Positions 1 through 35,931 of a stretch of 35,931 nt of DNA are shown piece by piece. Position numbers and translations under genes: made by a program. Source of the DNA: Chitinivibrionales bacterium. Its GTDB lineage: Bacteria > Fibrobacterota > Chitinivibrionia > Chitinivibrionales > WJKA01. Under the pieces are notes generated by a model. The model searched no databases, was not told the origin of the DNA, and worked only from the letters and a program-made list of their open reading frames with translations. The stretch is from positions 1 through 35,931 of the forward strand of contig WJLZ01000165.1 in the NCBI GenBank assembly GCA_014728215.1. The letters run 5' to 3'. Numbering within the stretch: the stretch's first letter is position 1; the number at the start of each line of letters is the position of its first letter.

Positions 1-165
1 CATTCGGCCGGCATGTTGTTATTCGAGAAAGGTGAAGGGCATTTTCCATCTCCATTGAATATGCAGAGCTTTCCAAATCAGCGGATGCCGGCTTTATTAG
101 CGTCATTAGCGTTCTATTTTGGACAAGAGTGTTGGATATCTGTTGATTACAAGGCACACCTGTAG
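1..165 (+). CDS. C-terminal end of an unidentified protein (partial)
   Basis: The first reading frame is open from base 1 and stops with TAG at 163-165, giving 54 residues of a protein whose start lies outside the window. The peptide contains blocks such as LLFEKGEGHFPSP and CWISVDYKAHL and reads like real protein rather than low-complexity sequence. I do not recognise the family. It is co-directional with the glycosyltransferase starting 16 bases later, and its stop codon overlaps the GGGAG that could serve as that gene's ribosome binding site, so the two are probably co-transcribed. Only the open frame and tight spacing support the call. Confidence 0.45.
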   Translation, partial: HSAGMLLFEKGEGHFPSPLNMQSFPNQRMPALLASLAFYFGQECWISVDYKAHL

Positions 166-181
166 GGAGTAACTATAATAG

Positions 182-1273
182 ATGCACGATAGAAAAATAA
201 AAATATTTCATTTCATTAATAATATCGAAATAGGGGGAGCGGAAACACTCCTGCTCAATATATGCAGAAATCTAAACAATAATGAAAAGAGATACGACTT
301 CAGGGTAATTATACTCGAAAACAAACAAAAGCTGAGAGAAAAGTATGATGTCGAAAACATCGAGGTAGTCTGTCTCGATATACTCAATAAACCGCTGCTC
401 GTTCAGATATTTGAGTGTTTTAAATATATTAAAAGTAATAAACCCGATATCGTACACTCCCATCTTCTTAAAACAGATTTACCGGTTCAAATAGCGGCCT
501 TTTTGGCACGGCGAACCAGTACATGTACAATTCATAACATGAGGCCCTTCAGAGGCAAAAAAGAGAAACTCACGGGATTAGCGACTTCCCTGTTCGCAAA
601 AAAAATAATTGCGGTTTCTGAAAGCGCAAAAAATAACTGTATTAAAAACAGGATGTATGCAGGGAGAAAAATCGTAACAATATATAATTCTCCCAGTTTT
701 GATATCGGTACTCCGGCGCCAAAAGCTTTGTCGTCAGGAAGAACAATAAAATTGTTGAACATCGGCAGCTTAAGCAAGCAAAAGGGACAGGAATTTTTAA
801 TTAAATCAATGGATTTTCTAAAAAATGACGTTGAAATGGAATTGAATATCTATGGTTCCGGAGAATTGTTCGATTATTTAATGAATATCATTGAACAGGA
901 AGAAAAGAAGAAAGTTTTTATTCGAAATCCCGTTTTGGATATTAAAAACGTAATTGCCGAAACGGATTTTTTCATATCCTCTTCCTTATGGGAGGGGTTT
1001 CCCCTGGCAGCTGTTGAAGCTATAAGCATGGGGATTCCAACAATTTTGAGCGACATTCCTCCTCACAGAGAGCTTTTTCAGGATTATCCCGATTATCCAC
1101 TGTTCATAGAACCGGGGAAAAAGGTCGATATATTTTCTCATATTAAACGGCTTACTGAGGATCCGGATTTTTATCATGACATTTCACAAACATGCATAAA
1201 CCAGTCAAAACGATATTCTCATAAAGAATTGACCGGGAATTACAATCGGTTTTACATCTCCTTAATAGAATAA
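182..1273 (+). CDS. Glycosyltransferase family 4 (GT-B fold)
   Basis: A 363-residue retaining GT-B glycosyltransferase, probably acting in the cytoplasm on a lipid-linked or surface-glycan acceptor with a nucleotide-sugar donor. The N-terminal Rossmann half has the acceptor-side GGAE motif at about residues 18-21 and PDIVHSHL at 88-95. The C-terminal half begins near LLNIGSLSKQKGQ (191-203) and carries the GT4 signature E-x7-E as E271 and E279 within SLWEGFPLAAVEA. Length is normal for GT4. It starts with ATG 16 bases after the preceding stop, with GGGAG upstream. AT content is locally higher than in the pyrE gene that follows, as is common for polysaccharide genes. Sugar and linkage cannot be read from the sequence. 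Family call is firm. Confidence 0.88.
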   Translation: MHDRKIKIFHFINNIEIGGAETLLLNICRNLNNNEKRYDFRVIILENKQKLREKYDVENIEVVCLDILNKPLLVQIFECFKYIKSNKPDIVHSHLLKTDLPVQIAAFLARRTSTCTIHNMRPFRGKKEKLTGLATSLFAKKIIAVSESAKNNCIKNRMYAGRKIVTIYNSPSFDIGTPAPKALSSGRTIKLLNIGSLSKQKGQEFLIKSMDFLKNDVEMELNIYGSGELFDYLMNIIEQEEKKKVFIRNPVLDIKNVIAETDFFISSSLWEGFPLAAVEAISMGIPTILSDIPPHRELFQDYPDYPLFIEPGKKVDIFSHIKRLTEDPDFYHDISQTCINQSKRYSHKELTGNYNRFYISLIE

Positions 1274-1321
1274 ATTCCATTAAGTTCAACATTCAAAAAC
1301 CAGAGGGTTATTCAATTTATT

Positions 1322-1993
1322 ATGCAACAATACAAACAGGACTTCATCGAATTCATGATTCAGTCGGGTGTTTTGCTTTTTGGTGATTTTGTTACCAAGA
1401 GTGGAAGGAACACCCCGTATTTTATTAACACCGGCAATTACCGGACCGGCAGTCAGATCGCTCAATTGGGTTCTTTTTATGCCGAAGCGATCAGAAATAA
1501 CGTTATGGATGATTTTGATGTTGTATTTGGTCCGGCGTACAAGGGGATTCCCCTGGCAATTACGGCATCAATTTCGCTCTATAAAAATTTTGGCCATGAT
1601 GTGGCTTTCTGTTTTAACCGCAAGGAAGCCAAGGATCATGGCGAGGGCGGTTCGTTGGTCGGCCATAAACTTCAGAACGGCGACCGGGTGCTTATTATCG
1701 AAGATGTCACCACTGCCGGGACATCGATCAGGGAGACCATGCCGCTTCTGACAGGCGCGGCATCGATCAGTGCGGCAGGATTGATTGTTTCGGTCGACCG
1801 TCAGGAAAAGGGTCCAAACGGTACGGCTGCACTAAAGAGTATATCCGAGACCTTTGGCATGAAAGCCTGTGCGATTGTTACGCTTGATGAAATCGTCGGC
1901 CATCTCTATAAAAGAGAAGTCAACGGTACCGTAATTGTTGATGATACCATGAAAAACAAGATCGATGCTTACCGCAAACAATATGGAGCCTGA
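1322..1993 (+). CDS. pyrE: Orotate phosphoribosyltransferase
   Basis: Catalyses orotate + PRPP to orotidine 5'-monophosphate + diphosphate in de novo pyrimidine synthesis. The 223-residue length fits the family. The PRPP-binding motif VLIIEDVTTAGTS lies at residues 123-135. The flexible catalytic loop FNRKEAKDHGEGG (98-110) supplies the lysines and histidine expected there, and GPAYKGIPLA (70-79) matches the family's conserved strand-loop. The gene sits 48 bases after the glycosyltransferase and 2 bases before a NusG-like gene, suggesting one transcription unit. The start has no strong Shine-Dalgarno: AGAGGG lies about 14 bases upstream. No other pyr gene is visible nearby. Confidence 0.95.
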   Translation: MQQYKQDFIEFMIQSGVLLFGDFVTKSGRNTPYFINTGNYRTGSQIAQLGSFYAEAIRNNVMDDFDVVFGPAYKGIPLAITASISLYKNFGHDVAFCFNRKEAKDHGEGGSLVGHKLQNGDRVLIIEDVTTAGTSIRETMPLLTGAASISAAGLIVSVDRQEKGPNGTAALKSISETFGMKACAIVTLDEIVGHLYKREVNGTVIVDDTMKNKIDAYRKQYGA

Positions 1994-1995
1994 GT

Positions 1996-2544
1996 ATGAA
2001 ACGAGTTGGAGACAATCCCCCTGCCCGTTATCCTGAGCGTCCTATTGCCGGTGCAACTGATCCCTGGTGGATTGCCAAACTGAGGCCTCGCCAGGAAAAG
2101 GCACTGGCCGTGGATTGTATCAAACGGGATATAGAATATTACCTTCCCTTTTACACAAAAACAGTGCGGCGGAAAGACAACAACAAGCCCCGCAAGTCGG
2201 TGCTTCCTCTGTTTCCGGGTTATATTTCGTACACCGCACCTCCGGGGTTTCAGCAGGATATTTTCAAGACCGGCCGGGTGGTGAAGATCATCGAAGTCAA
2301 ACATCAGAAACGGCTTATCAAAGAACTGGGGCAGATTTACCGGTGTCTGGAAGAAAATGCTCCTTTGGAACCGGTGGAGACCTTTGTGACCGGTGATGTT
2401 GTCCAGATAAAAAGCGGTCCCTTACGCGGTGTAACGGGGGTCGTTGCCAAAATCCAGAATGTTCACAAACTGGTTCTTACCGTCGAGGGGCTCGGACGGG
2501 CCGCTATGGTTGTCGACGCCGCCGATTTGAGAAGTATAAAATAG
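1996..2544 (+). CDS. NusG/RfaH-like specialised transcription antitermination factor
   Basis: A 182-residue protein with an N-terminal NGN domain (about residues 24-118, starting WWIAKLRPRQEKAL and including LPLFPGYI) and a C-terminal KOW domain (about 132-180, GDVVQIKSGPLRGVTGVV). This is the layout of NusG and of its paralogues RfaH, LoaP and UpxY, which bind RNA polymerase and reduce pausing or termination. Absence of neighbouring secE, rplK or rplA argues against the housekeeping nusG. Proximity to a glycosyltransferase favours a specialised paralogue serving polysaccharide operons. It starts 2 bases after the pyrE stop and is convergent with the lipoprotein gene, with 11 bases between them. 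The RfaH-type role is inferred from context. Confidence 0.85.
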   Translation: MKRVGDNPPARYPERPIAGATDPWWIAKLRPRQEKALAVDCIKRDIEYYLPFYTKTVRRKDNNKPRKSVLPLFPGYISYTAPPGFQQDIFKTGRVVKIIEVKHQKRLIKELGQIYRCLEENAPLEPVETFVTGDVVQIKSGPLRGVTGVVAKIQNVHKLVLTVEGLGRAAMVVDAADLRSIK

Positions 2545-2555
2545 CCAATTCTCTA

Positions 2556-4316
2556 TTATTCTCCCTGTGTCGGCACCTCAAAGCGCTTACAGAGATCACA
2601 TGCCGGTACTTCGATGCCTTCGATATCCCACCGGGCACGAGCTTCAACCGTGTCATAAAAGGGAATGTAGGGTTCGGGTGCACTCCAGGGGGTTAGACGG
2701 CCGCGGTTCGGGAGCGAATCACTGTTTAAATCCTCAAAAAATGCAAAAGAGCCATCTCCGGCAAGCAGCGAATCGAAGGCAAAACCGCCGTTTTCATCTT
2801 TTGCATAATAAGATTTTTTACTGCTGAACGATGTAAACACCCACCATCGATCCGGATTATGGTGAAGACATTTTCCCTGACCCGAGAGGCTTATGCAGAG
2901 GTTGTCGCAATCGATCGTGGAAAATGTTCCTTTTAAGTTTTCCAGCGTGTCATGGGGAAAAGACGCTTTGTTGCCCACGAGATCGACAAAGAATTCCCAG
3001 GGAATGGAAAATGAGTAATCACGGCTGCAACCAAGTGATCGTTGGGGTATGAAAACGACTGTATCACCATAACCCGAATCACACCTGACCAAAATTGTAT
3101 CGCCGGTGGTGTCGGTGATAAACCATTCAACAGAATCGCACCTGATCGGTTCGGAGCCGGCTATAACAATGCGTGGATTAAGATCTGCAGGAGAGCGGGG
3201 TGCGAAAAAGGTGACTTTTGGAGCCATAGTATCTTCTGCAGCAAAGCCGTTAAAACGAAGTGTATCAAATCGCAGCGAATCATTGTCCGGTGTATGCAGC
3301 AATTGTGTTTGCGGATATATCAAGTCGTATCCGGTTTGTTCCATAGGATTTTCGAGCTGGAGTACAAAACGGTTGGAATGGTGCAGTAATAAAATTGTAT
3401 CGATCGTCAATCCCATATCAGACTTATCGTAGGCGCTGATTGTCCATTTCGAAAAAAGCTTTTTATTGTAAAGAGCTGAAGAATCCGAAAAAGTCCCAAT
3501 GAGGTACATTTCTGAAATAGGGCTCAGTGATTTAACCCGGATCGCCGCGGTATCGGAAACAGCAGGGAACAGCATTACAAGCAGAGGCCTGGTGCCGATT
3601 TTTATTTTTCTTTCGGATGATGCGTAGGCCTGTTCCTTACCGGGCTGCAGACGGTTGTCGTTATTCTGGTCGAGATAGGCAAGAAGAACATAGGGACCTT
3701 CGGAAATGTGATCAAATACGAAATTACCGGTACTGTCGGTTTGTGTCAGATAACTCGGTTTTTCAAAGAGCATGCTGTCGGCGATTGTATCGCTGTTCCA
3801 GCGAATCAGGGCGACTTTGGGTTGTAGAATTTTTTTCCGGGGATCAATAACGCATCCTGTTATTCTGCCGCTGTCCAGGCTTGCGCCGGTGGAAAAAACA
3901 AAATGGAATGGTGTTCCTAGTGAGTTACCGTGGAGATCTTTCAGGGTATTATTGAGTTCGATATGATAGGTCGTTGATTCGGCAAAGGTGTTTTCCGGCA
4001 CTATTTGAAGGTTTTTTCCTCTGACTTTAACAGTAATTCCATCGTCAAGAGGAGGAAACAGCGTAATGCTTTTTTCGGCACTCTTAGGTTCGATCCATTC
4101 ATTAAAGGTAAGGGTTATCGCCTTAGTTGGAGCGTGACTCACGGAACCGGAAGCCGGGGAGGTGGTCTTAATACTCGGCGGAGTGGTGTCGGGCTCGCCT
4201 CCGGAGGGTGGTACCTGATGGGCGCAATGCACAATGAATAGCGCTATACCAAGCACTACTCTTGAAATCATGCTTGAATTTCCGGATAAACGACGATAGA
4301 ATTTGCTCATAATCAT
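2556..4316 (-). CDS. Ig-like (Big_5 type) domain outer lipoprotein
   Basis: A 586-residue exported protein. The N-terminus has basic residues (KFYRR), a hydrophobic stretch VVLGIALFIV and then His-Cys-Ala-His-Gln, with Cys31 as probable lipidated residue. Residue -1 is His instead of the usual Gly/Ala/Ser, so the lipobox is imperfect. The mature start QVPPSGGEPDTTPP followed by a beta-rich domain (about residues 48-145, with LTFNEWIEP and VPENTFAESTTYHIEL) matches the SbsA-type Ig-like domain seen at the head of many FCB lipoproteins. The remainder is beta-rich, with a segment resembling a carboxypeptidase-regulatory-like fold near 150-230 (FVFDHISEGPYVLLAYLDQNNDNRLQPG). Possible starts are ATG 4316, 4310 or 4271; the first two keep the basic n-region. 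Likely a cell-surface structural or binding protein; no catalytic motif seen. Confidence 0.8.
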   Translation of the reverse strand: MIMSKFYRRLSGNSSMISRVVLGIALFIVHCAHQVPPSGGEPDTTPPSIKTTSPASGSVSHAPTKAITLTFNEWIEPKSAEKSITLFPPLDDGITVKVRGKNLQIVPENTFAESTTYHIELNNTLKDLHGNSLGTPFHFVFSTGASLDSGRITGCVIDPRKKILQPKVALIRWNSDTIADSMLFEKPSYLTQTDSTGNFVFDHISEGPYVLLAYLDQNNDNRLQPGKEQAYASSERKIKIGTRPLLVMLFPAVSDTAAIRVKSLSPISEMYLIGTFSDSSALYNKKLFSKWTISAYDKSDMGLTIDTILLLHHSNRFVLQLENPMEQTGYDLIYPQTQLLHTPDNDSLRFDTLRFNGFAAEDTMAPKVTFFAPRSPADLNPRIVIAGSEPIRCDSVEWFITDTTGDTILVRCDSGYGDTVVFIPQRSLGCSRDYSFSIPWEFFVDLVGNKASFPHDTLENLKGTFSTIDCDNLCISLSGQGKCLHHNPDRWWVFTSFSSKKSYYAKDENGGFAFDSLLAGDGSFAFFEDLNSDSLPNRGRLTPWSAPEPYIPFYDTVEARARWDIEGIEVPACDLCKRFEVPTQGE

Positions 4317-4321
4317 TTTCT

Positions 4322-4350
4322 TATGGTTTAAAAATATATTTTAATCCATA
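4322..4350. promoter_or_regulatory. Inverted repeat in a divergent promoter region
   Basis: Arms TATGGTTTAAAA and TTTTAATCCATA flank a 5-base centre, with one T:T mismatch in each 12-base arm. The dyad lies between the divergent lipoprotein and phosphofructokinase genes, 47 bases before the likely phosphofructokinase ATG. Its position fits an operator or overlapping promoter region. It is very AT-rich and may be chance. Confidence 0.35.
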
Positions 4351-4396
4351 GTTGATCGGAAATATAGCCCATTTTCCTCGCAGATTGGAGCACACC

Positions 4397-5725
4397 ATGG
4401 ATGAAAAGTATGATTTTTCAATATCAAAAATAGGTGTTCCCCGAATTATTTCACCGGTGAGCCTTTCAAAACACAGGGGAGATTTTGTTGCCAATTATGT
4501 TACCGATAACATGCGTGTCCTTTATAATATTGAGGTTGATTCGGATAATATAAGATACGAATTCGAGCCTGAAGAATGCATGGAACGTGCCGGACCCCGG
4601 GAGCATATCTATTTTGATCCCTCAAAAGTAAATGCGGGCATTGTTACATGCGGGGGATTATGTCCGGGGCTTAATGATGTTATCAGGGCCATTGTTATGT
4701 GCTTATGGTATCGCTACGGGGTCAGGCGAATTTCGGGTATCCGGTACGGTTACCGGGGGTTCCTTCCAGAGTTCAGAATGCCTCCCATGGATTTGAATCC
4801 ATCGCTGGTAGAAGATATTCATCAAAAGGGTGGTACAATCCTGGGATCATCCCGGGGATATGGAGACCTGACATCAGAGATTGTCGACTCAATCGAAAGA
4901 ATGAATCTGAATATTTTATTCACCATTGGCGGTGACGGCACTCAACGTGGAGCTCTGAGTATTGCTGAGGAAGCCAGGGGGCGGGGGTACAAAATCGCCA
5001 TGGTCGGCATCCCTAAAACAATCGATAATGATTTCAGTTTTATCCAGCGCTCTTTCGGATTTGATACCGCGGTAACGGTCGCAGAAACGGTTGTATCGGC
5101 AGCCCATGTTGAGGCCCACGATGCACCAAACGGCGTAAGTATCGTGAAAGTCATGGGACGGGAATCGGGTTTTATCGCCGCATATACTGCACTTGCCATT
5201 AATGATGTCAACTTCATTCTTATCCCCGAAGTTCCTTTTGATCTTGAAGGTGGGAATGGTCTTTTGCATCACCTGGAGAGACGCCTGGAATTGAGGAAGC
5301 ATGCCCTGATTCTTGTTGCGGAAGGCGCCGGGACCGATCTGATGCCTGATACGGGGAAAACCGATGTGTCGGGAAATAAAAAACTCGGTGATATCGGGCT
5401 TTTTCTCAAGAATAAAATAGCAGATCATTTTAAAGACAAGAATATTCCCATTACGATGCGCTATATCGATCCGAGCTATATAATCAGAAGTGCTCCGGCC
5501 AATTCCAGCGATTCGCTTTATTGTGCACGGCTGGGCAACAATGCCGCTCATGCCGCAATGGTCGGCAAAACCGATATGCTTATCAGCATGGTCAATAACC
5601 ATTTTGTTCATATTCCCACGAAAATTGCAGTGGCAAAGAGAAAACATGTGGATCCGGAAAGCTCGTTATGGCGTGATGTTATCGAGGCTACCGGCCAGCC
5701 CGCATTGATGAAAAATCCGGCTTAG
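4397..5725 (+). CDS. 6-phosphofructokinase, atypical ATP-type (GGDGT / PKTIDND)
   Basis: Phosphorylates fructose 6-phosphate in glycolysis, in the cytoplasm. From ATG 4397 the protein has 442 residues, longer than the ~320 of classical E. coli PfkA. I chose this start because GGAG lies 6 bases upstream; an in-frame ATG at 4352 has no such site. Motifs include GGLCPGLN (86-93), GGDGT (178-182), PKTIDND (206-212) with the catalytic aspartates, and MGRESGF. The two residues that discriminate phosphoryl donors are Gly (GGDG) and Lys (PKTIDND). In this superfamily Gly/Gly is typical of classical ATP enzymes, Asp/Lys of diphosphate enzymes, and Gly/Lys of the plant/trypanosome-like ATP enzymes. ATP is therefore the likelier donor, by inference. 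It stands alone, divergent from the lipoprotein gene. Confidence 0.92.
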   Translation: MDEKYDFSISKIGVPRIISPVSLSKHRGDFVANYVTDNMRVLYNIEVDSDNIRYEFEPEECMERAGPREHIYFDPSKVNAGIVTCGGLCPGLNDVIRAIVMCLWYRYGVRRISGIRYGYRGFLPEFRMPPMDLNPSLVEDIHQKGGTILGSSRGYGDLTSEIVDSIERMNLNILFTIGGDGTQRGALSIAEEARGRGYKIAMVGIPKTIDNDFSFIQRSFGFDTAVTVAETVVSAAHVEAHDAPNGVSIVKVMGRESGFIAAYTALAINDVNFILIPEVPFDLEGGNGLLHHLERRLELRKHALILVAEGAGTDLMPDTGKTDVSGNKKLGDIGLFLKNKIADHFKDKNIPITMRYIDPSYIIRSAPANSSDSLYCARLGNNAAHAAMVGKTDMLISMVNNHFVHIPTKIAVAKRKHVDPESSLWRDVIEATGQPALMKNPA

Positions 5726-5810
5726 CGTAGCCATGGCAGCATTTTAAAGTTCCTCTTGAAGTGTCGGAGAAGCAGAGTAATTCCACGTAAAAATTCTTTA
5801 ATTTAAACCC

Positions 5811-5839
5811 TTGCATTTTTAATTGTAAACAGATATAAT
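5811..5839 (+). promoter_or_regulatory. Sigma-70-type promoter of the hybrid histidine kinase
   Basis: TTGCAT at 5811-5816 and a perfect TATAAT at 5834-5839 are separated by exactly 17 bases. Transcription would begin near 5846, about 38 bases before ATG 5884 of the kinase gene. This is the strongest promoter match I found in the window. Confidence 0.65.
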
Positions 5840-5883
5840 ATAATGGATTTTATTTGGCGAAATTATCACATCCGTGGTTTTTT

Positions 5884-8307
5884 ATGGACATTTTTATCAC
5901 TCATTACTACTATTTTGTTATGGTGTTTACTGCACTGTACAGTAGTGCTTTTGTCCTTTTTCTCAGCCGGAGATTTTACTATTCAAAGCCCTCCAGAGCT
6001 TTTGCGCTTTTTCTTTTCGGAATCCTTCTCTGGTCTATAAAAGATTCTCTGGCTGCAGTAATGATTCCGTGGTTCGAGACGGAATCACTGAAAAGATTTG
6101 TAATAGTCATTTCTCCGCTTTGGTTATTTATCCCCAGCTTTACCTTTCATATGTTGATCAGCGTTTATAACGCTTCGGTTTCTAAAGAAAAAAAGTATAA
6201 AAAGGAAAAAATTGTTCAATATGTTCTGGTAAGCATATCGACAAGTATCTTCCTGATTTCCATGATATATCCATCCTTTATGTATCGGTCGTTCATTAAA
6301 GGAACCTATGACTATTATTATGACTCCGGAATGGCCTTTGCACTCTATGCGCTCATGATTATTGCTGTTGCATTGATACCTGGTGTGAAGCTTATAATAA
6401 ACTCATTGAAGAAAATTCGTTCCGAGGCATTTTTCGTAGGTTGTGGCGCGCTATTTTCTCTGGCAATAATTTTTCCTGCAAATATTATCCGCTTCAGTTC
6501 AGCCTACCATGATTTACCGCGGGCTGGATGCCTGAGTATCGCCCTGTTCTGTGCCTTTACTTTTTACGGCATACAAAGATTTGGCCGTATTTTCAGTATT
6601 AAACAAGTGCTTGATGAGCGGGATCGATGGGAAAAAATCGGATTAAGCCTGAAACGGCTGACAGGCACCTGTGATGAAGAATCTCTTTTTCAAAGTGTTT
6701 GCAGCTACGCGCGGGAGATTTCCGAATCACTTTTTGTTGCAATTACTATGTTTAACGATTCCGGAACCGAGTATCATGTGCGCGCCTTGTCAAAGAGCGG
6801 TGGCTCGACAGGAGTCATTATTGACAAATTGCCGATTCAACTGAATCAATCATATCTCCTTTCGGAGCGAATGCGACTGAAACAGCAAATATACAGCAAA
6901 AAATATTTAATTTATCATTCGGTAAAAGAACTCTTCGGCGAGAAAGTTGCCCCCGAATTTCAGGGCAGTGAGAAGATAAAGCAGATTGTCTCGTTCCCCA
7001 TTATTTATAAGGATCGACCAGCGGGTGCAATTGTGCTCTTCAGATCTTCAATAGTAGAAAATATCGCAATGTATGAGATTTTTTCGGTACAATGCTCACT
7101 TGTTTTAAAATTTGCTTCACAAATAAAAGAGCTGGATGAAAAAAGGAAGCTCGCGGAACAGTACCGTCATTCGAAAAAAATGGAGGCAATAGGTCTGCTT
7201 GCAGGAGGTGTGGCTCACGATTTTAATAATTTGCTCTCGGGAATTTCGGGCTTTGCCAATCTGATTAAGCGGAAATATGGCGAGAGCGATGAAAGGTTGC
7301 AGCGGTATATTGATCCGATAATCCAGGCCTCGGACCGGGGAGCCGAACTCACCAGTCAACTTCTCGCATTTGCCCGTAAAGGCAAGTACCAGTTACTGGA
7401 TATCAATATCCATGAAATTATTGAGAGTGTCATAAAATTACTGAGTCGTACAATCGATAAACGGATCGTAATAAATACCGAATTGAATGCTCAATCTCCT
7501 GTTATCAGAGGAGATCCATCCCAGGTCCAGAATGCGGTCTTGAATATGTGTCTTAATTCCCGTGACGCCATGCCGGAGGGGGGCGACCTGATCGTCAGGA
7601 CCGACGATGCTTATATAGATTTAGATCATGCAAACAGGAAAGTGTATCGAATGGAACCGGGTAATTATCTGTTCCTGACAATCAGTGATACGGGAGCCGG
7701 GATGGATGAAGAAACCAGGGCACGGATGTTCGAGCCCTTTTTTACAACAAAAGAGTCGGGAAAAGGTACCGGACTCGGTCTGGCTGGCGTGTACGGTTGC
7801 GTGAAGAGTCATAACGGCTATATCGAAGTTGAATCGGTCCTGAATAAAGGAACCTGCATCAAAACCTATTTTCCTGCAGTTAAGGGGCCATTAAAAGTGG
7901 CGGAAATTAAAAAACGTTCCGAAGATATAATAAAAGGAAAGGGAAAAATACTTGTTGTTGATGATGAAGAAGTTGTTCGGGATGTTTCCAGAGAAATACT
8001 TTCTGATATGGGATATGCTGTCACCACATGCAATGACGGCAGGGAAGCTGTTGAATATTATTCAAAACACTACAGTGATATCGATTTGGCTATTATCGAC
8101 ATGATCATGCCCGGAATGGCCGGCTTTGATTGTTTCAGAGAACTCAAGAAAATTGATCCCGCCATTAAAGTCATCATAGCAACCGGTTACAGTATTGCAG
8201 AAGATACGCAAAAAATAGTCACCAGAGGAATTTCCGGTTTTATTCAAAAACCCTTTGAAGCTACCGAGTTGTCGCAGATGATTTCTGAAATACTCAAAGC
8301 AGGATAG
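5884..8307 (+). CDS. Membrane hybrid histidine kinase with C-terminal receiver domain
   Basis: From ATG 5884 the protein has 807 residues. A TTG at 5854 would add 10, but the predicted transcript would begin only 8 bases before it; neither start has a clear Shine-Dalgarno. Order: about seven membrane helices (residues 8-225, resembling the 7TM sensor region of some histidine kinases), a GAF-like domain (about 245-400), the dimerisation/phosphoacceptor domain with AHDFNN (His445), an ATPase domain with N-box NAVLNMCLNSRDAM, G1 DTGAGMD (Asp602), F-box FEPFFTTK and G2 GKGTGLGL, then a receiver domain starting ILVVDDEE with phosphoacceptor Asp739 (IIDMIMPG). It probably autophosphorylates on His445 and relays to its own receiver. 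No output domain or adjacent regulator is present, so the pathway is unknown. Confidence 0.9.
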   Translation: MDIFITHYYYFVMVFTALYSSAFVLFLSRRFYYSKPSRAFALFLFGILLWSIKDSLAAVMIPWFETESLKRFVIVISPLWLFIPSFTFHMLISVYNASVSKEKKYKKEKIVQYVLVSISTSIFLISMIYPSFMYRSFIKGTYDYYYDSGMAFALYALMIIAVALIPGVKLIINSLKKIRSEAFFVGCGALFSLAIIFPANIIRFSSAYHDLPRAGCLSIALFCAFTFYGIQRFGRIFSIKQVLDERDRWEKIGLSLKRLTGTCDEESLFQSVCSYAREISESLFVAITMFNDSGTEYHVRALSKSGGSTGVIIDKLPIQLNQSYLLSERMRLKQQIYSKKYLIYHSVKELFGEKVAPEFQGSEKIKQIVSFPIIYKDRPAGAIVLFRSSIVENIAMYEIFSVQCSLVLKFASQIKELDEKRKLAEQYRHSKKMEAIGLLAGGVAHDFNNLLSGISGFANLIKRKYGESDERLQRYIDPIIQASDRGAELTSQLLAFARKGKYQLLDINIHEIIESVIKLLSRTIDKRIVINTELNAQSPVIRGDPSQVQNAVLNMCLNSRDAMPEGGDLIVRTDDAYIDLDHANRKVYRMEPGNYLFLTISDTGAGMDEETRARMFEPFFTTKESGKGTGLGLAGVYGCVKSHNGYIEVESVLNKGTCIKTYFPAVKGPLKVAEIKKRSEDIIKGKGKILVVDDEEVVRDVSREILSDMGYAVTTCNDGREAVEYYSKHYSDIDLAIIDMIMPGMAGFDCFRELKKIDPAIKVIIATGYSIAEDTQKIVTRGISGFIQKPFEATELSQMISEILKAG

Positions 8308-8380
8308 GGAAAGCCGAAAGCTGAAAAGGTAAAATTGATTGATAATGTTCAGGAAATCAGAACTGTGCCGCGAATTGGAA

Positions 8381-9034
8381 TCAGGCGATTTTATCCCTGA
8401 GCTTATTATTGAGAATCGAAAGAATTTCCTCAGACCCAAGTGAACTGCCCAAATCTTTCAGTGAGATACAAAAATCATGATGGGGCCGTCCTTTTCGATA
8501 GTCCGGTTCCCGGGGCGGATGTTTAAGATATTTTTCTATTAAGCTGCAATCGGGATCGACTAAAAGAGAAGATTGGTAGTAATAGAAAAAGGGGTTCTGG
8601 GTCAGGTACAGGGAACTGCCGAGTATCTTTTTGTTGTCCACAGCAAGATCACTGATCCCCATCTCTTGCAATTCAAGGCCTGTCGCTTCCTTTATAAGAG
8701 AAATTATCGGACGATGTATCTGTGAGTAGGTATCCCGGATCGAGAGCCCCTTTGTTCTTTTCCCGACAATCAGGATAATTACCATCCCGGGCGATAAAAC
8801 AACCGTTCCCCCTCCTCCGCGGCGCTTGACTATTGGCACACAGTCATCAAAGCATCTCCGCGAAAAAATTTCAATTTCCGATTTGCATGACGGTCCGTGA
8901 ACGACTTCAACAGTTTCCTGCAAATAGGCGTGCACATAGGGCAATCCCCGGGTTGCTCCGTATAAAAAAAACGCATCGTTTTTTAAAGCTTTCCCGGGAA
9001 ACAGGGGTATGGTGTGATGGAAAAAAGAATTCAT
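8381..9034 (-). CDS. LplA/LipB-family lipoate ligase or octanoyltransferase
   Basis: A 217-residue member of the biotin/lipoate A/B ligase superfamily, which attaches lipoyl or octanoyl groups to the lysine of E2 or GcvH lipoyl domains. The acyl-adenylate/acyl-binding loop is RRGGGGTVVL at residues 71-80 (family pattern RRxxGGG), followed by GISDLAVDNKKILGSS (126-141), which places a Lys pair (135-136) where the catalytic lysine is expected. It lacks the C-terminal accessory domain of E. coli LplA, so it could be a bipartite ligase catalytic subunit, a LipM-type octanoyltransferase, or a paralogue with another role. It is convergent with the histidine kinase and divergent from dinB. No other lipoylation gene is nearby. 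Confidence 0.8.
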   Translation of the reverse strand: MNSFFHHTIPLFPGKALKNDAFFLYGATRGLPYVHAYLQETVEVVHGPSCKSEIEIFSRRCFDDCVPIVKRRGGGGTVVLSPGMVIILIVGKRTKGLSIRDTYSQIHRPIISLIKEATGLELQEMGISDLAVDNKKILGSSLYLTQNPFFYYYQSSLLVDPDCSLIEKYLKHPPREPDYRKGRPHHDFCISLKDLGSSLGSEEILSILNNKLRDKIA

Positions 9035-9192
9035 AAAGAATTAAAATTAATTTATTACCGCCGAGAGTAATAAAGAACACATCAAGTTAAATACATTTCC
9101 TGACAATTTTCGATCGCTTTTGCTTTTATATCCGGCATCTATCATATTTTTTGAGCAGTGTCTGTTCCATATCCAAAAAGGATTTTTTATCA

Positions 9193-10365
9193 ATGATGTC
9201 ACATCATCGAACAATCTTTCATGTGGATATGGATGCGTTTTTTTGTTCGGTGGAGCAGCGAGACAATCCATCCTATCGTGGTAAGCCGGTTATTGTAGGG
9301 GCCAGACCCGGTACCAGGGGAGTGGTATCTGCCGCCAGCTATGAAGCCAGGAAATATGGTGTTCATTCGGCAATGCCGATTAATCAGGCGTTTCGCCGTT
9401 GTCCCCATGGTATTTACCTCAGACCGCGCATGCATGTCTATGCACAATCATCCCGGGAAATCATGGCAATTCTCAGGTCTTTTTCACCGATCATCGAGCA
9501 GATTTCGGTTGATGAAGCTTTTCTGGATATTACCGGCACCCAACGTTTGTGGGGAAACCCTCTGGAAACGGCACAAAAAATTTCTTGCAAGATCAAAAAA
9601 GAGCAGCATTTGACGGCATCGATAGGTGTGGCCCCGAATAAATTTCTCGCCAAATTGGCTTCGGATATGGATAAACCCGATGGTATTACAGTAACTCCCT
9701 TTGAGATAAATGAAATTGAATCCTGGCTTGCGCCACTTCCGGTGAGCCGAGTCTGGGGTGTCGGCAAAAAGACCCAAGAGGTTTTTGCCCGAATGGGAAT
9801 TCAACAAATCGGCGATCTGCAAAATCTTTCACTTCAGTGCCTGAATAAACGATTCGGCAAAATGGGGGTTACTCTCTACGATCTGGCGCGAGGTGTCGAC
9901 AGTCGTCCGGTTAGTGAGCAGGAGGGAGTCAAATCCGTATCACGAGAACACACTTTTGCCCGGGATTGCAGGGATGTAGATGAATGGAAAAGAATCCTTC
10001 TGGCATTATCCAGGGATGTGGGCAGACGAGCCCGAAAGTATGGTATTACCGGCAAAAGCGTCGTTTTAATTTATCGAATGCCCGATTTCTCGAAACATAC
10101 CCGACGCATAACGCTCTCAAGGCCGACAAATTTAACCCGGGATATTTTTTCATCTCTTGTCCCTTTGTTGCCGGAGTTAAAACAAAAGACAGACGCTCTG
10201 CGATTGATCGGTACAGGATTAACCAACCTGACAGGTGCAGGTCAAATGGATCTCTTTTCTAACAAGCAACGTGAAGCGGCATGGGAAGCATCGGAGAATG
10301 CAATGGACCGGCTTAATGTACGGTTTGGGAAAAAATCGATCTTTCTTGCCGGTGAAATCGAATAG
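9193..10365 (+). CDS. dinB: DNA polymerase IV (Y-family translesion polymerase)
   Basis: An error-prone polymerase that extends mismatched or lesion-containing primers. From ATG 9193 it has 390 residues. The catalytic palm motifs are FHVDMDAFFCSVE near the N-terminus and SVDEAFLDITG about 100 residues on, supplying the metal-binding Asp/Asp-Glu set. YEARKYGVHSAMP matches the fingers region, and the little-finger domain occupies the C-terminal third. I preferred the tandem ATG at 9193/9196 to the TTG at 9151 because the conserved FHVDMDAFF normally lies a few residues from the start. The C-terminal clamp-binding peptide may be QMDLFSN (about residues 354-360), a QxxLF-type beta-clamp motif. 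The gene is divergent from the LplA-family gene. No LexA box was recognised. Confidence 0.93.
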   Translation: MMSHHRTIFHVDMDAFFCSVEQRDNPSYRGKPVIVGARPGTRGVVSAASYEARKYGVHSAMPINQAFRRCPHGIYLRPRMHVYAQSSREIMAILRSFSPIIEQISVDEAFLDITGTQRLWGNPLETAQKISCKIKKEQHLTASIGVAPNKFLAKLASDMDKPDGITVTPFEINEIESWLAPLPVSRVWGVGKKTQEVFARMGIQQIGDLQNLSLQCLNKRFGKMGVTLYDLARGVDSRPVSEQEGVKSVSREHTFARDCRDVDEWKRILLALSRDVGRRARKYGITGKSVVLIYRMPDFSKHTRRITLSRPTNLTRDIFSSLVPLLPELKQKTDALRLIGTGLTNLTGAGQMDLFSNKQREAAWEASENAMDRLNVRFGKKSIFLAGEIE

Positions 10366-10449
10366 ATTATTTACTTTCTGAGGTATATAACCGATAATTA
10401 AAAGAAAAACTTTGCTGTATCGCCATTAGTAAGTATGGAAGCGTAAAAT

Positions 10450-11211
10450 ATGATTAGCTGTATTGTCTGTTCAAGAAAACCGCCTGATTGGAAAGATCAT
10501 GAATCCAACGTAAAAGAAACGATTGGGTGTTCCAACGAATATATCAGGATCGATAACACCTGCAACAAATACAATCTCTGTTCAGCGTATAATAGAGGGC
10601 TTGAATATGCTCAGGGCGATATTTGCGTATTTATGCATGAAGATGTTTTTATGCTTCACCCGGAATGGGGCAAAATTATCGAAAGCAAATTTGCTCAGGA
10701 TGAAACGCTCGGCTGTATTGGAGTTGCGGGCACACAGTATCTCTTTGCCGACAAGCCCGGATGGGTTGCTGCAGGACGTCCTTTTATTCACGGCAAAGTT
10801 ACCCATCAAAAGGGCGAACAATGTGTCCTGACCGTCTATTCCTGGATTGACGGTGATATCGAAGTGGTTGCTGTTGATGGTCTCTTCATGGCTGTCAGAC
10901 GGAGCTTGTTTGATGAGATCAGGTTTGATGATGTTACCTTTAATCAGTTTCATTTTTATGATCTTGATATTTGCATGCAGATAAGAAATACCCATAAAAT
11001 TATTGTTACCGATGCTATTGTTCTCAAACATTTTTCGGGTGGCTCTTTCGATGGGGTATGGAAAGCCTATGCAGATAAGTTTCTTGAAAAATACAGAGAA
11101 ATTCTTCCGGTTTCCTGTGTCGCTTCGGTACCAGAGGGGCCTCAAAAGCGGTTTGAAAGCTATGATATTACCCAGCGAATTCCTCTTCAGGTACGAAAAA
11201 TCGGTATGTAA
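10450..11211 (+). CDS. StrF-like family 2 glycosyltransferase
   Basis: A 253-residue protein starting MISCIVCSRKPP, with a GT-A style core: YNRGLEYAQGDICVFMHEDVFM (a His-Glu-Asp in place of the classical D-x-D), GWGKI-like helix WGKIIESKF, and DIEVVAVDGLFMAVRR followed by FNQFHFYDLDICMQIR. This order matches the StrF/glycosyltransferase-2-like family seen in surface polysaccharide loci. No membrane helix is visible, so it is probably cytosolic. GGAAG lies about 8 bases before ATG 10450, supporting this start. It has no glycan-gene neighbours and is followed by the diguanylate cyclase with its own promoter. Donor and acceptor are unknown. Confidence 0.72.
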   Translation: MISCIVCSRKPPDWKDHESNVKETIGCSNEYIRIDNTCNKYNLCSAYNRGLEYAQGDICVFMHEDVFMLHPEWGKIIESKFAQDETLGCIGVAGTQYLFADKPGWVAAGRPFIHGKVTHQKGEQCVLTVYSWIDGDIEVVAVDGLFMAVRRSLFDEIRFDDVTFNQFHFYDLDICMQIRNTHKIIVTDAIVLKHFSGGSFDGVWKAYADKFLEKYREILPVSCVASVPEGPQKRFESYDITQRIPLQVRKIGM

Positions 11212-11231
11212 ATCTATACTGGTAAATTCTT

Positions 11232-11261
11232 TTGTAGACTATCATCGGCAACTGTTATACT
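11232..11261 (+). promoter_or_regulatory. Promoter candidate of the diguanylate cyclase gene
   Basis: TTGTAG at 11232-11237 and TATACT at 11256-11261 are separated by 18 bases. Transcription would begin near 11268, about 80 bases before the GTG start, leaving room for the folded leader at 11284-11325. The -10 overlaps a small AT dyad (11257-11274, arms ATACTAT/ATAGTAT). Confidence 0.45.
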
Positions 11262-11283
11262 ATTTATATAGTATGTAATATGA

Positions 11284-11325
11284 GTGTCGACAAGAACTTA
11301 TATTTAGAAGTCTTGCAATCGACAC
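11284..11325 (+). other. Long stem-loop in the 5' leader of the diguanylate cyclase gene
   Basis: GTGTCGA (11284-11290) pairs with TCGACAC (11319-11325). Inside it, CAAGA-CTT (11291-11299, one bulged A) pairs with AAGTCTTG (11108 + 0 offset: 11108 is not meant; the arm is 11308-11315), with a 3-base bulge on the 3' side and an 8-base loop. The total is 15 base pairs. No U-run follows, so it is not a normal terminator. It lies between the predicted transcription start and the GTG at 11348 and may control stability or translation. It does not resemble the GEMM c-di-GMP riboswitch consensus as I know it. Confidence 0.45.
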
Positions 11326-11347
11326 AGTCTTTCAAGGCACGATTATT

Positions 11348-12487
11348 GTGGTAAAGCTTTTAAAATTTTCATATAACAAAAACAACGACAAAGGTCTTTC
11401 GGTAAAACAAAGAGTTTTCTGGCTTATTTCTGGCCTGGTGATTCTGTGCGCATTTTTTGTTTCCGGTATACTCTGGGTTCGGACTCCCTTTACCCATATT
11501 CTTGTCTTTGCATTGTCGGTAGTCTGGCTTCTGTTAATGCTGGAGTGGTTTACCGGTTTTTTGCTTGAATATGCAAGAAGGATCGAAAAAGCAGGGGTAA
11601 CAACAAGACGATATCAGAATATCGCAAAATATTTTGAGAGTATTCTTCAGGATTCAACCGATATAATCTTTACCATCGATTCTGAAGGACTTATCCTAAA
11701 ATTTAACAAGGGCTCTCAGATTCATTTCGGTTATACTCAGGAAGAGATTGTCGGAAAACCTTTCAGTCAGCTTTTTGTTAATGAGGCCGGTGAAAGAAAA
11801 ATCATGGATTCGGTCCTTCGATCGGGAAAATCGGTTAATGAAGAAATTCCGATGAAAACCCGGGATGGGGAAATAATTCATCTGAATCTCAGTATTTCGG
11901 AAATGAAAGATGAAAGCGGCCGCATTATCGGTATGGTGGTTACTGCAAAGGATATAACCGAAAAGAAAAAGCTCGAACTTGAATTGGTCAAGAAAAACGA
12001 GCTTCTGGAAAAACTGGCGGTAACCGACAGTTTGACTGAGCTTTTCAATACTCGTCACTTTTACGGCCAGATCAAAAAAGAACTGGCGCGATTCAGACGA
12101 AATCCTGACCGTTCCCTTTCTCTTATGTTAATGGACATCGACCACTTCAAGGATTTCAACGATACCGAAGGTCACCAGATGGGTGACCAGGTGCTTAAAT
12201 CTCTTGCTCAGGTTATCAATGTCTGCATTCGGAAGGATATCGATACCGGCTACCGGTATGGTGGCGATGAATTTGTAGTATTGCTTCCCGATACCGATAA
12301 ACACCAGGCTCAGGTGGTGGCAAAACGTATCAGTAAGCAGTTTGGATCCTTTCAATTCGGCAAAACGAGCCTTTCTATCGGCATAGCTCAGGCTGCGCCG
12401 GAAGAAGATGAAGTCAGTCTGTTGAAGCGTGCCGATGAGGCCATGTATCGTTCAAAAAAAGGCGGGCGTTCGAGAATTTCGTTTTAG
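11348..12487 (+). CDS. Membrane PAS-GGDEF diguanylate cyclase
   Basis: A 379-residue protein predicted to make cyclic di-GMP from two GTP. Two membrane helices (about residues 23-44 and 48-68) are followed by a coiled linker, a PAS domain (about 95-210, with FNKGSQIHFGYTQEEIVGKP and a PAC-like end VTAKDITEKKKLE), and a GGDEF domain from about 215. The active-site loop is intact GGDEF at 305-309. The position of the inhibitory-site arginine (RxxD, nine residues before GGDEF) is Lys296 in the string RKDID, so product inhibition may be weakened. The start is GTG 11348, after a long structured leader. It has no EAL partner in the window. Signal and target are unknown. Confidence 0.92.
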   Translation: MVKLLKFSYNKNNDKGLSVKQRVFWLISGLVILCAFFVSGILWVRTPFTHILVFALSVVWLLLMLEWFTGFLLEYARRIEKAGVTTRRYQNIAKYFESILQDSTDIIFTIDSEGLILKFNKGSQIHFGYTQEEIVGKPFSQLFVNEAGERKIMDSVLRSGKSVNEEIPMKTRDGEIIHLNLSISEMKDESGRIIGMVVTAKDITEKKKLELELVKKNELLEKLAVTDSLTELFNTRHFYGQIKKELARFRRNPDRSLSLMLMDIDHFKDFNDTEGHQMGDQVLKSLAQVINVCIRKDIDTGYRYGGDEFVVLLPDTDKHQAQVVAKRISKQFGSFQFGKTSLSIGIAQAAPEEDEVSLLKRADEAMYRSKKGGRSRISF

Positions 12488-12506
12488 TGCAATCAGGAAA
12501 TCCGCT

Positions 12507-13253
12507 CTAATCATTTCCCAAAAGATACATGAGTATTGCTCCTGCAGCCGCAACATTAAGTGATTCGGCTTTTGCGGTATCGATAGGGACGGCAACCGTT
12601 TCCTGAGCAAGGGAAAGGACTTCTCTGGAAAGGCCGGCCCCTTCGTTGCCTAGAGCAAGGATACATCGAGGCTGAACAGGTATCCTCTTGCACGATTTGC
12701 CTCCCATCGTTGAGGCATAGAATGTATAATTATTGTCAAGAAGTTTTTTTATCATTGCTCTATAGGCACTATTTCTCCGGATCCAGAGAGAAAGTATTGT
12801 TCCTGCACTTGCCTGGACTGCCCGCGGTGAAAAGGGATCAGCACACTTGTCGGACATAATAATGCCCGAGAAGCCAAGAGCTGCAGCGGTCCGTATCAGC
12901 GTTCCAATATTACCGGGATCCTGAATATCTTCGAGCAAAAGAAGTCTGGGACCGGTATCATCAGGCAGAGAATCGGAAAATGATCCTGCGGGAATGGTAA
13001 CCAGGGCAAGAGGACTTTGAGGGTTTTTTGCAGCGCTGATTGTCTTAAACTGCTGTTTTGTAATAACTCTTCGAGGACATTCCGGCTCCGGACCTGCCAA
13101 CGTTTCGGTGGTAGATATAATTTCTGTTACAGTATGAGGGGCAGTTGTGAGAATCTGTTGTACGGCGCGAGGTCCCTCAACTGGAAAAACTCCCTCAATG
13201 AGCCGGTATTTCTGTTGATGAAGCGACTTATACAATTTAAGCGGCTTTAAAAT
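12507..13253 (-). CDS. TrmH/SpoU-family RNA 2'-O-methyltransferase
   Basis: A SPOUT-fold, SAM-dependent ribose methyltransferase of the TrmH/RlmB type, with all three trefoil-knot motifs: NIGTLIRTAAALGFSG (motif 1), LALGNEGAGLSRE (motif 2) and VPIDTAKAESLNVAAAGAI (motif 3). The N-terminal substrate-binding domain starts in the usual way (LKLYKSLHQQKYR). Starts are ambiguous. ATG 13283 overlaps the upstream cNMP gene by 37 bases and has no Shine-Dalgarno. An in-frame ATT at 13253 has GGAGG exactly 7 bases upstream, overlaps the upstream stop region, and gives the family-typical N-terminus; I use it, but TTG 13235 is also possible. The target (rRNA or tRNA) cannot be told. It is the last gene of the cNMP operon. 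Confidence 0.88.
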   Translation of the reverse strand: MLKPLKLYKSLHQQKYRLIEGVFPVEGPRAVQQILTTAPHTVTEIISTTETLAGPEPECPRRVITKQQFKTISAAKNPQSPLALVTIPAGSFSDSLPDDTGPRLLLLEDIQDPGNIGTLIRTAAALGFSGIIMSDKCADPFSPRAVQASAGTILSLWIRRNSAYRAMIKKLLDNNYTFYASTMGGKSCKRIPVQPRCILALGNEGAGLSREVLSLAQETVAVPIDTAKAESLNVAAAGAILMYLLGND

Positions 13254-14269
13254 TGAATTTCCTCCTTGAAAACCGGGAGCCATTGCCGGAGTAACTGAAG
13301 GCGTATTAAGGCATTGGGATTATAGGCAAGGGTACCCCTTTTATGCTTTCCATATTTGGATTCGGTGACATCCTGCTGCTCGATAACGACTTTGGCGGCC
13401 ATAAGTTCATCAAGAGCATCGAGATCTATATGGCGTTCATTTTCCCGGCGTTCAAGTTCGATTTCGACCTGAGCGGTTCCTACCTTCATGAGGTTATTCG
13501 GCGTCTTTCTTCCGTGTTTTTCTCCTGCTGCCTGAATTATGCAAATGAGATCCATGGCTTTTTCCGACAGATTCTCGCCAAGAAATTCAGCTCCGCGCTG
13601 CTTTGTTCGTAGATAACTCATATACATGGACAGGACAACATAATCTTTGATAAGGATGTATTCCTGACCCAGTTCATTTTTCCGGATAACGACCATTTCT
13701 TTCAGGATCAGGTGAAGGAAAACATTTTCCGCCTCGATTCCACCTAAGCCGATAGTCGCATATACCATCTCTTTTGCACGGCTGAGATAGATAAACCTGG
13801 TGTCATCCAGAGAAACACCTTCATTATCATAAAGCAGTAAAAGAATGCGGATAACACCGCCGACATTTTTCTGGACAACATCATCACTGGTGCGTTTCAT
13901 AGTGTCCCGTAGCCGCTTAACAACCACTCTGATCATGTTTGAGAGCCAGGAGGGGACTTTTTCCATGGTGCGCTCAAAAAGATTCTGGTCTATTACCGTG
14001 GCAACGAGATCTTCAGTGACCTGGGCTGTTGCGCTCCGGGGTTGATTATCAAGAAGGGACAACTCTCCTAATACACTGCCCGGGCCCAGTATCGCCAGCT
14101 CGATTGTGTTTTCGCCTTCCTGTTTGAGGATTCGTACTTTGCCCGCTCTGATGATATACATCTCGGTACTCATCTCGTCTTCAATAAACAGAAGCGAGCC
14201 TTTGCGCAGCTTTTTTTCATTTTGACGGACAACATTTCTGCCGGCGCCTATTTTGGACGATGTTGCCAC
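13247..14269 (-). CDS. Cyclic nucleotide-binding domain protein, second of a tandem pair
   Basis: From GTG 14269 the protein has 340 residues. This start overlaps the preceding TAG by one base and has GGAGGAG about 4 bases upstream; an ATG at 14308 would run into the neighbour. The N-terminal jelly-roll (about residues 15-130) has the phosphate-binding-cassette pattern GELSLLDNQPRSATA, typical of Crp/PKA-type cNMP domains. It is followed by a helical stretch and about 200 residues without a family I know, possibly winged-helix-like, ending in a basic/aromatic tail. It aligns along its whole length with the gene upstream (shared KVPxWL and RLRDxxKR strings, the IKD segment and the C-terminal LRQWLPVF/IKEWAPRF segment). 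Effector, whether cAMP, c-di-GMP or none, is unknown. Confidence 0.8.
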   Translation of the reverse strand: MATSSKIGAGRNVVRQNEKKLRKGSLLFIEDEMSTEMYIIRAGKVRILKQEGENTIELAILGPGSVLGELSLLDNQPRSATAQVTEDLVATVIDQNLFERTMEKVPSWLSNMIRVVVKRLRDTMKRTSDDVVQKNVGGVIRILLLLYDNEGVSLDDTRFIYLSRAKEMVYATIGLGGIEAENVFLHLILKEMVVIRKNELGQEYILIKDYVVLSMYMSYLRTKQRGAEFLGENLSEKAMDLICIIQAAGEKHGRKTPNNLMKVGTAQVEIELERRENERHIDLDALDELMAAKVVIEQQDVTESKYGKHKRGTLAYNPNALIRLQLLRQWLPVFKEEIQF

Positions 14270-15267
14270 TATGCTCCTCCCGTACCTTTTTCGAAGCGCG
14301 GCGCCCATTCTTTGATTTTCTTGATACGAGCAAGGGTTTCCCGCTGGAAAATAATTTTTACATCGTTTTCGACCGGAAACATATTGATCAGATTTCGTCG
14401 CTTGAGATCAAGAAGTACTCTGTCAAGTTTTTCGGGTTTGGTTTCCGTCAGATCTTTGAGCAATACCGATTTCAGGAGTGCAGTACCTTCATCGGTATTG
14501 GATCCGGATTTCTGGGCAACGTATGCAATATTGTTTAATACAGACAGAGCTTCCTCGGGCACACCCAGTTCCCGGAATTCTTTTCTCTGACTTTTCAGTA
14601 CAAGATATTCCTTAAAAAGTTTTAAAACATCAATGTCCTTAATGCAAATATGCTTTTTGTGGTTGGTATCTTCTTCAACTTGAACAATCGAGCTCTTTTC
14701 AAGACCTGAAATTAAATGAGTAATCTCCTTTTTTTTCAACTGGCAGACATAATAGGTTTCCACCAGCATAAAATCATAATCGAGTGCCGAAAGCGACGCG
14801 AATTCATGCTTGTATTTGGGAAGTAAAAGGAGCATCAGGGAGACAACGCCATGTTCTTTGTCTCTGAGAATGGAAAGATCGACCCGCTTATTTGCATCAC
14901 GAAGCCGGCTGACAACGATTTTAACAATGCTAAAAAGCCATACCGGCACTTTCTGCATTGTTGCCTGAAACACGGCGGAATTTATTAGAAGTGCTTTTGT
15001 CGTATCAATTGCCCGCACAGTTGCAGAGCGCGGAAGATTATCCAGAAGAGACATCTCGCCAACAAGCGCACCATCACCAAGAACCGCGAGTTCAATTTCA
15101 CCATCAGAGGTGGTTTTATAAACCCCCACCCGCCCTTCTTTGATTATGAAGAGTTCTTTGCCCCGTGTGCCTTCTTCAAAAAGGGTGGTTCCGGGTTTAA
15201 AGGTTTGAATATTTAGCTGTTGCGGGCGTTTGCCCGTTTTAAGTTCAGAACGGCCAATATCCGGCAT
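14269..15267 (-). CDS. Cyclic nucleotide-binding domain protein, first of a tandem pair
   Basis: A 332-residue protein with an N-terminal cNMP-binding domain (about residues 20-130: FKPGTTLFEEGTRGKELFII and GEMSLLDNLPRSATV) and a C-terminal region of about 200 residues. That region has a hydrophobic helix (VVSLMLLLLP), a segment ending HICIKDIDVLKLFKEYL, and a possible winged helix (LDRVLLDLKRRNLI). It lacks the compact Crp helix-turn-helix directly after the sensor domain, so DNA binding is not certain. GAGG lies about 9 bases before ATG 15267. The gene begins just after the rplS terminator, so it probably starts its own transcription unit with its paralogue and the RNA methyltransferase. 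Confidence 0.8.
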   Translation of the reverse strand: MPDIGRSELKTGKRPQQLNIQTFKPGTTLFEEGTRGKELFIIKEGRVGVYKTTSDGEIELAVLGDGALVGEMSLLDNLPRSATVRAIDTTKALLINSAVFQATMQKVPVWLFSIVKIVVSRLRDANKRVDLSILRDKEHGVVSLMLLLLPKYKHEFASLSALDYDFMLVETYYVCQLKKKEITHLISGLEKSSIVQVEEDTNHKKHICIKDIDVLKLFKEYLVLKSQRKEFRELGVPEEALSVLNNIAYVAQKSGSNTDEGTALLKSVLLKDLTETKPEKLDRVLLDLKRRNLINMFPVENDVKIIFQRETLARIKKIKEWAPRFEKGTGGA

Positions 15268-15330
15268 AGCAGCAGCCTCAAAAAAATGAAATGGTGCCTG
15301 AAATACTGAAAAGCCAGGACTAATGGTAAC

Positions 15331-15361
15331 AAAAAGAGAAGATAGAGTTTATCTTCTCTTT
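15331..15361 (-). terminator. Rho-independent terminator of the ffh-rplS operon
   Basis: A perfect 12-base inverted repeat (arms AAAGAGAAGATA and TATCTTCTCTTT) with a 5-base loop, followed on the minus strand by five T residues (bases 15335-15331). It lies 35 bases beyond the rplS stop and separates that operon from the cNMP gene pair. Confidence 0.72.
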
Positions 15362-15395
15362 AATGATACATTCAAAGATGGAGATTGAAAAGATT

Positions 15396-15740
15396 TTATT
15401 TGCTTTCCTTGATTCTTGTCGCTTTTCCGGTTCGGCCTCTGAGATAGTAGAGTTTGGCCCGTCTTGTTTTCCCGCGAGTAAGGATCTGAATATCGGTAAT
15501 GAGCGGAGAATAAAGAGGAAAAATCTTTTCGACATAAATACCGCGGGATGATTTTCTGACGGTAAATGTTTTTCCTGTTCCGCTTCCTCGCCGTTGAATG
15601 ACTGTTCCCTGAAAGGTTTGGACACGTTCTTTATTTCCTTCGCGGATTCGCATGGAAACACGGACAGAGTCACCGGAATCAAAATCAGGCCGGTTTGCCT
15701 GCGTGTACTCTTTTTCGACTTGGTTTATTGTTTCCTGCAC
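15396..15740 (-). CDS. rplS: Large-subunit ribosomal protein bL19
   Basis: A 114-residue protein with the bL19 layout: an N-terminal helix, then [29 protein letters not shown] and the basic C-terminal [20 protein letters not shown]. It contacts the small subunit at the inter-subunit bridge. The start is GTG at 15740, with AGGAGG 6 bases upstream, the clearest ribosome binding site of this operon. It is last in the ffh-rpsP-rimM-trmD-rplS order and is followed by a strong terminator. Confidence 0.97.
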
Positions 15741-15794
15741 TTGGTTCCTCCTATTGTTAAATATTTCTTTTCTTTCGAACTTGTGACTTTATTG

Positions 15795-16502
15795 TTATTC
15801 TTCATCTTTTTCTTCATGAAAGCGGGTCCAAAGATCTTTTCTTTTCCGGCGTGTCAGTTCCCTGGCCTGTTCTTCCTGCCATTCTCTGATTTTGGCATGA
15901 TTTCCGCTTAAAAGCACTTCCGGCACTTTCATGCCTCCAAACTCTTCGGGACGGGTATAATGAGGCATCCCGAGCAGACCATTGTAATGAGAATCTTCGG
16001 TCGGGCTAATTTCGTTGCCGAGTACCCCCGGAAGTAACCGAGTTATGGCATCGATAAAGACCATTGCCGGTATTTCTCCGCCCGAAAGAACAAAGTCGCC
16101 GATTGATATTTCACGGTCAACATAGGTATTCCGTATTCTCTGATCGATACCCTTATATCGGCCACAGAGTAGAATGATGGCCTGTTTCCGGGTAAATTTA
16201 CGGCATAATTCATGGGTCAGCCGTTCTCCCTGAGGAGTAAAAAATACTACAAGCGGAGAACGAGTTTCCTGCTTTTTTTTACTTGCCCTGATTGCCCCGG
16301 CCAGAGGTTCGGGTTTCAAAACCATCCCTGAGCTTCCTCCATACGGATAATCATCGACTGTTTTATGGCGGTCATGCGCATAATTACGAATATTTTCAAT
16401 ATTGATTGTAATAGCCCCTTTATCCAGAGCCCGCTTGAGTATGCTGTCTGAAAAAACACCATCGAACATGGACGGAAAAAGCGTTAATATTTCAAAGAAC
16501 AT
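15795..16502 (-). CDS. trmD: tRNA (guanine-37-N1)-methyltransferase
   Basis: Methylates N1 of G37 beside the anticodon of several tRNAs with S-adenosylmethionine, preventing +1 frameshifts. The 235 residues carry the SPOUT knot motifs LLCGRYKGIDQRI and SIGDFVLSGGEIPAMVFIDA, plus DYPYGGSSGMVLKPEP near residue 54 and the C-terminal HYTRPEEFGG and VLLSGNHAKIREW segments that are nearly invariant in TrmD. It begins 39 bases after the rimM stop with no evident Shine-Dalgarno. The position between rimM and rplS is the classic arrangement. Confidence 0.97.
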   Translation of the reverse strand: MFFEILTLFPSMFDGVFSDSILKRALDKGAITINIENIRNYAHDRHKTVDDYPYGGSSGMVLKPEPLAGAIRASKKKQETRSPLVVFFTPQGERLTHELCRKFTRKQAIILLCGRYKGIDQRIRNTYVDREISIGDFVLSGGEIPAMVFIDAITRLLPGVLGNEISPTEDSHYNGLLGMPHYTRPEEFGGMKVPEVLLSGNHAKIREWQEEQARELTRRKRKDLWTRFHEEKDEE

Positions 16503-16541
16503 GATGTGTTATGGTGTATTATCTTGTTTTAGATCAAATGG

Positions 16542-17087
16542 TTAAAGCAAATCTTCAAGTAATGAGTTATCTACCAGAATTTTTCTGTTATCTTTATCTA
16601 TTTTTTTTACAGCTTCTTTATTCAGTGGAATTATCGCTGTTGAATTATCGCTTTTTATTATCTCAAGAGCATCGGTTGTCGGAAAATTTAATACCTCTTT
16701 TATCGTTCCGACATACTTGTTTCCGGTTGCCCCAATTACCTGCATACCTTCAAGCTCAAAGTGATAATATTCATTTTCGGGTAGTTGGGGAAGTTCCTTT
16801 TCTCGTATAAGGATCAACCCATCCCGTAACTTTTCTGTCTGTTCCCGGTCGTCGAAACCTTTGAACTTGCAGCTGAAACCTTTGGGATTTCTGAAAATAG
16901 TTTCGAGTATTACCGAAAATCTTCCTGTCCCTTGCCGGTCAATAATAACTTCACAGGGCAAAGGAAGCGTTTCCAGAGCAGAGCCAAAGGCACTGACATA
17001 ACACATGCCTTTTAATCCGACTGGTTTTCGAATGCGGCCGATTGCTGCAATGCCGGGATCATAGCCGCTATTTTGCGGCGAGGGCAT
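16542..17087 (-). CDS. rimM: Ribosome maturation factor RimM
   Basis: Assists assembly of the 30S head by acting with uS19 and S13 regions of 16S rRNA. The 181-residue protein has the N-terminal beta-barrel (IGRIRKPVGLKGMCYV) and the PRC-barrel C-terminal half with YYHFELEGMQVIG, VGTIKEVLNFPTTDALEI and AIIPLNKEAVKKID, as in the family. Its ATG overlaps the rpsP stop by one base (TAATG), implying translational coupling. The KhpA-type RNA-binding gene often found between rpsP and rimM in other bacteria is absent. Confidence 0.93.
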   Translation of the reverse strand: MPSPQNSGYDPGIAAIGRIRKPVGLKGMCYVSAFGSALETLPLPCEVIIDRQGTGRFSVILETIFRNPKGFSCKFKGFDDREQTEKLRDGLILIREKELPQLPENEYYHFELEGMQVIGATGNKYVGTIKEVLNFPTTDALEIIKSDNSTAIIPLNKEAVKKIDKDNRKILVDNSLLEDLL

Positions 17088-17440
17088 TATTCACTCTTAG
17101 CTTTTTTGTCTCTATTTTTGGGTTTTCGCTTGCGTTCAGGTTTTCTTTGAAGGTCGAGGCTTTCGGGCGCGAGTCCACGATCCAGAGCCTCCATCTTCTG
17201 ATAAAAATTATCCTGCTTCATCAAGCTATTCACCGTTGCCGTCGGCAGAGCACCCTGTTTTACCCAGTGGGCAATCCTTTCGGTTTTCAGCATAAATTCC
17301 TTGGGGTTTGCTTCGGGATTATATGTTCCCAGCGTTTCAAGGAATCGGCCGTCACGGGGCATTTTACTGTCGGTCGCAACAATACGGTAGCGGGCAAGGC
17401 CTTTCCTGCCGGATCGAGCTAAACGAATTTTTACTGCCAA
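17087..17440 (-). CDS. rpsP: Small-subunit ribosomal protein bS16
   Basis: A 117-residue bS16, starting AVKIRLARSGRKG with the typical YRIVATDSKMPRDGRFLETLGTYNP segment split over residues 18-42, and a lysine/arginine-rich C-terminal extension of about 30 residues. It binds 16S rRNA early in 30S assembly. The start is TTG at 17440 with AAGGAG 6 bases upstream; no in-frame ATG precedes the conserved N-terminus. It follows ffh by 53 bases and overlaps rimM by one base. Confidence 0.97.
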   Translation of the reverse strand: MAVKIRLARSGRKGLARYRIVATDSKMPRDGRFLETLGTYNPEANPKEFMLKTERIAHWVKQGALPTATVNSLMKQDNFYQKMEALDRGLAPESLDLQRKPERKRKPKNRDKKAKSE

Positions 17441-17493
17441 ATCATTCTCCTTGGAAAAAATGTGTGTATATAAAATTTTACTAATTGCTATCC

Positions 17494-18828
17494 TTACGAT
17501 GACAGGAGATTGCGAAGGGCCGCTCCTTGACCGTGTTTGGAACTTATTTTGTTCATTCGTTTCATCATCGATTTCATAGAATCGAACTGTTTTAAAAAAC
17601 GATTTACTTCCTGGACTGTCGTTCCGCTCCCGGCCGAAATTCGGCGCTTTCTCCTGCCGTCAATAACTGACGGTTTCCGGCGCTCCTCTTTTGTCATCGA
17701 TTGTATTATCGCTTCCGTTCTCTTGAGTGCATTGTTGTCTATTTCTGCATCTTTCAACTGTGAGCCGACTCCCGGCATCATGGAGAGCAGATCGCCAAGA
17801 GGGCCCATTTTTTTAATCTGATTAAGCTGCTCAAGAAAATCCTGGAGGGTGAAACTATTTTTTCTGAGTTTTTTCTCAAGTTTCCTGCTTTTTTCTTCAT
17901 CAAAGGATTCCTGAGCTTTTTCCACCAGTGAAACGATATCACCCATTCCGAGGATACGGGATGCCATTCGTTCGGGATGAAATATCTCGAGGCCATCAGG
18001 TTTTTCACTTGTTCCGACAAATCGGATCGGTACACCGGTGACATTGAGAATAGACAAGGCGGCGCCACCGCGTGCATCGCCATCCATTTTTGTAAGAATA
18101 ACACCGTTAAAACTGGTTTCCTTATGAAATTCGGTTGCCGCCGTGACCGCATCCTGCCCTGTCATGGCATCTGCTACAAAAAAGATTTCATCCGGTTTGA
18201 TTTCTTTACGAAGGTTCCGGAGTTCGGCCATCATTTCGGCATCGATATGTAACCGGCCGGCAGTATCGATTATTGCAAGGGTACATCCTTCCTGTTTTGC
18301 ATGATGTAGCCCATTTTTTGCGATATCAAGGGGTTTTTTTTCACGGTCAACATAGGTGGGGATATTCAGGGATTTTCCAAGAGATTCGAGCTGATCGATA
18401 GCCGCCGCACGATAGGTGTCGCAGGCGATGAGAAGTGGGCGGTGCCCCTGCTTACGGAAATGAAGTCCAAGTTTGGCACAGGAGGTCGTTTTTCCGGAGC
18501 CCTGAAGGCCGGCTACCATGATAATGTTTAACCGGTTAGTATGATATTTTGCCGGTTGAGCATCGCCACCCATAAGCTGTGTCAGCTCATCATTAACAAT
18601 TTTGACAAATTGCTGCCCTGGTGCGATTCCCCGCAGAGCTTCGGTTCCGACAGCCTTCTGTTCGACATCGGAGATGAACCTTTTCACCACCCGATAATTA
18701 ACATCAGCCTCAAGAAGCGCACGTTTAACCTCGCGCATCGCTTCGGCAATGTTTTCGTCGGTAAGCCGGCCACGGGCTTTTAGTTTTTTAAATATAGAAT
18801 CGAATCTTCCGGATAATTCTTCAAACAT
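17494..18828 (-). CDS. ffh: Signal recognition particle GTPase Ffh
   Basis: The protein subunit of the signal recognition particle, which targets nascent membrane proteins to the FtsY receptor. The 444 residues show an N domain (MFEELSGRFDSIFKKL), a G domain with P-loop GLQGSGKTT (107-115), DTAGRLHID and TKMDGDARGG, and a methionine-bearing M domain with GSGTTVQEVNRFLKQF, the RNA-binding signature. Length fits the family. It heads the five-gene operon. No good Shine-Dalgarno is visible before ATG 18828. The 291 bases between it and the divergent coiled-coil gene must hold both promoters; I see no convincing ffh promoter and no SRP RNA there. Confidence 0.97.
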   Translation of the reverse strand: MFEELSGRFDSIFKKLKARGRLTDENIAEAMREVKRALLEADVNYRVVKRFISDVEQKAVGTEALRGIAPGQQFVKIVNDELTQLMGGDAQPAKYHTNRLNIIMVAGLQGSGKTTSCAKLGLHFRKQGHRPLLIACDTYRAAAIDQLESLGKSLNIPTYVDREKKPLDIAKNGLHHAKQEGCTLAIIDTAGRLHIDAEMMAELRNLRKEIKPDEIFFVADAMTGQDAVTAATEFHKETSFNGVILTKMDGDARGGAALSILNVTGVPIRFVGTSEKPDGLEIFHPERMASRILGMGDIVSLVEKAQESFDEEKSRKLEKKLRKNSFTLQDFLEQLNQIKKMGPLGDLLSMMPGVGSQLKDAEIDNNALKRTEAIIQSMTKEERRKPSVIDGRRKRRISAGSGTTVQEVNRFLKQFDSMKSMMKRMNKISSKHGQGAALRNLLSS

Positions 18829-19119
18829 ACGGTTCTGTAATGCCCTCTGTATTTGTACTGCCTTCCATTGCCAGGCTGGAAAACGGGTATTTTATGCGAA
18901 AACTATTGAAAATAATTGTCGGAAGGATAATCGGACAAGGTGTACAATTTTATTGGCCACCTTCAGCAATTCAGAAATGCTTCGATAACTCTTTTTCCCT
19001 CATTATCCTTCGAAATATTTTGACTTGGTTTTATTATGATAGATAAAGTATTATATATTATGTTATCATTAATATTCGAACAGGCAGACAAATTATTCAC
19101 CCTATCAAAGGAGGAACAG

Positions 19120-19473
19120 ATGGCGATGGATACCATGTGGGAAAAGATCAAAAAAGGTCTCAAGGACGGTGCGGCAATGTCGATGGATAAAATAGAAGAA
19201 TATACCAAGATCGGGAAGCTCAAGATTGAGGAAATGGCTGCCAACCGGAAAATCGATCGCAACTATATGGATATTGGCGAACGGGTGTTTAACCTTGTTG
19301 AAGAGGGTAAAAGCGGAGAAGTCGGTGATGATCTTACCGTTAAATCGGCAATCGAAAATATTAAATCATTAAAAGATGAGCTTAATGATATCGCCGAAAA
19401 AATTCAGGAGGTCTCCGAAGAAGCCGAAGAGGAAAAAGGCTGTGGAGAGAATGAAGAAGTTACCAATGTATGA
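19120..19473 (+). CDS. Small coiled-coil protein, unknown function
   Basis: From ATG 19120, with AAGGAGG 6 bases upstream, the protein has 117 residues; an upstream ATG at 19036 lacks a binding site. It is charged and helical, with no signal peptide or membrane helix. The N-terminal half (WEKIKKGLKDGAAMSMDKIEEYTKIGKLKIE) has a mixed amphipathic character and the C-terminal 40 residues form a probable coiled coil ending in a glutamate-rich tail. I do not recognise the family. Its stop overlaps the ATG of the M23 peptidase gene (ATGA), so the two are translationally coupled, pointing to a joint role at the cell envelope. A TTGACT at 19020 could be a -35 but no good -10 follows. Confidence 0.72.
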   Translation: MAMDTMWEKIKKGLKDGAAMSMDKIEEYTKIGKLKIEEMAANRKIDRNYMDIGERVFNLVEEGKSGEVGDDLTVKSAIENIKSLKDELNDIAEKIQEVSEEAEEEKGCGENEEVTNV

Positions 19474-20378
19474 GAACTAAAAAGCACCGAACTGTTGTTA
19501 TTATTCCGCCTCGCGCTGGCAGGATTAAATCTCTGCGGGTCAGGATATCGTTTCTTGTTTTCCTTTCTGCGCTGATGCTGGTTGGTTTTGCCGGGTATTT
19601 TATCCCCTTCAACAGCTTTTCTCTGGATATTGTTGAAGAAAATCAAAAAAAGAACCTGGCTGCACAAAATGTAAAATTGCTTCACCGAATACGGTCAATT
19701 CGTACATCGCTTTCGAGGCTGCGAAAAGAGGTGGCATTTCTTGAAGAAAGAAAATCTGATATCGAAAACCTGACCCGGTCCGGCAAAACCAGGCAAGCCG
19801 CAAAAAATATGGGTAACGAAAAGAAAGAGGAAAAACTTACCCTGGAGCGGGTGATGGTACTTGCACAAAAGAATGAGAAATCGATCCAGCATTTTGCCGA
19901 CCGGTTATCGAAAGATCCCCGTTTTCTGGAAAAAATTCCTGTAGCTAAACCTGTAAGTGGTTCTATTCACCTTGGCATGAAATTCGGGCAGGCAAAGGAC
20001 CCCTTTACAAACAAGATTAAAATGCACCATGGTCTGGATTTTGTTGCAGAAAAAGGAGCCCCCGTATTTGCAACGGCGTCAGGCGTCGTTAAAAGGACCG
20101 AAAATCACCGTGCCTGGGGGCTCAGGGTCGTAATTGATCATGATTTTGGTTTCAGCACAGTGTATGCTCATCTTGAGTCGATAAAAACCGTTCGTGGCAG
20201 ACGGGTAAAAAAAGGGGATATTATCGGAACTGTCGGTGCTTCAGGAATTTCGGTAGGACCCCGTCTCCATTATGAGATACGCAGGCATGGCAAATCGGTG
20301 GATCCCGAAAAATACATGTTTCCGGAATTTTCAGATACCACCGATATAGTGGTTGCTTCAGCCAAAAATATAGAATAG
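19470..20378 (+). CDS. Membrane-anchored M23-family (LytM-like) peptidase or pseudo-peptidase
   Basis: A 302-residue protein with a basic N-terminus, one membrane helix (about residues 27-48), a coiled coil (about 55-105) and a C-terminal M23 domain (about 163-285), so the domain faces the periplasm. The zinc-site motif H186-x3-D190 (HHGLD) and H234 (YAHL) are present. The final motif is R265-L-H267 where active M23 enzymes normally read H-x-H: the zinc ligand is kept, but the first histidine, which helps catalysis, is arginine. It may be weakly active or act as a regulator of other amidases, as EnvC and NlpD do. Its 3' end overlaps the convergent kinase gene by 21 bases. Confidence 0.86.
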   Translation: MRTKKHRTVVIIPPRAGRIKSLRVRISFLVFLSALMLVGFAGYFIPFNSFSLDIVEENQKKNLAAQNVKLLHRIRSIRTSLSRLRKEVAFLEERKSDIENLTRSGKTRQAAKNMGNEKKEEKLTLERVMVLAQKNEKSIQHFADRLSKDPRFLEKIPVAKPVSGSIHLGMKFGQAKDPFTNKIKMHHGLDFVAEKGAPVFATASGVVKRTENHRAWGLRVVIDHDFGFSTVYAHLESIKTVRGRRVKKGDIIGTVGASGISVGPRLHYEIRRHGKSVDPEKYMFPEFSDTTDIVVASAKNIE

Positions 20379-21416
20379 CAGGGCTCCCAGGCCGATTGCC
20401 GCCCCTGCACCAAATAATCCCCATAGAAACAGCTTTTTTCCTGCGCCAACCGCATTCTTTTTGATTGTGATGCTCGATGGATCACGCACAAGTTGAGTAA
20501 GAATCAGGTCGGGAGACAGATCGGAGATCTCTCTGAGTGAGGCATACACCGCCTGGCCGAATTGTGCGGCATTTGAAAAACGTTCATCGGGATTGATTGC
20601 CATCGCCCGTTCAACAGTCTCTTTTACCGACGACGGAACAGGAATGCCATAGGAATCGAGAGGTTTATACTGGCCCCTGGTTTTGGCTTGAACAAGATCC
20701 GAAAGCTTTTTCTGGGGAAAAGCACGGTGCCCCGATATCATTTCATAAAGCACCGCTCCTAAAGAAAAAATGTCGGTCCGGTGATCCAGTGTTCCACCAC
20801 CAAGTTGCTCGGGGCTCAGATATACCAGTGTTCCCATTATTTTATCACCTACCGTGTGGAGGCTTATTTCGGATGGACGGGCGATACCAAAATCCATGAG
20901 TTTTACAATACCGGCTTTTGATAAAAAGATATTATCGGGCTTAATATCCCGGTGAATCAATCCCCGAAATATTTTGCCGTAGAGGGTGTAATCTTTGGCA
21001 TGAGCATAATGGAGAGCCTGACAGACATAGTAAACGATTGCCAGAGCCGCCGGCAAAACAATTGTTGAATTCTGTGCGATTAGTTTGGCAACCGGAGAAC
21101 CATCGAGATATTCCATTTCGATAAATGGTACCTGACGGTCCCAGTATCCCAGGCCGTGGATTTCGATAATATTCGGATGACGAATATCGGCAAGGATTTT
21201 TGCTTCGGTGAGAAATCGATCTTTTGCTTCCTTGTTGTTGCCCTTTTTAAGTATTTTAAGTGCCCGGACAACCTCAAGGCCGGTGTGCCATGCCTTATAA
21301 ATATTGGCATTGCCGCCCTCGCCAATAAGAAGCTCAATTTTGTTGGGTCCGATTTTTGTGCCAAGTTCAGGAACGGTGTCCTTATAGGGATTAACGTTAT
21401 CGTTATTCACATTCAT
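20358..21416 (-). CDS. Tail-anchored Hanks-type serine/threonine protein kinase
   Basis: A 352-residue bacterial Ser/Thr kinase. The kinase domain (about residues 27-290) has the glycine loop IGEGGNANIY (31-40), ATP-binding Lys54 (ALKIL), catalytic loop HRDIKPDN (155-162), DFG (175-177) and an activation-segment end LSPEQ. A linker leads to one hydrophobic helix at the very C-terminus (WGLFGAGAAIGLGALLFYIF, about 332-351) with only one residue after it. The protein is therefore anchored by its tail with the kinase in the cytoplasm and no external sensor such as PASTA repeats. It is convergent and overlapping with the M23 gene. A 13-base dyad (TTCCATTATGGAA, 21434-21446) lies just before the start. 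Substrates are unknown. Confidence 0.92.
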   Translation of the reverse strand: MNVNNDNVNPYKDTVPELGTKIGPNKIELLIGEGGNANIYKAWHTGLEVVRALKILKKGNNKEAKDRFLTEAKILADIRHPNIIEIHGLGYWDRQVPFIEMEYLDGSPVAKLIAQNSTIVLPAALAIVYYVCQALHYAHAKDYTLYGKIFRGLIHRDIKPDNIFLSKAGIVKLMDFGIARPSEISLHTVGDKIMGTLVYLSPEQLGGGTLDHRTDIFSLGAVLYEMISGHRAFPQKKLSDLVQAKTRGQYKPLDSYGIPVPSSVKETVERAMAINPDERFSNAAQFGQAVYASLREISDLSPDLILTQLVRDPSSITIKKNAVGAGKKLFLWGLFGAGAAIGLGALLFYIFG

Positions 21417-21507
21417 AAATCGGCTCCCTTACATGTTCCATTATGGAATATAGAGCAAATATACATTGTGGTTCTCCTTTTAGAATACGGCATTGTATTT
21501 TCATAAT

Positions 21508-22512
21508 ATGAATATCTTAGTGATCCGTTTCAGCTCTATGGGAGATGTAATTCTTACAGCTCCTGTATTTACATTATTACGATCCCGTTATCCCGGTGCT
21601 ACTATAATTTTACTTACCCGGCACGAATATGGCGATATTTTTCGTGATGATCCCCGGATAAACCGTATTCTTAGCCCAAAAAAAGGAGAATGGCCTTCTG
21701 AGCTTTCTGATATTGTCTGGGATAAAATTATCGATCTTCAGGCAAATTCTTCCAGCAGAAGAGTCATTCGGAAACTCAATACAAACTCACCCGTTGCACG
21801 CTTTCGAAAACTGCATTTTGAACGTCTCCTGCTGTTATTGCTGCGAATCGATTGTTATAAACCGGAGGAGAATGTCGTGTATCGGTATGCGAAGGCTGCT
21901 GGTTACTCAGAAAAGGAGCATGGGGCGTTGCCGTTGGTTGAAATCCGGGTTTCGCATTCCGGGACCGGCATAAAAAACAAAACTGCCGAAATCATGAATC
22001 AGGGAAAGCCGATTTTGGCCCTTATGCCTTTTAGTGCATGGAAAAATAAAGAGTGGCCCATTACCTATTATGCTGAAACCGGGCGGTATTTTATTTCACG
22101 GGGTTGGAATATTGCTATTCTTGGTGGACCTGAAGAAAGAGAAAAGGGAATAAGTCTAAAAAACATGCTTGGCCCCGCAGCGTTTTCTTTTGCCGGGGAA
22201 CTATCAATTGGAGGAAGCGCAGAATTACTGGCCCGATGTTCTTTGGCTCTGGGAAATGATACCGGCTTGTCTCACCTTGCCAGGGCTTCAGGAGTGGAAA
22301 CCGGCATTATTTATGGTGCAACGACACGGCATTTTGGTTTTTTCCCCTATGGAAAACCACCCTATGCAATTTTTGAAGAAAAAATATGGTGCCGCCCATG
22401 TCATCCCCATGGGGGAAATATCTGTCTGAGATATAATAAACGATCTTGTCTGTTCAGAATAAAACCGGATGTGGTTGTAAGGAGGCTTGAAGCGCTTGCG
22501 GGTGATCGATAA
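21508..22512 (+). CDS. Glycosyltransferase family 9 (heptosyltransferase-like)
   Basis: A 334-residue GT-B enzyme of the ADP-heptose:LPS heptosyltransferase family, expected at the inner face of the inner membrane. N-terminal MNILVIRFSSMGDVILTAPV carries the family's acceptor-side S-x-G-D motif, and the C-terminal half has LGNDTGLSHLARASGV, the donor-site G-N-D-x-G-x-x-H. I chose ATG 21508 because TTG 21493 adds residues before the conserved N-terminus. A cysteine-rich stretch (WCRPCHPHGGNIC) near the C-terminus is common in this family. It is divergent from the kinase. Heptose use is a family default; the donor is unproven. Confidence 0.9.
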   Translation: MNILVIRFSSMGDVILTAPVFTLLRSRYPGATIILLTRHEYGDIFRDDPRINRILSPKKGEWPSELSDIVWDKIIDLQANSSSRRVIRKLNTNSPVARFRKLHFERLLLLLLRIDCYKPEENVVYRYAKAAGYSEKEHGALPLVEIRVSHSGTGIKNKTAEIMNQGKPILALMPFSAWKNKEWPITYYAETGRYFISRGWNIAILGGPEEREKGISLKNMLGPAAFSFAGELSIGGSAELLARCSLALGNDTGLSHLARASGVETGIIYGATTRHFGFFPYGKPPYAIFEEKIWCRPCHPHGGNICLRYNKRSCLFRIKPDVVVRRLEALAGDR

Positions 22513-22567
22513 GGCGGAGTTTGGTGATAACTTGACTTAATTGTTACCTTCGATCATTTTATAAATT

Positions 22568-22906
22568 ATGAAAAAGAGTGTCTACACATGTATTTTTATT
22601 TCTTCGCTTCTTTTAATGAGGTGGGATGTTACTGCCCAGGGGAAAGAAAAAATTGCCCGATTCCTGGCCGGTATTGAACTTCTGCAAAAGGACAAAACGT
22701 TAACTCCTGATGAAAAAGCGGAAGAGTATCGGAAGCTTCTGGTTCTCATGGATACTACCTCTGAGCAGATTGAAAAGGCTATAGAACGATACAGAAAACG
22801 GCCCGGGGATTGGAAAGAGATCAACGAAAAGGTCCTTCAGATTCTGGAAGATATCACAAAGAAATCTGAAGAAACACCGCCTGAAAAAGAGAAAAACGAA
22901 AAGTAA
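22568..22906 (+). CDS. Small secreted helical protein, unknown function
   Basis: A 112-residue protein with a probable Sec signal peptide: MKKS, a hydrophobic stretch (VYTCIFISSLLLM) and a plausible cleavage after VTA-Q near residue 24. The mature part is about 88 residues, highly charged and helical, with a lysine/glutamate-rich end (KKSEETPPEKEKNEK). I recognise no family. It lies 55 bases after the GT9 gene and 42 before thioredoxin, on the same strand. The charged helix could be a periplasmic coiled coil or chaperone-like piece; that is only a guess. Confidence 0.65.
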   Translation: MKKSVYTCIFISSLLLMRWDVTAQGKEKIARFLAGIELLQKDKTLTPDEKAEEYRKLLVLMDTTSEQIEKAIERYRKRPGDWKEINEKVLQILEDITKKSEETPPEKEKNEK

Positions 22907-22948
22907 AAATTGTTGAAATAAAACTATATAAACCTGAGGAGCTATGTC

Positions 22949-23281
22949 ATGTCAAGTGAATATTTAGCGGAATTTACCGATTCGAATTTTGATGATGAAG
23001 CACTGAAAGCTGATACGCCGGTGGTAGTCGATTTCTGGGCCGAATGGTGTGGGCCATGCAAAATGCTTACGCCGATTATCGAGGATGTTGCCAGGGAATA
23101 TGAAGGCAAAGTGAAAATGGGGAAGCTTAATGTGGACGAAAATCCGAGTACGGCGTCAAAGTACGGCATAACAAGCATTCCGACAGTGTTATTCATTAAA
23201 GACGGAAAAGTTATTGATCAGCAGATCGGCCTTTTAGCAAAAGATCCGCTTAAAGCAAAAATCGACAGTTTACTCGGCTGA
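22949..23281 (+). CDS. trxA: Thioredoxin
   Basis: A 110-residue thioredoxin that reduces protein disulfides in the cytoplasm. The active site WCGPC is at residues 33-37, in the usual context VVDFWAEWCGPCKML. The cis-proline motif is in ITSIPTVLFI, and the length and final helix are typical. No signal peptide is present, so it is the cytosolic type. GAGGAG lies about 7 bases before ATG 22949. A hairpin with a T-rich tail follows at 23306. Confidence 0.96.
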   Translation: MSSEYLAEFTDSNFDDEALKADTPVVVDFWAEWCGPCKMLTPIIEDVAREYEGKVKMGKLNVDENPSTASKYGITSIPTVLFIKDGKVIDQQIGLLAKDPLKAKIDSLLG

Positions 23282-23305
23282 CAGATTCACTTCGTAATAA
23301 ATTCG

Positions 23306-23338
23306 ATTGGTCTCCAAAAGCGGGGCCAATTATTGTTT
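23306..23338 (+). terminator. Probable rho-independent terminator after thioredoxin
   Basis: ATTGGTCTC (23306-23314) pairs with GGGGCCAAT (23322-23330), a 9-pair stem with two G:U pairs and a 7-base loop. It is followed by TATTGTTT. It lies 25 bases after the trxA stop and separates it from the radical SAM gene. The T-run is interrupted, hence moderate confidence. Confidence 0.45.
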
Positions 23339-23382
23339 GACTACTCAAATCTTTTTCAACACCTCTAGTTATTAAACCGATT

Positions 23383-24855
23383 ATGAAAATTTTAGCGCTC
23401 AATCCACCCTTTTTGCACAGATATTCCCGTGAATCACGTTCTCCTGCCGTAACCAGGAGCGGTACCCTCTATTATCCTATGTGGCTTGCCTACAGTGTGG
23501 CATATCTTGAGAAACATGACCATGAAGTCCTCTTTATTGATGCTCCGGCCGCCGAACTTGATGCCGCACAGGTTTATGAGAAGGCAAAAGAGTTTCAACC
23601 CCAAATGGCTATTCTTGATACCTCGACACCGTCGATATACAGTGATATCGAAGTTGCAGAAGGCCTTAAAAAGGCTTTGCCCGATATTTTTGTTACTCTG
23701 GTGGGAGTGCATGTTTCCGCCCTGCCCGAAGAGACTCTGCAATTGAATGATGCTGTTGATGCTGTTGCTTTCAGGGAGTATGATGCTACCGTTGTCGAAT
23801 TGGCTGAAAAGATTGTTCACTCCAGAGACGATACTTCACTGGAATCGGTGAAGGGCATTGCTTACAGAACTCAAAAGGGAGAGATTCGCAAAAATGAACC
23901 GCGGCCCTATATCGAAAATCTTGATGATATCCCTCTGGTTTCATCGGTGTATAAACGACATCTTGGAACCAAACCCTATTTTTACGGGCATAGCCGCTAT
24001 CCGCTCGTTGTGATTATTTCTGGGAGAGGCTGTCCTTTTCACTGCACCTATTGTGTTATCCCCCAAACCCTTCAGGGGCATAAATATCGTACTCGATCGG
24101 TTGCCAATGTTGTTGAAGAATTCAGGTATGTTGCCGAGAATATGCCCGAAGTAAAAGAAATTATGATCGAAGATGATACCCTTACCGCCAACAAAAAACG
24201 GTGCAGAGAGTTGTCGGACACATTGATAAAAGAGAAGATGACCCGTATCCCCTGGTCGGCCAATTCCCGGCCGGATGTTGATATTGATACCATGCGGCTC
24301 ATGAAGAAGGCCGGGTGCCGTCTTTTCTGTGTAGGGCTCGAAAGCGGCGATCAGCAAATTCTCGATAATATCAAAAAGGGGACCAAAATTGAACGAATCC
24401 GGCAGTTTGTCAAAGATGCCCGCCGCGCGGGAATTCTTGTTCACGGCTGTTTTATGGTCGGCAACCGGGGAGAAACAAGAGAAACCCTCGAAAAAACATT
24501 GCAGTTGGCCAAGGATTTGAATCCCGATACTGCACAATTTTATCCTATAATGATCTATCCCGGTACCGAGGATTACGCCTATTTCGATGAAAAGGGATGG
24601 ATGGTTACGCATAATTTCAGGAAATGGCTTAATGAAGAAGGACTCCATTCTTCGGTTGTGTCCAATCCCGATTTAACCTATGAAGAACTGTGTGCATTTT
24701 GTGACCGCTCCCGAAGAGAATTTTATCTTCGCTTTTCATATATGACTGCCAAATTTATCCAGATTATGCGTCATCCCGGTGAAGCGAGGCGGGTATTTAA
24801 GGGGTTTCTGAATATCTACAAATATCTTTTGAATTCTTCACCCAAATCCGGATGA
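23383..24855 (+). CDS. Cobalamin-binding-type radical SAM protein
   Basis: A 490-residue protein with an N-terminal B12-binding-like Rossmann domain (about residues 1-145, MKILALNPPF and FVTLVGVHVSALPEETL) and a radical SAM domain starting near 205. The 4Fe-4S cluster motif is C217-x3-C221-x2-C224 (GRGCPFHCTYC), followed by IKEIMIEDDTLT-like and LFCVGLESGDQQIL segments typical of the class B/B12 family (related in layout to HpnJ and BchE). These enzymes usually methylate or rearrange carbon skeletons of lipids, pigments or sugars. The reaction here is unknown. It leads a tight run with a membrane glycosyltransferase (19 bases), formyltransferase and deacetylase, suggesting modification of a glycolipid or its carrier. 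Confidence 0.88.
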   Translation: MKILALNPPFLHRYSRESRSPAVTRSGTLYYPMWLAYSVAYLEKHDHEVLFIDAPAAELDAAQVYEKAKEFQPQMAILDTSTPSIYSDIEVAEGLKKALPDIFVTLVGVHVSALPEETLQLNDAVDAVAFREYDATVVELAEKIVHSRDDTSLESVKGIAYRTQKGEIRKNEPRPYIENLDDIPLVSSVYKRHLGTKPYFYGHSRYPLVVIISGRGCPFHCTYCVIPQTLQGHKYRTRSVANVVEEFRYVAENMPEVKEIMIEDDTLTANKKRCRELSDTLIKEKMTRIPWSANSRPDVDIDTMRLMKKAGCRLFCVGLESGDQQILDNIKKGTKIERIRQFVKDARRAGILVHGCFMVGNRGETRETLEKTLQLAKDLNPDTAQFYPIMIYPGTEDYAYFDEKGWMVTHNFRKWLNEEGLHSSVVSNPDLTYEELCAFCDRSRREFYLRFSYMTAKFIQIMRHPGEARRVFKGFLNIYKYLLNSSPKSG

Positions 24856-24874
24856 TACCCTGTTTCACGAAACC

Positions 24875-26041
24875 ATGGCAGTAACCATCAGTGCAACAAT
24901 ACTCTTCTGGCTTTCACTCTTCCTTTTGATCTGGGCCTATGGAGGATTCTCTTTTTTCCTCTCCTTTGTGAGCAGGTTTGTTAAAAAACCGGTAAGAGAT
25001 TTTTCCTTTAAGCCAGCGATTACAATTTTTATTCCCGCTTATAATGAAGAAAAAGTAATTGCCGAAAAGATAGACAATTGCCTTGCCTTAGACTATCCCC
25101 GGGATCGTCTCGAAATAATGGTGTGTTCCGATTGCAGTTCTGATAAAACCGTTGCAATCGCGCAGTCGTACGCCGGTAAGGGGGTTAAGGTTTTTGATTA
25201 CCGGGAGCGCTCGGGCAAGACCGGCATGATAAACAAAGCCGTTCCTGTGGCTCAAGGAGAGATTGTCGTTCTTACCGATGCCAACACCATGTTTGAAACC
25301 GATGCCGTGTCGAAAATGATAAGCATGTATTCGTCGGAGAAAATCGGCGCTGTTTTGGGGCAGGTCAAACTCCGGGTGCCCGATCTGGGATATGGGCTGG
25401 ATAAAGAGGTGGTATACAGAAGTTTTGAGGCGGAACTCAAATACAGAGAAGGTCTGTTCGGTACTGCTCAGGGGGCCTTTGGGGGAATGTATTCCATTAG
25501 AAAAAAACTCTTTAAACCTTTGCCTCCCAATGCATATTCCAATGATGATTTTCTTACCCCCATGAAAATAATGAGCAGAGGGTATAAGGTTTTATTTGAT
25601 AAAGAAGCCGTTTCGCATGAAGATACGGCGATGAATGTGGAGGAAGAATTCAGGAGACGGGTACGGATTGGTGCGGGAAATTTTCAATCGTTCTTTTTTC
25701 TTCTTCCCATGCTCAATCCTTTTCGGGGAACAGCGTTCCTTTTTTATTTATCTCATAAAGTCCTGCGCTGGTTTTCTCCCATGCTTTTAATTCTTGTACT
25801 GACAGCGAACATTTTTTTGATTTCCGAGCCGATTTATCTGGTGTTGTTTCTCTTTCAGGGAGCCTTTTATGCTACTGCCTTAATCGGCTGGATATTATCG
25901 AAAGTAAAAATCAATCTGCCTATGGTTTCATCAATTTATCACTTTTCTTCTATGAATCTGGCGGTGCTTCTGGGTTTTTTCAAATGCCTTCGGGGCATAA
26001 AGAGTGCAGTCTGGCAATCGACGGAAAGGGCAGTCGTATGA
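24875..26041 (+). CDS. Membrane family 2 glycosyltransferase, processive type
   Basis: A 388-residue inverting GT2 with one N-terminal membrane helix (about residues 6-28), a cytoplasmic GT-A domain, and about three C-terminal membrane helices from 285 onward. The catalytic domain has ITIFIPAYNEE, VCSDCSSDKT, VVLTDANTMF (D-x-N instead of D-x-D) and NDDFLTPMKI, then RRRVRIGAGNFQSFF where processive synthases have QxxRW. The layout recalls PgaC, NodC and hyaluronan-synthase-type enzymes, which extend and export a polysaccharide, but a single-transfer role on a lipid carrier is also possible. It overlaps the formyltransferase by four bases (ATGA), indicating coupling. Confidence 0.88.
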   Translation: MAVTISATILFWLSLFLLIWAYGGFSFFLSFVSRFVKKPVRDFSFKPAITIFIPAYNEEKVIAEKIDNCLALDYPRDRLEIMVCSDCSSDKTVAIAQSYAGKGVKVFDYRERSGKTGMINKAVPVAQGEIVVLTDANTMFETDAVSKMISMYSSEKIGAVLGQVKLRVPDLGYGLDKEVVYRSFEAELKYREGLFGTAQGAFGGMYSIRKKLFKPLPPNAYSNDDFLTPMKIMSRGYKVLFDKEAVSHEDTAMNVEEEFRRRVRIGAGNFQSFFFLLPMLNPFRGTAFLFYLSHKVLRWFSPMLLILVLTANIFLISEPIYLVLFLFQGAFYATALIGWILSKVKINLPMVSSIYHFSSMNLAVLLGFFKCLRGIKSAVWQSTERAVV

Positions 26042-26787
26042 AAGTGTTGATAATTACCGAAGAAGATGTTTTTTATATTTATGAATTCTTCAAACATTTT
26101 TTCCCCCTTGCCCGCAAAGCAGATTATACGGTGAGTGGTATTACCATCTTACCCCCTTTTAACAAGCGCTCTACGGCAGCATTGGCAAAACAGATGTATG
26201 GTTTTTACGGTCTGTTCAATTTTCTCAGGATGGGTTCGCTCTATGCATTCCGAAAATTTGCGGGGTTCAGTGTCGAGCAACTTGCCAAAAAGTACGGCAT
26301 ACCTTCTCTGGACACTCAAAATGTCAACGATCCCGCCTATATCGAAAAAGTCAGAGAAAACAGGATCGACTGCATTGTTTCGATTGCCGCGCCCCAGATC
26401 TTTAAAGGCCCTCTGCTTGATTCCGTTCCCAAAGGATGTATTAATTCTCATTCGGCGCTGCTTCCCGAGAATAAGGGGATGATGCCTGTTTTCTGGGGTA
26501 TGTATTCGGGTAACCCGTATATAGGTGTGACAATTCATTATATGGATAAAAAACTCGATAGCGGAGATATTGTCAAGCAGAAAAAAGTGGAAGTCGGCAA
26601 TGAATCACTCCATGAAATGATAATAAAAACCAAGCGTTTAAGCGCCCATCTTATCGATGAATCGCTCCGGGAAATAATGGCCGGCAGAGTACAACGTAGT
26701 CCGATGCCTCAGGGAGGGTCGTATCATTCATTCCCAACGCCGCAGGAAGTGAAAGAATTTAAGCGGCGGGGCAAGAGAATTTTATAG
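26038..26787 (+). CDS. Formyltransferase-family enzyme (sugar or amino-sugar N-formylation)
   Basis: From ATG 26038 the protein has 249 residues with a formyl_trans_N fold. It contains the 10-formyltetrahydrofolate site and catalytic Asn136 and His138 in GCINSHSALLPENKG, plus Asp177 in SGDIV, the triad conserved in methionyl-tRNA formyltransferase, ArnA and sugar N-formyltransferases. It lacks the C-terminal tRNA-binding domain of Fmt and is fused to no dehydrogenase, unlike ArnA. I chose this start because it overlaps the GT2 stop; the longer ORF from 25984 lies inside the glycosyltransferase. Neighbours point to an amino sugar on a glycan or lipid carrier as substrate. Confidence 0.87.
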   Translation: MKVLIITEEDVFYIYEFFKHFFPLARKADYTVSGITILPPFNKRSTAALAKQMYGFYGLFNFLRMGSLYAFRKFAGFSVEQLAKKYGIPSLDTQNVNDPAYIEKVRENRIDCIVSIAAPQIFKGPLLDSVPKGCINSHSALLPENKGMMPVFWGMYSGNPYIGVTIHYMDKKLDSGDIVKQKKVEVGNESLHEMIIKTKRLSAHLIDESLREIMAGRVQRSPMPQGGSYHSFPTPQEVKEFKRRGKRIL

Positions 26788-26851
26788 GCGGAAATGTATT
26801 TTGTAATTAGTGATTCTCGGATACGAACCATTAGAAAAAAACGTCTGCACC

Positions 26852-27670
26852 ATGAAAAATGCCTTTTCTATCGACCTTGAAGATTGGTTCTGTGTTAATA
26901 ATCTCAAGGAGGTCATCGATTATTCTTCATGGGATACAAAAGAGCTTCGCGTCGTACCGAATACCCGAAAACTCCTCTCTATTCTCGATACGCACAACGT
27001 AAAATGTACGGTTTTTGTTCTAGGATGGATCGCCGAACGAGTTCCTGAACTGATTAGAGAAATTGATGAGGCCGGTCATGAGATTGCTACCCATGGATAT
27101 GCTCATTTATTTGTGAAAGAGATAACCCCCGATATTTTTGAAAAGGATCTCAAGGAATCATTGAAGATGATCAGGGCAGCCGTTGATACGGAGATCAGAG
27201 GCTATCGTGCCCCTTCATTTTCTGTTAAAGTAGAACAGAAAGGGATTTTCGACATACTGGCACGAAATGGAATCCGATACGACTCATCAGTGTTTCCCAT
27301 TGCATTTCATCCGGACTACGGCAATTCTCTGTCCTGCCTTTCTCCCTTTAAAGTCACCGAAGAAATTATCGAATTTCCCATGGGCTGTTTTCGTCAATTC
27401 GGTGTTAATCTGCCCTGCTGCGGAGGAGGTTATTTCAGGTTGCTCCCCTACCGATTTATCGCCCACGGCATTCGGCAGTGCAATAAAGAAGGAAGGCCGG
27501 TTGTTTTTTACATTCATCCGTGGGAACTCGACCCAGGGCAGCCAAGGGTTAAATTGCCGGCGATAAAAACATTCAGGCATTATTATAATCTCGAAAAAAC
27601 AGAGGTGCGGCTTAATCGCCTTCTGTCTCAATTTGAGTTCGATACGATCAGGTCGGTTTACGGAATATAG
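26852..27670 (+). CDS. Polysaccharide deacetylase, XrtA/PEP-CTERM-locus type
   Basis: A 272-residue NodB-fold carbohydrate esterase family 4 protein, starting MKNAFSIDLEDWF, which is how the exopolysaccharide/PEP-CTERM-locus subfamily begins. Metal and catalytic motifs: Asp8 with E10/D11, H81-x3-H85 (HGYAH), GYRAPSFS near 117-124, and FYIHPWELDP near the C-terminus; the region after SPFKV resembles DUF3473. No signal peptide is seen, so it acts in the cytoplasm or on a carrier-linked substrate at the membrane. A GTG at 26810 would add 14 unconserved residues. By analogy with ArnD it could deformylate rather than deacetylate; this is inference from the adjacent formyltransferase. Confidence 0.9.
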   Translation: MKNAFSIDLEDWFCVNNLKEVIDYSSWDTKELRVVPNTRKLLSILDTHNVKCTVFVLGWIAERVPELIREIDEAGHEIATHGYAHLFVKEITPDIFEKDLKESLKMIRAAVDTEIRGYRAPSFSVKVEQKGIFDILARNGIRYDSSVFPIAFHPDYGNSLSCLSPFKVTEEIIEFPMGCFRQFGVNLPCCGGGYFRLLPYRFIAHGIRQCNKEGRPVVFYIHPWELDPGQPRVKLPAIKTFRHYYNLEKTEVRLNRLLSQFEFDTIRSVYGI

Positions 27671-27711
27671 AGGAATTACGATTATTTGAATTATAATGTG
27701 AGGAGTAAGGT

Positions 27712-28209
27712 ATGAAGCAGGAGAATTGTCTGGAAGTTATTCCTGAAGCACTCGGACAGATTACGGGTAAGGGCGCTTTTCTAACGGTTGCTGATGGCGA
27801 CAGGCTTAACACAATGACTATCGGATGGGCAACGATAGGATATGTATGGAAAAGAAATATTATGACTGCAGCGGTGCGCCTGAGCCGTCATACGTTCTCA
27901 CTGATTGAAAATTCGGATAATTTCAGTGTATCGGTTCCCACCGTCGATATGGCGAAGGAACTTGCTTTCTGTGGATCCAAATCGGGAAGCGACTATGATA
28001 AATTCAAGGAATGCAATCTCGAGATTGTCGATCCACAGAAAATCACAACACCGATCATAAAAATGCCGGGGCTTCATTTTGAATGCACAATCGTTTACAA
28101 ATCAGCCATGGATCCATCTTTTATGACTCCTGATTTTGAAGCGATATACCCGAAAAAGGATTATCATACGCTCTATTATGGTGAAATAGTTGATTGCTAC
28201 CGTATCTGA
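27712..28209 (+). CDS. Flavin reductase-like FMN-binding protein
   Basis: A 165-residue split-barrel flavin protein of the flavin_reduct/DIM6-NtaB type. It opens with EALGQITGKGAFLTVADGDRLNTMTIGWATIG, split here over residues 11-42, followed by RLSRHTFSLIENSDNFSVSVP, matching FMN-binding strands and the conserved His. It probably binds FMN and transfers electrons from NAD(P)H; substrate unknown. Some relatives are annotated as rubredoxin-like oxidoreductases. A strong ribosome site GAGGAG precedes ATG 27712. It follows the deacetylase by 41 bases and precedes the HAD gene by 37 bases, so could be in the same operon, but the link to glycan chemistry is unclear. Confidence 0.85.
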   Translation: MKQENCLEVIPEALGQITGKGAFLTVADGDRLNTMTIGWATIGYVWKRNIMTAAVRLSRHTFSLIENSDNFSVSVPTVDMAKELAFCGSKSGSDYDKFKECNLEIVDPQKITTPIIKMPGLHFECTIVYKSAMDPSFMTPDFEAIYPKKDYHTLYYGEIVDCYRI

Positions 28210-28246
28210 CCTGTAAATTTATCGCCGTTGAGATCTGGAGAAACAG

Positions 28247-29032
28247 ATGACAGTGGAAAAGGAATCGATCAAAGGAAAATCGGCGTTTATTTGCGATATG
28301 GACGGCGTGATTTATCACGGTAACCGTCTGCTTGAAGGCGCTGGTGAATTTGTAGCGTGGTTGAAAAAAAATGATAAGCGATTTCTCTTCCTGACCAACA
28401 GCAGTGCATCCACAAGAAAGGAGCTGAAACAGAAGCTTGCAAGAATGGGGATCGAGCTTCAGGAACAGCACTTTTATACCAGCGCACTCGCTACCGCCCA
28501 GTTTTTAAGCTGGCAACTTCCCCAGGGAAGTGCCTATGTTATTGGTGAAGGTGGCCTTATCAATGCGCTCTATGATGTTGGATTTTCTTCAAACGAAATC
28601 AACCCCGACTACGTGGTTGTCGGGGAAACCAGAGCATACAATTATGAAAAAATCGAACGCGCGGTACGATTGGTGCTCGATGGTGCAAAGCTTATCGGGA
28701 CCAATTCCGATATTACCGGGCCCACCGAGAAAGGGATAGTCCCTGCCTGCAGGGCGCTGATTTCGCCGATTGAACTGGCTACCGATACCCGCGCCTATTT
28801 TATCGGTAAGCCAAACCCGCTGATTATGCGGCATGCACTGAAAGAACTCGGTTGCAGGAGGGAAGAAACTATCATTATCGGTGACAGAATGGATACCGAT
28901 ATTATTGCAGGAATCGAATCGGAAATCGATACAGTGTTGGTTCTTTCGGGTGTTACTGCCGAGGCGGATTTACTGAAATATCCCTATCAGCCAAAAGTTG
29001 TCATGAAAGATATCGGACAATTATTTAAATAA
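28247..29032 (+). CDS. HAD-superfamily class IIA phosphatase (NagD-like)
   Basis: A 261-residue HAD phosphatase with motif I D17-M-D19 (CDMDGVIYHG), motif II FLTNSSAST, GKPNPLIM (motif III lysine) and IGDRMDTDI (motif IV). The HTP-like cap between motifs II and III is the C2 type of NagD, a nucleotide or sugar-phosphate phosphatase. The cytoplasmic substrate cannot be specified. GGAG lies 7 bases before ATG 28247. It ends 34 bases before the convergent rmd-like gene. Sugar-phosphate dephosphorylation would fit the glycan context. Confidence 0.9.
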   Translation: MTVEKESIKGKSAFICDMDGVIYHGNRLLEGAGEFVAWLKKNDKRFLFLTNSSASTRKELKQKLARMGIELQEQHFYTSALATAQFLSWQLPQGSAYVIGEGGLINALYDVGFSSNEINPDYVVVGETRAYNYEKIERAVRLVLDGAKLIGTNSDITGPTEKGIVPACRALISPIELATDTRAYFIGKPNPLIMRHALKELGCRREETIIIGDRMDTDIIAGIESEIDTVLVLSGVTAEADLLKYPYQPKVVMKDIGQLFK

Positions 29033-29066
29033 TCATCAGGTGCGATTATGAACACACATCATTCTG

Positions 29067-30008
29067 TCAGCGGTTCTTAAGACTCTTCAGCCAGTAGGCA
29101 TACAGATCATCCAGGGTTTTTTCGATTGAGATTCCGGGTTTCCATCCGGTATGGGAGCGGAGCTTTGTATTGTCACCAGCAATCTTCGGGCTTGCTTTAT
29201 GGGATCGCAGTTTCTGTTTTGATTGTTCTACGGTAATTTTTTTATCGGTTTTGCCCAGAAGGCAGGTGAGGATATAATCCAGCGATACCGTATCTCCCCG
29301 GCAAACATTATAGGTTTCACCTTTCTTTCCTTTTGTACAGATCCGATAGTATGCTTCAACGACATCCCGAACATCGGAAAAGTCGATTTCTACCTCAAGA
29401 TCACCGACTTTAATTTTTGAGTCGCCCTTTGTTTCGCTGATTTCTGCAATTTGTTTTGCCCAGTCGGAACAGACAAATCGTGGAGATTGTCCGGGACCGG
29501 TGTGGTTGAAAGAGCGGGAAAATCTGATGTCCAGTCCGAATTGACGAACATATTGAATGCCGATCATTTCCGCACTGAATTTTGATATACCGTAAAAATC
29601 GGTGGGGGCCGGGGGTGTCTGTTCAGCTATTAAATCCGAAACAGCATTGCTTCCGTACTCTTTCGACGACCCAACCACAAGGACTCGCGCCGATGGGCAA
29701 CTGTTTCGGACCGCATCGAGCAGTGAAACTGTCCCCATAATATTAATTTCGAGTGCCCTGCCCGGTGTGGCGTCGGCGTCGGGGAGATAGCTGATAGCGG
29801 CAAGATGATAGATATAGTCGGGCCGAACACGGTCCAAAAGGTGTAACATACTTGCATTATCAAGGATATTAATCTGAGAATAGTCGACTTTCGGCCAGGG
29901 ACACTGAGCCCATTGATCGATACCCACCACAGTATGGCCGTGAGAAAGAAGACTCTTCGCTAAATATCCACCGACAAATCCGGTTACCCCGGTGATTACA
30001 GAGACCAC
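29067..30008 (-). CDS. rmd: GDP-4-dehydro-6-deoxymannose reductase-like SDR
   Basis: A 313-residue extended short-chain dehydrogenase. The NAD(P) motif is ITGVTGFVGGYLA (5-17); catalytic Tyr139 and Lys143 are in DFYGISKFSAE, with SSKEYG (114-119) upstream. The family-specific NHTGPGQSPRFVCSDWAKQI and VRDVVEAYY, and the final KLRSHTGWKPGISIEKTLDDL-type region, match the Rmd branch (GDP-4-keto-6-deoxymannose to GDP-D-rhamnose) or GDP-mannose 4,6-dehydratase homologues. No gmd partner is in the window. The start is GTG 30008 with a poor ribosome site. It is last of the minus-strand cluster and separated from the GT9 gene by 194 bases. D-rhamnose supply is inference. Confidence 0.82.
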   Translation of the reverse strand: MVSVITGVTGFVGGYLAKSLLSHGHTVVGIDQWAQCPWPKVDYSQINILDNASMLHLLDRVRPDYIYHLAAISYLPDADATPGRALEINIMGTVSLLDAVRNSCPSARVLVVGSSKEYGSNAVSDLIAEQTPPAPTDFYGISKFSAEMIGIQYVRQFGLDIRFSRSFNHTGPGQSPRFVCSDWAKQIAEISETKGDSKIKVGDLEVEIDFSDVRDVVEAYYRICTKGKKGETYNVCRGDTVSLDYILTCLLGKTDKKITVEQSKQKLRSHKASPKIAGDNTKLRSHTGWKPGISIEKTLDDLYAYWLKSLKNR

Positions 30009-30202
30009 AACAGTATTCTTTTGAAAATTTACTATTTAAACTATACGGCTATGGCTTAGAAGCCATGCCATACTTTCTTTTAGATCATATGTGTGTTTAT
30101 GCCGACGCAATGTATCTGAATAAAATAATTCTGCAACAGCATAACTCATTATCAAAATAATATTTATTGTCCTGTCGATGAAAAGATAGAGGGAAATACC
30201 TG
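30009..30202 (-). other. Non-coding gap with small hairpin between GT9 and rmd-like genes
   Basis: The 194 bases hold no convincing ORF. A hairpin at 30047-30069 has arms ATGGCTT/AAGCCAT plus GGC/GCC around a bulged T. On the minus strand it is followed by GTATAGTTTAAA rather than a T-run, so it is a doubtful terminator. The gap could hold a separate promoter for the rmd-like gene. Confidence 0.3.
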
Positions 30203-31156
30203 TTACGAAATCAGAGAAAAGACATTTTCAAGCACATTCCGCACCGTAACAGATTCTATACATTCTCTGGTGCAGTGAGGACCTGTCTTTTTTTTCGCAT
30301 GACAGGGAGAGCAAAGGCACGTCGATTGGACAATCGAGAGCGGAGCACCGAAGGGTTTCCATATTCGGGGATCGGAAGGGCCGAAAATAACAACCCCGGG
30401 ACATCCAACTGCACCAGCCAGGTGAGCAATGCCTGAGTCGTTTCCAATGAAAAGGGTACACTGAGAAAGAAATGCGGCAACATGCGGAAGCGGTTTGTTT
30501 CGAAGAATATTATGATGCCATGCTCCATCGGGCAGTGGATCATCCGGGCCTGCAATCCAGAAAACAGTATATCCATTTTTATGCAGTGCTGCGGCTATCT
30601 GTTCAAATCGATCTTTTGGCCAGTTTTTCAAAACACTTCCGCTTCCAGGATGAATGGCGACAATATTTTCAGCTTCACCAGCCAGGTGTCGCGCTTTTTC
30701 CAGATGGACCGGTTGGGGAATGAGATATGGACAGTTTTCGAGTTCGATTTCCTTCCCCAGATACCCGGCAAGGGCTTCATAATGGTATCGAATTTTCAGC
30801 ATATCAGTATCGGGAATGGGCTCCTGTGAGACGATTTTATCAATACCACTCCTTTTTAAATTGGTGATTAGAGGAGAATTGTTGTCGGCAAATACCAATG
30901 CTGAAGATAAGCCTGGATAAAGCGGTGGCAATTCTTTACTATTTTTGTAAGTTGATGAAAATAATCGGCAAAAGCACGCTTTATCGATATCCAGGATTTC
31001 ATCAAAGCAGTCGTATTCTTTTCCCAGAATGCCGGTAGCTTTTTTTCCTAAAAATATCCGGTGGTGACCAAGGTGATTTCGATTCCAGAGTTTTACGGTA
31101 GGCAGTGTGGTAATAAAATCACCAACTCCGCCGGCATGGTAGATTAATGTTGCCAT
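30203..31156 (-). CDS. Glycosyltransferase family 9
   Basis: From ATG 31156 the protein has 317 residues. This start overlaps the GSCFA gene by 13 bases and gives the family N-terminus MATLIYHAGGVGDFITTLPTV; the longer frame to 31351 lies inside the GSCFA gene. The C-terminal half has IHPGSGSVLKNWPKDRFEQI and the donor-site IGNDSGIAHLAGAVG followed by FGPSDPRIWKPFG, as in ADP-heptose:LPS heptosyltransferases. A cysteine-rich tail (CLCSPCHAKKKTGPHC) resembles that of the other GT9 in the window. Probably transfers a heptose or other sugar to an envelope glycan. Donor unknown; the GSCFA and lyase-like neighbours imply a decorated polymer. Confidence 0.88.
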   Translation of the reverse strand: MATLIYHAGGVGDFITTLPTVKLWNRNHLGHHRIFLGKKATGILGKEYDCFDEILDIDKACFCRLFSSTYKNSKELPPLYPGLSSALVFADNNSPLITNLKRSGIDKIVSQEPIPDTDMLKIRYHYEALAGYLGKEIELENCPYLIPQPVHLEKARHLAGEAENIVAIHPGSGSVLKNWPKDRFEQIAAALHKNGYTVFWIAGPDDPLPDGAWHHNILRNKPLPHVAAFLSQCTLFIGNDSGIAHLAGAVGCPGVVIFGPSDPRIWKPFGAPLSIVQSTCLCSPCHAKKKTGPHCTRECIESVTVRNVLENVFSLIS

Positions 31157-32157
31157 AGGGAAGAAAAATATTCTTTTTCCTTTGAGAGGTCTATCTCTTT
31201 GTACTCTTTTTCCAGCCGATCGAGGGTAGCCAGTTGGCCTTGAGCGAAACGAGAAACAGCATCGGAGGATGTCGTTTTTATTTTGTGTTTCATGGCTTGA
31301 AGGACGGGCTTGAAAGATTGTATAAATCGACCGAAACGCTCGGACATGCACGCCTGTTGAAATCGAGATCGGATATACTCCACAGCTGTTTCACTGGGAT
31401 GAACCATATCGGCAGCATAGAACCGGTAATCCCTGAGTTCATCCATCATGATTTCATAGGAAGGAAAATAATAGAGTTTTTCATATCTTTTCTCGAGTGT
31501 ATGGAGGGCGGCAAAGAGGTGGGATTTGCTTATGCAATTTTCATGGACGCTGTCCCGGAGATGACGCACCGGGCTGATTGTTATAATAAGCTGAATATCC
31601 GGACGATGCTTGAGAAGAGAATCAAAGGTACGGGAGCACATCTCGGTAATTTCCCCGGGAGAAAGAAGCATTCGATCGAAATGGTCGTGAGGAAGCGTAT
31701 GGCAGTTGGCGACAACTTTCTTTTCGTTGCACAATTTATAAACAAATGCCGTTCCGAAAGTCACTATGCAAAAGTCTGCATTTGTGAGTGACTGGATTGC
31801 ACTGTCGAATTCTCGATTGATCGATTGAAGGCATTCGTCTTTGTTTTTGGCGCTAAATTGTGTATGATGATCAAAACTTCGCCAGAGCCCATTGTATTCA
31901 AAGAGCTCGTTTTCGCTATACCCTTTGTGATTCAGAACTCGATTAATCATGGCGCAGATCGAGGCGGGGTTATAAAGAATGCCGGTGGGATGCATGCAGA
32001 GAGATGCATGATATTCGGCGAGCATGGCGCCGATATGAGTTGCGAAGCATGATCCTGTGCTGAAAACAGTGTGGGAAAGATCGATTTTTTTACAGCAGGA
32101 GGTGACAGGTACAACCGTCCTGAAAAGCGGATGACATTCTTGTGGTTTAGTGGTCAT
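31144..32157 (-). CDS. GSCFA-domain protein (SGNH-hydrolase-like)
   Basis: A 337-residue protein with the name motif G35-S-C-F-A39 in SHTVFSTGSCFATHIG, then DFCIVTFGTAFVY and ISPVRHLRDSV, and near the C-terminus AADMVHPSETAVEYI, whose D-x-x-H-P matches the catalytic Asp-His block of SGNH/GDSL esterases. GSCFA proteins are poorly characterised; an esterase or acyltransferase role on glycans is inference from the fold. I chose ATG 32157, one base after the preceding stop, because the conserved region then begins normally; the frame reaches 32280 inside the neighbour. No signal peptide is visible, so it may act in the cytoplasm. It sits between the lyase-like and GT9 genes. Confidence 0.82.
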   Translation of the reverse strand: MTTKPQECHPLFRTVVPVTSCCKKIDLSHTVFSTGSCFATHIGAMLAEYHASLCMHPTGILYNPASICAMINRVLNHKGYSENELFEYNGLWRSFDHHTQFSAKNKDECLQSINREFDSAIQSLTNADFCIVTFGTAFVYKLCNEKKVVANCHTLPHDHFDRMLLSPGEITEMCSRTFDSLLKHRPDIQLIITISPVRHLRDSVHENCISKSHLFAALHTLEKRYEKLYYFPSYEIMMDELRDYRFYAADMVHPSETAVEYIRSRFQQACMSERFGRFIQSFKPVLQAMKHKIKTTSSDAVSRFAQGQLATLDRLEKEYKEIDLSKEKEYFSSLWQH

Positions 32158-32158
32158 A

Positions 32159-34195
32159 TCAGTCCAGACCGGCAGTGTTTTTGCCGTCCATAATGACGAG
32201 GCCTTTGAAAAATTCGCCGGCAGTTCCGGCGGATTTGAATGGTCGTGGTGCCTTTCCGACACCGACATAAAATCCGACATTATAAACGATATCGTCTTTG
32301 TGCGCCTGACGGGCTTCGAGTCTGACCGCCATCATGTCGAGCCGGCAGTTTTTCCAGTATGCCGGTGCATTTCGTTCACCGCCGGGAAGATAGATAAGTC
32401 CCTTGGTTCTTCCCCACAGAAATTGGAAAAGAAGATGGTTTTCGATACTTGCCCAGAATGCGGGGCAGGATATTTCTCTGTATTTTTTCTCGGATGCAAT
32501 AAATGTTTCCCGCAATGAGCCGCTGTGAAAATTGAGTGTGTTGCCGGTCCAATGATCGTTGACCAGGTAGATGGGTGATAAATATTGTTCATTCATCTCG
32601 AGATTTTTTTCGGCGCGAATTCTGTCAAGAACAATGAGCCCGTCTTCGCCCCATGTCAAAACACGGATATCGCGTGTAAGAAGTGTTTCATTCTGTGCAT
32701 TGCGGTACAATATCCTTCCACAGGTATCGAATCCGTCTTTCTGATAGCGATCATTATGAAATGCTACTTTCCAATGTGAAACCCTCTCTTTTACTGAAGG
32801 AATTCCAAACAGACCGGCGCGAAAGGGGGCTACCAGTTCAGGTTGAATATTTATATTCATATGAGCAATGGGATGACCGTTAATCGCTTTCCATGCCATG
32901 CTTCGCAGGAGCCGGCTGTTTTTCCGGTAACATATTTGTACAAAAGGATAAATCTGTTTCACGTTCAAGGCGTTGTCAACCTGGCCGGAGGAATAGAACC
33001 GAGCTTCTTTCCGATGTTGCAGGGTTGCGAGCATTGCGAGTTCGAACCCAACCTGACTCTGAAAAAAGAGGGTCCACCCTTCATAGGACGGCTCAAAGCC
33101 CGGTATCCATTGATTGGTTTTTTCGGCATCATTCGTCACGAGAGTATCGATCCAGGCAAGCAGCCGGGCAACCAGGCGCATTGCGCGGGGATCGTTGTTC
33201 CAGAGACCCCATGCCAGGGCAAAGGGGCGGGGTATGAACATGGGAAGATCCTGGCCGCCGGGTTCATAAATCATTCCTGTAGGAAGGCAGAATCGTAAAA
33301 GAACATCAAACGCTTCCTGATGGTGTTTTCGTTGAAAATATTCGGGTGGTTGGCGTCCGCGTAAGGAATAGGCTGCCATGGCCAAAACAATCCATCCGCC
33401 GTATGATAAGATAACCGGGTGGAAAAAATCATGGTTTTCGGCAGTCATATCGGGATAGAGCGTTTGCGTACAGGTCATCTGTGCAACCGATTTGCCACAG
33501 TATTCGGTATGATCTGCCTTGTCATAGATGCAGGTCGCTGTATTAAGCGCCCATATTTGAAGAGCATTTTCCCATTCGGTGACATGATCATGTTCGGGCA
33601 TCATATTAATTGCCCATGCCAGTACGAGCGCATCCTGGGCATTTTCTTCAACTTTCGTATCAATTTCACAACCGCTGGGCGGTAAAATGCCAATAAACCT
33701 GTCGGCTTCGAAGGCAACAATTGCATCAATTTTGTTCAGCAACTCTTTTGAAAGGTGTTTTTCGGCTAAAAATGCTGTCAGCGCCATTATAGAAGCCCAG
33801 AGGCTTGAGCGCCAATTCTCACCCCATCGCTTTCTCTCAAGAAAGGATTCCACATTCAGTGAACCGGTGAGATGCGTATTGCATGCCCATTCAAGTCCAT
33901 GGTTTAATTTTTCAATAAGCTCTTTTTCGGCTATAATTTCTTGGATCGTTTCCGTTTCATTTTTGTATAAATAGGCGGCCAGAATACAGAGAACATGAAG
34001 ATGGGGGCGTACGACGTATTCGATAACTGGTGAAGAAGAGGCAACATGGTGCATGTTGAATTTTTCGGGATTTGTGGAGCCGAAAATTCCGTTAGTTTGA
34101 TCGACTTGATGCCATGATTTTATATAAAAGGGAAGGCCATAGGAGAGGAGCTGGAATATCTTATGTGATTCGAGTTTTTCGGAAAAATGAAGCAT
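32159..34195 (-). CDS. Large helical-toroid plus beta-sandwich protein, polysaccharide-lyase-like
   Basis: A 678-residue protein without a signal peptide or membrane helix. The first two thirds are rich in amphipathic helices with spaced Trp/Tyr (ARLLAWIDTL, SYGGWIVLAMAAYSLRG, FALAWGLWNNDPRAM), as in alpha/alpha-toroid lyases and glycosidases. The last third is beta-rich (LTWGEDGLIVLDRIRAE and YLSPIYLVNDHWTG), reminiscent of the heparinase II/III C-terminal sheet domain. I cannot place catalytic residues, so this is fold-level inference and the family may be new. TAAGGA upstream of ATG 34195 is formed by the stop of the 76-aa gene 14 bases before it. A cytoplasmic enzyme of this kind in a synthesis cluster would be unusual. 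Confidence 0.7.
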   Translation of the reverse strand: MLHFSEKLESHKIFQLLSYGLPFYIKSWHQVDQTNGIFGSTNPEKFNMHHVASSSPVIEYVVRPHLHVLCILAAYLYKNETETIQEIIAEKELIEKLNHGLEWACNTHLTGSLNVESFLERKRWGENWRSSLWASIMALTAFLAEKHLSKELLNKIDAIVAFEADRFIGILPPSGCEIDTKVEENAQDALVLAWAINMMPEHDHVTEWENALQIWALNTATCIYDKADHTEYCGKSVAQMTCTQTLYPDMTAENHDFFHPVILSYGGWIVLAMAAYSLRGRQPPEYFQRKHHQEAFDVLLRFCLPTGMIYEPGGQDLPMFIPRPFALAWGLWNNDPRAMRLVARLLAWIDTLVTNDAEKTNQWIPGFEPSYEGWTLFFQSQVGFELAMLATLQHRKEARFYSSGQVDNALNVKQIYPFVQICYRKNSRLLRSMAWKAINGHPIAHMNINIQPELVAPFRAGLFGIPSVKERVSHWKVAFHNDRYQKDGFDTCGRILYRNAQNETLLTRDIRVLTWGEDGLIVLDRIRAEKNLEMNEQYLSPIYLVNDHWTGNTLNFHSGSLRETFIASEKKYREISCPAFWASIENHLLFQFLWGRTKGLIYLPGGERNAPAYWKNCRLDMMAVRLEARQAHKDDIVYNVGFYVGVGKAPRPFKSAGTAGEFFKGLVIMDGKNTAGLD

Positions 34196-34209
34196 GTACG
34201 CCCGGGTCC

Positions 34210-34440
34210 TTACGACTCCAGGGGACGCTCCATCGGATATGTTGTGATCGAATTTTCTTCAGCCGCATCGATGCATTTTTTTGCAAACTCACGGGCCGTG
34301 TTCGAGTCGTAGAGAACAAGAAACCGTTCACCAAAAAACCGAGGTAATCTGTCGCCCTTAAGCCATTGAATATGTTTATCCACTTGGTTGCGAAGAAAAC
34401 CGGAATCTTCGCCGGAATAGCCAATTCCTATATATGCCAC
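34210..34440 (-). CDS. 76-aa protein of unknown function
   Basis: A small frame from GTG 34440 to TAA 34210, directly upstream of the lyase-like gene (14 bases) and ending in that gene's ribosome site. The peptide is of mixed composition and protein-like: YIGIGYSGEDSGF, FGERFLVLYDSN and EFAKKCIDAAEENSI suggest an alpha/beta mini-domain. No family is recognised. A competing frame covers 34161-34424. The start is uncertain because the upstream GGATAGGC is a weak site. It may be the first gene of the minus-strand glycan cluster, or a remnant of a larger gene. Confidence 0.5.
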   Translation of the reverse strand: MAYIGIGYSGEDSGFLRNQVDKHIQWLKGDRLPRFFGERFLVLYDSNTAREFAKKCIDAAEENSITTYPMERPLES

Positions 34441-34701
34441 GCCTATCCAACTGGTAAAAGTATGAAAAAATTTGGCCTGATAATTAAAAAATAAGAAAAA
34501 GGCCGATTAGAATGGAAGCCCCGGAGGCAAAGAATGTTAAATAGTTTGAATTCCGGCTTCCAAAAAAGGGTACAGGAGACCTGATATTGTTACAAATATG
34601 CTGAAAATTCCTCTGCGCAAGACGTAATTAATATTTGAATAACCGCAATAATTCCCATATTCTTGTACACTATTTTTATTTCAATATATTTTAGAACCTA
34701 G
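34441..34701. other. Intergenic region with two inverted repeats
   Basis: No ORF of note. GGCCT...AGGCC spans 34474-34504 around an A-rich centre, and GGAAGCC...GGCTTCC spans 34514-34561 with a further alternative CCGGA/TCCGG pairing. Both lie upstream of the minus-strand 76-aa gene and could form leader structure, or be chance. The tRNA promoter occupies the right end. Confidence 0.35.
34663..34690 (+). promoter_or_regulatory. Promoter of tRNA-Ala
   Basis: TTGTAC at 34663-34668 and TATATT at 34685-34690 are spaced by 16 bases. Transcription would start near 34697, five bases before the tRNA. Distance and match make it a credible tRNA promoter. Confidence 0.5.
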
Positions 34702-34774
34702 GGGGCTGTAGCTCAGTTGGGAGAGCGTGGCGTTCGCAATGCCAAGGTCAGGGGTTCGATCCCCCTCAGCTCCA
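34702..34774 (+). tRNA. tRNA-Ala (anticodon CGC)
   Basis: A 73-base cloverleaf. Acceptor GGGGCTG pairs with CAGCTCC, with one G:T pair; the D-arm is GCTC/GAGC, the anticodon stem TGGCG/TGCCA with loop TTCGCAA, and the T-arm AGGGG-TTCGATC-CCCCT. The discriminator is A, and the 3' CCA is not encoded beyond it (next bases TAT). Anticodon CGC reads the alanine codon GCG. No repeat of its 3' end was seen elsewhere in the window, so there is no sign of an integrated element. Confidence 0.96.
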
Positions 34775-34808
34775 TATATGTTATCCCGAATCAGGTATAA
34801 TTTTTAAG

Positions 34809-34840
34809 AAGCTTCTCTTTGACGGGGAAAGCTTTTTTTT
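34809..34840 (+). terminator. Probable terminator after tRNA-Ala
   Basis: AAGCTTCTC (34809-34817) pairs with GGGGAAAGCTT (34824-34834) with one or two bulges, followed by a run of T residues to 34840. It lies 35 bases beyond the tRNA. Confidence 0.45.
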
Positions 34841-34882
34841 ACTATTAAATAATATTTGTAATTTTACAGCCGTATTCTCTGC

Positions 34883-35931
34883 ATGAAGCGTTTTAATAAA
34901 AACCATGTTCTCCGGACTAGCCTGTTACTGCTTATTTCCTGTACAACAATATTTTCCTTTTCTCGATTCACAAATTTCAGTTCCACCATTACGATCAATG
35001 ATATTCTTGTCGACGGAAGTATCGTTTATGCTGCAACCACCGGCGGTCTTTTTATCTTTGATAAGTCTACCGGTGAAGGAGAATTTGTCAAGGATATCCG
35101 GAAATTTCCCGATCTTGAGCTGTCATCATTGTGCAAGGATCGGAAAAACAGCCTCTGGATAGGATCGAACCGGGGGTATCTTACAAAGATAGCTGAGGAT
35201 GGTGATTTTGAGGTCTACTCTTCGTATATAACAGCAGGGTGGAAAATCAATGACCTCTATTGCCATGACTCCTATTTGATTGTGGGGTCAAACAGGGGAT
35301 GCAGTATTTTTAATCCGGAAAAGAAACCCCGTCCTGAAGCATTTAAAAACGCCGAAAAAATAGGCAATTTTGAATCACCGGTCGTTAATGTTGTCGCTGT
35401 TTTCAATGATATTCTTTACCTGGGATGTGAGAGTGGATTTGCCGCGCTTGATTCCGGGGAAACAATTGAAAAGAGTAATTTTTATGATCAGAGCATCTGG
35501 AAAACCCGCAAAACCGACAAACCGGTTATCGATTGGCTTGTTCATAATAACAGTCTTCAGGCAATGAACACAATTGCCACATCATTCCAGGATAACCTCA
35601 CGCATGCATCAGGAAAAAAAGTATACATTAACAATGTAGAAGCACTTGAGCTTCCAAGCGATATAATTTCTCTGGCAAGCAATGGCGATCAGTACTGTTG
35701 GATAGGGACCAGAGAAAATTATTTCTACCGGTGGGACGGTAAGGAACAATTGGACCAGTATGAGATTCGTGGCCTTACATTCAAATACATCAATCATTTG
35801 CATGTGGATCGCAAAGGGAAATTGTGGCTTATGCCTGCTTTCAACAAACCCATAAATTGGCACGAGCGAATTATCCGTTATAACGGAGAAACCTGGGAAT
35901 TGATGGATCATAAAGCTCGTCTGGGTAGTCC
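34883..35931 (+). CDS. Beta-propeller (Reg_prop-like) exported protein, truncated by window end
   Basis: Open frame from ATG 34883 to the window end, 349 codons and still open. The N-terminus MKRFNKNH then LLLLISC gives a signal peptide with lipobox-like L-I-S-C, so it may be a lipoprotein or Sec-exported. Repeated blade signatures of the two-component-regulator propeller type follow: IVYAATTGGLFIFDKSTG, SLWIGSNRGYL, LIVGSNRGCSIFNPE, ILYLGCESGFAALD, YCWIGTRENYFY and KLWLMPAF. Such propellers form the sensor part of large hybrid kinases or stand-alone secreted proteins; the rest lies outside the window. No operon partner is visible, as the tRNA precedes it. Confidence 0.8.
   Translation, partial: MKRFNKNHVLRTSLLLLISCTTIFSFSRFTNFSSTITINDILVDGSIVYAATTGGLFIFDKSTGEGEFVKDIRKFPDLELSSLCKDRKNSLWIGSNRGYLTKIAEDGDFEVYSSYITAGWKINDLYCHDSYLIVGSNRGCSIFNPEKKPRPEAFKNAEKIGNFESPVVNVVAVFNDILYLGCESGFAALDSGETIEKSNFYDQSIWKTRKTDKPVIDWLVHNNSLQAMNTIATSFQDNLTHASGKKVYINNVEALELPSDIISLASNGDQYCWIGTRENYFYRWDGKEQLDQYEIRGLTFKYINHLHVDRKGKLWLMPAFNKPINWHERIIRYNGETWELMDHKARLGS

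Follow-up and report, generated by a model that had tools for sequence, protein, structure and literature searches.

The window, the whole stretch of 35,931 nucleotides analysed here, is a single contig (C165) from a draft genome (G000) of 5.0 Mb and 96% completeness. Within it, the genes for a membrane GT2 glycosyltransferase, a predicted formyltransferase (FT) and a NodB-fold deacetylase (24875-27670) probably form a three-enzyme glycan unit that now sits inside an older locus of the order, made up of thioredoxin, radical SAM, GT2 and flavin reductase genes. The parts are ordinary and known, and their combination is uncommon yet recurring.

An earlier note on this DNA had described a four-gene cassette, for a B12-type radical SAM protein, a GT2, a formyltransferase and a NodB-fold enzyme, that resembled the aminoarabinose (Arn) pathway. 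All four genes are indeed there, each an uninterrupted open frame on the + strand with the corresponding domains and motifs (Table 1). The block also includes the flavin reductase gene and thus runs past 27670. Promoter and terminator counts are close to shuffled expectation, and single-sequence AlphaFold models, with pLDDT values of 36 and 34, are too low for use.

Table 1. Genes of the block, with their coordinates in the window and the evidence for each assignment
Feature	Position	Strand	Evidence
Thioredoxin	22949..23281	+	TIGR01068 132.5 bits, cut-off 96.8; in most loci of the order, the radical SAM gene follows directly
B12-binding-domain (class B) radical SAM protein, HpnJ-like, 490 aa	23383..24855	+	PF02310 and PF04055; TIGR03471 (HpnJ) 415.8 bits, cut-off 577.6
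Membrane GT2 glycosyltransferase, 388 aa	24875..26041	+	PF00535; PgaC 82.5 bits, cut-off 422; motifs SDCSSD, TDANT, YSNDD, RRVRI; FT-type clade
Predicted formyltransferase (FT), 249 aa	26038..26787	+	PF00551; N136/H138/D174; orthologs only in G002 and G013
DUF3473-type NodB/CE4 polysaccharide deacetylase, 272 aa	26852..27670	+	TIGR03006 321.2 bits, cut-off 276.2; PF11959, PF01522
Flavin reductase-like protein	27712..28209	+	PF01613; recurs near the radical SAM-GT2 pair in G010, G022, G025, G030 and G035

Each of the four proteins was used to query 168 genomes of the phylum. None of the 167 other genomes has the four genes together: the radical SAM gene is present in 140 of the 168 (E <= 1e-70) and the GT2 in 149 (E <= 1e-60), versus true FT orthologs in 3, which are the window genome, one further member of its family (G002) and a member of a different family (G013). 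The phylum search therefore rejects the four-gene cassette. The check that the earlier note had proposed, a search for the four-gene order in other genomes, recovers only GT2-FT-NodB, which is the arrangement around the FT in all three genomes (three genera, two families). The genes overlap or are closely spaced in G002 and G013, and in neither is the radical SAM gene adjacent to them: in G002 it lies on a separate contig and is only 50% identical, and in G013 no radical SAM gene is found at E <= 1e-70. None of these genes was found in G001, which belongs to the same genus as the window genome, but that genome is only 77% complete and its absences say little. A scan of genome contigs returned a single weak match, in Alistipes, and a DNA search of plasmids returned no match.

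The phylogenetic trees support the treatment of GT2, FT and NodB as one unit with common inheritance. In the GT2 tree, the FT-linked proteins of the three genomes group in one clade (100/94) and the 25 other GT2s of the order, all without an FT, in a second one (100/99), which shows that the FT-type GT2 is a lineage distinct from the GT2 that this locus normally carries. The three FT-linked NodB proteins also group together, with moderate support (91/85). The two trees branch alike, with G000 and G002 paired and G013 outside, as expected for genes that move as a unit. The description of a coupled GT2 and formyltransferase followed by a NodB gene is accordingly upheld by the 4-bp overlap between the 3' end of the GT2 gene and the FT gene, by the same order in G002 and G013 and by the matching GT2 and NodB clades. 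The closest NodB outside the three is that of G030, which is their sister (90/95) and belongs to a block with genes for a radical SAM protein, a flavin reductase, a methyltransferase and a GT2; its position provides a second tie between NodB and the radical SAM locus.

The radical SAM gene is an ancestral neighbour that is independent of the FT unit. It lies within 300 bp of a GT2 gene in 21 genomes of the order. Genes for a small protein (about 110 aa) and for a thioredoxin usually precede the pair, and GT9, serine/threonine kinase and M23 peptidase genes are often nearby. The flavin reductase gene is located between the radical SAM and GT2 genes in G030 and G035, and 3' of the GT2 gene in G010, G022 and G025. 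In the window, the FT and NodB genes sit between GT2 and flavin reductase, which means that the two were either gained in this locus or lost elsewhere. Other families of the phylum have unrelated neighbours of the radical SAM gene (MORN repeats; a class III aminotransferase), and in family f11 these include a PurN-looking formyltransferase.

The two domains of the radical SAM protein (Table 1), together with a CxxxCxxC motif at residues 217-224 (C217-C224), place it in class B; its sequence has no DxHxxG motif. Its closest NCBIfam model is HpnJ, at a score below the cut-off, and its closest solved structure is AprD4, whose substrate is the glucosamine-bearing paromamine. This kinship to enzymes with glucosamine substrates, and the overlap of the radical SAM gene with a phosphoglycosyl transferase gene in G041, make a sugar lipid a plausible substrate of the protein, although the unrelated neighbours in other families of the phylum speak against it.

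The FT and the deacetylase can be assigned in more detail. The FT gene starts at ATG 26038, and its relatives share MKVLIITEEDVFY. PF00551 is its only domain, and the active-site residues N136-x-H138 and D174 are invariant in six FTs. Its nearest solved structures include one methionyl-tRNA formyltransferase (Fmt) and, ranked after it, ArnA, PseJ and other sugar formyltransferases. A housekeeping Fmt was considered and rejected, because the FT lacks the tRNA-binding C-terminal domain PF02911 and a separate full-length Fmt with PF02911 is encoded on contig C222. For the NodB gene, ATG 26852 is the best start. The protein contains all CE4 motifs (SIDLEDW at 6, THGYAH at 80, GYRAPSF at 117, DSSVFP at 144 and YIHPWE at 220) with conserved active-site residues, scores above the cut-off of TIGR03006 (XrtA system polysaccharide deacetylase) and is the sole copy above that cut-off in the genome. 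Neither NodB, whose N-terminus is not hydrophobic, nor FT has a signal peptide or a membrane segment in its sequence, and both are predicted to be soluble and cytosolic. The GT2 is hydrophobic towards both ends, at residues 1-33 and about 296-341, and all three enzymes should therefore meet at the cytosolic face of the membrane.

The best-supported mechanism for the unit, held tentatively and at a little under even odds, is a cytosolic exchange of N-acetyl for N-formyl on a lipid-linked sugar made by the GT2. In this scheme the membrane GT2 would add an N-acetyl amino sugar to a lipid-linked acceptor at the cytosolic face, the soluble DUF3473 deacetylase would take off the acetyl group in the cytosol, and the soluble FT would formylate the exposed amine using 10-formyl-tetrahydrofolate, so that the net exchange would take place ahead of export. 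In most members of the order, with or without FT and NodB, this glycolipid may also be the substrate of the radical SAM protein, to which thioredoxin and flavin reductase are possible electron donors. What the sugar and the acceptor are, in which order the reactions run and whether the redox proteins take part are all inferred.

Coupling of a deacetylase to an FT recurs in distant organisms. An FT gene overlaps a NodB-fold deacetylase gene by 4 bp in the haloarchaeon Haloarcula halobia (L038) and a PIG-L deacetylase gene by 4 bp in the glycan loci of four Rhodobacterales plasmids (Leisingera NJS201, NJS204 and M527, and Antarctobacter heliothermus). The deacetylase and FT domains were confirmed by Pfam for four of these five loci, and those of M527 are taken from the annotation of its record. 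Both NJS204 and M527 carry, in sequence, genes for a glycosyltransferase, the deacetylase, the FT, one other protein and a flippase. That two unrelated deacetylase folds are each coupled to an FT suggests, from gene order, that the deacetylase supplies the amine for the FT. The PIG-L pairs differ from the window in that their deacetylase fold is unrelated to NodB and their FT is distant (21% identity between the Leisingera and window FTs). Relatives of the NodB protein in family f11 are DUF3473 deacetylases with a fused phosphoglycosyl transferase domain (L133: PF02397 and PF11959), which suggests that such deacetylases can act on a freshly made lipid-linked sugar. Elsewhere, a DUF3473 enzyme is followed by FemAB in Nitratidesulfovibrio and adjoins a GNAT in G011; FemAB and GNAT are amine-acylating families.

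Several observations touch on the exchange from either side. In its favor are the separate Fmt of the genome and the presence of DUF3473 kin beside the amine-modifying FemAB and GNAT. Against it, the Haloarcula NodB is not of the DUF3473 type and shares only 24% identity, there are few plasmid cases, all four from one bacterial family, and the NodB of G030 is accompanied by a methyltransferase and not by an FT. The genome also has four strong sugar-aminotransferase matches, so an NDP-amino sugar could instead be the FT substrate. A broader proposal is that bacteria and archaea share a general route from N-acetyl to N-formyl sugars, by which a cytosolic deacetylase (NodB or PIG-L) passes an amine on a lipid carrier to a dedicated FT, with no need for a nucleotide amino sugar. 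This proposal is possible but rather doubtful, and no paper joining a deacetylase and a formyltransferase in such a scheme was found in the open-licence literature.

The main alternative order of events is that of the Arn pathway, in which formylation precedes transfer and the NodB-fold enzyme ArnD removes the formyl group (PMC12748117). In such a protection cycle the FT would formylate a nucleotide-bound amino sugar, the GT2 would transfer the resulting formamido sugar onto a lipid, and NodB would deformylate it. The likeness seen in the earlier note holds for the chemistries: an FT that keeps the N-x-H...D residues, a membrane GT2 and a NodB-fold hydrolase, encoded in the order GT2-FT-NodB, would act on a carrier-linked amino sugar as ArnA, ArnC and ArnD do. 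The lack of sugar aminotransferases also fails as an argument against this order, as the genome encodes them. The likeness does not extend to family membership, which the family models reject. NodB matches the ArnD model NF011923 across about 50 residues, for a score of 12.2 bits (cut-off 382), compared to 321 for the XrtA-type polysaccharide deacetylase; the GT2 is PgaC-like, with no ArnC model among the best 25 of its 29 matches; and the FT reaches 83.2 bits against ArnA (cut-off 777) and lacks the dehydrogenase (UDP-GlcA decarboxylase) half. The window, moreover, contains no aminotransferase (ArnB) or ArnT-like gene. The deacetylase-formyltransferase pairs found elsewhere appear to fit deacetylation followed by formylation better than the Arn-type order, and an Arn-like cycle is considered unlikely.

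It is less likely still that the modifications are separate, with GT2 and NodB making a partly deacetylated polymer in the manner of PgaC and PgaB and the FT formylating another sugar of the glycan. PgaC is the closest GT2 model and NodB passes a polysaccharide deacetylase model, but the PgaC score is far below its cut-off and the GT2 has RRVRI in place of the QxxRW signature, which leaves the suggestion that the GT2 looks processive weak. The locus also lacks adjoining export genes of a synthase-dependent system, and the absence of a signal peptide from NodB is a further point against a PgaB-like role. The genome does encode an exosortase and a PEP-CTERM-like protein, components of a system tied to exopolysaccharide (PMC1569441). 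However, the exosortase is on a different contig (C62), and G013 carries the unit with its deacetylase in a genome with no exosortase. NodB thus lies outside an XrtA locus and is partnered by an FT instead of FemAB, and an exosortase-linked deacetylase proper is not supported.

The odds are strongly against all four proteins forming a pathway like that of HpnI, HpnK and HpnJ, in which the GT2 would add GlcNAc to a lipid, NodB would deacetylate it, the radical SAM protein would rebuild the sugar and the FT would cap the amine. The published sequence runs from glycosyltransferase to deacetylase to radical SAM protein, with HpnJ acting after HpnI and HpnK to form a cyclitol ether from a glucosaminyl lipid (PMC12583986). 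The radical SAM, GT2 and deacetylase trio is closer to HpnJ, HpnI and HpnK than to Arn; all would act in turn on a sugar lipid, and both the HpnJ and AprD4 matches and the single block of G030 agree with such a pathway. It is opposed by the sub-threshold HpnJ score, by the 140 radical SAM-bearing genomes, most of which are without a NodB of this family, and by G013, which has the unit and no radical SAM match at the threshold used. The window differs further from the hopanoid pathway in having a DUF3473-type NodB in place of HpnK and an additional FT. The hopanoid pathway itself is rejected because the 96%-complete genome has no match to PF13249 and thus no squalene-hopene cyclase.

If the N-acetyl to N-formyl exchange is correct, N-formyl sugars could be made after transfer to the carrier, and searches that rely on nucleotide-sugar genes would miss such loci. 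For the order as a whole, the widespread and uncharacterised radical SAM-GT2 pair, which is kept in most of its members, can now be separated for study from the rarer deacetylase-formyltransferase add-on.

A single block in G030, a genome of the same phylum, unites radical SAM, flavin reductase, NodB, SAM methyltransferase and GT2 genes, and is a variant in which the methyltransferase replaces the window's formyltransferase. In two genera of family f11, a formyltransferase of 222-245 aa adjoins the radical SAM gene. The match of these PurN-like proteins covers the entire Formyl_trans_N model, and they are probably unrelated to the window formyltransferase.

G162 (contig C49, L133) and other f11 genomes encode a DUF3473 deacetylase as the rear part of a fusion with a phosphoglycosyl transferase (684 aa). 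Each genome of the f11 genus g40 carries three to four DUF3473 deacetylases, mostly in open frames of comparable length.

The window genome's exosortase gene lies on contig C62, separate from that of its DUF3473 deacetylase. It adjoins a protein with a C-terminal PEP-CTERM-like sorting signal (VPEPSTISLIGMGLFCLGGFWFSRKK) and is accompanied by asparagine synthase-like and sensor kinase-like genes. Within the window, the 678-aa protein is adjoined by GSCFA, GT9 and epimerase genes, as is its 64% identical counterpart in the same gene order in G002, a genome of the same family.

Positions of the features discussed
Feature	Position	Match
Protein, 678 aa	window 32159-34195	no Pfam match
Region of the exosortase gene	L121:5596-7401	146.9 bits (exosortase)
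Block with methyltransferase	L171:7484-12272	
Formyltransferase with radical SAM gene	L083:7486-9847	
Formyltransferase with radical SAM gene	L084:8118-10450	

In families outside the taxonomic order of the window genome, thioredoxin or thioredoxin-like genes precede GT2 (loci L123, L129 and L130), and the thioredoxin-GT2 link may therefore predate the radical SAM-GT2 pair.
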